A stretch of DNA of 45,660 bases from Deltaproteobacteria bacterium (GTDB taxonomy: Bacteria > Desulfobacterota > Syntrophobacteria > Syntrophobacterales > Syntrophobacteraceae). This document shows positions 1 to 45,660 of this stretch, piece by piece. The position numbers and the translations under genes are program-made. The stretch covers positions 1 through 45,660 of the forward strand of contig JAJYDE010000033.1 in assembly GCA_021777755.1 (NCBI GenBank). The letters are read 5' to 3'. Under the pieces are notes generated by a model, which worked only from the letters and a program-made list of their open reading frames with translations, was not told the origin of the DNA and made no database searches. Positions within the stretch are counted from its first letter, which is position 1; each line of letters opens with the position of its first letter.

Positions 1-2
1 CG

Positions 3-500
3 GGTATCCAGAGGTCCTCTTCGACGCCCTTCGGCGCCTCCACCACCACCTCTCCTCCCGGCAGGAAAAGTTCGGGACAGGCGACCTGGAAGAAAAACCT
101 GGCGGAGATCGCGGTGGCCCACGGCATTCCCTACGTCGCAACGGCCAGCCCGGCCTATCCGGTCGATCTCATGAACAAGGTGAAGAAGGCTTCCCTGGTG
201 CCCGGGCCCGCTTACGTCCATATCTATTCGCCCTGTCCCACCGGGTGGCGGTGCGGGTTGGACCAGAGCCTCGAAGTGGCCCGCCTTGCCGTGGCGACCA
301 AAGTTTTTCCGCTCTACGAGGTTATCGACGGGGAATATGTGCTTTCGCGCAAAACCGTCAATCCCCGGCCGGTTAGCGACTACTTCAAGCCCCAGCGCCG
401 GTTTCGCCATTTGACCGATACCGAAATCGAGTTCATTCAGCAAAGGCTCGACCTGGAGTACAACAGACTTCTCAAAAAATGCGGAGTAGATGCCGCGTGA
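3..500 (+). CDS. porB: Pyruvate:ferredoxin oxidoreductase, beta subunit (3' part only)
   Basis: The reading frame is open from the window edge, so this is the C-terminal 165 residues of a longer gene; the first in-frame ATG (114) is internal. The start of the fragment (GIQRSSSTPFGASTTT) and the following GKSSGQATWKKNLAEIA and HGIPYVATASPAYP are typical of the TPP-binding beta chain of multi-subunit pyruvate or 2-oxoacid:ferredoxin oxidoreductases. The YSPCPTGW segment carries a conserved Cys, and the tail with two Arg-Pro segments is also usual. The beta subunit binds thiamine diphosphate and a [4Fe-4S] cluster and, with the alpha, gamma and delta chains, interconverts pyruvate and acetyl-CoA + CO2. 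The other subunits should lie upstream of the window. A second, fused enzyme of the same superfamily is at 5683-9567. Pyruvate rather than another 2-oxoacid is the likely but unproven substrate. Confidence 0.9.
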   Translation, partial: GIQRSSSTPFGASTTTSPPGRKSSGQATWKKNLAEIAVAHGIPYVATASPAYPVDLMNKVKKASLVPGPAYVHIYSPCPTGWRCGLDQSLEVARLAVATKVFPLYEVIDGEYVLSRKTVNPRPVSDYFKPQRRFRHLTDTEIEFIQQRLDLEYNRLLKKCGVDAA

Positions 501-512
501 TACCCGAAAAGC

Positions 513-549
513 AAGGGCGGACAAGGTAATAATCCTGGTCCGCCCCTTT
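513..549. terminator. Hairpin between convergent porB and flavodoxin genes
   Basis: Arms 515-522 (GGGCGGAC) and 538-545 (GTCCGCCC) pair perfectly. A small inner AGG/CCT pairing and flanking AAG/CTTT pairs extend the stem. It sits just after the porB stop and before the end of the opposite-strand flavodoxin gene, so it probably ends transcription from both sides. The T-tract is short, which weakens the call. Confidence 0.55.
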
Positions 550-587
550 GGTCCAAACGAAATATTTTCGGCCCCGTCGGGGTCGCG

Positions 588-1034
588 CTACTTTGCACCC
601 GCGACCTTTTTGGCTATTTCCCGTCCGTAATCCTGAGCCATTTGGACCCCGCCCTCAAGAGCCGCCGATTTGAGCCTCAGGGCGCCTGCGGCCATGTCCA
701 TCTTGAAAACATTGCTCATCGTGTCGAAAATTCGCCCCGGCGCCTCTCCGCTCCAACCGAACGCGCCGAAGGCCCCGCCGACTTTGCCTTCAAGATTGGA
801 TTTTTCGGCGGCAAACAAAAAGGTCTTCATCGATTGCATCATCTCGCCGTGATAGGTCGCCGACCCGAGGACAATCGCATCGTAGTCGTTTAGTGAAGCG
901 CCGTCGTTTCCGAGTTCGGTGACATTTCGCACCTCCGCATCGCAACCCTCGAAGCGCATCCCTTCGGCAATGAGTTGAGCGATTTTCCTGGTTTGATTGG
1001 TTCTCGTTGCAAAAACGACAAGCCCCTTGGACAT
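588..1034 (-). CDS. Flavodoxin-like FMN protein
   Basis: A 148-residue single-domain flavodoxin, probably an FMN-dependent electron carrier in the cytoplasm. The N-terminus GLVVFATRTNQTRKIA is the FMN-phosphate loop. The later GSATYHGEMM and FGAFGWSGEAP segments match the isoalloxazine-contacting loops found in flavodoxins and in the flavodoxin domain of FprA/rubredoxin:oxygen oxidoreductase. I chose the start at 1034 because AAGGGAGA lies at the right distance upstream; the longer open frame to 1259 runs through the rubredoxin gene in another frame. It is the third gene of a minus-strand operon behind two rubredoxin-type genes (19-nt gap to rubredoxin). This suggests a shared role in electron delivery to oxygen- or peroxide-reducing enzymes. 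The specific partner is not visible here. Confidence 0.88.
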   Translation of the reverse strand: MSKGLVVFATRTNQTRKIAQLIAEGMRFEGCDAEVRNVTELGNDGASLNDYDAIVLGSATYHGEMMQSMKTFLFAAEKSNLEGKVGGAFGAFGWSGEAPGRIFDTMSNVFKMDMAAGALRLKSAALEGGVQMAQDYGREIAKKVAGAK

Positions 1035-1053
1035 ATTGGTATCTCCCTTATTA

Positions 1054-1269
1054 TCAAGAAACCCCGATTTCCTGTTCGCTGTAGCCAACACCGGCCAGTG
1101 ACTTAAAGCACTTTTTCGTTCCTCCGCAAACAGGGCACTTCCAAGAATCGGGAAGATCTTCGAATTTGACTCCCGCCGGTATCTTCGCTTTTCTCTCGCC
1201 CCTGTCCGGGTCGTAGGTAAAGCCGCAGCCGGTCGTTTGACACTGCCACATATCTTCAAGTCTGGCCAT
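1054..1269 (-). CDS. Rubredoxin, CX4C variant
   Basis: A 71-residue rubredoxin, a one-iron electron carrier. The body WQCQTTGCGFTYDPDRGE plus DLPDSWKCPVCGGTK is a clear rubredoxin fold. The four Cys ligands are C10, C15, C45 and C48, so the first pair is CX4C instead of the usual CX2C. From memory, a type-2 rubredoxin of this kind was described from Desulfovibrio desulfuricans. The start at 1269 has AAGGGGGAG just upstream. A C-terminal tail of about 17 residues extends beyond the usual end. It lies between a rubredoxin-like gene (14-nt gap) and a flavodoxin (19-nt gap). All three probably share the promoter region that holds the PerR-type palindrome at 1596-1612. Confidence 0.92.
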   Translation of the reverse strand: MARLEDMWQCQTTGCGFTYDPDRGERKAKIPAGVKFEDLPDSWKCPVCGGTKKCFKSLAGVGYSEQEIGVS

Positions 1270-1283
1270 GACTCCCCCTTGGA

Positions 1284-1475
1284 CTACTTTTTGTCCTTGC
1301 CGTAGCTTTCCTGGTAAATTGTGGGGTCGATATTGCCGGAACCGGCCCCGCCGCAATCGGGGGTGTAGCAGGAAACATCGACGAATTCGCACTTCTTGTT
1401 GCACGACGGGCAGATTTCAGGCGGAGATATGATATCAAGCGTATTCCCACAGTTGTTGCATTTCCAGATGGCCAT
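1284..1475 (-). CDS. Small rubredoxin-like / zinc-ribbon protein
   Basis: A 63-residue protein with Cys pairs C6-X2-C9 (WKCNNCG) and C22-X2-C25 (EICPSCNKKCEF). This is the same short metal-binding ribbon that ends rubrerythrins and forms small rubredoxin-like proteins. Three further Cys (29, 36, 41) follow in CEFVDVSCYTPDCGG, an unusual extra set that might bind a second metal or form disulfides. AAGGAGAG sits upstream of the ATG. It is the first gene of the operon, directly facing the PerR-like regulator and the 17-bp palindrome. A role in peroxide or oxygen defence is inferred from context; iron versus zinc binding cannot be told from sequence. Confidence 0.8.
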   Translation of the reverse strand: MAIWKCNNCGNTLDIISPPEICPSCNKKCEFVDVSCYTPDCGGAGSGNIDPTIYQESYGKDKK

Positions 1476-1595
1476 TTTCTCTCCTTCTTTTGTCGCGCAG
1501 CGGCAATTGTGCGCGGCAGAGCCTCCGGCTGGGCGTGGCTCAAAAAACAGGTTGAATTTATTTCTGAGGAGATAACAAGTAAAAGTTGCTCAAAA

Positions 1596-1612
1596 TTTAG
1601 AATCATTCTAAA
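1596..1612. promoter_or_regulatory. PerR-type operator (perfect 17-bp palindrome)
   Basis: TTTAGAATCATTCTAAA is a perfect inverted repeat around a central C. Its inner 15 bases have the 7-1-7 layout of the Bacillus PerR box (TTATAATNATTATAA), differing at two symmetrical positions. It lies in the 166-bp gap between the divergent rubredoxin operon and the Fur/PerR gene, 30 bp before the regulator start. This is the expected place for an autoregulated operator that also controls the rubredoxin operon. Confidence 0.75.
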
Positions 1613-1641
1613 CTAAAGTCAAGTTACAATGAGGTTTTTCG

Positions 1642-2076
1642 ATGCGGGGGAATGGACAAAGGTCAAAAGAGATGGATAAAGCGCTCAAGGCGGCGGGTTG
1701 CCGGATTTCTTCCCAAAGAAGGGCGATAATCGAACACCTCTGCGCGTCCAAATCGCATCCGAGCGCGAGGCAGATTTTCCAGGAGGTGGGAAAGAAACAC
1801 CCCGGTCTGAGCCTGGCCACGGTTTACAACACACTCGGAGTGCTCAATCGGTTGGGCCAGATAAGGGTGATGCAGTTCGAGGGGGCCGATAACCGTTATG
1901 AGCCTGGCATGGAGCCGCACATAAATCTTATCTGCACCTCTTGCGGGAGTATCGACGATCTTGGGCAAAACGTTTCTTTGCGAGCCGAGGCGATTTTGGC
2001 GGAGGCCGGGTTCGAGGTGTTCGACAGCCGGCTCGAGTACTATGGGCTTTGCGCAAAGTGCCGGAACGGATTTTGA
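1642..2076 (+). CDS. perR: Fur-family regulator, PerR-like
   Basis: A 144-residue Fur-family repressor. An N-terminal winged helix contains HPSARQIFQEV and the recognition segment LSLATVYNTLGVLNRLG. The dimerisation part has two CXXC pairs (C98/C101 and C137/C140) for structural zinc. PerR-type sensory ligands are only partly kept. His39 and His93 are present and an Asp pair lies near 105, but the second His of the usual HXH is Asn95 and the Asp in the RYD-like position is Glu87. The protein may therefore sense peroxide less sharply, or use different ligands. The start at 1642 has a weak GAGG site; ATG 1672 is an alternative that removes 10 residues. The adjacent perfect palindrome supports autoregulation and control of the divergent rubredoxin operon. 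PerR rather than Fur is inferred from the target genes and the box. Confidence 0.85.
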   Translation: MRGNGQRSKEMDKALKAAGCRISSQRRAIIEHLCASKSHPSARQIFQEVGKKHPGLSLATVYNTLGVLNRLGQIRVMQFEGADNRYEPGMEPHINLICTSCGSIDDLGQNVSLRAEAILAEAGFEVFDSRLEYYGLCAKCRNGF

Positions 2077-2145
2077 GCCTAGTGGTTGGAGCCTTGCGGT
2101 TTTGCCGATAGGAAAAAGGCGCGTGCGCGGCGCCGGGGGGGCATT

Positions 2146-2727
2146 GTGAAAAATATTTTGGCACTCTACGGAAGTCCGCGAAGGCGCGGCAACTCGTCAA
2201 CCTTGCTCGAAAAGGCCGTAAGAGGGGCCAGGGAGGCCGGGGCTTCGGTCGAGGAGATCCATCTGCGCGATCTTTCGATCTCTCCGTGCATGGAGATCTA
2301 CGAGTGCCGTAAAACGGGTCGCTGCGCCATGCGGGACGATTTCGACCAGTTGCGCGAAAAGCTGCTTTCCTGTGACGGCCTCATGGTTGCATCGCCCATC
2401 TTTTTTTACACCGTAAGCGCACACACCAAGATTTTCATGGACCGCTGCCAGGAATTCTGGTCGAAAAAATATTTGATCGACAAGGCCCCTTTCGGCCTTC
2501 GCTCGCCGACCCGCAAAGCGCTGTTCGTCTGTGTGGGCGCCACTCGCGGAAGCAAGCTCTTCGAAGGGGTTCTTTTGACCATGAAATACTTTCTGGACGC
2601 CCTCGACATGGAGCTTTGGGCAAGCCTTCTATACCGGGGACTCGACGAGAAGACCGATATCCTGGACCATGCCGCCTACATGGATGAGGCCTACAGGACG
2701 GGTAAAGAACTTGCGGACTCGCTTTGA
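2146..2727 (+). CDS. NAD(P)H-dependent FMN reductase / iron-sulfur flavoprotein-like
   Basis: A 193-residue flavodoxin-fold protein of the NADPH-dependent FMN reductase family. The N-terminal LALYGSPRRRGNSS is the FMN-phosphate loop, and ASPIFFYTVSAHTKIFMDR is the second flavin-contacting segment. Between them three Cys (48, 54, 60) stand in a region where relatives have CXXCXXC. The spacing here is C-X5-C-X5-C, so an iron-sulfur cluster as in classic iron-sulfur flavoproteins is doubtful. The start is GTG 2146, preceded by a run of seven G that can serve as ribosome-binding site. The frame opens earlier (2086), but that part is Arg-rich and unlike the family. It lies 69 bp after the PerR-like gene, possibly co-transcribed, and ends 10 bp from the opposing PPDK-like gene. 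A redox role is likely; the substrate is unknown. Confidence 0.82.
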   Translation: MKNILALYGSPRRRGNSSTLLEKAVRGAREAGASVEEIHLRDLSISPCMEIYECRKTGRCAMRDDFDQLREKLLSCDGLMVASPIFFYTVSAHTKIFMDRCQEFWSKKYLIDKAPFGLRSPTRKALFVCVGATRGSKLFEGVLLTMKYFLDALDMELWASLLYRGLDEKTDILDHAAYMDEAYRTGKELADSL

Positions 2728-2737
2728 AAGGAGGCAT

Positions 2738-5578
2738 TCAGGGTCGGGTGCCCGCCATGAATTGCCTGAGCTCCTCGAGCACCCGTGGAAAGAGGCTTTC
2801 GGAAAATCGAAGACCTGTGGCGGCGATAAGAGAATGCCTCCTGTAGGGGTCGATTTCGAAGTTCCAGGGGCGAAGCTCCATTGAGGTGCCTTTTTGCTTC
2901 AAGTGACGCTGAAATCTTTCCATCTCGGCAACAAGCCCGTCATATTCATCCTTGCCGTAGACCCTGCCTTCGTACTCGCCAAACGAGCAGTCGCCAAACG
3001 AGAGGAAAAGCTCTTTTCCCGAATGCTGATCGTGCATTTGCCGGGTGACCCGGAATTCGGGGCGGCTGGCGAAGAAGGGATCGAACTGGTAGAGTTCGAC
3101 AAAACCGGTGTCGGGGACAAGGCTCGAAAGATCCGCGGGCCGCTCGGCCGAGGTGCGGTCGAGAAACGATCTCAAGTACCTGCACATGAGGGCGAAGTCT
3201 TCTTCGGGGGCGGCAAGGCCGACGCTTACGATCCTCGCGTGCCCCTGGCCGAGCGGAGGCTCGCCGTTTATCACCCGTATGCGTTTGCCCAGGGGCGCAT
3301 CGACTTTGCCGAGATATTCCATGAAACGCTGGGCCAGGAGGTCTTTTTTCATGTAGTCAAGGCCCCCGGAACCCACCTGCAGGCTGTCGAGGTCCTGTTG
3401 ATATTCGAAGTTGCTGGCGAAGACCAAAAAATTGGACCCGGCTGTTTTCATGAGGTGAAAGCCTTCTTTTTCGAAACCGGCCAGAAGGCTCATAGTGTGG
3501 TTTTTGAGGTTTATGTCCCGTATCACGTCGTTTTCGCTCTCACCTCGACAGAGGGCTTTTTTCACCAGGATTTCATGGATCCAGTGAGTCCACCAGGTGG
3601 TGGAGAGCATGAGCGTGCTGATGATTTTGCGGACCTCCGCAGGGAGATCGACGCCGTGATAGGAGAGGGGAGGGCCGAGTTCGAAATCCTCGGCCCGCAC
3701 CTCTTTGAGCCTCATGGCCTTGATTCTGTCACCGTTTCTGAAGCAGCGAAGCCATGTGTCGAAGGTATGCAACAGCCTTATTGCGGGAATCGTCTCGCCG
3801 GCGGCCAGTTTTTTTTCCATGTCGGCGTAGCTTTCCAGCTCCAGTTCCCACTGGTAGTGCACATCGAGCAGTTCCGGATAGCCGCAGTTCTCGTAAGCCC
3901 CCGCGTCGAACTGCTCCTTGAGGTATTCCCAGTCGACGTACAATTTCTTTCTAAGGCGTCTATCCTCGAGAAAATCGGATGAAAGAGTGTGCCCGAGGAT
4001 CCCTCTTTCGCCGTCGAGAAAAACGTTCTTTCCAATAAATTCGAAGACCGTGCTTTCGGGGTTTAGAATCGCGCCTCCTTCCCCTGATAGAGTCAAGGGG
4101 GCGCCATTGACGTCCCTGGTCTTCATCAGGTAGGGTTTCCCGTAGGCCACGGCCGAGACCGCCTCATGCGAGGTGGTGTGGCCGTCGACGCGCACAATGC
4201 CACGGACCCTGGGGTGGTTTACGGCCAGATCGCCCTTGCCGAAAGTGCTCCTGCGAAGCAAAATAACGTCTTGACCGCGTTCTGCCAGCTCCAGGGCGGC
4301 CTCGCTGCCAAAGACCAACACCCCCATGTCGGCGCAGTCGGTAACCGGCTCTCCGGCGGCAAGGGTGCGGAAATCGGTGAAATCTTCCCTGAGGGCTTTT
4401 TCGGGCTGGGCCAAAGCCTGGTTTATGGCCAGGGAGGCAAGCTGGATGGTGGTTTTTCCCTCGTCGATCATATCCCACATGGCCCGTACGGTCGCACTGC
4501 AGGTGGTTCTCATCGGGCGACGCTGGAGAATGAAGAGCCGGCCGGATTCCACCGTGAATTCGATGTCGATCGGGCGTTTGGCGCGCGATTCGAAAGCGTT
4601 GCGAACAAGGAGCAGCATCTCGAATATGGCGGGATAGGAAACCTTGAGGTCCTCGGCCTGCAGAAGCTCCTTCCTCAGTTTTCCGGAAACAATCTTGTCG
4701 CACTGCACCCGGGGTGCCCATTCGATGATCGGATGGTTCGCCCCGGAGCGCTGCTCGCGGGTAAAGAGCACCCCGCTAAGAGACTTGTCGTCCCTGTGGC
4801 CGAAAACCATCTGTTGAACGATTGCCGCGGTGCCCATCGACTCGGAGACGGATTCACCGGGACGCTCGCGGCTTGCACGGGCTTCAACGGCAACCGGCGC
4901 CATCCAGGAGGCGAAAACCGCTTCGATCACATTCTTCAGCTGTCCCCGCGGGCTGGTTTCAAATCCTGGCGGAAAATTGGGGTGGTGCGCGCGGTTCAAA
5001 ATGTCCTTGAATGCCGTGATAAGGGTTCTTAACCCCTCGGGCGGAATTGAGCCCTCCACGCCGAACCCTTTAATGATGCGGTAAAAATCGTCGTAGGCAA
5101 GATCGAGGACCACTTCGCCGTACATGCGAATGGAGGTGAGATAGGTGGTCAGTACGAAGGTTTCGTTTTCACCCGCCGCGATCATGGCCTCGGCCACATG
5201 GTCGTTGATGCCGACGTTTAGCGCGGTGGCAAGAGCGCCGGGAAGCGAAACCGGTGCCCCTCCGCGTACCGCAACCAGCAGGGGCAACCCCCCGCTTTGA
5301 TCGCCGAATTTGCGCCCGGTGCGCTCTTCAAGGGATGCAAGCTCGCAGAGTGCGGCTTCAAACAGGCTTTCGGGAAGCGAGCCTTGCGAGCGATTGTAAA
5401 GGCGCCAGCTTTCCGTTGTGAGGATGAACCCGTCGGGAACGGCGATTCTATCCTCCATGCCTGGAAATATCACGCGAATATCCCGGTAGTCTTCCGCCAG
5501 CTTGGCACCTTTTGCTCCGAGAAGGTCGATATTTCCAGGGTCGGTTTTGGCAAACGGGATGATCAGCGGACTTTGCAT
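2738..5578 (-). CDS. PEP synthase / PPDK-like phosphotransferase lacking the PEP barrel
   Basis: A 946-residue protein. Its first third is the ATP-grasp-like nucleotide domain of pyruvate phosphate dikinase and PEP synthase: LLGAKGAKLAE, VPDGFILTTESWRLYN, VAVRGGAPVSLPGALATALN and IDIEFTVESGRLFILQRRPM. Next comes the swivelling phosphohistidine domain, LLRRSTFGKGDLAV then GHTTSHEAVSAVAYGKPYL, with the phosphorylatable His at about 471. From about residue 570 on I do not recognise the PEP/pyruvate TIM barrel; a different C-terminal part of about 370 residues takes its place. The acceptor of the phosphate is therefore unknown; rifampin phosphotransferase and glucan dikinases are precedents for swapped acceptor domains. 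The ATG at 5578 has GGAGG eight bases upstream, better than the TTG/GTG starts just before it. It lies 104 bp behind the fused PFOR on the same strand, so a link to pyruvate metabolism is likely. Confidence 0.8.
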   Translation of the reverse strand: MQSPLIIPFAKTDPGNIDLLGAKGAKLAEDYRDIRVIFPGMEDRIAVPDGFILTTESWRLYNRSQGSLPESLFEAALCELASLEERTGRKFGDQSGGLPLLVAVRGGAPVSLPGALATALNVGINDHVAEAMIAAGENETFVLTTYLTSIRMYGEVVLDLAYDDFYRIIKGFGVEGSIPPEGLRTLITAFKDILNRAHHPNFPPGFETSPRGQLKNVIEAVFASWMAPVAVEARASRERPGESVSESMGTAAIVQQMVFGHRDDKSLSGVLFTREQRSGANHPIIEWAPRVQCDKIVSGKLRKELLQAEDLKVSYPAIFEMLLLVRNAFESRAKRPIDIEFTVESGRLFILQRRPMRTTCSATVRAMWDMIDEGKTTIQLASLAINQALAQPEKALREDFTDFRTLAAGEPVTDCADMGVLVFGSEAALELAERGQDVILLRRSTFGKGDLAVNHPRVRGIVRVDGHTTSHEAVSAVAYGKPYLMKTRDVNGAPLTLSGEGGAILNPESTVFEFIGKNVFLDGERGILGHTLSSDFLEDRRLRKKLYVDWEYLKEQFDAGAYENCGYPELLDVHYQWELELESYADMEKKLAAGETIPAIRLLHTFDTWLRCFRNGDRIKAMRLKEVRAEDFELGPPLSYHGVDLPAEVRKIISTLMLSTTWWTHWIHEILVKKALCRGESENDVIRDINLKNHTMSLLAGFEKEGFHLMKTAGSNFLVFASNFEYQQDLDSLQVGSGGLDYMKKDLLAQRFMEYLGKVDAPLGKRIRVINGEPPLGQGHARIVSVGLAAPEEDFALMCRYLRSFLDRTSAERPADLSSLVPDTGFVELYQFDPFFASRPEFRVTRQMHDQHSGKELFLSFGDCSFGEYEGRVYGKDEYDGLVAEMERFQRHLKQKGTSMELRPWNFEIDPYRRHSLIAATGLRFSESLFPRVLEELRQFMAGTRP

Positions 5579-5682
5579 CGTCGAAGCCTCCGAGGTCACC
5601 AAGCTTTCAGGGATGGCGCCTGAAATTGGCCACGCGCCATCCCGCCGCCTCTGTTTTCTCCCCGCTTACCCGCTTTTCGCTC

Positions 5683-8600
5683 CTAAGCCCTATATCTTTC
5701 CGCAACGATCTTTTCCACTTCATCCTCGGTGGGCATAGTGTCGCGATAGCCGGCCAGGTACTGGGCCCTGAGCCAGCGGAAAAGGCTCACGGTCTCGTTA
5801 ACCTGGATGATCTCGGGCATGATCTCGCCCTTTTGGGTCTTGATGTGCTGATTGTACTGGCCGAGCATGGAAACCACGTCATAGAAGGTCGCCGGATCAC
5901 GGCTGAGGCCCTTTTTAAAGGACTTGCCCCGAATCGGGTAGATCTTGTCCGGATCGGGGTTGGCGGAGATATCGAGACGCTGGAAAGGTCTTCGGACCGC
6001 GATCTGCCATTTTCTCGATTCGACCATCATGCGGGAGATGAGCGGTCCGGCCCAGTCGGGGGCCTGCTGGCCCTGGGGGCAGGCGGAGAAAAATTCGACC
6101 ACCGAGGGCCCGTTGTAGGCGATGGCTTCCTTCAGGATTTTTATGGCGTACTGCGGATTATCGATACTGAGCTTTGCCGTGTAGACGTGTGAAATCGAGG
6201 TCGCCTGGGCCATGATGCGTCTATGCAGGGTAGTTTTTCCCGCGTAGCGGTTGCCGATGGGCGAAGTGGAGCGGTCCGTGCCGAACCTTGTGGCCCCGGA
6301 CTTTTGCGCCCCGGTGTTCATGTAGCCCTCGTTGTTGAAAATCACCCAGGTGATATCGTAGGATTCCCCCAGGGCATAGTTGAAGGGGCCGTTTCCGATA
6401 TCGTATATGGCCCCGTCGCCGGCAAAGACGATGATTTTGGTAAGAACGTCCTTAAAGCCGTTGATGTATGCCTGGTCGAGGCTGAATTTGGCCCCGAGCG
6501 CCGCGGCCGAGGCCGTGCCAAATCCGTAGTGCCCCGCCTGGTAGATCCGCGAATTGAACGGGTTGGTCAACTCTGAGACCTCGTCGCACCCGGTCGAGTT
6601 GATGCAATAGATGTTGAAGCCATGATCGAGCATGTGCTCGATATCGTCCCGGTGCTTGTCGGAGAGCACCTTGATGCCCTGGTAGAACGTGGCGATCCCT
6701 TGCGGGTGGTTTCTAAGCGACTCGGCGGCAAAAAAGGTGAGAAGGCTTATCGCCCCTTCGCCGCAGCCCGGGCAAAGGGTGTGTCTTCCCGGATACATCT
6801 TGGAGAATACGAACAGGACCTGCTGCATGAGAGGCAGTGTGTCCACGTAAGGGGCCGCATCGGAAGTTCTGTCGAACTCCTTGTATTGCGGAGGAAGAAA
6901 ATCGGTGGGCTTGACTTCCGTTTTGGCAACCATCCTGAGGGCGTTTGCAGGGCATACCTGCTCGCAGATACCGCACCCCTTGCAAGCCTCCTGGACCACG
7001 TTGATGTTGAGTGCGAAGCGCTCCCAGGGAAGTCCGCCGGGGGCCTTTTTGATCGATTTGAAATACCTCTGCGCCTCCTGCGGCAAGGGGTGGTCGGTTA
7101 TGGTGGAGTAGAGGGCCGAATCGGGGCAGGAGGCCGTGCAGATGCCGCACATGGTGCACTTGGACGCATCGTATACCGGCAGTTGTGAGCCGATAAAGCT
7201 CATGTCCCGATATTTGCTGGTGCCACCCGGAACGACCGGTAGAAAGTGGTCCCAGGGGACCTTCCTGCCCTCCGAAATCGGTTTTACCATCTCCTTTTGA
7301 AAGAAGCTCTCGTAGTCGTCCCAGAGATTCGGGGGCTTGATTGTGCCAAGTTCGTCCTTTTCGGTAAGCTCGGCGTGAAGGCCGGCCGAACCCGGACCCT
7401 GTCCGAAGTCTTCGGCGAGGGGAGGGGCGAAGGGGGCCGGGGCACTGGCGTCCGCCTCGGCAAGTCCGCCGGTGCAAGCGGGGACCGCATCTACCGCCAT
7501 TGATGCCCCGAAGCGCAGAAGCGAGAGGTTGGAGTCGATGATCTCCATGCCCTTCTTTTTGCCGAGCTTTCCGCGCAGAATGTTTCCCACCCGCTCTTCG
7601 AAGTCCTTTTCCCCGATGATTCCCCTTTGGGAATTGATCAGCCCGAGGATGGCGGTGCCCGGCAGATTGCGGTTGAGATGCTTTAAGGCCGCGGCCGTAG
7701 CGTCAAAGGCCACCAGGCGTATTTGCTTCTTCGTAATCAACTCCCGGATCTCTTGGGGAAATGAGGCCAGCAGTTCTTCGGACGATCGGGAGGTGTTGAC
7801 GATAAATAGGCCCTTTTCCTTGATGCCTCCCACATATTCGCGAAGTATCTGATCGAGGAGAAACTTCTCATTGAAAAAGGCCAGCACATCGCGCTCGGTC
7901 AGCTCCGAGCTGTTGCGGATGGGAGAATCGCTTATGCGCAGATTCATGAAGACAGCGCCGCCCTTTCTCGCCGCTCCGTAGCGGGCCCCGGACTGGACGT
8001 ATTTGCGCTGCGCTCCGCAGTCTTCCGAATAGATGTAGGCGGCGGTCTCCAGGGCCGTTTTCACCCCCTCGGCGCCGATTCCTATGAAGGTCATTCCCAC
8101 TTCGCGCTCCACGTAGCCCGGAAGTGGCCGGGGAGCGAGGGTATAGGGGCCCTCTACCCCCGCAAAGAAGTCCCGGACGATTTTACCGCCGCTCTTGTCA
8201 ATGCAGGCCCGCATGTTTTCGATCACCGCGCCCGCGTCGTACTTGTTGAAATCCTTGCTTCCAAGCCCGTAGACCCCGTGCAGAAGAGTGGGCATGCCGT
8301 CGCGGCTGTAGATGTGATGCTCGGGCTTGCCTTCCCGGCCCGCGCGCATCGAGACTTGCAGCGCCGCCTCTACGTCTCCCAGCAGAAGCTGGTTGTGCGC
8401 CATGCCGCTTCGCTCCAGCACCGTCACGGCCTTGGCGTTTCGAAGCCCGTAGGCGATCTCCTCGTAGCAGGGGGGAGCGAAAAGCACCGGGCGCACCACG
8501 CCCACCTTCCAGCCCCTGACATTTCTGTAGTAATCGACCACGTCCTTTACCACCCCGGCCCCGGAGCCCATGATCACCACCACCATGTCGGCGTCATCGG

Positions 8601-9567
8601 TGCGGTAGTTTTCAACGATCTTGAGGTTTGTGCCCAAAATCTTGTTCATGGCGTTCATCGCCGCGGTGTAGGCCTTTTTTAAAAACCGGTAGGCAAAGTC
8701 CTGGGCTATCTGGCCTTCCATGGTAAGATCGGTGTCGGTGAAGGTGCCAACAAGGGTGCTCTGGCCAAAGCGCGGCTGATAGAGCCGGTTTGGGAACCCT
8801 ACGAAATAGCGCAGAAACTCGTCGGAGAGTTCTCTTATGTTTTCGATCGAATGGCTCTTTATGAAGCCGTCGCCGATGACCATGCAGGGGAGCATCACCT
8901 GGCGCAGTTCGGCCACTTTGAAGGCCACCGGCAGAAGATCGTGAAGCTCCTGGTTGTCGCAGGAAACCAGTTGCGCCCACCCGGCGTTTCGCACCCCGTA
9001 GAAGTCTGTGTGGCCGCCATGAATGCTCAAAGACCCCTTGTTCACCTCCCGGGCCATGATGCTCATGATCACCGGGAGCCTCTTGCCGGCAACCGAGAAA
9101 AGATTTTTCGTCTTGAGCACCAACCCCTGGGAGGAGGAGTTGTCCACATAACGGCCCCCCTGGGTGGCCATGGCCTCGACGGCCGCGATGGCCGAAAGCT
9201 CGTCGCTTGGCTGAAAATACATCAGTTCATGGCCGAAAAGATTTTTCACCCCGTTTGAGGCCGCTTTTGCAAATTCTTCGGCAATCGGCGTCGAAGGGGT
9301 TATGGGGTAGCCGCACAAACCGTCCACCAGGCGTGTAAGCACCGATAAAACCGCGTGGTTGCCGTCCATGATAAGCTCTTTTCGCTTTCTCATGGCTGCA
9401 AGCCGGTCCGCGGGTATCGAGGCGGGATCAAAATCGAAAAGGGCCTTGGCGTCAAATCTTTCCCATTCCTTCATCCAGTCCAACTGAACGGTGCTTTTTC
9501 TGCTTCGCTGCAACTGGTAATAGGGAAGACGCTCCGTTAAAAGGTCCATGCCGGTTTTCGCATTCAT
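5683..9567 (-). CDS. Fused 2-oxoacid (pyruvate):ferredoxin oxidoreductase
   Basis: A 1294-residue single-chain PFOR with the domain order of NifJ-type enzymes. The alpha part has GYPITPSTPIAEEF near residue 87. The gamma part has GIGAEGVKTALETAAY near 495. A double [4Fe-4S] ferredoxin domain follows (CTMCGICTASCP near 805 and CKGCGICEQVCP near 860), then the TPP domain. The TPP domain starts with CPGCGEGAI near 930 and has GDGAIYDIGNGPFNYALG followed by NNEGYMNTG near 1050-1083. It converts pyruvate + CoA to acetyl-CoA + CO2 with reduction of ferredoxin, or the reverse. Two things set it apart from typical NifJ: an N-terminal extension of about 65 residues and an Ala/Pro-rich linker near 700-750 before the ferredoxin part. 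AGGAG is 11 bases upstream of the ATG. It precedes the PPDK-like gene and is divergent from the NuoE/F/G-like module. Pyruvate as substrate is inferred. Confidence 0.88.
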   Translation of the reverse strand: MNAKTGMDLLTERLPYYQLQRSRKSTVQLDWMKEWERFDAKALFDFDPASIPADRLAAMRKRKELIMDGNHAVLSVLTRLVDGLCGYPITPSTPIAEEFAKAASNGVKNLFGHELMYFQPSDELSAIAAVEAMATQGGRYVDNSSSQGLVLKTKNLFSVAGKRLPVIMSIMAREVNKGSLSIHGGHTDFYGVRNAGWAQLVSCDNQELHDLLPVAFKVAELRQVMLPCMVIGDGFIKSHSIENIRELSDEFLRYFVGFPNRLYQPRFGQSTLVGTFTDTDLTMEGQIAQDFAYRFLKKAYTAAMNAMNKILGTNLKIVENYRTDDADMVVVIMGSGAGVVKDVVDYYRNVRGWKVGVVRPVLFAPPCYEEIAYGLRNAKAVTVLERSGMAHNQLLLGDVEAALQVSMRAGREGKPEHHIYSRDGMPTLLHGVYGLGSKDFNKYDAGAVIENMRACIDKSGGKIVRDFFAGVEGPYTLAPRPLPGYVEREVGMTFIGIGAEGVKTALETAAYIYSEDCGAQRKYVQSGARYGAARKGGAVFMNLRISDSPIRNSSELTERDVLAFFNEKFLLDQILREYVGGIKEKGLFIVNTSRSSEELLASFPQEIRELITKKQIRLVAFDATAAALKHLNRNLPGTAILGLINSQRGIIGEKDFEERVGNILRGKLGKKKGMEIIDSNLSLLRFGASMAVDAVPACTGGLAEADASAPAPFAPPLAEDFGQGPGSAGLHAELTEKDELGTIKPPNLWDDYESFFQKEMVKPISEGRKVPWDHFLPVVPGGTSKYRDMSFIGSQLPVYDASKCTMCGICTASCPDSALYSTITDHPLPQEAQRYFKSIKKAPGGLPWERFALNINVVQEACKGCGICEQVCPANALRMVAKTEVKPTDFLPPQYKEFDRTSDAAPYVDTLPLMQQVLFVFSKMYPGRHTLCPGCGEGAISLLTFFAAESLRNHPQGIATFYQGIKVLSDKHRDDIEHMLDHGFNIYCINSTGCDEVSELTNPFNSRIYQAGHYGFGTASAAALGAKFSLDQAYINGFKDVLTKIIVFAGDGAIYDIGNGPFNYALGESYDITWVIFNNEGYMNTGAQKSGATRFGTDRSTSPIGNRYAGKTTLHRRIMAQATSISHVYTAKLSIDNPQYAIKILKEAIAYNGPSVVEFFSACPQGQQAPDWAGPLISRMMVESRKWQIAVRRPFQRLDISANPDPDKIYPIRGKSFKKGLSRDPATFYDVVSMLGQYNQHIKTQKGEIMPEIIQVNETVSLFRWLRAQYLAGYRDTMPTEDEVEKIVAERYRA

Positions 9568-9816
9568 AGTGATGCACTCCTGAAGGAATCAAGTTTTTTT
9601 TGTGGAGCAAAAGGCAACGGGTGCGGGAGCAAACGAGGTTCCATCGCGAAGAGGTGGTGGAGCACCCGAGTATGGAAGTTTAACCATGAACCTTAAATTG
9701 GGAAAGGGTTCATTGTTTGCCCGAGGACCTGATCACAGGTGCATCGAGTCGAAACGTCCCGCAAAGAATCAGGGCTACATTAAAAGAAAGGCGGAAGTCA
9801 AAGAGAAAACATTCAC
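9568..9816. other. Intergenic region between divergent PFOR and diaphorase operons
   Basis: About 250 bases hold no gene I can support. An open frame at 9602-9820 has no ribosome-binding site and a biased, low-complexity translation. The right-hand end leads into the promoter and palindrome listed next; the left end must contain the PFOR promoter, which I could not place. Confidence 0.5.
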
Positions 9817-9845
9817 TTGACGGCGGCCCCCGGGGGTGGTAAAAG
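9817..9845 (+). promoter_or_regulatory. Sigma70-type promoter of the RHH-NuoE operon
   Basis: TTGACG at 9817-9822 and TAAAAG at 9840-9845 are separated by exactly 17 bases. They match the -35 consensus in five of six positions and the -10 in four of six. The predicted transcript would start close to 9850-9853, inside the palindrome listed next, about 30 bases before the start codon at 9882. Confidence 0.55.
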
Positions 9846-9849
9846 GCGC

Positions 9850-9864
9850 GTTAAACAGTTTAAC
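9850..9864. promoter_or_regulatory. Candidate operator: 15-bp perfect palindrome
   Basis: GTTAAAC-A-GTTTAAC is a perfect 7-1-7 inverted repeat lying directly downstream of the predicted -10 element and over the expected transcription start. A repressor bound here would block initiation. The gene that follows encodes a ribbon-helix-helix DNA-binding domain, so autoregulation is the simplest reading. This is an inference from position and symmetry. Confidence 0.6.
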
Positions 9865-9881
9865 CCGGAAAGGGGGCCGCA

Positions 9882-10598
9882 ATGGACAAGGCAAAGACCC
9901 GTATGGTTGGCGTTAGGGTAAATAAAGATCAAGAGAAGATGCTCTCCAAACTTCAGGAAAAATCCAAACTGACCAAATCCGAACTTCTTCTAAAGGGGTT
10001 GGAGACTCTGGCCGAATATTCCGATCTGGGGCAGCAGCACCTGCCGATGCAAACCGAGCTTGAACGGCTCGAAAAACAGGCTGTGCACCATCTGGCCAGT
10101 CTAAAGCAGATTCGGCGAAAAGAGGAGGCCATAAAGGACTTCATTCGCGAGATCCGGCAGGTCGATGAGATCATCGACAAACACGGGGCGGACTCAAGCA
10201 TGCTCATCCAGATTTTGCTCGATGTGCAAAAGCAGATGCACTGGCTCTCCAAGCCTTCACTGGTGTGGATATCCGAGCGACTCCAGGTGCCCATGACCAG
10301 GATAATGCAGATCGCGTCGTTTTACACCATGTTCAGCCTCGAGCCTCAGGGCCGCCAGACCGTCCAGGTTTGCATGGGCACGGCCTGTCACGTAAGGGGC
10401 TCAAACGAACTGCTGGCCAGGACGGAATCGGTTTTGAACTTGAAGCCGGGGCAAACCGACGCGGACATGAAGTTCACCTTGAAGACGGTCAATTGCCTGG
10501 GCTGTTGTGCTCTGGGGCCGGTAATGACCGTCGGGGGCGCCTATCACAGCAATCCGTCGGTGGCGGAATTGAAAGAGCTGGTTGACGAGCAGAAATAA
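9882..10598 (+). CDS. Ribbon-helix-helix domain fused to NuoE/HydC-like [2Fe-2S] subunit
   Basis: A 238-residue protein with two parts. Residues 100-238 are a NADH dehydrogenase 24-kDa (NuoE/HndA/HydC) subunit: a helical bundle, SEVRLQ-like ISERLQVPMTRIMQIASFYT, then a thioredoxin-like fold with [2Fe-2S] ligands C164, C169, C205 and C209 (CMGTACH and CLGCCALGP). Residues 7-45 are extra. RMVGVRVNKDQEKMLSKLQ followed by KLTKSELLLKGLETL has the strand-helix-helix pattern of CopG/Arc-type ribbon-helix-helix DNA-binding domains, and a charged, coiled-coil-like helix (55-100) links the two. Normal NuoE proteins lack such a domain. The ATG has AAGGGGG six bases upstream. It is the first gene of a three-gene operon whose promoter holds a perfect palindrome, so the subunit may also act as a redox-responsive regulator. 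DNA binding is inferred. Confidence 0.88.
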   Translation: MDKAKTRMVGVRVNKDQEKMLSKLQEKSKLTKSELLLKGLETLAEYSDLGQQHLPMQTELERLEKQAVHHLASLKQIRRKEEAIKDFIREIRQVDEIIDKHGADSSMLIQILLDVQKQMHWLSKPSLVWISERLQVPMTRIMQIASFYTMFSLEPQGRQTVQVCMGTACHVRGSNELLARTESVLNLKPGQTDADMKFTLKTVNCLGCCALGPVMTVGGAYHSNPSVAELKELVDEQK

Positions 10599-10618
10599 TC
10601 TAATTTGAGGATGGAACA

Positions 10619-12550
10619 ATGAAAAAACTCAAGTCCGTCGTTGCGCTTAAGCAGTTCCAGGAGGGATTGCTGGCGGAGCAAAAGGGGATCAAGAAATCGA
10701 TCGCTATTTGCGAAGGCACGGGTTGCCATGCATACAAGTCCGGAGCGGTTGCCGATACGTTCGAAAACGAGATCCGGCGGCGCGGCCTGGAAGGGCGGAT
10801 AATCATACGCCGCACGGGGTGCCACGGTTTTTGCGAGCGAGGACCGATGGCCAAGATTTTCCCGGAAAAGGTCTTCTATTTTCAGGTAAAGCCCGAGGAT
10901 GTCCCCGAGATAGTCGAAGCGACCATTTTGAAGGGCGAGTTGGTCGACCGGCTTCTTTTCCTGGATGAAAAGACGGGGAAAAGATGCGCCTACCAGGACG
11001 AGATCCCTTTCTACATGCTGCAAAACCAGGTCGTTTTCGGCAATAACTTCATGATCAGCCCCCGCAGCATCGAAGACTACATCGCGGCGGGAGGCTATTC
11101 GGCCCTGGCCAAGGCGCTTTCGACCATGTCGCCGGTCGATGTGCTCGAAGAAATCAAAAAGTCCGGTCTTCGCGGCCGAGGTGGTGGAGGATTTCCGGCC
11201 GGAATAAAGTGGGAGACCACGCGCAATGCCCCCGGAGACCCCAAGTACGTCATCGTAAACGCCGACGAGGGCGACCCCGGGGCCTACATGGACCGATCGA
11301 TTCTTGAGGGCAATCCCCACAGTGTTTTGGAAGGATTGATGCTGGGCGCCTTTGCCATAGGCTCGACCAAGGGGTTTGTGTATGTGCGCCAGGAATATAC
11401 CATCGCCATCGAAAACCTGCCCGTCGCTATCGAGCAGGCAAAGCAACTGGGCCTTTTGGGTGAAAATATCCTTGGAACCGACTTCAGCTTCGATGTGATG
11501 ATTCACCAGGGGGCGGGGGCTTTCGTCTCGGGTGAGTCGAGCGCGCTTATGAGCGCCATCGAGGGGCGCGTGGGTGAACCTCGTCCGAAGTACATCCGAA
11601 CCGCGGTAAAAGGGGTCTGGGACAAACCGAGCAATCTCAACAACGTGGAAACCTGGGCCAATGTGCCCCTGATCATCAACAACGGCTCGGAGTGGTTCCG
11701 CTCGCTTGGCACCGAGGGCAGCAAGGGCACAAAGATCTTCTCCCTGGTGGGCAAGGTCAAATACACCGGGTTGGTCGAAGTCCCGATGGGGGTCTCCGTG
11801 CGCCAGATCGTCTATGATATAGGCGGGGGCATCAGAAACGACCGAAAGTTCAAAGCGGTCCAGACCGGCGGGCCTTCGGGCGGTTGTATTCCGGAAAAAT
11901 TCCTCGATCTGCCGGTGGATTTCGACGAACTGAGCCAGGTCGGCTCCATGATGGGTTCGGGCGGCATGATCGTCATGGACGAAGACACCTGCATGGTGGA
12001 CGTGGCCAAATACTTCACAAATTTTCTGGCCGATGAATCCTGCGGCAAATGCGTACCGTGCCGTGAAGGACTGAGGCAGATGAAGCGCATTCTAACGGAC
12101 ATCACCGAGGGCAGGGGAGAGCCGGCCGATCTTGAAACCCTGGAGGAACTTGGCGCGTTCATGAAAGACGCCTCCTTGTGTGCCCTGGGGCAGACGGCGG
12201 CAAATCCGGTGCTTAGCACCCTCAACTATTTCCGGGACGAATACGAGGCGCACGTACGCGACAAGAAATGTCCGGCACGGGTCTGCCGCGAACTAATCGT
12301 GTTCCATATCGACCCGCGGAAGTGCTCCGGCTGTGGAACCTGCCGCAAGCAGTGTCCGACCAACGCCATTTCGGGGGACAAGAAAATCGTTCATATAGTG
12401 GACCAGGAAAAATGCATCAAATGCGGAACCTGTTTTCAGGTTTGTCCTGCGCGCTTTAGCGCTGTTACCCGGTTGCCCGGCGGACCCGCGCCCGCGCCGG
12501 TTCCCTACGGGACCGCAGTTGTGCAAAAAGCAAAGGGGGAAAGCAAATGA
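10619..12550 (+). CDS. NuoF/HydB-like NADH-oxidising flavin subunit
   Basis: A 643-residue protein in the arrangement of HydB/HndC of NAD(P)-linked hydrogenases. First comes a thioredoxin-like [2Fe-2S] domain (C31, C36, C68, C72). Then the FMN- and NADH-binding 51-kDa domain: GLRGRGGGGFPAGIKWE, NADEGDPGAYMDRSILEG and ESSALMSAIEGRVGEPRPK. The NADH-4Fe4S domain has ESCGKCVPCREG near residue 474 and a further Cys in SLCALGQ. Last is a C-terminal double ferredoxin (CSGCGTCRKQCP near 569, CIKCGTCFQVCP near 598). It exchanges hydride between NAD(H) and one-electron iron-sulfur carriers in the cytoplasm, possibly with flavin-based bifurcation. It starts 20 bases after the NuoE-like gene and overlaps the next gene by four bases (ATGA). 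Confidence 0.92.
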   Translation: MKKLKSVVALKQFQEGLLAEQKGIKKSIAICEGTGCHAYKSGAVADTFENEIRRRGLEGRIIIRRTGCHGFCERGPMAKIFPEKVFYFQVKPEDVPEIVEATILKGELVDRLLFLDEKTGKRCAYQDEIPFYMLQNQVVFGNNFMISPRSIEDYIAAGGYSALAKALSTMSPVDVLEEIKKSGLRGRGGGGFPAGIKWETTRNAPGDPKYVIVNADEGDPGAYMDRSILEGNPHSVLEGLMLGAFAIGSTKGFVYVRQEYTIAIENLPVAIEQAKQLGLLGENILGTDFSFDVMIHQGAGAFVSGESSALMSAIEGRVGEPRPKYIRTAVKGVWDKPSNLNNVETWANVPLIINNGSEWFRSLGTEGSKGTKIFSLVGKVKYTGLVEVPMGVSVRQIVYDIGGGIRNDRKFKAVQTGGPSGGCIPEKFLDLPVDFDELSQVGSMMGSGGMIVMDEDTCMVDVAKYFTNFLADESCGKCVPCREGLRQMKRILTDITEGRGEPADLETLEELGAFMKDASLCALGQTAANPVLSTLNYFRDEYEAHVRDKKCPARVCRELIVFHIDPRKCSGCGTCRKQCPTNAISGDKKIVHIVDQEKCIKCGTCFQVCPARFSAVTRLPGGPAPAPVPYGTAVVQKAKGESK

Positions 12551-13134
12551 ATACCGTCACCCTTAAAATAAACGGTCGGGAAGTCACGGCCAAGGAAGGC
12601 ACGAGCGTTTTGGAAGCGGCCAGGTCCCTGGGGATAGATATCCCCACACTGTGCGCCTACGAGGAATTGGAGTCCGCGGGTGTTTGCCGGCTGTGCATGG
12701 TGGAAATCACCAGAGGCAAGAAAACCCGCCTGGTGACTTCCTGCGTCTACCCGGTCGAAAACGGCCTCGAGGTCCAAACCGAAACCGACAGGGTCAATAA
12801 CATCCGGCGGATGCTGATCGAACTGCTCTTGCCCGTGGCCCCGTCGGGCCCGATAAACGCTCTTGCCAAACGCTTCGGAGTGGAAAAGTCGCGCTTCAAG
12901 CTGGAGGGGCCAAAAGAGGCGCCCACCAACTGCAGCCTGTGCGGTCTGTGCGTGCGCTATTGCGAGCAGGTGAAGGGGGAACACGCGGTCGGTTTTCTTG
13001 GCCGGGGTGTAAACCGGAAGGTGGCGCTCATGGCCGATAAGGGCGACGAGTGCGCTTTTTGCCGCCAGTGTTACAGCCTTTGCAACTCGGGTCGGTTTGT
13101 GGAAATGGCCGAGGTATTTCCCGACCAGCCCTGA
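12547..13134 (+). CDS. NuoG/HydA N-terminal-like iron-sulfur subunit without catalytic domain
   Basis: A 195-residue protein with only the electron-transfer front part of NuoG or of the iron-only hydrogenase HydA. A plant-type [2Fe-2S] domain has ligands C36, C47, C50 and C66. A double [4Fe-4S] ferredoxin domain follows, with C129/C132/C135/C139 and C169/C172/C175/C179, both CX2CX2CX3C. The HX3CX2CX5C cluster motif of NuoG and the H-cluster domain of hydrogenases are missing, and the strong terminator just downstream shows the gene is not cut. The trimer is therefore a diaphorase that must pass electrons to a partner encoded elsewhere, or to ferredoxin. Such short subunits are known beside formate dehydrogenases and Hdr-type complexes in syntrophs. 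The divergent PFOR is the nearest ferredoxin-using enzyme. Confidence 0.87.
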   Translation: MNTVTLKINGREVTAKEGTSVLEAARSLGIDIPTLCAYEELESAGVCRLCMVEITRGKKTRLVTSCVYPVENGLEVQTETDRVNNIRRMLIELLLPVAPSGPINALAKRFGVEKSRFKLEGPKEAPTNCSLCGLCVRYCEQVKGEHAVGFLGRGVNRKVALMADKGDECAFCRQCYSLCNSGRFVEMAEVFPDQP

Positions 13135-13159
13135 TCTTTTCTGCCGACAGGTATCGGCG

Positions 13160-13200
13160 CGGGGTGCGCGGGGCCTTTGGCCGGCGCACCCCGTTTTTTT
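13160..13200 (+). terminator. Rho-independent terminator of the diaphorase operon
   Basis: Arms 13160-13169 (CGGGGTGCGC) and 13184-13193 (GCGCACCCCG) form a ten-pair GC-rich stem followed by seven T at 13194-13200. It lies 25 bases after the last stop codon of the operon and just before the end of the opposing lipoprotein gene. Confidence 0.92.
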
Positions 13201-13207
13201 ATGTCTA

Positions 13208-13870
13208 TCAGGGTCTGATATGCACCGGGGTGCCTACCGAAGCGATCTTGAAAAGCTCTTGGAGATCACTTCTGTAGAGTTCGATTCCGCCCTTGGCCTC
13301 GTTATCCGGCTTGTCTAAAGCGTAAATCGAGACTTGCCCGCCCAGGCTGGTATCCGGGGACGGCGGCGTTTTCAACTCGCCTGCCAAAAGTATCTTCTTG
13401 AACCGCATGGGGGATATGACCCCCGACAAAAGCGCCTGCTGCGCGTGCGCCTTGTCGGGGTAGTCGATCACAAGCGCTTTGGGGCCCGAGGGAGCTTTGC
13501 CGCAAATGAAAAAATCGCCCTCCGGGGTGCGACCGTCGCCCGCCTTGAGCTTGTCGCCCACCGGGTGAAGCCCGAGCGTTATCGGATAATCGCGGACCAC
13601 CACGTTGGATTGCACGACGTAAAGACGCCGCTTTTCCTTGTAAATGTAAATCTCGGGACTGCTCAGTTCGGAGACGAGGGTGAGATAATCCACCCTGACG
13701 GGTTCCTTCGCCGGTGCGGCCGTTCGATGGGCTGAGGCTTCACTTTGTTTTTTCCCGTTCGATCTGGAGGAATCGAACGCCGCGTCCGGTCTTTGAACGG
13801 AACAACCTGAAATCACCGTAACGATCACGCAGAGGAAGATGAGCCTTCCCGGCAAAAAATCCCCCCGCAT
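13208..13870 (-). CDS. Lipoprotein with degenerate L,D-transpeptidase (YkuD) fold
   Basis: A 220-residue protein with a lipoprotein signal (lipobox VISGC, Cys23), then a low-complexity linker and a YkuD-like domain. IYIYKEKRRLYVVQ, DYPITLGLHPVGDK and DGRTPEGDFFI are the usual start of this fold, and the end (LQELFKIASVGTPVHI) is also standard. The catalytic region is destroyed. Where active enzymes have IHG the sequence has IYA (around 182-184), and where they have SHGCIR it has AKGGIE (192-197), so the His and the nucleophilic Cys are gone. It is probably a peptidoglycan-binding or scaffolding pseudoenzyme at a membrane. The start at 13870 has GGGGGGAAACT upstream. It lies 91 bp behind pilQ on the same strand, possibly in the same transcript, which would fit a role in anchoring the pilus machine in the cell wall. 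Confidence 0.82.
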   Translation of the reverse strand: MRGDFLPGRLIFLCVIVTVISGCSVQRPDAAFDSSRSNGKKQSEASAHRTAAPAKEPVRVDYLTLVSELSSPEIYIYKEKRRLYVVQSNVVVRDYPITLGLHPVGDKLKAGDGRTPEGDFFICGKAPSGPKALVIDYPDKAHAQQALLSGVISPMRFKKILLAGELKTPPSPDTSLGGQVSIYALDKPDNEAKGGIELYRSDLQELFKIASVGTPVHIRP

Positions 13871-13961
13871 AGTTTCCCCCCTCTGTAGTCCAAAAGTATC
13901 GTAATTTGCGAATTTAACGATATTACACAGCCCTGAGGGTCGCAGCAAGACTAAAAACAGA

Positions 13962-15407
13962 TTAAGAAGTTTTTGAAAAGGGCGTTGTCGGTTCAACAAT
14001 TTTCGGGCTGATGAAAATCAGAAGTTCGTTTTTCCTGACGTCATTATCTTCTGTTTTAAACAGCCGCCCCAGGATCGGAATATCGGCAAAGCCCGGGGTC
14101 ATGGTATTGCCATAGCTGGACTGGTTGTTGATGATGCCGCCGATAACAACCACATTTCCGTTGGCAACGAGCAGTTCGGTTTTGATCTTTCTGGTGGAAA
14201 TGCCGGGTTCCTGGGCGCCGTTTCCGAGATTGTAAAGGGTTGCCTCAACGGTATCCTGCTTGGCGTCTATCTGCATCTTGATCTTGCGGTCCGGAGTGAT
14301 ATGAGGGGTGACATTGAGTTCGAGAGTGACGTCGTTGAAGGCCACGTTGGACACCCCGGTTTGCAGGCCGCTCACCTGCAGATAGGGGATCTCCTCACCC
14401 GAACTGATGGTGGCCTTGACGTTATCGAGGGTGAGAACCCTGGGTGCGGCGACGATTCGTGCCTCGGTCAGAGCCTGGAGCGCCTGGATTTGAAGATCTA
14501 TCTGGACAAGCGAGGTGCCGATCAGCCGTTGGAGATTCAGACCGAACAGGTTCCCGGTGGCGTTTGGCAGGTTGAAGGCGAAATTTGTTCCTGTGGGATT
14601 GACGGCACTTGCCCCGCTTACCGGGGGATTGTTGAAGCTGAAATTGACTCCAAGCGTTCTGGTGGCTTCACTTTGGATCGTTATGATTCGCGCTTCTATC
14701 AGGACCTGGGGAGTCGGGCGGTCGAGCCTTTGCAGCATGCTCCGCGCGTTGGAGATCCGCGCCGGGTAATCGGTATAAATGATGAGGCTGGTCCTTTTGT
14801 CAACGGAGACCTTCCCCTTGCTGCTCTTGCAGGCGGTGATCTTGGCGGCCAAATCGTCGGGAACGCCGAAGTTTACGGGAAAATATACCGTCGTAAGCTC
14901 CCCCTCGTCTTTGTATGTGTCGGCCAGGGCTTGTTTCGCCTTCAAGGCGTCCATCCTCTGTTGATATTCCTGGCGCATCTTGGACTCTTTGCCTATGATA
15001 ATGACGTTTTGGTTACGTTCCATCCCCAGGCCGTTCATGGAGAGTACCATGTCGAGAACCTGGTCCCACGGGACGTCTTTTACTTTGAGCGTTACCTTGC
15101 CGCTGACGTCTGGGTCCAGGACGATATTTTCGGAGGTGAGCTGGGAGATGAGCCGCAAGACATTCCTGATGTCGGCGTCCATAAGATCCAGGCTGATCTT
15201 TTTACCCGTATACTGTTTCTGCGTTCCATTGGAAACCGCTGGTCCCCCGGGCACGTTGGCCTGGAAATTCTGCATCGTGGCGTTGGAAGCTGATGAAAAA
15301 CCAGCCTGGGAGCGCGCCGCCGTGGAGTGCAGAAAGCCGCCCAGGCAAAGCGTCAGTCCCAAAATGACAGGAAAAGTGCCGGTCCAATTGTTTGCCTGCT
15401 TTCGCAT
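13962..15407 (-). CDS. pilQ: Type IV pilus secretin PilQ (short form)
   Basis: A 481-residue outer-membrane secretin. It has a signal peptide, then a secretin/TonB N-terminal domain (KISLDLMDADIRNVLRLISQ and VTLKVKDVPWDQVLDMVL) and an N1-type domain (TTVYFPVNFGVPDDL to LIIYTD). The C-terminal secretin core is VLIEARIITIQSEATRTLGVN, EARIVAAPRVLTLDN and a final NELLIFISPKIVEP. It forms the ring through which the pilus passes. At under 500 residues it lacks the AMIN (peptidoglycan-binding) domains that make most PilQ proteins 700 residues or longer. The start at 15407 has AGGGGGAACGC upstream; the open frame continues further, but without a signal peptide at its front. It follows pilO by 87 bp in a pilMNO-Q series. 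Confidence 0.93.
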   Translation of the reverse strand: MRKQANNWTGTFPVILGLTLCLGGFLHSTAARSQAGFSSASNATMQNFQANVPGGPAVSNGTQKQYTGKKISLDLMDADIRNVLRLISQLTSENIVLDPDVSGKVTLKVKDVPWDQVLDMVLSMNGLGMERNQNVIIIGKESKMRQEYQQRMDALKAKQALADTYKDEGELTTVYFPVNFGVPDDLAAKITACKSSKGKVSVDKRTSLIIYTDYPARISNARSMLQRLDRPTPQVLIEARIITIQSEATRTLGVNFSFNNPPVSGASAVNPTGTNFAFNLPNATGNLFGLNLQRLIGTSLVQIDLQIQALQALTEARIVAAPRVLTLDNVKATISSGEEIPYLQVSGLQTGVSNVAFNDVTLELNVTPHITPDRKIKMQIDAKQDTVEATLYNLGNGAQEPGISTRKIKTELLVANGNVVVIGGIINNQSSYGNTMTPGFADIPILGRLFKTEDNDVRKNELLIFISPKIVEPTTPFSKTS

Positions 15408-15494
15408 GCGTTCCCCCTGATGAACTATTTCAGTTCCATGATTGCAGGTTAAAAAATTACGAACCTGAATGCCTGACAAACGAAGCCGAACCAT

Positions 15495-16133
15495 CTATCG
15501 TCTCCTTCCCGGCGGGCCCGGCTTCTTGACCGCGGGATGTCTCAAAAGCCGGTAAGTAACCATCTCACATGTTACCGAAAGCAGTTGGTCCTGATCATTG
15601 CCCTGGCGCACCAACTTGATGGAGCGAACTTTGAGGATTCTGTCGAGCTTGGAGACGCTGTCCAGGAAAACCCCGAGATTGTCGAAGGTGCCAACGAGAT
15701 CGAGCCGGATCGGAATGGTTGCGTAGAAATCATGGCGCCTTTCGGCTTCGGGCTGAAAGAGAATGTTCTCAAGGCCTACATACGAGCCAAGCCGGGAAAG
15801 ACTTTCCAGAAGGCCGGGGATTTCTTTTTCATTGGGAAGGAAGCCTTTTAGTTTATCCAGCTCAGCCTGCGACTTGGCAAGTTGTTCTTTAAAAGATTTA
15901 ATTTTCAGCGAGGCGGCTTTGAGCGAGGCGAGCGTGTTTTGCTGGGCTGCGATTTGGCCGTCGAGAGAGGTAACGGTATCCAGTTGGCTGCTGAATTGGA
16001 AAAAGTAAAAGGCGAAGCCCATGAGAAACAGGGTGCATGCGAAGGCCAGAACCTTTTGAATATTGGGAAGTTCTGAAAATTTTTCCTGGTATTGTGCATA
16101 AATGTTTTTCATGGCGGCTGCATCTGCAATCAT
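15495..16133 (-). CDS. pilO: Type IV pilus inner-membrane protein PilO
   Basis: A 212-residue protein with one membrane segment near residues 27-47 (VLAFACTLFLMGFAFYFF), a coiled coil (about 55-95, SLKAASLKIKSFKEQLAKSQ) and a ferredoxin-like periplasmic domain. This is the usual PilO layout. It pairs with PilN to form the alignment complex between the cytoplasmic PilM ring and the secretin. The start overlaps the pilN stop by four bases (ATGA), suggesting coupled translation; ATG at residue 8 is an alternative. PilO normally contacts the lipoprotein PilP, which I cannot find between pilO and pilQ. Confidence 0.9.
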   Translation of the reverse strand: MIADAAAMKNIYAQYQEKFSELPNIQKVLAFACTLFLMGFAFYFFQFSSQLDTVTSLDGQIAAQQNTLASLKAASLKIKSFKEQLAKSQAELDKLKGFLPNEKEIPGLLESLSRLGSYVGLENILFQPEAERRHDFYATIPIRLDLVGTFDNLGVFLDSVSKLDRILKVRSIKLVRQGNDQDQLLSVTCEMVTYRLLRHPAVKKPGPPGRRR

Positions 16134-16696
16134 TTATGAGTTGCGGAATATGTGTGAAAACGGTACGCCAACTGAAACTTTCTGAGTTTCATGTCATTTA
16201 GTTGAAATTGCCTGGATAGCACCAGGTTCGTGCTTCCAGTATCGATGTAGGGGGAAGAGCGCAGGTTGCGCATGAATTTAACGATGGCTTCATTGCTTTC
16301 GGCCACCCCGTCGAGGGTGACTGTCTCACCGTTTTCCGTCAAACTTTCAAACCAAATTTTGCCGAGCGGCACCTTTATCGACAAGAGAGCGAGCATGCGG
16401 ACCACCGCGTCGCGATCACCTTTGAGGGTTTCAATGACTTGACGCGTGTTGTCGATGGCATTCTTTGCCGCGGTCAGTTTCTGCAGTTGGACCTGATAGA
16501 CCTGATATTTATTCACCTCGCTTTTGACCGCGGCCAATTTTGCCTGGCGGCTTGAGATCGCCCGACTGTAGGAAAGATCAAGTATCACAATGACGGCCAG
16601 GGCGATAAAAACGCTGATCAGGTAGGCCAAGGCGACAAGGTTGGTGCTGTCCTTTCGCTTCTGAACTCTTACGGGAAGCAGGTTTATCTGGATCAT
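16130..16696 (-). CDS. pilN: Type IV pilus assembly protein PilN
   Basis: A 188-residue bitopic inner-membrane protein. It begins MIQINLLPVRVQKRK, the conserved N-terminal peptide that inserts into the groove of PilM. A membrane segment (22-42), a coiled coil (about 50-95) and a periplasmic ferredoxin-like domain follow. It forms heterodimers with PilO. It overlaps pilM and pilO by four bases at each end, so the three genes are translated as a tight unit. Confidence 0.93.
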   Translation of the reverse strand: MIQINLLPVRVQKRKDSTNLVALAYLISVFIALAVIVILDLSYSRAISSRQAKLAAVKSEVNKYQVYQVQLQKLTAAKNAIDNTRQVIETLKGDRDAVVRMLALLSIKVPLGKIWFESLTENGETVTLDGVAESNEAIVKFMRNLRSSPYIDTGSTNLVLSRQFQLNDMKLRKFQLAYRFHTYSATHK

Positions 16697-17754
16697 TTTT
16701 CTCTGCTCTTTCTTAAGGCGAGTCCAAATGAAACGGCCATCTGAGGCCCCATATGTTCAATATATGCCGGGTCGAACTGTTTGGGGTCGCAGTGGATCTG
16801 CGAGACAGGATTGAAGATCTCCACGGGAACCTCAAGATGTTCTTTGAAGACTTTGTCCAAGTCGGGAAGTTGGCACGACCCCCCGCTAAGGAAAACGGAG
16901 CTGATCTTATCGTCGGGGAAATTGTGGAGATAGAAATCCAGCGCCCGCTGGCACTGGGTTACCCAGCCTGCCACAGTGGATACGAAAACCTCTTGGAGGT
17001 CTTTGGCCGGGAAGCGGGTTTCCGACTGACCAAGCTTTACCAATTCGGCTTCCTCAAAGCTGAGATTGAAAGTATCCTTGATCGCATCGGTCAGTTGATT
17101 GCCCCCCACCGAGATGCTTCTCGTAAAGATCGGCACACCGTTATGGGCAATGTTTAAAAGGGTTTTGTTGGCGCCAAGGTCGAGCAGGGCCACTTTTTCT
17201 TCACCAAACCCGCGGGTGGCCTCAAGGGAGTTGCTAAGAGCGAAAAAGTCCACGTCCACCACAAGCGGATCAAAGCCCGCGAGTTTGAGTAGATTGTTGA
17301 AATCGGCGATCGATTCCTTCTTGGCGGCCACAAGCAGGACATCCATGAAATTGGGGCGGTCTTTGGAGGAACCGACCACCTCGTAGTCAACATCGACTTC
17401 ATCGATGTTGTACGGGATATATTGTCCGAGTTCGGATTGCATCCTCGTGGCCAGTTCAGCCTCGGCCATGTTGGGAAGTTCAATTTTTTTTATCATCGCA
17501 TCGTAGCCCGATATCGAAACGGCCACCGGTTTGCGCTTGATCTTGAGATGGCCGGCCAGCTTGCGGATCGTTGCGGCAACGGCCTCGGGTTCAGCCAGCC
17601 TGCCTTCGATAAAGGATTCGCGCGGCAGGGGGGCAATCCCCATGTTCACAAGGCTTAGAGCGTCATTGGCGCTGTTGAGCTGCAGTATTTTGACGCTGTG
17701 GGAGCCTATGTCGAGGCCGACGAGGTTTTCGGATTTCGAAAATAAGGAAATCAT
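16693..17754 (-). CDS. pilM: Type IV pilus assembly ATPase-like protein PilM
   Basis: A 353-residue actin/FtsA-like cytoplasmic protein. LVGLDIGSHSVKILQL is phosphate-binding loop 1, ALLDLGANKTLLNI the second phosphate loop and SVFLSGGSCQLPDLDKVF the adenosine motif. PilM binds ATP and the N-terminal peptide of PilN, forming the cytoplasmic ring of the pilus machine. It is the first gene of the pil operon. The 120-bp gap before the divergent lepB should hold its promoter, but I see no strong match. Confidence 0.94.
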   Translation of the reverse strand: MISLFSKSENLVGLDIGSHSVKILQLNSANDALSLVNMGIAPLPRESFIEGRLAEPEAVAATIRKLAGHLKIKRKPVAVSISGYDAMIKKIELPNMAEAELATRMQSELGQYIPYNIDEVDVDYEVVGSSKDRPNFMDVLLVAAKKESIADFNNLLKLAGFDPLVVDVDFFALSNSLEATRGFGEEKVALLDLGANKTLLNIAHNGVPIFTRSISVGGNQLTDAIKDTFNLSFEEAELVKLGQSETRFPAKDLQEVFVSTVAGWVTQCQRALDFYLHNFPDDKISSVFLSGGSCQLPDLDKVFKEHLEVPVEIFNPVSQIHCDPKQFDPAYIEHMGPQMAVSFGLALRKSREK

Positions 17755-17877
17755 ATCGAATCTTGTCCCCGGTTGTTTTGGTTTGCCCGGCCCTCTCGGG
17801 CATCTTGTCCTTGAAAATGGCGGCCAATGGGACCATAATGGGAAGTTGCGCCATTAAGTCGATTGAAGGAGTTCCCA

Positions 17878-18501
17878 TTGAAATCAGCAACACGCGAGTA
17901 TACCGAAGTATTAGTCATCGCCGCACTTCTCGCCCTGTTCATTCGTTTTTTTGTCGTTCAGGCCTTTCAAATCCCCTCGGGTTCCATGGAACCCACCCTG
18001 CTCGTCGGTGACCATATTCTTGTTAACAAGTTCATCTACGGCATAAAGGTACCTGTTGTCAACAATATGATTATTCCTGTCAAATCTCCGAAGCAGTTTG
18101 ATGTAATCGTCTTCCAATATCCGAAAAACCCTTCGGTGGATTACATCAAAAGAGTCATCGGCCTTCCATTTCAAAAAGTTCAAATTATTGACAAGAAAAT
18201 CTACATAAATGACAAGCTGTTAAAAGATCCGTTCGGCTACTACAGTGATCCCCGCATCGTCCCGGAGCGGCGGGACAACTTCGGTCCGGTCCTTGTTCCG
18301 GCCCACCAGTACTTCGTGATGGGCGACAACCGTGACAACAGTTACGACAGTCGTTTCTGGGGCTTCGTTCCAAGCAGATGCCTGGTCGGAGAAGCCTTCA
18401 TGATCTATTGGTCCTGGAGGCGCGCCGGTTCGCCTACCCTAAACCCCTCCACGAGCCTTGTTCGTTGGGACAGGTTCGGCAAACTGCTCCTTCATGGATA
18501 G
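17878..18501 (+). CDS. lepB: Signal peptidase I
   Basis: A 207-residue type I signal peptidase that cleaves signal peptides of exported proteins at the outer face of the inner membrane. One N-terminal membrane segment (about 8-28) is followed by the catalytic Ser36 in PSGSMEPTL, the general-base Lys91 in DYIKRVIGLP, and the conserved GDNRDNSYDSRFWGFVP box. The start is set by the ribosome-binding site: AAGGAG at 17866-17871 sits six bases before TTG 17878, whereas an earlier in-frame TTG at 17863 overlaps the site itself. The gene ends 14 bp from the convergent DUF1343 gene. Confidence 0.95.
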   Translation: MKSATREYTEVLVIAALLALFIRFFVVQAFQIPSGSMEPTLLVGDHILVNKFIYGIKVPVVNNMIIPVKSPKQFDVIVFQYPKNPSVDYIKRVIGLPFQKVQIIDKKIYINDKLLKDPFGYYSDPRIVPERRDNFGPVLVPAHQYFVMGDNRDNSYDSRFWGFVPSRCLVGEAFMIYWSWRRAGSPTLNPSTSLVRWDRFGKLLLHG

Positions 18502-18515
18502 CCGCCCCTCTTTTC

Positions 18516-19712
18516 TTATTCGGGATAAAGCATGAATGATTCGCGCACTTGACGATAATTATCCAGATCAGTTTTCCAGTCGGACTGGACAGCCCCAATT
18601 TTTTCGCCTTGTTCGATCTTTTTTCTTATAGCTGCGCTGCCTATCAAAATGTCTATGGGCAGCTTTTCCATCTCGTATTCATAGGGGGGATCGAGCCATC
18701 GGAAATCATCCGAATGTGTCACGCAAAAAGCGCGCAAAACAGCAAGCCCGAATCTGTACGGTTTGAATGCGTCCCGGTCGGTTATATGGATTTGGAATCC
18801 AGAGCACGGGCGCCCCGTGTATTTATCGAAAGCCGGCTCGAAAGTAACCGGCCGTAGCGTTACTCCTTCCAAATCGTATTTCAATTCCGAAAGAAGCCTT
18901 TCCCTGTCGAGGAAAGGAGCGCCGAAAAGCTCGAATGGCATTGTGGTTCCTCTGCCTTCACTGATGTTGGTGCCTTCCAAGAGCACCATTCCGGGGTAGA
19001 GAAGCGCCGTTTGCCATCCGGGCATGTTGGGTGAGGGATAAACCCAGTGGAGGCCCAGTTCGTTGAAACTTTGTCTTCTGCTCCACCCCTTCATCGTGAT
19101 CACATCCAGGTCGCAGTCGACCGCGGCGGTTGCGCGGACAAAGCGGGCAAATTCTCCCGCGGTCAATCCGTGTCTCATCGGAACCGGGTATCTTCCCACA
19201 AAGGAGCGGAAGTCCGGCTCGACCAAATTTCCTTCAATTTCCATACCATTTATCGGGTTTGGTCTGTCCAGGACCGCCACTCTTTTGCCGGTCCGTGCGC
19301 AAGCTTCGATGCAAAGGCCTATCGTGGTGGTATAGGTGTAGACGCGCGTCCCCACGTCCTGCAGATCGATCAAAAGAACGTCTATCGATTCGAGCGCCTC
19401 GGCGGCCGGTTCCCGGCTCTCGGAATAGAGGCTCACCACCGGAAGGCCGCTTTCGGGATCGCGGAAATCGGAGGACTCGATCATGTTGGCTTGTTTTTCA
19501 GAATAGAATCCGTGTTGGGGTGAAAAAAGCCTCGTGAGGTTTGCGCCCGACTCCAAAATCAATTTTTTGACACTTTTCAGAGCCTTGTTGACGGAAGCCT
19601 GATTGGCCAAAAGTCCCAGGCGCGCCGAGCGAAACCAGTCCGGGGGCGACTCCGGTAAAGTGTCGCATCCCAGGCAAAAATCTTCCTTCCTCCCGGGGCT
19701 TGTTCGGCTCAT
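18516..19712 (-). CDS. DUF1343 / NamZ-like exo-beta-N-acetylmuramidase family protein
   Basis: A 398-residue protein of the DUF1343 family. Signature segments are LLANQASV, LFSPQHGFYSEKQANM, LLIDLQDVGTRVYTYTTTI, LDRPNPINGMEIEGN and EGTNISEGRGTTMPFELFGAP. NamZ, the characterised member from Bacillus, releases terminal MurNAc from peptidoglycan fragments. Many relatives are exported, but this one has no signal peptide (the N-terminus is charged and polar), so it would act in the cytoplasm on recycled muropeptides if it has that activity. It is transcribed towards lepB and divergent from glcD. The ribosome-binding site is weak, so the start is less certain than the body. Confidence 0.88.
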   Translation of the reverse strand: MSRTSPGRKEDFCLGCDTLPESPPDWFRSARLGLLANQASVNKALKSVKKLILESGANLTRLFSPQHGFYSEKQANMIESSDFRDPESGLPVVSLYSESREPAAEALESIDVLLIDLQDVGTRVYTYTTTIGLCIEACARTGKRVAVLDRPNPINGMEIEGNLVEPDFRSFVGRYPVPMRHGLTAGEFARFVRATAAVDCDLDVITMKGWSRRQSFNELGLHWVYPSPNMPGWQTALLYPGMVLLEGTNISEGRGTTMPFELFGAPFLDRERLLSELKYDLEGVTLRPVTFEPAFDKYTGRPCSGFQIHITDRDAFKPYRFGLAVLRAFCVTHSDDFRWLDPPYEYEMEKLPIDILIGSAAIRKKIEQGEKIGAVQSDWKTDLDNYRQVRESFMLYPE

Positions 19713-19849
19713 GTCATCCGGTTCCCGTCTCAGGTTAATGTCGCGCTGGTGCGGATCGATCGACCAGCCCCCATACGAGTGATATTCATAAATTGGATTA
19801 GTGTGGAAGAGATTATCAGATTAACGTTATGTTATCAAAATGAAATATC

Positions 19850-19878
19850 TTGACCCGTTCATTTTTATTCACCAAAAT
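19850..19878 (+). promoter_or_regulatory. Possible promoter of glcD
   Basis: TTGACC (19850-19855) and CAAAAT (19873-19878) stand 17 bases apart. The region 19790-19880 is clearly AT-richer than its surroundings. The predicted transcript would start about 55 bases before the glcD ATG. The -10 match is weak. Confidence 0.35.
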
Positions 19879-19940
19879 CCGGCGAAAACGGCAGATCCTT
19901 GAATTTTGCTTCCGCCTTATTAGAAAGGACTTTTATCCGG

Positions 19941-21341
19941 ATGTCTCTTCCGTTTGCAATCCTTGAGGCCATAGTGGGCGGTGAAAACCTTTTGCGATCG
20001 CCCGAAGAGCTCTACTGCTACAGTTTTGACGCGAGCAAGATGCGCTCGGCGCCCGAAGGGGTGGTCTTTCCGGCCAACGCGGAGCAGATTTCCGCCATTG
20101 TCAAACTGGCCAATGAGCATCGTTTCGCCCTCTACCCCAGGGGGGCCGGGTCAGGAATGGTGGGGGCATGCATTCCGAAGGGGGGGCTGGTACTTGTTAC
20201 AAACCGTCTCAAGAGCATTCTTGAGATCGACGGCGACAATATGATCGCCGTGGTCGAACCGGGAGTCATTACCGCGGATTTTCAGGAGGCGGTTTCAAAA
20301 CAGGGTCTGTTTTATCCTCCCGATCCGGCAAGCCTTGCTTTTTCCACCATGGGCGGAAACGTGGCGATGTGTTCGGGCGGACCAAGAGCGGTCAAATACG
20401 GGGTCACCCGCGACTATCTGCTCGGGTTGGAAGTGGTCTTGCCAACCGGTGAACTGATAAGAACCGGGACCCGCACGATGAAAGGCGTGGTAGGCTACGA
20501 TTTGACCCGCCTGATGGTCGGCTCGGAAGGCACGCTCGGGATTTTCACAAGGCTTGTCGTGCGACTACTGCCTGCGCCCCAGTCGGTGCGCACCCTGACC
20601 GCAGGTTTCGAAAAGCTGGAGTGCGCGGTCAACGCCGTTTGCCAAACACTGAAGGCGCGAATAATCCCCTCCACCATGGAACTGATGGATCAGGCGACCA
20701 TATGCGCGGTGGAAAACCACCTTCATATAGGCCTTCCGACCCTGGCCGAGGCGATGGTGCTCATCGAGGTCGATGGACCCGACGCGGTTCTCGACGAAGA
20801 GGTGACCAGGATCGAGGAAATCTGCCGCGGGCAGGGCGCGATCATGACCCGGAAGGCCCGCTCGGAGGAGGAAAGAAAGCGTCTGTGGCTGGCTCGCAGG
20901 TCCATCTCGCCCGCGTTGGGACGAATAAGGAGCGGGAAAATTAACGAGGACGTCACGGTGCCCCGCACCAAAGTCCCCGAGCTTATCCGCTCCATCGGTT
21001 CGCTTGCCAAAAAGCATGAACTCGTCATTGTCTGTTTTGGTCATGCCGGGGACGGCAATATACACACCAATATCATGCTCGACCGCAAAAATGAGGGCGA
21101 GCGCACAAGGGCGGGCAGGGCGGTCGAGGAGTTGTTCTCAATCGTTCTCGGGTTGGGGGGCACGATTTCCGGCGAGCACGGGGTTGGAATGGCCAAATCG
21201 CCCTTTATCGAGCGTGAAGTGGGCTCGGAGGGGCTCGAAGCCATGCGAAGGATCAAAAAAGCCCTCGATCCGCTAAATATCATGAATCCGGGGAAGATGT
21301 TCGTGGCTGACCGTACCTTTATTGAGGGTGATTTCACATAG
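19941..21341 (+). CDS. glcD: FAD-linked glycolate/D-lactate oxidase subunit GlcD
   Basis: A 466-residue FAD-binding oxidoreductase of the GlcD/D-lactate dehydrogenase group. The PCMH-type FAD domain contains LYPRGAGSGMVGACIPKGG, FSTMGGNVAMCSGG and GYDLTRLMVGSEGTLGI. The C-terminal cap has CFGHAGDGNIHTNIM and the terminal GGTISGEHGVGMAK signature, whose His residues sit at the active site. It oxidises a 2-hydroxyacid (glycolate or D-lactate) and passes electrons to a partner such as an iron-sulfur GlcF protein. No glcF lies beside it, so the acceptor may be encoded elsewhere or be an electron-transfer flavoprotein. ATG 19941 is preferred, with AAAGGA upstream; a TTG at 19899 is less likely. 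Confidence 0.92.
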   Translation: MSLPFAILEAIVGGENLLRSPEELYCYSFDASKMRSAPEGVVFPANAEQISAIVKLANEHRFALYPRGAGSGMVGACIPKGGLVLVTNRLKSILEIDGDNMIAVVEPGVITADFQEAVSKQGLFYPPDPASLAFSTMGGNVAMCSGGPRAVKYGVTRDYLLGLEVVLPTGELIRTGTRTMKGVVGYDLTRLMVGSEGTLGIFTRLVVRLLPAPQSVRTLTAGFEKLECAVNAVCQTLKARIIPSTMELMDQATICAVENHLHIGLPTLAEAMVLIEVDGPDAVLDEEVTRIEEICRGQGAIMTRKARSEEERKRLWLARRSISPALGRIRSGKINEDVTVPRTKVPELIRSIGSLAKKHELVIVCFGHAGDGNIHTNIMLDRKNEGERTRAGRAVEELFSIVLGLGGTISGEHGVGMAKSPFIEREVGSEGLEAMRRIKKALDPLNIMNPGKMFVADRTFIEGDFT

Positions 21342-21684
21342 CTGGTGGCTCCGGAATGGTGAAAAGCCGAACTAATGGCAGAAATTCTCTTGCATTTTCG
21401 ATTGCGTTTTATGAAAATCCCGATACCCTAGTTTCGACAGGGTCAAGCCAGGGGGCTGGGCGCATATCGATCTTCGAAAGCCGTTCAGGCTGGTTTTTCG
21501 TCCCGGAAGGGTTCCTTATCCCAATCGTATATCCGGCGTCTCATCGGGTTTTCCCCCGTGAACGCCATGCTGAAATTTTCATCGGACGTATTTGGGGAAC
21601 TGATTGAGGGCCTCACCCCTTCGACAGAAGAATGGAGGATTTTTCCCTTTCCGCCAACTGCTCCAACCTGCGTCAGGAGAAGAC
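21342..21684. other. Gene-free stretch before remA
   Basis: Two overlapping open frames here (21356-21607 and from 21558) have no ribosome-binding site and no recognisable motif. In many bacteria a yicC-type gene precedes the remA-gmk pair; I found no trace of one. The region probably holds the promoter of the remA operon, but I see no clear element. Confidence 0.5.
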
Positions 21685-21978
21685 ATGGAAGTGAAATTGC
21701 TCAACATTGGTTTTGGCAATACAGTGATAGCCAATCGCGTGGTGGCGATCGTATCGCCGGCGTCCGCCCCGATGAAAAGGCTCAAGGAAGACGCAAAGCT
21801 CGGCAACAAGTTGATCGATGCGACCATGGGCCGCCGCACTCGTTCGATAATCGTTACCGACAGCGATCATGTGATCTTGTCCGGCGTTCAGGCTGAAACC
21901 ATTGCCCAGCGGCTTCTTCTCGACGGTAACATTAAAGACGCCAATACCCTGAAGCAACCCCAGGACCTCAAGTTGTGA
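21685..21978 (+). CDS. remA: DUF370 / RemA-family regulatory protein
   Basis: A 97-residue protein of the DUF370 family. The opening [20 protein letters not shown] and the segments [13 protein letters not shown] and [17 protein letters not shown] are almost invariant in the family. RemA of Bacillus binds DNA as a ring-like oligomer and activates biofilm-matrix genes; in Desulfobacterota its targets are unknown. AGGAGAAGAC precedes the ATG, which decides the start over an earlier in-frame ATG at 21604. It lies ten bases before gmk, the same pairing seen in Firmicutes. Confidence 0.92.
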
Positions 21979-21988
21979 GGACGCCTTC

Positions 21989-22636
21989 ATGCCCCCGCTA
22001 GAGCGTGCAGGAGAACTGTTCATCATTTCGGCGCCTTCAGGCGTAGGCAAATCAACCCTGATCGCAGAGCTGCTGCCGGTCTGCCCGAGGCTGCGCTTTT
22101 CGGTATCAAGCACCACCAGGGCTCCGCGTCCGGGGGAAATCGACGCAAAAGATTACCACTTCCTGTCTGTCGAGGATTTTGTCCAGGGGATCAATTCCGG
22201 CCGGTTCCTGGAATGGGCCAGGGTCCACGGCCACTTCTACGGCACCGATCGCCATATCGTTGAAGGCTGGCTCGATAAGGGCCAGGACGTGCTCCTCGAT
22301 ATCGACGTGCAGGGCACAAAGCTGGTTCGCTGCGCCCACCCGGGGGCCAGGACTATTTTTGTTCTGCCCCCCTCAATGGAGGTGCTCGAAAAGCGCCTTC
22401 GCGGCAGGGCAACCGAAGGCCCCGAGCAGTTGGCCATCCGGATTGCCGCCGCAAGCCGTGAGATACTCGAAGCCCCATGGTATGATTACCTTGTCGTAAA
22501 CGACAATCTTGCCGAGGCTGTTGAAGATCTGAAGGCCATAGTGCGGGCCTGTCGTTTGGACCGCACGGTCAGCGCTCCGGCCCTGAAATCGCTTTTTATG
22601 TCGCTTATCGATCCTGCGCTAACTCCCCGCTCATGA
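21989..22636 (+). CDS. gmk: Guanylate kinase
   Basis: A 215-residue guanylate kinase (GMP + ATP to GDP + ADP). It has the P-loop SAPSGVGKSTL, the GMP-binding SSTTRAPRPGEIDAKDYHF, LEWARVHGHFYGT and the LLDIDVQGTKLV core. Length and order are normal for the family. GAGG stands before the ATG, and the gene overlaps rlmB by four bases (ATGA), so the two are translationally coupled. Confidence 0.96.
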   Translation: MPPLERAGELFIISAPSGVGKSTLIAELLPVCPRLRFSVSSTTRAPRPGEIDAKDYHFLSVEDFVQGINSGRFLEWARVHGHFYGTDRHIVEGWLDKGQDVLLDIDVQGTKLVRCAHPGARTIFVLPPSMEVLEKRLRGRATEGPEQLAIRIAAASREILEAPWYDYLVVNDNLAEAVEDLKAIVRACRLDRTVSAPALKSLFMSLIDPALTPRS

Positions 22637-23391
22637 AAAAGACCTTTTCCGCCCGGGAAGAAATCTGGATTTCTGGTATCAATCCCGTAAAGGAAGCGCT
22701 GCTGGGGGAGAAGACTCCCGGTAGCGAACTGCTACTTGCAAGAAACGATGCGCGGGGGCGGGAAATCGCCGAGCTTGCCGCGAAAAGATCCATCCCGGTG
22801 ATCCCAAGCGCACGGGAGCGCTTGGATGCCCTGGCCGGACACTCTCACCACCAGGGCGTGGCGCTTAGAATCTCCGAGTTCCCTTATGCCCATCTCGAGG
22901 GGTTGCTGGCAAAACCGCTCGCCGAGCGCGACCCGCTGGTCGTCCTCGACTCCGTGCAGGATCCGCGCAATCTGGGAGCGATTCTACGTTCCGCCTGCTT
23001 TCTGGGGGCAAAGGGGGTCGTTATCCCCGCGGACAGGTCGGCCCCCGTGGGCGCTTCGGCCATCAAGGTCGCCGCGGGCGGCGCCGTTTATGTTCCCATC
23101 GTGCGGGTTACCAACGTGGTACGAACTTTGCTTCAGCTCAAGTCCGCCGGCTACTGGACCGCCGGCCTCGATGCCCATGGAGCCCTGGCCTCCTACGAGG
23201 CTGATTTGAGCGTGCCGCTTTGCCTGGTCATTGGAAACGAACAAAAGGGAATTAGACCCCTTGTTAGAAAAGAGTGCGATATGCTCGTAAAAATTCCCGC
23301 CGCCGGTCCCCTGGATTCTCTTAACGCCGCATCGGCGGCTTCGATCGCCCTCTACGAGATTTTGCGTCAAAGACTGACCGGGAAACGTTGA
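22633..23391 (+). CDS. rlmB: 23S rRNA (guanosine-2'-O-)-methyltransferase, RlmB/TrmH family
   Basis: A 252-residue SpoU/TrmH-family enzyme. The N-terminal substrate-binding domain begins ISGINPVKEALLG. The SPOUT methyltransferase has motif 1 DSVQDPRNLGAILRSA, motif 2 LVIGNEQKGIRPLV and motif 3 IPAAGPLDSLNAASAASIAL, which form the knotted SAM site. Substrate G2251 of 23S rRNA is the assignment for RlmB; close relatives modify other rRNA or tRNA positions, so the exact base is inferred. It overlaps gmk by four bases and abuts the following methyltransferase. Confidence 0.93.
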   Translation: MKKTFSAREEIWISGINPVKEALLGEKTPGSELLLARNDARGREIAELAAKRSIPVIPSARERLDALAGHSHHQGVALRISEFPYAHLEGLLAKPLAERDPLVVLDSVQDPRNLGAILRSACFLGAKGVVIPADRSAPVGASAIKVAAGGAVYVPIVRVTNVVRTLLQLKSAGYWTAGLDAHGALASYEADLSVPLCLVIGNEQKGIRPLVRKECDMLVKIPAAGPLDSLNAASAASIALYEILRQRLTGKR

Positions 23392-23393
23392 AG

Positions 23394-24023
23394 ATGAGCG
23401 CGAGCAATCTGACTCCTGAACAGATCGAAGAGATGAATGCGCTGCAGCGCAGCTATTTCAATGAAAACGTCGAACTCTTCGAACCTCCTCTGCCCCCGGG
23501 GGTGCCCAAGCGTCTAGCGGTCACCGTCCGGGCGGGATGCATCGAGCGCGGGCAAATGGTCATCGATGTGGGAACCGGGACCGGCATTTTGATTCCTTAC
23601 CTTCTCAAACGTGGTCCCTCGGAAATCCATGCCTGCGATTTGGCGGAAAAGATGCTTTGCAGAGTCAAGGAAAAATTTCCTCGCGTAAGAACTCATCTGT
23701 GCGGGGTCAAAGATTTACCGCTTGCCGACGATAGCCTCGACGCGGCTTTCATCAACGCCTGCTTTTCAAATATTTTGGACAAGGAGGGGTGTCTGCGAAA
23801 ACTCCACCGGGTTTTGAAGCCTGAAGGCCGGTTGGTCATCAGCCATCCGATGGGAAAAGAGTTTATCGTGGAACTGAAGAAACACACACCCTTTTACCTC
23901 GATTTGTTGCCCGACGAGTTGGAGGCAAAAGAACTCCTTGGCCCTCACGGCTTTGAAATAGTGACTTTTCACGACGCCCCCCTGTTTTATCTCCTGGTGG
24001 CGCGCAATCGAAAGTCGGGCTGA
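23394..24023 (+). CDS. Class I SAM-dependent methyltransferase
   Basis: A 209-residue Rossmann methyltransferase of the UbiE/Methyltransf_11 type. VIDVGTGTGILIPYLL is SAM motif I, HACDLAEKML the acidic motif II, LPLADDSLDAAFINACFSNI motif III, and LHRVLKPEGRLVISHPMG the post-motif. The substrate is not evident. It follows rlmB with two bases between stop and ATG; a TTG at 23388 overlaps the rlmB stop and is an alternative start. It is probably part of the same transcript as remA-gmk-rlmB. Confidence 0.87.
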   Translation: MSASNLTPEQIEEMNALQRSYFNENVELFEPPLPPGVPKRLAVTVRAGCIERGQMVIDVGTGTGILIPYLLKRGPSEIHACDLAEKMLCRVKEKFPRVRTHLCGVKDLPLADDSLDAAFINACFSNILDKEGCLRKLHRVLKPEGRLVISHPMGKEFIVELKKHTPFYLDLLPDELEAKELLGPHGFEIVTFHDAPLFYLLVARNRKSG

Positions 24024-24084
24024 TGGATCGCAAATTTTCTCCCGGCGGTGTTGCCGGCAATGCGCATGAGGGGGTTCCGAAAAG

Positions 24085-24282
24085 GTGAACAAAACCGCGC
24101 TGCTGCTCTCCGTTTTCTTCGGCGCCATCGGCATGGCCTACCTCGCTTACGGGAAAAAGCAGGGCGAACCGACCCCCGCGTTGGTGGGCATAGGTCTTTG
24201 CGCTTTCCCATGGTTTGTAACCAACATCTGGGCGATGGTCCTGGTCGGTTTGGTTTTGACCGCCGTGCCATGGCTCCTCTGA
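24085..24282 (+). CDS. Small two-helix membrane protein, unknown
   Basis: A 65-residue protein with two hydrophobic helices (about 5-22 and 33-62) separated by a short charged loop (GKKQGEPTP). It starts with GTG, and GAGGGGG lies 10 bases upstream. No family is recognised with confidence. It is 61 bases behind the methyltransferase on the same strand and may end that operon. Confidence 0.65.
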   Translation: MNKTALLLSVFFGAIGMAYLAYGKKQGEPTPALVGIGLCAFPWFVTNIWAMVLVGLVLTAVPWLL

Positions 24283-24394
24283 GCGGGCGGCACGATCACT
24301 GTCAAAGAAACATTGAAGCTCGATTGAAAATATTCCGATTTAAAATCTCGGAGAAGTTTGGCTTCAATTGTTTCTCTCATGGAAGGTAAATGCA

Positions 24395-25828
24395 TTGGGA
24401 GTCGATTCCGACTGTCTGCCGCGGATCAGCCAAATCGGGCAAGCCAAGGTCCGGCTGCCCCAGGCCGAGTCGCCTCCCAGGATTTTGATCCTGGACGACA
24501 GCCCCACCATCCGCTACACGCTAAAAAAAGATCTGCGACAGATGGGGGCCATCGTTTCCGAAGCCGCAAACGGGGTCGATGGTCTAAATATCGCGGAGGC
24601 CGAGGATTTCGATCTCATCATTACAGATGTGGAAATGCCGCTCATGGACGGCTTTACCTTCTGCGCGAAGCTGAAGAGCCATCCGACCAAGAATTCCATC
24701 CCGGTGGTGATCCTTAGTTCCAGGGAAAACGAAGCGGATATCGAATATGCTTTCAAGGTGGGCGCTTCCAATTATATTACCAAATCCAATGCCAGAAAGG
24801 ATATCCGCGACCGCGTAAAGGAAATTCTCGACAGAAGGTCTCTGTTGAATGGCAGAACGGTCCTCGTGGTGGATGATTCGCCCTCCATACGCAACCTGAT
24901 CGACAAGGCCCTGAAAAAGGCTGGGTTTCGCGTCCTCCTGGCCGAAAACGGGCAAATTGCCCTCGATTTGCTCGGGCGCTATTTACCCGATCTGATATTG
25001 AGTGATCTGCACATGCCAATGCTGGACGGGCTGGAGTTGTGCAAGATCGTTCACAACAACAGGGACCTTGCACAAATCCCCTTTATTATAATGAGTTCGG
25101 ACGGCGACCGGGCGAAGATGCGCCAACTGCTCGAATACGGCGCCTCCTCCTATCTCGTCAAGCCTTTCAATATCGAACAGTTGGTGGTTACCACCGAGAG
25201 ATTTCTCTCCGATTATTTCGGCCGGGTTTTGAGTGAGCGTAAGCATCTCGAAGCCGAGCGGCAAATGTTGATTGCCAGTATCAGCAGCCTGGTCCTGGCT
25301 CTTGAAGCGCGCGACCAGTACACACGCGGCCATTCGGAATCGGTCGCCTCGCTCGTGGTCGATATGGCCCGCGAGATGTCCATGAACGAGGGTCTTATCG
25401 AAAGGGCCAGAATCGCCGGCAAACTTCACGATCTGGGCAAGATTGGAATTCGTGACGACATTTTGCTAAAATCCGGTCCCCTAAATGACGAGGAATGGAA
25501 AATCCTGCAGCTTCACCCCATCATGGGGGCTGAAATCCTTAGTCCCATCGCAAGCCTTGCCGATATCATTCCCGCCATCCGCAGCCATCACGAAAGAATC
25601 GACGGAAAAGGCTACCCCGAAGGGTTGAAAGGGGAGCAAATCCCTCTTCTTGCCCGTATGGTCGCCGTGGCCGACACCTATGACGCCCTCACAAGCGACC
25701 GTCCCTACAGAAAGGGATTTTCCAACGAGGAGGCTTTGGCGATCATAAAAAAAGCCAAGGGCGAGCAGCTCTGCCCGGAATGCGTGGAGAGCTTTCTTAG
25801 ATCTGTGGAAAAACACAGCCTGGATTGA
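24395..25828 (+). CDS. Double-receiver HD-GYP protein (putative cyclic-di-GMP phosphodiesterase)
   Basis: A 477-residue response regulator. Receiver 1 has LILDDSPTIRYTL and phospho-acceptor Asp in LIITDVEMPLMDGF; receiver 2 has VLVVDDSPSIRNLI and LILSDLHMPMLDGL. A coiled linker leads to a complete HD-GYP domain: GHSESVASLV, the HD pair in AGKLHDLGKIGI, RSHHERIDGKGYPEGLKG and VAVADTYDALTSDRPYR. All expected metal-binding residues are present, so c-di-GMP hydrolysis is likely. GGAAGG at 24381-24386 stands eight bases before TTG 24395, which I take as the start; another TTG lies at 24368. The sensor kinase is not adjacent. Its substrate links it to the pilus, flagellum and surface genes in the window. 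Confidence 0.88.
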   Translation: MGVDSDCLPRISQIGQAKVRLPQAESPPRILILDDSPTIRYTLKKDLRQMGAIVSEAANGVDGLNIAEAEDFDLIITDVEMPLMDGFTFCAKLKSHPTKNSIPVVILSSRENEADIEYAFKVGASNYITKSNARKDIRDRVKEILDRRSLLNGRTVLVVDDSPSIRNLIDKALKKAGFRVLLAENGQIALDLLGRYLPDLILSDLHMPMLDGLELCKIVHNNRDLAQIPFIIMSSDGDRAKMRQLLEYGASSYLVKPFNIEQLVVTTERFLSDYFGRVLSERKHLEAERQMLIASISSLVLALEARDQYTRGHSESVASLVVDMAREMSMNEGLIERARIAGKLHDLGKIGIRDDILLKSGPLNDEEWKILQLHPIMGAEILSPIASLADIIPAIRSHHERIDGKGYPEGLKGEQIPLLARMVAVADTYDALTSDRPYRKGFSNEEALAIIKKAKGEQLCPECVESFLRSVEKHSLD

Positions 25829-25894
25829 ATCGGCGCCTTGCCGAAGTCCTCTGCCGCCCCCCCCGATCGCTTATAATTGCAGACTCCCGCCGGT

Positions 25895-25944
25895 CCGATT
25901 GAAATCAATCGGGGAAAGAAGTAGTATCCGCGTTGAGCACGCGG
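25895..25944 (+). promoter_or_regulatory. Two tandem hairpins in the leader of the DUF3842-cobU-birA operon
   Basis: CCGATTG-AAAT-CAATCGG (25895-25912) and CCGCGT-TGAGC-ACGCGG (25928-25944) are perfect stems, 15 bases apart. They lie after a TATAAT at 25872-25877 that could be a -10 box with no good -35. They would fold in the 5' leader. No T-tract follows and no known riboswitch signature, cobalamin box included, was seen. Their role is open. Confidence 0.4.
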
Positions 25945-25953
25945 AGTTTGCTC

Positions 25954-26091
25954 ATGGAATTAGAAAGAATAGAGGTTTTTACCCGCGATGAGTACAAAGG
26001 GGTGCAGGAATCCTTTGCACAAGGGAGGTCTCGTGATTCGAATTGCCGTAATAGACGGTCAGGGCGGTGGAATCGGCGCCACCGTCATTAA
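25954..26091 (+). CDS. Possible 45-residue leader ORF overlapping DUF3842
   Basis: The frame starts with ATG (25954), has CGGAG seven bases upstream and reads MELERIEVFTRDEYKGVQES before an Arg-rich tail that overlaps the DUF3842 start in another frame. The first half looks like ordinary protein, the second half is a shadow of the next gene. It may be a small leader peptide, or the remnant of a longer protein. Evidence is limited to the ribosome-binding site and composition. Confidence 0.25.
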   Translation: MELERIEVFTRDEYKGVQESFAQGRSRDSNCRNRRSGRWNRRHRH

Positions 26092-26464
26092 GAAGATAAA
26101 GGAAGCTTTCGGAGAACGCGCAGAACTGTGGGCACTTGGGACAAATGCCATCGCCACGGCGCAAATGTTGAAAGCCGGGGCCAACCGCGGCGCCACGGGC
26201 GAAAACGCAATCCGCCACAGCACCGCCCGGGTTGATGTGATCATTGGCGCCATGGCCATCTTGGTCGCAAATGCCATGATGGGCGAAATGACCGCCGCCA
26301 TGGTTTGCGCCATCGGAGAATCCAAGGCCGCCAAGTTGATCCTGCCCCTCACACAGGAACCCATCTCGGTTGTGGGAACCATCAGGGAACCTCTCCCACA
26401 CATGGTCGACAGGCTCATAAACGAACATCTTTCGCACTATGTGGCCGCGATGGAGGACAATTGA
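26033..26464 (+). CDS. DUF3842 family protein
   Basis: A 143-residue protein of the DUF3842 family, known to me only as a conserved uncharacterised family. The N-terminus IRIAVIDGQGGGIGATVIKK has a Gly-rich loop after a beta strand that suggests nucleotide binding. The rest is Ala- and Met-rich (GAMAILVANAMMGEMTAAM). GTG 26033 is preferred, with GGGAGG a few bases upstream; the ATG at 25988 has none. Its stop overlaps the cobU ATG by one base (TGATG), so the two are translationally coupled, hinting at a link to cobamide or nucleotide metabolism. Confidence 0.82.
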   Translation: MIRIAVIDGQGGGIGATVIKKIKEAFGERAELWALGTNAIATAQMLKAGANRGATGENAIRHSTARVDVIIGAMAILVANAMMGEMTAAMVCAIGESKAAKLILPLTQEPISVVGTIREPLPHMVDRLINEHLSHYVAAMEDN

Positions 26465-27000
26465 TGGGTGCCGCGGACCCGGTTGTCGGGACTCCTCTAC
26501 TGGTTCTCGGGGGGGCAAGGAGCGGGAAGAGTTCCTTTGCCGAATCGGTTGTGGCCCGTTTCAGCCCCCCTTATGTCTATGTGGCCACAGCCCGGCCCCT
26601 CGATGATGAAATGAAAGAGCGCATACGAACGCACAGGGAACGCCGCAAGCAACTGTGGGACACTATTGAGGAGCCGCTCGAACTCTGTTCGGTCCTGGAG
26701 GGTCTGAAGTCTTCGGGAAAACCTGTGCTGGTCGATTGCATAACGCTGTGGCTGAGCAACATGCTCTGTTCGCGGTCCGATGACACCGAAGCCGCCCTTG
26801 AGCGGCTATGCGAGACCATCGGGTCTGTGGATTATCCCCTGGTGATCGTTTCCAACGAAACAGGATCGGGCATAGTGCCCGTCAACTCGCTCGCCCGAAG
26901 GTTCCGGGACCTTTCGGGCTTTGCCAACCAAAGACTGGCCGCGGCCTGCCAATCGGTTTTCCTGGTCACCGCGGGCCTGCCGATGCGCCTCAAGGGATAG
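26464..27000 (+). CDS. cobU: Adenosylcobinamide kinase / guanylyltransferase
   Basis: A 178-residue CobU/CobP-type bifunctional enzyme. It phosphorylates adenosylcobinamide and then adds GMP in nucleotide-loop assembly of cobamides. Visible motifs are the P-loop VLGGARSGKSSFAE, YVATARPLDDEMKERI with the catalytic HRERR that follows, LVDCITLWLSNML and VSNETGSGIVPVN. Length is normal. No other cobamide gene is adjacent, so it may serve scavenging. It lies between DUF3842 (one-base overlap) and birA (14 bases). Confidence 0.94.
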   Translation: MGAADPVVGTPLLVLGGARSGKSSFAESVVARFSPPYVYVATARPLDDEMKERIRTHRERRKQLWDTIEEPLELCSVLEGLKSSGKPVLVDCITLWLSNMLCSRSDDTEAALERLCETIGSVDYPLVIVSNETGSGIVPVNSLARRFRDLSGFANQRLAAACQSVFLVTAGLPMRLKG

Positions 27001-27014
27001 GGAGATCTTCGCGG

Positions 27015-28013
27015 ATGGCTTTGGCAAAATCCACTCATCTGGAAATCCTGAGGCTTCTCAAGCAAAACCAGGGCGCCTTTGTCTCCGGCGTCGTCCTGGC
27101 TGAGAAAGTCTCCATCAGCCGGCCCGCGGTCTGGAAGCATATCAAGCGGCTCAAGGCTTTGGGCTACGAGGTTCAAAGCCATCCGAGGCTGGGCTACATG
27201 CTGGTGGAGGTACCCGACTCTCTCGAGCGTGAGGAAATTTTTCCAAATCTTACCACCAGTTGGCTTGCCCGTTCATACCATTACCTCCCGACGACCGGAT
27301 CGACAAACGATCACGGCTTGGTTCTGGCCGCCGGGGGCGCTCCGCACGGAAGCCTGGTGGTGGCCGAAGAGCAGACAAAAGGGCGGGGGCGCCTTAAGCG
27401 CCAATGGCTCTCCAGTGCCGGCCGGGGGATTTATCTTTCCATACTGCTGCGAGACCTTTTGCCCATCCGGGTGGCCCCCCAGTCCTCCTTTGTCGGCTCC
27501 CTCGCTCTGGTCAAAATGCTGCGAAAAGAATTCGATATACCCGCCTCCATCAAATGGCCCAACGATGTCTTGATAAATGGACGAAAGGTTGCCGGAATTT
27601 TGACCGAAACTCAGTCCGATCAGGATTTTTCCCGGTTCATCGTCTTGGGTATGGGCATAAACGTCAACCACACCAAAGAGGAATTGAGCGGCCCTTTTCG
27701 CTACCCGGCGACTTCCATCGCCATCGAAACCGGATATGCCGTGAAGAGGCAGGAAGTGCTCCTGCGGTTTCTCGAAGGCTTCGAGCGTGACTACGAGCGT
27801 TTTATCAAAAACGGTCTTGCGGCTCTTTTGCCCGAAATCGAACAATACACGACGATGATCGGCAAGACTGTTACGGTGGTGTTCGGAGAGCGTGAAATTA
27901 CAGGGAAGGCCTGCGGGGTTTCCGATGAGGGGGCGCTTTTGCTCCTGGGCGAAGAGGGCTCCCGTGAATCGGTGTGGGCCGGAGATGTGGTGCGCATCGA
28001 GGGCGGTTTCTAA
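27015..28013 (+). CDS. birA: Biotin-protein ligase / biotin operon repressor
   Basis: A 332-residue bifunctional BirA. An N-terminal winged helix (about 5-65: VSGVVLAEKVSISRPAVWKH, RLGYMLVEVPD) precedes the ligase core with TTGSTND, EEQTKGRGRLKRQW, the lysine-containing KWPNDVLINGRKVAGILTE, and the C-terminal SH3-like cap. It makes biotinyl-AMP and attaches biotin to carboxylase carrier proteins; the helix-turn-helix suggests it also represses biotin genes. GGGAG precedes the ATG. It is the last gene of the operon, followed by a clear terminator. Confidence 0.95.
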   Translation: MALAKSTHLEILRLLKQNQGAFVSGVVLAEKVSISRPAVWKHIKRLKALGYEVQSHPRLGYMLVEVPDSLEREEIFPNLTTSWLARSYHYLPTTGSTNDHGLVLAAGGAPHGSLVVAEEQTKGRGRLKRQWLSSAGRGIYLSILLRDLLPIRVAPQSSFVGSLALVKMLRKEFDIPASIKWPNDVLINGRKVAGILTETQSDQDFSRFIVLGMGINVNHTKEELSGPFRYPATSIAIETGYAVKRQEVLLRFLEGFERDYERFIKNGLAALLPEIEQYTTMIGKTVTVVFGEREITGKACGVSDEGALLLLGEEGSRESVWAGDVVRIEGGF

Positions 28014-28060
28014 ATAAAATGGGCGCCTGGTCAAAGGTGGTTTTGCGGAACTGAAGGAAA

Positions 28061-28093
28061 CGGGGAGCGGGAAATTATCCCGCCCCCGTTTTT
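28061..28093 (+). terminator. Rho-independent terminator after birA
   Basis: Arms GCGGGA (28067-28072) and TCCCGC (28078-28083) extend through CGGGG (28061-28065) and CCCCG (28084-28088) with one bulged A, giving 11 GC-rich pairs, followed by five T. It lies between birA and the end of the opposing surface-protein gene. Confidence 0.88.
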
Positions 28094-28100
28094 GCATCTT

Positions 28101-29981
28101 CTATCTAACGACCACCAGTTCGGTAGCCTTGGACCTGAGGCCGTTTTTGTCGGTAACGGTCAGGGTGAAACTCAAGACGTTGGAGTATGTGCCGGAGTAT
28201 TTCGCGGCCTTAAACGATGGGGTGGGAGACGTCGGATCCGATAATTGCACCGGAATTCCTCCCGCCTGGCGCCATCGATAGGAGGCGATCCCGCTGGCGG
28301 CCGTCGATGTCGAGCCGTTTAGTTTTACGTATTGTCCGGAGCTAACGCTCTGCTCCGGGCCAACGGCGGCTTTGGGGGCCGATGCGGCGGAAGCCGCGGG
28401 GTTGACGTTGACAAAACAGAAGTCGGTCGCTTCAAGACCGAGCCTGTCGGTTACCGTCAGCATGAAACACAGGGACGCATAACCGTTGGCCGTGCGAGGC
28501 GCGGTGAATGTGGGAGTTGACGACGCCGGATTGGACAGAGTGACTTTAGGTCCGTCAAGTTGCTGCCAATAATAGGATTTGAGATAGTCATAAGAGTAAT
28601 TCGAAGGACCTTGGGAAGCCGTTCCATTGAGTTCGGTCGCGGCCCCTTCCCCTACTGTCTGATTCGGGCCCGCGTTCGCGGTTGGGGCCGTGGTATAATA
28701 GTAAGACGAATTGACGATACAAGTTGATGTGGAACTGACCCCGTTTTTGTCGGTCGCGGTAAGCTGGAAGCCGAACTCGCCCGTACTGTCGGGAGTTTTG
28801 AATCCGGTCGTGATCGCGTTGGGAGACCCGATGGATACCGTCTGGCCGCTTGTTTGGACCCAATGGTAGGAGGCCAAGCCGGGGCCGCCCACATCGGTCG
28901 TGTTCAATGCGCTAAGAGTTGCGGCATTGTCCTCGCCGACCGTTTGATTCGGACCGGCGTCTGCGACAGGGCCTTGCGCCGCGGCGGTAAAGCTCGCCGA
29001 GATCGTATGGTTGGCCGAGACCTTGTAGAATGTGTAGCCGCCGGAGGCTCCGATCGATGTTCCATCCACCAGCACCGAGGATATTTGGAAGCCCGCGGCC
29101 GGGTTTATGCTGAAGGTCTGGTTTGCCCCCGCGCCCACCGATACGGTCCCCGCGGGTGATATGGAGCCGTTGGGGCCTGCCGAGGCGCTGATCGAATAGT
29201 TGGTCGGAGTGTCGGCGACAAAACTGGCCGAAATGGTATGGTTTGCCGTAACATTTGAAAATGTGTAGCCGGCCGTCGCGCCGACGGAGGCACCGTCAAC
29301 CAGCACGCCGGCTATGCTGTATCCAGGGGTCGGGGTTATCGTAAATGTCTGGCTGCCTCCCGACCGCACACTGACCGAACCCGAAGGCGATATGACTCCG
29401 TTTGCCCCGGGGGTCGCACTGATCGTGTAGGAAATATTGGTCGGCGCAGTCGAGAATGTGGCCGTAATGGTGTGGCTGGCCGAAATGTTGGGAAAAGTGT
29501 AGCTGGCGACCGCCCCAACAGAGGTCCCGTCCACCTGCACGTTGGAGATGACATAACCCGAGGCGGGAATAATGGAAAATGACTGGCTTGAACCCCGGGT
29601 TTGGAAAAGATTTCCCGACGGTGAGATTGAGCCGCCCGATCCCGCCGAAGCGCTCAGTGAATCGATAACCAGCTCCGAGGACAGGGAACTCTGATTATTA
29701 TTGCTGTCGTAAGCCGAAACTGCCAGATAATAGCTTTGGGAAGAAAGGTTTTGCATCGTCGCGGTCGTGGCGTCTCCCGCATTCAATGTACTCGTGTAAT
29801 TTCCAGACGTTGTGCCGTAATGGACATCGTAGCCCGCCACCTGGCCGGAATCGGCGTTCCATCCTATAACCGCCTGCGAGGCTGAAGCCGCCTGTGGAAA
29901 AGATATTGGAAGCAATAACGAGATTGAAAAAATTGAGATGGCAGATAACCTGATTTTTCTGAAAATTGAACCTTTCGACAT
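28101..29981 (-). CDS. Secreted FN3 / B-repeat / PKD multidomain surface protein
   Basis: A 626-residue exported protein. A signal peptide (about 1-34) is followed by a fibronectin-III-like domain (37-108; YDVHYGTTSGNYT, YYLAVSAYDSNNNQS). Three near-identical repeats of about 74 residues come next (starting near 110, 186 and 262). Each has GANGxISPSG, a central FSI/FTI strand, VxVDGTSVGAxxxYTF and NHTISASF, the pattern of InlB-type B-repeats. Three PKD/REJ-like domains end the protein (about 340-430, 437-530, 540-626; ADAGPNQTVGE, FTLTVTDKNGL). There is no sortase or membrane anchor, and no catalytic motif. Such proteins act in adhesion or matrix formation outside the cell. AAGGAT stands before the ATG, and a structured leader lies just upstream at 30022-30106. 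Confidence 0.87.
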   Translation of the reverse strand: MSKGSIFRKIRLSAISIFSISLLLPISFPQAASASQAVIGWNADSGQVAGYDVHYGTTSGNYTSTLNAGDATTATMQNLSSQSYYLAVSAYDSNNNQSSLSSELVIDSLSASAGSGGSISPSGNLFQTRGSSQSFSIIPASGYVISNVQVDGTSVGAVASYTFPNISASHTITATFSTAPTNISYTISATPGANGVISPSGSVSVRSGGSQTFTITPTPGYSIAGVLVDGASVGATAGYTFSNVTANHTISASFVADTPTNYSISASAGPNGSISPAGTVSVGAGANQTFSINPAAGFQISSVLVDGTSIGASGGYTFYKVSANHTISASFTAAAQGPVADAGPNQTVGEDNAATLSALNTTDVGGPGLASYHWVQTSGQTVSIGSPNAITTGFKTPDSTGEFGFQLTATDKNGVSSTSTCIVNSSYYYTTAPTANAGPNQTVGEGAATELNGTASQGPSNYSYDYLKSYYWQQLDGPKVTLSNPASSTPTFTAPRTANGYASLCFMLTVTDRLGLEATDFCFVNVNPAASAASAPKAAVGPEQSVSSGQYVKLNGSTSTAASGIASYRWRQAGGIPVQLSDPTSPTPSFKAAKYSGTYSNVLSFTLTVTDKNGLRSKATELVVVR

Positions 29982-30021
29982 AACTTATCCTTGCTTGCAG
30001 TCTTGTGATAAACGAGGAGGG

Positions 30022-30106
30022 CACGGTCCGGGCCGCACATGGCAAGTCTGCGATATTCCACGGACCGCTTTGCCGTACCTCACCCTTGCAACCGCGGGGG
30101 CGGTTG
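30022..30106 (-). promoter_or_regulatory. Structured 5' leader of the surface-protein gene
   Basis: On the minus strand the leader can fold into two parts. Arms 30089-30095 and 30100-30106 form a seven-pair hairpin with a CCCC loop. Arms 30061-30067 (CGGTCCG in the RNA) and 30024-30030 (CGGACCG) close a domain that contains a further CGCA/TGCG stem and is flanked by GGCA/TGCC pairs. A conserved-looking GGCAAAGC sits at the junction. It ends about 40 bases before the start codon. It resembles a riboswitch in layout, but I could not match it to a known class. Confidence 0.35.
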
Positions 30107-30549
30107 TTCCATTCCGATTGGATTGGTAATCAGAGTGTTTTCCGGGATGGATATCCCTATGTCAGATATCAAGCAAGAATGGTACCAGCAGGGATGAATA
30201 CGAGTCCCAACACGGATGACGATATATCGCTGGAAGCTGAAATGCGTTGATCTTTTAATGACTTGAAGATATTGATGTATTCAGATGCAGTTTAGGAAAA
30301 AATATTCTGGCACAATTGGTGACTGCGGAAATATCTACTTTAAAACCACGGATATAGTGGATCTTCACCGTTTCTGGAAGTGAAGTCGAAGTGGCTGACG
30401 CCATACTCAAATTGCAGTAGATCTGAAGGAATTTTCATACAGGCCTGTAGGCGTGAAGCCACAATTCTCAAAATCGAAATTCGGATTTCATATCAGGAAA
30501 AGAGGATTACATATCAAGTGGGTGCTGATTCGCTCTTCGGTTGGCCCTC
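30107..30549. other. AT-richer intergenic stretch
   Basis: About 440 bases between the surface-protein gene and the TPR-glycosyltransferase gene, AT-rich relative to the flanks. Short open frames here lack ribosome-binding sites and motifs. It probably contains the promoter of the surface-protein gene. A repeated GATATC(C) motif occurs around 30150-30170. Nothing else was recognised. Confidence 0.4.
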
Positions 30550-32106
30550 TCATATCCATTTCGTCATCAGTTCTTGAACGATATCGGAAACAAGCCCGGC
30601 CCAGTCTCCGGGAACCTTTTGGCGGAATATTCGCGCGGTGGGATACCACGGGCAATCATTGCGACTCAGGCGCCATCGCCACTCCCCGGAGTAGCGCAGC
30701 ATGATCCAGACCGGCTTTCCAAGGGCTCCTGCCAGGTGTGCGACGGCCGAATCGACGCTGATCACCATGTCGAGATTTTCCATCAGGGCGGCGGTTTCGG
30801 CGAAGTCGCGGAATTCTTCAGCCGGGCGGGAAATTTGCCCCATCGACTCGATTAGCGGTCTGTCTTGCGCGGGAACTTCCTTTTGCAGACTGATGAAGTC
30901 GGCGTCCAGATCGAGCAGCGGCCGTAACATTTCAAGGCGCATATCGCGCGTGTGGTTCAGCGGCTCTTTTCTTCTTCCGGCCCAGGCAAGGCCGATCCTT
31001 GGCCGTGCCCGCGAGCCGAACCCGCCGTGAAAATTTTGGACCTCCAGGCTCTGCGCCCCGAGGTAGGGAATCGCGGCAGGGATGCAACCCGGTGTTGTAT
31101 CCAAGGCCAGAGGCAGGCTCATGAGCGGGCAATGGAAGTCATGGGGGGGTAATGGCTCCGCGTTGGTTATAATCGACACGCGGCACTCGAGGGATTTGGC
31201 CAGCCTTTGCAACACGGCTGGAACCCTTAGGACGGTTGTCCCGGCAAATTGCGCAACAAGCGGCACATAACGCAAAAACTGGATGGTGTCTCCGTAGCCC
31301 TGTTCGGCCCATAAAAGAATTGTTTTCCGGCGAAGATCCTCTTTCCCAAGCCAACGCGGTTGGGAGGAGCCGCAATTGACTTGCCGCAATTGAGCGGTTT
31401 GCCACCTCGATTCATATTCGCGAAACCCTCGTTGGAAGTCCCCCATGGAAAGGCGGCAATGGCTTCGTTCCATTTTGGCTTCCGCCAGATCGGGCCTGAG
31501 TTCGAGCGCCCGGTCGTAGCCGGCGATGGCTTCATCCATGAGGCCGAGCTTTTGGAGCACATTCGCCCGGTTGAACAAAAGGGCCGCATTGGCCGGCGCC
31601 AGTTCCAGCGCTCGATTATAACCATCGAGAGCCTCCTCGGGCCTGTCCAGGTCAAGCAGAGCGTTGGCGCGCCTGTTCAATATGGTCGCCATCTCGTTCA
31701 TCCGCATGCCCAGGGCCGCGTTATAGTCACGAATCGCATCCTCATGGCGGCGAAGGCGTTGCAAGATCTCGGCACGTTTTAGAAGCGCCTCGACGTTTTC
31801 GCGATTTTCCACGAGGCCGCGGTCGCAGTTCGCCAGAAGGTATTGAAGACACGTGTCGCGCAGTTCGCCTACTTTGGCATTGCCCTCGGTCTTCAAGAAT
31901 TGATCGAAACAGTCGACCGCTTCCTCGGGCCTGCCCGATTCGAACAGAACAATGCCTTTTTCAACCAGGAGGGGAAGGAAGCCAGGATAAAGGGCGGAAG
32001 CTTCCCCCAGCTTTCCAAGAGCTTCTTCATAGTGCTTTTCACGCCGCAGGGAAGTGCTTTCGGCTATCAGATCGAGCGCCTGTTGAGCGCGGGAATTTTT
32101 CTGCAT
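30550..32106 (-). CDS. TPR protein with GT9/GT41-like glycosyltransferase domain
   Basis: A 518-residue protein. The first half is a row of tetratricopeptide repeats (about 15-225), for example AILQRLRRHEDAIRDYNAAL and ANVLQKLGLMDEAIAGYDRA. The second half (about 240-518) resembles the C-terminal nucleotide-sugar-binding fold of heptosyltransferase/O-GlcNAc-transferase-like enzymes: LLWAEQGYGDTIQFLRYVP, RIGLAWAGRRKEPLNHTRD, FISLQKE and DMVISVDSAVAHLAGALGKP. Proteins of this type glycosylate surface proteins. Its position directly behind fliD suggests a flagellar or surface-protein target; this is inferred. ATG 32106 is preferred over the TTG before it; the ribosome-binding site is poor. Confidence 0.85.
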   Translation of the reverse strand: MQKNSRAQQALDLIAESTSLRREKHYEEALGKLGEASALYPGFLPLLVEKGIVLFESGRPEEAVDCFDQFLKTEGNAKVGELRDTCLQYLLANCDRGLVENRENVEALLKRAEILQRLRRHEDAIRDYNAALGMRMNEMATILNRRANALLDLDRPEEALDGYNRALELAPANAALLFNRANVLQKLGLMDEAIAGYDRALELRPDLAEAKMERSHCRLSMGDFQRGFREYESRWQTAQLRQVNCGSSQPRWLGKEDLRRKTILLWAEQGYGDTIQFLRYVPLVAQFAGTTVLRVPAVLQRLAKSLECRVSIITNAEPLPPHDFHCPLMSLPLALDTTPGCIPAAIPYLGAQSLEVQNFHGGFGSRARPRIGLAWAGRRKEPLNHTRDMRLEMLRPLLDLDADFISLQKEVPAQDRPLIESMGQISRPAEEFRDFAETAALMENLDMVISVDSAVAHLAGALGKPVWIMLRYSGEWRWRLSRNDCPWYPTARIFRQKVPGDWAGLVSDIVQELMTKWI

Positions 32107-32127
32107 CAATTGTCCGTAATCCGCAGG

Positions 32128-32157
32128 ATTTGCAGGATCGAGCCCGATCCTGCAAAT
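32128..32157 (-). terminator. 13-bp perfect inverted repeat at the fliD stop
   Basis: ATTTGCAGGATCG (32128-32140) and CGATCCTGCAAAT (32145-32157) pair without mismatch around an AGCC loop, overlapping the fliD stop codon. There is no T-tract. It can act as a transcript-stabilising or attenuating hairpin that lowers expression of the following glycosyltransferase relative to fliD. Confidence 0.6.
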
Positions 32158-34529
32158 TACAAGGTGGCCAACTGGGCACTCAGATAGCTCTGCATCTGGT
32201 CAAGCTGGGCCACACTGGCGTTCATGTTCTGGTATTCCTGCGTAAGCGATTGCATCTGCTGGTTGATGTTGGCCTGCATGCTGGTTATCTGCTGCTGGAG
32301 ACCGGTTACGGAATTGTTGATTCCGCTGTCCTGGTAGGTGATGATACCGCTTACGGAATTCGTGTAGCTGTTGACCAGGTCATTTAAAAGGCTGCCGATC
32401 CCACGATTTACGGTAATTGTCGAGTTGGCGGGAAAGCTGGTCCCGGTATAGCTTACATCGAGTCCGTTGGCTCCGCTGGTCGTGCCGCTGAGGCTCCACA
32501 GATCCCCGCTCACGTTGGCTGTTTGGCCGTCAATGGTTCCCGAGGAACCCGAAGACAGATTGATGTTGTAGGTGCCTGATTGTGTCGAACTGGTGTTGGC
32601 AACGTATTGGAAAAGGCTGTTGCTGGTGGAGCCGGAATCTTGAAAAATATTTGAAACGGCCTGGAAATTGTTTGAGAGCGCACTCTCGAATGTCGAGTTG
32701 GCCATACTGAGGGTACCGTCCGAGCCGAGGGTCAACCCTATGGATGGAAGGCTGTTGTATGTCGCTGAACCTATTTGACCTAAAACGGTATTTTCAAGTT
32801 GCGATTTCAAACCCTCCAGCACCGGATCGCCGAAAAGGGGCCCTCCTGTGGTATTGGTTGCGGAATTATATTGGTTTTGTGTGTTGATGTCCGATATGAC
32901 AGTATTAAAAGCTGAAATCATGCTGTTGACTTTGGTTTCAATCCCGCTTGTGTCATGATTGACATTGACTGTTAGAGTCGTGCCGGGACTTGCTGCCAGC
33001 AGGTTGAGCGTTACACCCGTGATTGCGTTGGCAACCGTGTTGGAGGAACTGTTTATATTCATTCCGTCAACGCTCACAGAGGCGTCGGTGCCTTGCTGGA
33101 GCACATACTGGCGCACTGTGCCCACGGTTCCAAAAGAGCCGAAGCTTAGAGTCGAATTTCCGTTCTGTATTGTGGGCGCAAGATTTACCGAAAGATTGCT
33201 CGTGCCCGTTGCGTTGTCCACCACCTGGATATTTCCGCTGGAGGTAACGGAAGCCGTGACCGTGTTGGGGCCTGAAGAAAAAGTTGTGCCGATTGCGTTC
33301 AGAAGATCCTGAACGGTGTATAGGGTGCCGGGGACTCCACTGGTGTTGCTTATCTGGTATGTGTTGGACACCGGCGTGCCGCTGTGATTGGCCCCGGAAA
33401 TGGTGATCGAGTCTCCGGAGGTGAAGCTGTTGTATCCATAAATGCTGGTAAGCGGAGTCGATGCGGTGATCGGGGTGGTGCCATCGGTGGTGTTCGCCGT
33501 GCTCCCTGTTACGCCGGATTGACTGGTCCGGTTGCCCTGGATGAATCCGAGACTCTGCAGCACGTTGTTGCTGTCGGTAAAGGAGTTGATCCCGCCGGCG
33601 ATTTGGATACTGTAGTTGGTGGTTGAACCGCTGGTGGAGGAAACCACCGAGGTGTTAAGGCCCGCCGTGTTCATTGCCGCCGATATCGTCTGAAGGCTTT
33701 GCGAGGTATCGATCGAGACTGATTTGCCGTTTATCGTTACGAGCCCGGTCTGCGAGGAAATCCCCAGAAGAGTGTTGACGGCGGAGGTGTTGCTGGACAA
33801 AGCGTCGCTTTGGGCGCCGCCGCTTACCAGATTTTTGACCGTGGCTGAGCCGCTGCCGTTAAAACCCAGGGCTTCGAGCGCATTGTTGCCGTCGCCATTT
33901 AGAAGGCTTATGCCCGAGGCGCCCGTGGTGTTGCTCGAAAGCACCAGGCGATAGGTTTGCGCGCTGTCCTGCACGATGGAAGCGGTCACCCCGGTGGGAT
34001 TGGTCCCCGAGTTGAGGGCGTTGATTTTATCCTGCAGGTTTTGCAGGGTGTCGGTTGAAGAAATCGAAACCCCCTGGTCGTTTACCAGGATCTGGCCCGA
34101 AACATTAAGCGCGTTGGTCTCGGAGGAAAAGTCGCTCGAACCGAGTTGCTCGCCCTGTGCAACGGAGTTTATCACCACGTTGTAAGTCCCGGGGTTTGCC
34201 GAAGAAGAGGCGGTGGCCGAAAGCAGCGACGAGGCGCTGGTGCTTGAATTCGACGACACGTTTGCCGTGTAGAGGGCAAGGGATGTCGGACTCGACAGGG
34301 CGTTGGCGGCTGTCTGGAGGGAGTTGAGGTCGCTTGAAATCGTCCCCCAGGTCGAGAGCTGAGTGTTATAGGCGCTGACCTCATTGTTGTAAGGCGTCAG
34401 TTCCTGTTGCGAAGCCTGGGTCAGTTGACTCACTATGCTCTGCCAGTCTATGCCGGTCCCGACCCCGGTAAAGCTGATGGTGGGAGACGTACTGACGCCC
34501 GAAGAACTGGTTGAAGACACTGTCGACAC
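32157..34529 (-). CDS. fliD: Flagellar filament cap protein FliD (hook-associated protein 2), large form
   Basis: A 790-residue FliD. The N-terminal part has SFTGVGTGIDWQSIVSQL and a coiled-coil helix (PYNNEVSAYNTQLSTW). A long Ser/Thr/Asn-rich middle follows with several FliD/flagellin-IN-like repeats (GLNTSVVSSTSGS, ITGVTLNLLAASPGTTLTVN). The C-terminal D0/D1 helices end the protein (SLPSIGLTLGSDGTLSM, ITSMQANINQQMQSLTQEYQ). Most FliD proteins have 450-500 residues, so the exposed variable region is greatly enlarged. The start is GTG 34529, with AAAGGAG six bases upstream; longer open frame to 34598 lacks such a site. FliD caps the filament and guides flagellin folding. No flagellin, fliS or flaG is beside it; a possible sigma28 promoter is. 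Confidence 0.93.
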   Translation of the reverse strand: MSTVSSTSSSGVSTSPTISFTGVGTGIDWQSIVSQLTQASQQELTPYNNEVSAYNTQLSTWGTISSDLNSLQTAANALSSPTSLALYTANVSSNSSTSASSLLSATASSSANPGTYNVVINSVAQGEQLGSSDFSSETNALNVSGQILVNDQGVSISSTDTLQNLQDKINALNSGTNPTGVTASIVQDSAQTYRLVLSSNTTGASGISLLNGDGNNALEALGFNGSGSATVKNLVSGGAQSDALSSNTSAVNTLLGISSQTGLVTINGKSVSIDTSQSLQTISAAMNTAGLNTSVVSSTSGSTTNYSIQIAGGINSFTDSNNVLQSLGFIQGNRTSQSGVTGSTANTTDGTTPITASTPLTSIYGYNSFTSGDSITISGANHSGTPVSNTYQISNTSGVPGTLYTVQDLLNAIGTTFSSGPNTVTASVTSSGNIQVVDNATGTSNLSVNLAPTIQNGNSTLSFGSFGTVGTVRQYVLQQGTDASVSVDGMNINSSSNTVANAITGVTLNLLAASPGTTLTVNVNHDTSGIETKVNSMISAFNTVISDINTQNQYNSATNTTGGPLFGDPVLEGLKSQLENTVLGQIGSATYNSLPSIGLTLGSDGTLSMANSTFESALSNNFQAVSNIFQDSGSTSNSLFQYVANTSSTQSGTYNINLSSGSSGTIDGQTANVSGDLWSLSGTTSGANGLDVSYTGTSFPANSTITVNRGIGSLLNDLVNSYTNSVSGIITYQDSGINNSVTGLQQQITSMQANINQQMQSLTQEYQNMNASVAQLDQMQSYLSAQLATL

Positions 34530-34657
34530 TGTGGACTCCTTTCGGACCTGTGCTTGCAAAACGGGCAAGGCCGCCACACCAAATCGCACCGCCCGCAAAG
34601 ACGGCTCGCGGACCCGCCCGATCCGCAGACCCTTTTAAATGAAACCGCACGTCTGTT

Positions 34658-34685
34658 TAATCGGAAAATTTCATCCGGGACTTGA
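34658..34685 (-). promoter_or_regulatory. Possible sigma28 (FliA) promoter of fliD
   Basis: On the minus strand TCAAGTCC is followed after 12 bases by TCCGATTA, compared with the consensus TAAAGTTT-N11-GCCGATAA (five and six matches of eight). It lies about 130 bases before the fliD start, in the gap behind the J-domain gene. A similar element with the same 12-base spacing precedes cheV. Confidence 0.3.
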
Positions 34686-34739
34686 GAAAAAAATTGCCCG
34701 GTCGCGGATTTTGTTTGCAGATTTGACACAGGCCGAGGT

Positions 34740-35153
34740 TTAGGAGGTCTTTGTAAGTTTTTTATAGGCGAGAATGATCTGCTTGCTCTTTTCCTCGGCA
34801 AGTTTCCTGAATTCCGGACTAAAGCCGCCAAACTTATCGGGATGGTATTGCTTTATGGCCGAAAGATACGCATTGTGAATCTGATCCGTGCTTGCGCCGG
34901 AGGAAAGGTTCAGGATCTCCAGGTTGTAATCGGTCTGCCGGCTTGATTCGACGCTTTGGGAGGCTACATCGGACTTTGAAGACGCTCCACTCTCCAGCCC
35001 GGACAATAACTCTTTGGATTTCTGGAGTCCTTCGCTGGAAATCAGCACAACATCGCGGCCCGTTTGCCCGACCGATCCGCGCGGTTTGTATTCGGATCGC
35101 GCACCGAGCGTGTAGGCTTTCAGAACGTTGGTTATGCGATCGGGCCCTGTCAT
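34740..35153 (-). CDS. J-domain protein with FlgM-like N-terminus
   Basis: A 137-residue protein. Residues 75-137 form a DnaJ domain (YNLEILNLSSGASTDQIHNA, YLSAIKQYHPDKFGG) with the Hsp70-stimulating HPD at 104-106. The N-terminal half (MTGPDRITNVLKAYTL, then GRDVVLISSEGLQKSKELL) resembles the front of FlgM-type anti-sigma28 proteins in order and spacing, but lacks the C-terminal sigma-binding helices. The J-domain lies where those would be. The gene is upstream of fliD on the same strand. It may recruit DnaK to a flagellar protein. The FlgM resemblance is weak and unproven. ATG 35153 is chosen; a TTG at 35213 would add 20 residues. Confidence 0.72.
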   Translation of the reverse strand: MTGPDRITNVLKAYTLGARSEYKPRGSVGQTGRDVVLISSEGLQKSKELLSGLESGASSKSDVASQSVESSRQTDYNLEILNLSSGASTDQIHNAYLSAIKQYHPDKFGGFSPEFRKLAEEKSKQIILAYKKLTKTS

Positions 35154-35362
35154 TGACGAATCCCGGGTTGGCGGTCTTCCACGAAAAAGGGATCGAATCT
35201 TTTCGTCAGCCAAGTTCCAGGCAACCCGGCCGTCTCTTGCGAGACCCGTTGGCTTTCCGTCCCCGGCTCACGCCGAGTTTGGCTTTGACAGGAATCACGG
35301 TAATTTTAAAAGAACAAAACTTTTCTGTCAATCGCACTGTAAGGAAATCGCACTCCAGGCAC

Positions 35363-35380
35363 CGGGGTGGGATCACCCCG
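35363..35380. other. Seven-pair GC hairpin in the divergent spacer
   Basis: CGGGGTG-GGAT-CACCCCG is a perfect stem in the 341-bp spacer between the J-domain gene and the Spy-like gene. No T-tract follows and no gene ends nearby, so a terminator role is unlikely. It stands 17 bases before the TTAAC repeats. Confidence 0.4.
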
Positions 35381-35396
35381 AACAACTTTACAAAAC

Positions 35397-35422
35397 TTAA
35401 CCGGCGGTTAACTAATATTAAC
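35397..35422 (+). promoter_or_regulatory. Three phased TTAAC repeats before the Spy-like gene
   Basis: TTAAC occurs at 35397-35401, 35408-35412 and 35418-35422, at steps of 11 and 10 bases, about one helical turn. Direct repeats with this spacing are the usual binding sites of OmpR/PhoB-family regulators (CpxR: GTAAA-N5-GTAAA). The matching regulator and kinase genes lie 1-3 kb away. The first two copies also form a near palindrome, TTAACCGGCGGTTAA. Confidence 0.5.
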
Positions 35423-35494
35423 TCGATCTTCATCCGGGCTTCTTATATTTAGTGTCGTATCTAAACAACCTCAAACCACAAGGAGAAAACAAGG

Positions 35495-36037
35495 ATGAAA
35501 AAGACATTGACTGGATTTACCATAGTTTTGGTGGCGGCGCTGTGGATGGCCGGATCATGGGTGTTCTTCAATTCCATGGCGCTCGGGGCGGATCAGGCTC
35601 CCCCTTCGGCCCCGCCGGCCGGTCAAAACCAAGCCCCGCCGCCCGCCCCCCCAGCCATGAACAATCACTGCATGGGACCTCACGGCCATGCGGGTTTTTG
35701 GAAGCAACTCAACCTGAGCGCAACTCAAAAAAAGGAAATCAAGAACATAAGAGCCCAGGAGCGTCCGAAAATGGAGCCGCTGATCAAACAAATGAAGGCC
35801 GGGCGCGACGAACTGGTGGCTCTGCGCAAGTCGGGCCGGTTTGACGAGGCCAAAGTGCGCGCCATTGCCGAAAAACAGGCCAAAACGCTGCAAAATATTA
35901 TCGTCGAAAGAGAGAGCGTGCTCTACAAGATACGAGCGGTGCTGACCCCGGAGCAGCGGGCGAAACTGGACCGCATGGGCGAGTCATGGAGGGGAAGACA
36001 CGGGCACTGGAAAAAAAGCCAGCCGCCAAAAGAGTAA
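35495..36037 (+). CDS. Spy/CpxP-like periplasmic LTXXQ protein
   Basis: A 180-residue exported protein. A signal peptide (about 1-32) precedes a Pro-rich linker (APPSAPPAGQNQAPPPAPP) and a helical domain with two LTXXQ-type motifs, LSATQKKEIKN and LTPEQRAKLDRM, the mark of Spy, CpxP and ZraP. A HCMGPHGH stretch before the domain and WRGRHGHW at the end could bind metal, as in ZraP. These proteins chaperone misfolded periplasmic proteins or inhibit the CpxA sensor. AAGGAG stands upstream. The neighbouring two-component genes and TTAAC repeats fit a CpxP-CpxA-CpxR-like feedback circuit. Confidence 0.85.
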   Translation: MKKTLTGFTIVLVAALWMAGSWVFFNSMALGADQAPPSAPPAGQNQAPPPAPPAMNNHCMGPHGHAGFWKQLNLSATQKKEIKNIRAQERPKMEPLIKQMKAGRDELVALRKSGRFDEAKVRAIAEKQAKTLQNIIVERESVLYKIRAVLTPEQRAKLDRMGESWRGRHGHWKKSQPPKE

Positions 36038-36177
36038 CCGCAGGAGCTGCGAGAATTACAAGTCATTTTCGGCATGAACCGTTTCGTGAATTCCAGACCG
36101 GGATCTTCGGCAAAATCGGTAAGCTGCGGGTCCCGGTTCGCGGAAGGATCGATAGCGGTTGCCCAGGATCGACGGTG

Positions 36178-37635
36178 TCAGAAAGTCGCCCCCGAACCGG
36201 GAAGCTCGATGGTAACGATAAGGCCGCCCCCGGGAGCGTTTTTCGCCCACACCCCGCCTCCATACAGCGTTACCGCCCGCTCCGTGATGGCCAGCCCCAG
36301 TCCCGTGCCGCCCTGTCTTCTGTCCCTTGCGTCCCCGACTCGGTAAAAGGGAGAAAAGAGTTGGGCAAGCGAGCCTTCGGGCACGCCCGGTCCCCGGTCG
36401 CACACCTCGATTGCCAGGCAGGAGGAGCCGTCGCTTTTAGGCAGGCAGTGCAGGGTGACGGCGACCTCGCTGCCTTCGGCCGTATGGCGGACCGCATTGC
36501 GCAGCACGTTTTCCACCGCGCTTCTCAATAGTTCCCTGTTGCCCGTGACAAAACCGCCGCGGGTCGAAAGGATTCGAACCCGGCAGTTGCGGCCCCGGGC
36601 TTCGAAGTCCGCGTCGGCCACCAATTCCTCCAGCAGTTCTGACAGGCTGAAGGGTTCTTTGTCCATTTCGTCCATGCCGCTTTCCAGACGTGCCAGCATA
36701 AGCAATTTACCGATAAGCGCATTGAGCCTTTCAGCCTCAAGCCCTATGCGGTCGAGCGCGTTCGCGGTCTGCGGCCCGCTACCCCCGCGCGCTATTTCGA
36801 GCGCCACACTCAGTCTTGCCAGAGGCGAGCGGAATTCGTGCGATATATCCCGCAACAACCGCTTCTTTGAGCCAATAAGGGCTTCGAGCCGCTCCGCCAT
36901 AACATCGAAATCTCTTCCGAGTTCGGCAATCTCATCGCGCCGCCTGCCCAAAACCGAGCCGACCCGAGCTTTCAGGTTCCCGTCGGCAAGGCCTCTGGCG
37001 GCCGCTCCAAGTCTGCTGATGGGCATCGAAATGTAGCGCGCAAGCCAATAACAAACCCCTCCAGCAGTCAGGAAGATGATGAAAAGGTTTAGTGGCCAGA
37101 AGCCGTGATCGAATGGCTGGAAATGGTGGGCCGGGATCCTGGTGATCAGTGAGTAATCTTTGCCGCTTGGCCCCGTTATCCTCTGGGCCAGGAAAATGGC
37201 CCTGCCTGTCCTTCTGAAATCAAGCCCCTCTTTGCCGTGATGCAGGCAAAGCCGCCTTGCGGCCGGCGGCAAGGCCGCCTCGGTGAGTCTGCGGTTGTGC
37301 TCATCAAAGACGAAGAACTCCATGCCTACCGCTTTTTCCAGCTCGCGCAGGTAGCGCAAAAACGGCCCCTTTCCTTCATGCTCGTAGATCTGTACAGCGC
37401 TTTCGCCCGCAAGCCTGAGGGAATTTCCCGCCACGCTGCTCCATCTGTGGCCGTAGGGACCCGGCTTCATGTCCAGGTGGCCTTCCCGGGGCGGATGAAT
37501 GATAAGTCTTGCAAGCCAGGGGACGGCAAAGAAAGGATGGCTCTCGGTTGCAACCGCTGAAAGAAAGGAGGCGAAGCTTATTAGCGCCATCGCAACCCAG
37601 AACCACAGGAAGATCTTTATAAAAAGGCTTCTCAC
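36178..37635 (-). CDS. Sensor histidine kinase, CpxA-like
   Basis: A 485-residue membrane kinase. Two transmembrane helices (about 5-27 and 181-200) flank a periplasmic sensor region rich in His. A HAMP domain (200-252) precedes the HisKA box DISHEFRSPLARLSV with phospho-acceptor His266. The HATPase domain has N-box ENVLRNAVRH, G1 DRGPGVP and G2 GGTGLGLAI. The H-box resembles CpxA. It starts with GTG, 28 bases behind the response-regulator stop, so the pair is one operon. Its product should phosphorylate the adjacent OmpR-type regulator in response to envelope stress; the signal is inferred from the Spy-like neighbour. Confidence 0.92.
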   Translation of the reverse strand: MRSLFIKIFLWFWVAMALISFASFLSAVATESHPFFAVPWLARLIIHPPREGHLDMKPGPYGHRWSSVAGNSLRLAGESAVQIYEHEGKGPFLRYLRELEKAVGMEFFVFDEHNRRLTEAALPPAARRLCLHHGKEGLDFRRTGRAIFLAQRITGPSGKDYSLITRIPAHHFQPFDHGFWPLNLFIIFLTAGGVCYWLARYISMPISRLGAAARGLADGNLKARVGSVLGRRRDEIAELGRDFDVMAERLEALIGSKKRLLRDISHEFRSPLARLSVALEIARGGSGPQTANALDRIGLEAERLNALIGKLLMLARLESGMDEMDKEPFSLSELLEELVADADFEARGRNCRVRILSTRGGFVTGNRELLRSAVENVLRNAVRHTAEGSEVAVTLHCLPKSDGSSCLAIEVCDRGPGVPEGSLAQLFSPFYRVGDARDRRQGGTGLGLAITERAVTLYGGGVWAKNAPGGGLIVTIELPGSGATF

Positions 37636-37663
37636 GGGGTGATCTCGCTCCCGGTCCGTGAAC

Positions 37664-38398
37664 TCATTTCACGCCCTGGTCATTGTCTGATAGAGATGGA
37701 TTGACATAGATATAGCCGGCCCCCCTTACCGTCTTGATCCTTTCGAATTGGCCCGAGGTGTGTCCGAGTTTCTTTCTGAGGCTGCTCACATGCACGTCCA
37801 CGCTACGATCGAAGGCGGTCAGGGGGCGGCCGAGAACCCCCTCGGCGAGCTGCTCGCGCGTTACGACGTGGCCGGCCGCGCGAAGCAACATCTCCAGGCA
37901 TCCGAACTCAACCGAGGTCAGCCCGACTTGTTGCCCATTGCGACGCACTATCCGGCTTCCCGTGTCCATCTGGATATCCCCCAGGCAAATGGATTCGGGC
38001 GTTGCCGGGTAAGCGCCCCTGTCATGGTGGTTCCTGGTCCGACGCAGAATGGCACGGGCGCGCGCAATCAGTTCCCGCGGGTTGAAAGGTTTTGGCAGGT
38101 AGTCGTCGGCGCCCATCTCGAGGCCGACGATGCGGTCGACTTCTTCATCCCGGGCGGTCAACATGAGTACTGGCGTATCCAGAAGGGAGCGCAGCCGCCG
38201 GAGCACTTCGAAACCATTCATCCCCGGCAGCATGATATCGAGCACTATCAGGTCGTATGCGCCGGCCTCTGATAAAGCCTTTTGCAGTCCCTGTTCACCG
38301 TCGTGGACCGCGGTGATCCGGAACCCCTGCGGTTCGAGATAGTCCGCGAGCAGTTCGCACAGCTCGTTATCGTCGTCTATGATCAAAATGCGGTTCAT
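37664..38398 (-). CDS. OmpR/CpxR-type response regulator
   Basis: A 244-residue regulator. The receiver domain has acidic DDD at 8-10, phospho-acceptor Asp54 in IVLDIMLPGMNGFE, and Lys103 in YLPKPF. A winged-helix trans_reg_C domain follows (LTSVEFGCLEMLLRAAG, DRSVDVHVSSLRKKLG, IKTVRGAGYIYV). It is the first gene of a two-gene operon with the kinase; GGGGAGGA stands upstream of the ATG. The phased TTAAC repeats before the Spy-like gene are a likely target. It is divergent from cheV. Confidence 0.94.
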   Translation of the reverse strand: MNRILIIDDDNELCELLADYLEPQGFRITAVHDGEQGLQKALSEAGAYDLIVLDIMLPGMNGFEVLRRLRSLLDTPVLMLTARDEEVDRIVGLEMGADDYLPKPFNPRELIARARAILRRTRNHHDRGAYPATPESICLGDIQMDTGSRIVRRNGQQVGLTSVEFGCLEMLLRAAGHVVTREQLAEGVLGRPLTAFDRSVDVHVSSLRKKLGHTSGQFERIKTVRGAGYIYVNPSLSDNDQGVK

Positions 38399-38450
38399 CG
38401 GTCCTCCCCGGCGGAAAGAACTTTATTTTATCAAATGTGCTCTGTAGCCC

Positions 38451-38478
38451 TGAAGAAATCGTAAAGACCGGCCGATAT
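38451..38478 (+). promoter_or_regulatory. Possible sigma28 promoter of cheV
   Basis: TGAAGAAA and GCCGATAT are separated by 12 bases; the second matches the GCCGATAA consensus in seven of eight positions, the first TAAAGTTT in four. It lies 46 bases before the cheV start. The -35 half is weak, but the flagellar-class control would suit a chemotaxis gene. Confidence 0.4.
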
Positions 38479-38524
38479 ATTTGCAGGCCGTTTATTATAA
38501 TCGCTAACCGTCACTGGGGTAGTC

Positions 38525-39571
38525 ATGGCTTACGAATCGGGTGTTTTGCTCAAAAGCGGCTCAAACGAAATGGAGATAGTGGAATTCTATCTCGATGAAG
38601 CCCGGGCCGGCGACTCGGGGGATGAAGTCTTCAGGGTCTCTTACGGCATCAATGTGGCCAAAGTTCTGGAAATCATCTCCAAGCCCCCGATCAACAAAAT
38701 CCCGATGTCTCACCCGTCTGTGATCGGCACCTTCAGTTTACGGAAAAAAGTCATCCCGCTCGTCGATTTGGTCGTACAACTCGGTAAACGAAAACCCGGG
38801 GGTGATGGCAATCCTCTGGCCATCATTACCGAGTTCAACAAGATCACCATGGCCTTCGAGGTCTCAGGGGTCAATCGCATCCACCGCCTTGCCTGGTCTG
38901 AAATAGAGCCGGCCGAAGCCGTGCTCGGGCACTTTGCCGCCTCCGTCACCGGGATTGTCAAATTCGAGGATCGAAACGTTTTGATCCTTGACCTGGAAAA
39001 AATCCTGGCCGAACTCAATGCCAGTTATTGCCTGGAGAGCCTGGGAGATGCGCTGCAAAACGCAACACTCCCGGTTGGCCGGGAAGGTCTTGCCGAGTTG
39101 GAGCCCCCCGGGGGCGCCCAGCCTCTAAAAGTCCTCCTGGCCGACGACTCGTCCTCCATAAGGGCCCTTCTTTGCCGCAGGCTCGAGCGGGAGGGCTTTA
39201 AAGTGACGAGCGTCTACGACGGAGAAAAGGCGCTCGCAATTCTCATGGAGCTCAAAAAACGAAGCCGGGAAGAAAACCGCCCGATTTTCGACTACATCGA
39301 GATCCTCATCTCCGACATCGAAATGCCGGTGATGGACGGCTACAGTCTTTGCAGCGCGGTCAAAAAAGACCCGGTCCTCGGGTTTTTGCCCGTCATCCTG
39401 TTTTCTTCACTCATAAATGACCGGCAGCTTCACAAGGGCAAATCGGTTGGAGCCGACGAACAGATTGCCAAACCCGAGGCCGCCAATCTTGCGGAAAGTG
39501 CTCGGCGCCTGATCGCGCAAAGCAAGGCCAGGATGGAGGAGGCAGTGAGCGGTTCCCCTCCGTCGCCATGA
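38525..39571 (+). CDS. cheV: Chemotaxis coupling protein CheV
   Basis: A 348-residue protein: a CheW-like coupling domain (about 15-175; EIVEFYLD, GINVAKVLEIISKPP, LRKKVIPLVDLVVQLG, GIVKFEDRNVLILDLEKIL) followed by a receiver domain (about 203-335; VLLADDSSSIRALLCRR, phospho-acceptor Asp in LISDIEMPVMDGYS). CheV couples chemoreceptors to CheA and is tuned by phosphorylation, supporting adaptation. No other chemotaxis gene is adjacent. The gene faces the MscS-type channel gene with 54 bases between the stops. Confidence 0.93.
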   Translation: MAYESGVLLKSGSNEMEIVEFYLDEARAGDSGDEVFRVSYGINVAKVLEIISKPPINKIPMSHPSVIGTFSLRKKVIPLVDLVVQLGKRKPGGDGNPLAIITEFNKITMAFEVSGVNRIHRLAWSEIEPAEAVLGHFAASVTGIVKFEDRNVLILDLEKILAELNASYCLESLGDALQNATLPVGREGLAELEPPGGAQPLKVLLADDSSSIRALLCRRLEREGFKVTSVYDGEKALAILMELKKRSREENRPIFDYIEILISDIEMPVMDGYSLCSAVKKDPVLGFLPVILFSSLINDRQLHKGKSVGADEQIAKPEAANLAESARRLIAQSKARMEEAVSGSPPSP

Positions 39572-39576
39572 AGCGC

Positions 39577-39625
39577 CGGGGTGCAAATACCGAAATGCGA
39601 CCTCTTCGGTCGAGGCAAAACCCCG
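39577..39625. terminator. Possible bidirectional terminator between cheV and mscS-type gene
   Basis: CGGGGT (39577-39582) pairs with ACCCCG (39620-39625), and a central hairpin CGACC-TCTTC-GGTCG lies between them. The long interrupted stem and missing T-tract make this a weak call. Confidence 0.35.
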
Positions 39626-42235
39626 TTAAAGAACCCTGCCCGCACACGGCCGTGCTTCCTCCTCTTCTGTCAGTGAAGCCTTCCGGTCGTCAATGATATG
39701 CAAATCCCGCTGAGGAAATGGAATTTCGATCCCCTTGTCCCGGAAAGCCTCGAAAATAGCCGTGTTGATCTCATGGGTAACCGGGGAGCGCTCGCTCGGC
39801 TTACGCACGAACACCCGGATGCTGAAATCAAGGGAACTGTCGCCGTAGGCCTCGAAAAAGATCTGAGGCGGAGGATCCTTTAAAACCCTGGAATTGGCCG
39901 TGCATATCTCATGGAGCAGCCGGGTCACCATCGTAACATCCGAACTGTATGAGACGCCCACCGTGAGGGTCAGACGATTGAGCCCGATTCCATCATGGCT
40001 CCAGTTGACGATCTTTCCCGACAGCAGGTCGGAATTGGGTATGATCAGGATGGAGCGGTCGAGGGTCTGGAAAACCGTGCTCCTCATTTTGATCGCTTTC
40101 ACCTCGCCCCAATGGCCGTCCACAATGAGGGTGTCGCCCACCTTTACGGGGCGCTCGAACAGGAGCACAAGGCCGCTTACGAAGTTGGCGATAACGTTTT
40201 GCAAACCAAGTCCGGCGCCGATGCCCATGGCGCCTGCCAAAAGGGTCAGGCTGGCCAGCGGAAACCCCAGAATGTTCATGGCAAGCAAAACACCGGCAAT
40301 AATGATCGTATACTGCAGGATGGTGGCTATCGAATACTGGACCCCGAGGTCCCAGCCGGTGCGGGGGAAAACCTTGCCGCGCAAAAATTTCCTGAAGACC
40401 CCCGAACCGCGGAAGCCGACGAACAAAACGAATCCGGAGGCCAAAATCGTAAGAGGACTAAGGTGCAAACACCCCAGATTGACCCCCTGGCCCAAGCGGC
40501 CCGCAAAGGCCAGCAAGGATGTGACGCCTATTCCCCATGCCAGGAGAAGGCCGGAGATAAATGCGGCTATGAGAAGCGCGGAAAGCAGCAGGCGCGCGGG
40601 AAAATACAACTGGCGCATTTGCAGGCCCACTTCGCCGAAAAGTCTCAGCAGGACATGCTCCCGTTCAAAAATTTCCCTTAAAACCCCTATGCCCGTAACG
40701 GCCAGCAGGAGCACGCAGGCCACTAAAGCTTCCGTCAAAACCGCTGCGCGAATCGTATAGATCGAAAACGACTGAAATCCCAGCAGTTCCATAAGGCATA
40801 TAACGATCAGAAGGGATAGCAAACAGTACCATAAGACTCGAAGCCATTGACTGCATTTGGGGGAAATCGGACCGTCGATGATTCGTCGAACATAGCCCGG
40901 GCGCAGCAGAGCGCATGTGCCGGAAAGTACGCCTATGTCGTAGATTTGGGTCACAAGCAGCTTCAATGTGATGGGAAAACTGTCCAGCCCCAGGATCTCA
41001 ACGAAGACGAACCCCATGGTCACAAAGGCGGCAAACAGTTGCAGGCGGCGGCAAAGCGACGGGGCCGCGCCGGGGTTTAAGCGGGGAATCAAACCCTTTT
41101 CTTTTCCGTTTCCACAACAGAGGACTTTAATGGCCCGGAGGAATACGGCAAGAACGGTCAGGCCGGCAAGGCTGTAGAGGATGATGAGCGCGGAGTCGAT
41201 CTTGAACAGCCACAGGACGGCGTAGACCGTTGCGAGCCATAGCATGAAAAGGATGGGGTAGGCCGTGGCGATCACCGCGCCGGCTAAACCGATGAGCACT
41301 CGCACCCCTGTTTCCGTAGTGTGGGGATGCACTTTATCCAAAAGAGATTGCAGACTGCGTTTCAAACGGCCTGCGCCCCAGCAAAGAAAACCGATGAAAA
41401 GAAAAAGACCCAGAAGAGGGGGCCATTTCTTGCCAAGATAGGTCTTGATTGGCGCCGAACGGGCAAGGCCGCGCAGCCAGGCCGCTGCCTGACCGGGTAG
41501 AACGGCAAGTCTGTGCCACAGCATGTCCAGTTGCTGCAAAAACGGCTTGGATCTGCCGTGTTGGAGCAGGCCTGGCATGAAAGCTTGCTGCCGGGCTTTT
41601 AAAACAGGCAGCAGACCGTCGATCAACCCTTTTTCCTGCTTCAGTATATCGGCTTTTCCGCTCATCGCTTTGACGAGTCCGTCGGAGGCTTGGGCAAATA
41701 CGGCGCAGGCCGCCGTGTATTTCTCATAGGAAGACTCGATGTCGTCGCACCATGCGCCGGGCTGCTTGAGGCCTTTAAGAGTCTTGATCTGCGTATCGAT
41801 GATTACCCGGGAGGCTTCGGTTTTTGCCATCCGTTGCCCGGCCTCCTGGATCTGGTCGCTCAACTGGTCGATTTGCGAGGATAATACATTCGCCCGAGCA
41901 GAAAAAGTTCCTAGAATTCCAGTAACCACGGGGCCCGAGAGCGCATCGAGTTCCATGCCGGATTTTATCATGGCGACCTTCATCTGCATTTCCCGCAGCT
42001 TGGAGGTCGCTTCCGCCATGCCGGTCTGCTCGTCAGCGGTGCTTTGCGTTGCTTCCTTCGCATCCCTGGCTAAAGATTCGGCGCCGGAGTCCAGTGCTCC
42101 CGTCAGCCATTTAGCGGGGGCCGACGGCGCCGGGGAGTTGGTTGCCGGTTGAGCCGAAGCGCTCGAAAACGCGGGTGGAAGCAATAACCAGAAAAGCATA
42201 ATACAAATCGAAGTTTTTTTGTGGTGCACAAACAA
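39626..42235 (-). CDS. Large MscS-family mechanosensitive channel
   Basis: An 869-residue protein. A signal peptide (cleavage near residue 28) precedes a coiled-coil periplasmic region (about 50-260). About ten predicted membrane helices follow, then the MscS core near the C-terminus. Its pore helix reads GAMGIGAGLGLQNVIANFVSG, and FERPVKVGDTLIVDGHWGEV and TLDRSILIIPNSDLLSG are the beta domain. This is the MscK/YbdG-like layout of large channels that release solutes under osmotic down-shock. GGAGG stands seven bases before TTG 42235, which decides this unusual start. No regulator is adjacent. Confidence 0.9.
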   Translation of the reverse strand: MFVHHKKTSICIMLFWLLLPPAFSSASAQPATNSPAPSAPAKWLTGALDSGAESLARDAKEATQSTADEQTGMAEATSKLREMQMKVAMIKSGMELDALSGPVVTGILGTFSARANVLSSQIDQLSDQIQEAGQRMAKTEASRVIIDTQIKTLKGLKQPGAWCDDIESSYEKYTAACAVFAQASDGLVKAMSGKADILKQEKGLIDGLLPVLKARQQAFMPGLLQHGRSKPFLQQLDMLWHRLAVLPGQAAAWLRGLARSAPIKTYLGKKWPPLLGLFLFIGFLCWGAGRLKRSLQSLLDKVHPHTTETGVRVLIGLAGAVIATAYPILFMLWLATVYAVLWLFKIDSALIILYSLAGLTVLAVFLRAIKVLCCGNGKEKGLIPRLNPGAAPSLCRRLQLFAAFVTMGFVFVEILGLDSFPITLKLLVTQIYDIGVLSGTCALLRPGYVRRIIDGPISPKCSQWLRVLWYCLLSLLIVICLMELLGFQSFSIYTIRAAVLTEALVACVLLLAVTGIGVLREIFEREHVLLRLFGEVGLQMRQLYFPARLLLSALLIAAFISGLLLAWGIGVTSLLAFAGRLGQGVNLGCLHLSPLTILASGFVLFVGFRGSGVFRKFLRGKVFPRTGWDLGVQYSIATILQYTIIIAGVLLAMNILGFPLASLTLLAGAMGIGAGLGLQNVIANFVSGLVLLFERPVKVGDTLIVDGHWGEVKAIKMRSTVFQTLDRSILIIPNSDLLSGKIVNWSHDGIGLNRLTLTVGVSYSSDVTMVTRLLHEICTANSRVLKDPPPQIFFEAYGDSSLDFSIRVFVRKPSERSPVTHEINTAIFEAFRDKGIEIPFPQRDLHIIDDRKASLTEEEEARPCAGRVL

Positions 42236-42663
42236 TTGAGAACCTCCGCAATTCCGATGAGCAGGCGCCGGGTGAGACCGGGTATTGAAAAATTTTCGTG
42301 CAGCCTACAAAAATCCGGGGCGGGAATCAATGAGAAAGCTTCGGGCGGGGTGCGATTAGAACCCATCGGACATCAGGCCGCCTTTTCCCTCCAATGCGGC
42401 CCCGGAATCCGAAGGAATTCATCTCGACATCGGTAATAATTGCGAGGCAATGGGACAACGGAAATTGGTTTGTCAAATCTCCAGAGGGGATGATTTATAC
42501 GGTCCATCCTGAGGATGCCGGTCACTGGCGTTATTGGGAGGAACAGGTGCCTGGCAGCAAAGGTGGCAAGCAGTGTCCTCCAAATTCCGGCAAACAACCG
42601 GATCAATACCGGCGATGGGGATGCGATAGAAAAATAGCGGCCGCAAAAGATTTTGTCCTCTCT
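42236..42663. other. Region without a confident gene, possible transposase debris
   Basis: An open plus-strand frame (42394-42801) gives no recognisable protein. On the minus strand, short stretches resemble the expected continuation of the decayed transposase at 42664-43100, including a hydrophobic LFFYRIPIAGIDPVV, but the frame is lost. The MscS gene promoter should lie at the left end. Confidence 0.35.
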
Positions 42664-43100
42664 TTAGCGACTTTGAGGCCAGCAACCGGAGCGAGATGGC
42701 CGCTCTTCATCGAGACGTCGCGGCAAAGGAGCGAAGCCTTCTTCGCGCAAGATGTCGCGAATGGCTACGGTGGTCAACTTTTTACCGCGCTCCGCAAATG
42801 AGTCGCAAATGTTATAAACGGAGTAGTTTTTCTTACGCAAGGCGATAACCTCTTGGCGCACGGGATCATGATGCCTCACGCCGGGGGGCGGCCAACGGAA
42901 GTCAGCAAGCAGAATCCCCTCGCCCGGGGATTATTGCGAAAGTGGGAGCAAAGCACCCGGAAGGCGCCAGGAGAGTAACCGAAAGCCCGGGCAGCCTCTT
43001 GGGAGGACTTGCCCTCAACGAAGTAGGCGCGGAGCGCCTCGTACTGGCGCTGACGGGGGGAGCCCGGCTTCAGAAAGAAAGACGCAGGATTTGTTAGTGT
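42664..43100 (-). pseudogene. Decayed DDE-type transposase (N-terminal part, frameshifted)
   Basis: On the minus strand, 43100-42876 encodes FFLKPGSPRQRQYEALRAYF then VEGKSSQEAARAFGYSPGAF, a helix-turn-helix start seen in a family of DDE transposases. After a run of C/G near 42881-42890 the frame shifts, and 42879-42664 continues with RQEVIALRKKNYSVYNICDS and ILREEGFAPLPRRLDEERP, the next conserved part. A second shift near 42690 is suggested by VAGLKVAKERTKSF in another frame. The catalytic domain is missing, no start codon or terminal repeats are visible, so the element is dead. Confidence 0.75.
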
Positions 43101-43489
43101 ATTATCGTCCCGTGGAAATCCAGGCTAGAGACAAGGTGGTACGGATAAAGGAGCTGGAAACCCAGCGTAACGAGCATGTTGCCGCTGGTCGCCTGTATCG
43201 ACGGACGTGGATTCAGGCAAAGAGGTGAAGATATGAGACAATTACTGTTGCGGCTAAATGGCAGGGTCTTTACGACGGCTGCCCTCGATTATCTGATTTC
43301 TCACACACGCATTGGGGAATTCGTCGGCTGTTCCAGGACTGACCGACGCAATGATGTCCATTTATGATCGAATCCGACCATAACCGGGCGGCGGCGGCAC
43401 GGTGGCAGGAGTCTGGCGAGTCGCTATTCATGGCGAATCGAAGCTCGGCTACCTTTGACGAAATCCGATCGTCCGTTCAAAGGCTGAAA
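43101..43489. other. Unassigned spacer before the PhzF gene
   Basis: About 390 bases. A short open frame from ATG 43233 (44 residues) has a possible AGGTGAAG site but no recognisable content. The segment may be debris from the neighbouring mobile element. The PhzF promoter is expected here and was not identified. Confidence 0.4.
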
Positions 43490-44275
43490 ATGAAAATTCC
43501 GATTTTCCAGGTGGATGCATTTACCTCAAAGGTTTTTTCAGGAAATCCCGCCGCCGTATGTTTGCTGGATGAATGGATTTCCGATTCGGCGCTCCTGGCC
43601 ATAGCGGCTGAAAACAATCTCTCGGAGACCGCTTTCGTCGTGCAAAGCGGCGCGGGCGTCGAGTTGAGATGGTTTACGCCCCGGGTCGAGGTGGCCCTTT
43701 GCGGACACGCTACCCTTGCGGCCGCCTCTGTACTCTTTGAACTCCAGGGGTGGCCCGAGGGAAGAATTTGTTTCGAGACGCGAAGCAGTGGGCAACTCAT
43801 TGTGGAAAAAAAGGACAAACTCTTCGAGATGGACTTTCCGGCACGACCGCCCGATCGTGAAATCGCTATTGCCGGGTTTAACGAGATGATCGGTACGGTG
43901 CCTGCGAAAGTGCTGGGCTCGCAAGAAGATGTTTTCGTGGTGCTTGACGAGGAAAAATCTGTCCGGGAGTTGAGGCCGGACATCGCGGCCCTTGCGGGTC
44001 TGAAGTGCCGGGGAATCATCGTAACGGCCAAGGGAGAGTGTGGCGATTTTGTCTCACGGTTTTTCGCTCCCTCGGTTGGCGTTGATGAAGATCCGGTTTG
44101 TGGATCGGCTCACTGTGTCCTCATACCATATTGGGCCGAACAGCTTCAGAAGAAAACCCTCCATGCGCTTCAGGTTTCCATGAGGGGAGGAGAGATCTTT
44201 TGCGAAGATCGTGGAGAGCGCGTTGGCATTGCCGGCGAGGCCGCCCTGTACATGCGGGGGATTATTACGATCTGA
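43490..44275 (+). CDS. PhzF-family isomerase-like protein
   Basis: A 261-residue protein of the PhzF/YddE family, with the diaminopimelate-epimerase fold in two halves. The opening KIPIFQVDAFTSKVFSGNPA, the catalytic Glu46 in NNLSETAFV, RWFTPRVEVALCGHATLA, and the C-terminal DEDPVCGSAHCVLIPYW are all standard. PhzF isomerises a dihydro-anthranilate in phenazine synthesis, but most relatives, including this one with no phenazine genes nearby, have unknown substrates. AAAGG precedes ATG 43490; the frame opens earlier at 43364 without family similarity. Position beside transposase debris suggests possible acquisition. Confidence 0.9.
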   Translation: MKIPIFQVDAFTSKVFSGNPAAVCLLDEWISDSALLAIAAENNLSETAFVVQSGAGVELRWFTPRVEVALCGHATLAAASVLFELQGWPEGRICFETRSSGQLIVEKKDKLFEMDFPARPPDREIAIAGFNEMIGTVPAKVLGSQEDVFVVLDEEKSVRELRPDIAALAGLKCRGIIVTAKGECGDFVSRFFAPSVGVDEDPVCGSAHCVLIPYWAEQLQKKTLHALQVSMRGGEIFCEDRGERVGIAGEAALYMRGIITI

Positions 44276-44494
44276 ACAGGGAAGGAAAATCTGGCAAGCC
44301 GGTACCTTGGGGCAAGCCGACGGTGCCGGAACGGGATTTAATTTTATTGCCCGCGATGATCTTTGTTTTTGAAAACCGCGGGTAATTTGTTAACATTAAA
44401 AATGGGGTCAGAATCGGGGAAAATTTTACTTTGATAGTTCGAATCGGCAACCGGGCCGGTTCTATAACTCCCCACCCGGCGGAGGGGTTGTGCC
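44276..44494. other. AT-rich spacer with repeat-like sequence
   Basis: A CCCGCG...CGCGGG inverted repeat (about 44350-44382) with a T-rich loop lies after the PhzF gene. Close behind, ATGGGGTCAGAATCGGGG (44402-44419) recalls GGGGTCAGA-type repeats that I have met near small transposases in other genomes. Only one copy was noticed in this window, so it is not proven to be a repeat. Confidence 0.3.
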
Positions 44495-44713
44495 ATGTCT
44501 TTATACATAAAAACCGACGATTATCGAAAACACGGAATCAGCAAATATTCCGATCCCGCCCTGATCAGGGCGGTGGTGCAAAAGGAACTCAATATCGAGA
44601 GGGTTTTCGTCTCTTTTGTCAACAAGCACGAGTATATCAGGGTGGATTTTCTTCGGCCGAGGCCGCACCGAAGGCTAAACAGAAGGCCACCCCGCCAGGT
44701 ATCTTCCAGCTAA
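44495..44713 (+). CDS. Small protein of unknown function
   Basis: A 72-residue open frame with GGAGG nine bases before its ATG and a strong terminator directly after its stop, so it is likely to be expressed. The first 53 residues (MSLYIKTDDYRKHGISKYSD, VVQKELNIERVFVSFVNKHE) look like ordinary protein. The last 19 are Arg/Pro-rich, while another frame across the same bases would read a more typical Ala/Lys-rich tail, so a frameshift near 44655 is possible. I recognise no family. Confidence 0.55.
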   Translation: MSLYIKTDDYRKHGISKYSDPALIRAVVQKELNIERVFVSFVNKHEYIRVDFLRPRPHRRLNRRPPRQVSSS

Positions 44714-44716
44714 CGC

Positions 44717-44745
44717 GGGGGGCGCCTTTCGGGCGCCCCTTTTTT
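44717..44745 (+). terminator. Rho-independent terminator
   Basis: GGGGCGCC (44719-44726) and GGCGCCCC (44732-44739) form an eight-pair stem followed by six T (44740-44745), three bases after the stop of the small gene. It lies between that gene and the convergent DUF4412 gene. Confidence 0.9.
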
Positions 44746-44770
44746 ATCCGCACCGGGGCGCTCTTGCTTG

Positions 44771-45478
44771 TCAGCGCCTTTTTTTTATCGCGTAGTTTCG
44801 CGGGACATCGAACAGGGCGGGGGAGAGGCGGGTCTGCATGATCCTGGTAAGAGTGCTTGTGACCGTGCCTCCCATGACGTGATTGACGGTACGCACGGGA
44901 AAGCCGTCGAGTTCTCTGACAAGGCCCGCGATATCGAACTGCCTGAACAGCGGGTTATACTCAGCGATTTTTTGCCCCGCGTCTCCGAGCGCCTTCAGTT
45001 GCCGGTAGCCGGTAACATCCTTGGAAACCCAATATTCTCCATTCACTATGGCGACACGCACAAAGTACTCGCGGCACCGATAGCCGGCGATAGTTCTGAT
45101 TTTGTCTGTAGGGGTGGCCTGGGTCCACAGCATCGTCGACATCAACCGCGCCATCTTCTTTTGATCGTGGCCCGACAGACCCGGAACGGCGGAGAGCTTG
45201 GCCAGGTTGACTTCCTTATAAGTCTTTTTCCTCCTGTCGAGCGAGTAGAGCTTCATGGTGTCATAGCGAATAATTACGATGTGACCCGCGCCGAGTTCGG
45301 CTCTCAAGGCGAAAGGCGAGGAATAATATCTCTGAGTCGAGTTGCCGTTGGATTGTCCGGGAATGCCGACCGAGACGCTGCTGGTTTCCCAGTAAAGGTC
45401 CGCTTTGGCCGACCCGGCGAAAAGCAAAATTGCAAAGGCTGTCATCCACAGGTACATGAAATATTTTACGGGCTTCAT
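44771..45478 (-). CDS. Exported DUF4412-type protein
   Basis: A 235-residue protein with a signal peptide (about 1-26, ending GSAKA) and one domain. The domain has DLYWETSSVSVG, IIRYDTMKLYSLDRRKKTYK, and the central TIAGYRCREYFVRVAIVNGE plus YWVSKDVTG. This pattern matches DUF4412 and related outer-membrane-lipoprotein-like folds that may bind lipids or cell-surface ligands; the function is unknown. GGAGGAAGACG stands before the ATG. No partner gene lies beside it in the window; the 180 bases upstream to the window end show nothing I recognise. Confidence 0.75.
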   Translation of the reverse strand: MKPVKYFMYLWMTAFAILLFAGSAKADLYWETSSVSVGIPGQSNGNSTQRYYSSPFALRAELGAGHIVIIRYDTMKLYSLDRRKKTYKEVNLAKLSAVPGLSGHDQKKMARLMSTMLWTQATPTDKIRTIAGYRCREYFVRVAIVNGEYWVSKDVTGYRQLKALGDAGQKIAEYNPLFRQFDIAGLVRELDGFPVRTVNHVMGGTVTSTLTRIMQTRLSPALFDVPRNYAIKKRR

Positions 45479-45660
45479 CGTCTTCCTCCGATGCCAGTAT
45501 CCACTATCCTCGGCGCGGAATCAAGGGCCGCGGTCAGGGTTGATTTGTTCTCCTTCACAGACTGAGAACACCGCACGAATTTTTCGTCATCCGCAAGTAG
45601 TCGAAAACCAGGCGGCCATTGCGTGTGAGTTGGCGCATTTTTTGTGCAACGCTCGGCACC

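Follow-up and report, generated by a model that had tools for sequence, protein, structure and literature searches.

A predicted ribbon-helix-helix domain on a NuoE-type iron-sulfur subunit and the possible autogenous control of its diaphorase operon

Anaerobes must balance NADH and ferredoxin, and the tuning of diaphorase operons is, to our knowledge, poorly known. The 45,660 bp stretch of DNA analysed here (the window; contig JAJYDE010000033.1, Syntrophobacteraceae) holds such an operon, and its E subunit raises a simple question: why should an electron-transfer protein begin with what looks like a DNA-binding domain? A sequence-only reading had described an open reading frame of 238 codons starting with ATG, in which a ribbon-helix-helix (RHH) domain and a NuoE domain are joined in one chain. 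We recovered the frame as it was described, the RHH part by prediction. From sequence, structure models and analogy we think it fairly likely that this NuoE-type subunit binds DNA and represses its own operon autogenously, in the manner of PutA.

The fusion protein and the fold of its N-terminus

The features of the locus are collected in Table 1. The NuoE/HydC-like domain was expected to be complete and it is so; the cluster ligands Cys164, Cys169, Cys205 and Cys209 are invariant in all eight aligned fusions. The NuoF-type partner gene that marks a NuoE-type subunit adjoins it (10619-12550) and is conserved in the genus loci. The protein thus resembles the NuoE, HoxE and HydC subunits of complex I, HydABC, NfnABC and StnABC in its domain, its four cluster cysteines and its neighbour; unlike them, it adds the RHH part and a linker, i.e. 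about 90 residues. Among 58 solved chains that match the fusion the best belong, as E/C subunits, to enzymes of the bifurcating and complex I types, and the matches begin at query residue 87 or later, with one exception at 55. When the full-length model was used for a fold search, it was mainly residues 84-238 that were tested. The linker is common to two proteins, from genomes G183 and G469, in which a receiver domain precedes NuoE (REC-NuoE, see below). The window's own genome (95.8% complete) contains two other NuoE-type genes, which are distant (26 and 28% identical), which makes the fusion the probable E subunit of the adjoining diaphorase rather than a spare regulator.

Table 1. Features of the RHH-NuoE locus, with positions counted from the first letter of the window
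Feature	Position	Strand	Basis or remark
Divergent single-chain 2-oxoacid (PFOR-type) oxidoreductase, 1294 aa	5683-9567	-	Pfam POR_N, POR, PFOR_II, TPP_enzyme_C
GTTTAAC half-site in the PFOR-side intergenic part	9678-9684		3/6 exact; 2 differ at one position (one of them is also displaced by 1 bp); absent from 1
Second conserved block that contains GTCAA-N15-TTGAC and extends into the -35	9794-9821	+	27/28 columns invariant in 6 genomes
Candidate -35 hexamer TTGACG	9817-9822	+	Read from the sequence; TTGAC invariant in 6/6
Candidate -10 hexamer TAAAAG, 17-bp spacer, weak	9840-9845	+	Read from the sequence
Candidate operator GTTAAAC-A-GTTTAAC = GTTAAACnGTTTAAC / GTTAAACAGTTTAAC	9850-9864		Perfect 7-1-7 palindrome, 15 bp
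RHH-NuoE fusion protein, 238 aa	9882-10598	+	ATG start
Predicted ribbon-helix-helix domain, residues 7-47	9900-10022	+	AF2, PDB matches, DUF6290/RHH likeness, pN/pS 0.081
Long linker helix, residues 56-100	10047-10181	+	AF2; aligns with the proteins of G183 and G469
NuoE/HydC-type [2Fe-2S] thioredoxin-like domain, residues 94-236	10161-10589	+	PF01257, E 2.4e-46; PDB matches
NuoF/HydB-like NADH- and FMN-binding subunit, 643 aa	10619-12550	+	Pfam; 88-91% identical, full length, four genus loci
HoxU/NuoG-N-terminal-like ferredoxin subunit, 195 aa	12547-13134	+	Pfam Fer2_4; 81-89% identical, four genus loci

We considered whether the N-terminal part could be a spurious upstream extension caused by a wrong start codon, and rejected this, as the protein has 238 residues in all six genus members (one with a GTG start) and is under purifying selection. 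The uncorrected pN/pS, taken over 15 pairs from the six genus genomes, comes to 0.081 for residues 7-47; the linker has 0.162 and the NuoE domain 0.135. In other words, the RHH part is the most constrained segment of the fusion, and its value in comparison to that of the NuoE domain argues that it is not a chance frame.

The sequence evidence for an RHH domain, taken alone, is weak. Pfam RHH_3 matches the N-terminal piece with an E-value of 0.016 and 15.6 bits, which is under its curated cut-off of 21.6; remote family members may score lower than such a threshold, so the shortfall is not decisive. A match to NID, which we take to be a eukaryotic domain, scored about equally; it is absent among the fold matches listed and was judged to be spurious. 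At an E-value of 0.5, RHH_3 matches six of the eight fusion members (best E 0.0095), and a polysaccharide-synthesis model matches four of them with a still better best value (0.0068), meaning that E-values of this size are near noise. A stretch of 52 residues from the L009 protein gave no family match at E 0.01. The N-terminal profile also picked up two free-standing proteins of 71 residues, and the one that was tested scores above cut-off with both DUF6290 and RHH_3. An hhalign comparison of the N-terminal domain with these two proteins gave 88% over 34 columns, a value that is not independent since the pair had been found with the same profile. These stand-alone DUF6290 proteins differ from the fusion in having 71 residues and no enzyme domain. 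A sequence search of the N-terminal profiles against solved structures returned nothing relevant at E 1, the one chain seen (E 0.46) being irrelevant.

The predicted structure is more informative. The AlphaFold2 model of residues 1-51 alone has a mean pLDDT of 84.8 and consists of an extended segment followed by helices 15-28 and 32-49, the ribbon being placed at about residues 7-13 by analogy. No strand is assigned in the monomer, which is expected if the ribbon forms only in the dimer. The rows listed by Foldseek for this model are mostly RHH proteins; all E-values are at least 0.3 (best 0.30) and are not significant singly, so that the evidence is the consistency of the list. A similar picture was obtained with VIA, where the best 50 of 107 aligned chains are for the most part what we take to be RHH proteins, with a middling maximum Z of 7.0. 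The same 50 include five entries for other transcription factors (5zkt, a plant TCP domain according to its title, 7vp2, 7vp3, 7vp4 and 7vp7) and a few rows that we could not place. The RHH domain of Escherichia coli PutA (2ay0_C) superposes on the model with Z 7.0 and 0.9 A over 44 residues at 14% identity. This superposition (model residues 5-48 on PutA residues 2-45) puts Arg12, which is invariant in all eight fusions, on PutA Lys9, a residue that is reportedly implicated in DNA recognition, going by the title of a paper. By prediction, then, the N-terminal domain of about 50 residues has an RHH fold, and the model, with its extended segment before two helices, agrees with the strand-helix-helix pattern that had been read at residues 7-45.

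Distribution of the fusion and its neighbours

The fusion is present in six of the 11 genus genomes (84-100% identical) and in two genomes of another family of the class (50%), i.e. the extension recurs in orthologues, and the N-terminal domain was found in eight of 55 genomes across the class. In a third genome of the other family (G043) the gene is cut by the contig end before the N-terminal domain, so it was left unscored. A peptide-pattern scan of genome contigs returned nine loci, five with the fusion and one with a truncated gene; these six coincide with G007, G005, G008, G041, G010 and G043 and were not counted twice. Among 395 sampled genomes of the phylum, no further RHH-NuoE protein was seen. 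Weak matches at E 0.01 came from 12 genomes of this sample: one is the window's own genome, one a REC-NuoE protein and two are stand-alone RHH-like proteins, and the other eight were taken to be unrelated on reading them. Weak matches of the linker profile in G101 and G242 resemble, again by reading, the coiled coils of seryl-tRNA synthetase. Two peptide patterns found no relative in viral contigs.

Downstream of the fusion gene (E) lie the genes of the other two subunits, F and U. The NuoF/HydB-like protein begins with a thioredoxin-like [2Fe-2S] part and has 4Fe-4S sites at its C-terminus. The divergent PFOR gene adjoins the fusion gene on the same contig in all six genus genomes that have the fusion. 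The five genus genomes without the fusion (88-97% complete) are also without the 1294-residue PFOR, their best matches being 30-32% identical. Fusion, PFOR and the palindrome described below are present or absent together across the genus genomes; the locus travels as a unit, and the co-occurrence alone is no proof of binding. In the other family a 2-oxoacid oxidoreductase encoded by several genes lies downstream of the E-F-U operon in convergent orientation (L026 4736-8442, L084 3971-7583). As the pairing is kept despite the different gene order and enzyme type, it suggests that the complex moves electrons between 2-oxoacid, ferredoxin and NAD(H), and the NADH diaphorase probably works with a 2-oxoacid:ferredoxin oxidoreductase.

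Two further observations concern the same enzymes. Four genus genomes have an additional E-F-U set (L079-L082), in which the E subunit is plain and the upstream neighbours differ. In G007 there is a second PFOR copy, 86% identical to that of the window, on a 10-kb contig (L086 6285-10148) that is without E-F-U genes and without the exact palindrome.

A candidate operator and the readings of its function

Downstream of the candidate promoter and ahead of the ATG of the fusion gene there is a palindrome, GTTAAACAGTTTAAC (9850-9864). It falls inside the 9817-9864 stretch which the sequence-only reading had named for a binding experiment. The site is also readable as two near-palindromic 7-mers 8 bp apart, an arrangement which, we presume, recalls the tandem boxes of MetJ. 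The palindrome arms are letter-perfect in all six genus loci (with A at the centre in four of them and C in the other two), unlike the spacer between the -35 and -10 hexamers, which varies among the same loci. The exact palindrome occurs once per genome in each of the six genus genomes with the fusion, always at the fusion gene, and in none of the five without; within the 11 genus genomes searched, the candidate operator is thus exact only beside the fusion gene. The reversed control pattern has two exact sites across these 11 genomes. When up to one mismatch was allowed, the pattern gave one site in the window's own genome (the operator itself) against two for the control, and nine sites in the genus genomes against ten, three of the nine being inexact (two in G003 and one in G010). 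As the loose sites are not enriched over the control, exactness, place and conservation alone speak for an operator. Part of this conservation is shared descent, since the genomes of the genus are closely related and pass the locus on in one piece.

How readily such a site arises by chance was estimated by shuffling the letters of this intergenic region: a 7-1-7 palindrome was found in 20 of 2000 shuffles, and perfect 7-bp inverted repeats with gaps of 0-12 in 102 of 1000. A loose palindrome search of the window alone with up to three mismatches was uninformative (one match, 0.9 expected). Outside the genus, G045 of the other family has GTATTACAGTATTAC 26 bp before the ATG (32 bp in the window), with the same GTnnnAC-n-GTnnnAC layout and the words again 8 bp apart; G041 of that family keeps just one good half-site, the first. 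The operator is the one place in the window that has this layout; the six loci in which it was counted (65 kb) have it four times, three times at these operators and once elsewhere.

The promoter itself is a candidate as well, and the promoter scan at its threshold called no sigma-70 promoter here. The two candidate hexamers place the transcription start inside the palindrome. The second conserved block, which is found once in the window's own genome at up to three mismatches, is possibly the site of an activator or of a second regulator.

In the mechanism that we propose, two chains would dimerise via the ribbon and helix 2, and two such dimers could sit side by side on GTTAAACnGTTTAAC, where they would overlap the expected transcription start and block RNA polymerase. 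The subunit would leave the DNA either upon its uptake into the diaphorase by NuoF and HoxU or upon a redox change of its cluster, and the operon would then be expressed. Which signal acts is a guess, and we consider assembly state more likely than redox state: feedback from assembly would need only that NuoF binding hides the RHH domain or splits the dimer, and redox sensing would need coupling through the 45-residue helix. No separate regulator gene was seen in the operon. If the proposal is true, supply would be tied directly to the assembly of the complex or to the state of the cluster, no separate regulator being needed, and the principle known from the flavoenzyme PutA would hold for an iron-sulfur subunit from the complex I family as well.

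PutA (trifunctional proline utilization A) is the obvious precedent. It carries an N-terminal RHH domain on a redox enzyme, dimerises via this domain and is the autogenous repressor of its own regulon (PMC5293562). The likeness consists of an RHH domain (here a predicted one) and a redox enzyme in one chain, with PutA among the top structural rows. PutA differs in being a flavoenzyme that moves to the membrane, whereas the carrier here is the [2Fe-2S] subunit of a multi-subunit NADH diaphorase. Outside the RHH domain no relation to PutA was seen; the fusion lacks the proline dehydrogenase and P5C dehydrogenase domains of the PutA family proper, and only PF01257 reaches its Pfam cut-off. The sequence-only reading knew of no described electron-transfer subunit with its own DNA-binding domain. 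The open-licence full-text literature agrees with this in that no description of an RHH-carrying iron-sulfur diaphorase subunit was found among the matches listed. The principle of joining an RHH domain to a redox enzyme for autogenous control is already known from PutA, and it is the carrier for which no description was found.

The same data can be read in other ways. The RHH fold might do no more than dimerise the diaphorase as a structural clamp, and the palindrome would then belong to another regulator. We find this unlikely, in spite of several points in its favour. In G183 and G469 a receiver domain replaces the ribbon and helix 1, and helix 2 and the linker are kept, which means that helix 2 has some further role apart from contacts with DNA; an RHH domain can dimerise its carrier too, as is stated for PutA (PMC5293562); and the conserved 28-bp block further upstream is a sign that a different regulator may be at work. 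Against it, however, stand the invariance of Arg12 on the presumed DNA face and the restriction of the exact palindrome to the fusion gene, which is unlike the sites of a multi-target regulator. The suggestion that the palindrome is an RNA leader hairpin or a product of chance, with the RHH domain binding elsewhere in the genome, seems to us very improbable. The site does lie between the presumed transcription start and the ribosome-binding site, GTTAAA-CAG-TTTAAC could by reading form a short A+U-rich hairpin, and loose matches are no commoner than those of the control pattern. But such a hairpin would have six weak pairs at most, and the arms do not vary by a single letter, nor does any compensatory change point to pairing.

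A narrower form of autogenous repression, contained within it, would be a true redox-sensing repressor, in which the state of the [2Fe-2S] cluster sets the affinity for DNA and couples the expression of both diaphorase and PFOR to the NADH/ferredoxin balance. This is the version closest to what the sequence-only reading had proposed, and we hold it to be doubtful. One chain holds both the RHH part and the cluster, whose ligands are invariant, and PutA is described as switching with both proline level and flavin redox state, although flavin reduction lowers its affinity for DNA only 2-fold (PMC5293562 for both). The long helix of residues 56-100 parts the two domains, and no coupling path is evident. 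As for the PFOR, the half-site on its side is exact in half of the six genomes but it is missing in one and may simply be the -10 element of the PFOR gene; control of the divergent PFOR by the fusion protein is thus weakly supported by the letters of this region.

Receiver-domain relatives of the E subunit

The REC-NuoE protein of G183, which was found by the N-terminal profile, has a receiver domain (Response_reg, E 1e-28) before the same helix 2, linker and NuoE domain. A search of 85 genomes of the class of G183 gave a second one in G469, 55% identical to the first. Both share the NuoE clade and the linker with the fusion and differ from it in what stands before helix 2. A tree was calculated from 43 NuoE domains, including nine RHH rows (one of them the truncated gene of G043) and 26 plain rows chosen from earlier matches. 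The RHH forms and the REC forms of G183 and G469 fall in one clade (99/96), apart from the plain rows. The G183 and G469 rows are long branches that meet, as the tree program warned. The branching order within the clade is unsure: the RHH rows form one side of a branch in 11% of the bootstrap trees, an arrangement that is not rejected (p 0.33). In one line, then, the subunit carries a domain of the DNA-binding type, and in the other the same subunit carries a phosphorylation input.

Six more REC-NuoE rows come from family f72 (L060, L062, L063, L065, L066 and L069). They are six of the nine REC-NuoE rows listed for this family, and aligning them to the G183 protein is what identified their receiver part. 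A tree in which all REC rows form a single clade is rejected (p 0.006), so the f72 proteins represent a separate gain.

We suggest, as a tentative generalisation, that the E subunit of NADH-linked E-F-U diaphorases may be a recurrent socket for regulatory domains: an RHH domain in one clade, where it would act as an autorepressor sensing cluster or assembly, a receiver domain on the same linker in a near relative, where a histidine kinase would be in control, and a receiver domain gained again in a third line. Electron-transfer subunits would, if this is true, act directly as inputs to gene regulation and as its outputs. The REC-NuoE gene of G469 (L087) is preceded by those of a histidine kinase of the cache type and a sigma-54 response regulator. 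The REC-NuoE genes with a linker of the RHH-NuoE type are located at 1036-2160 on the reverse strand of L041 and at 4236-5366 on the forward strand of L087.
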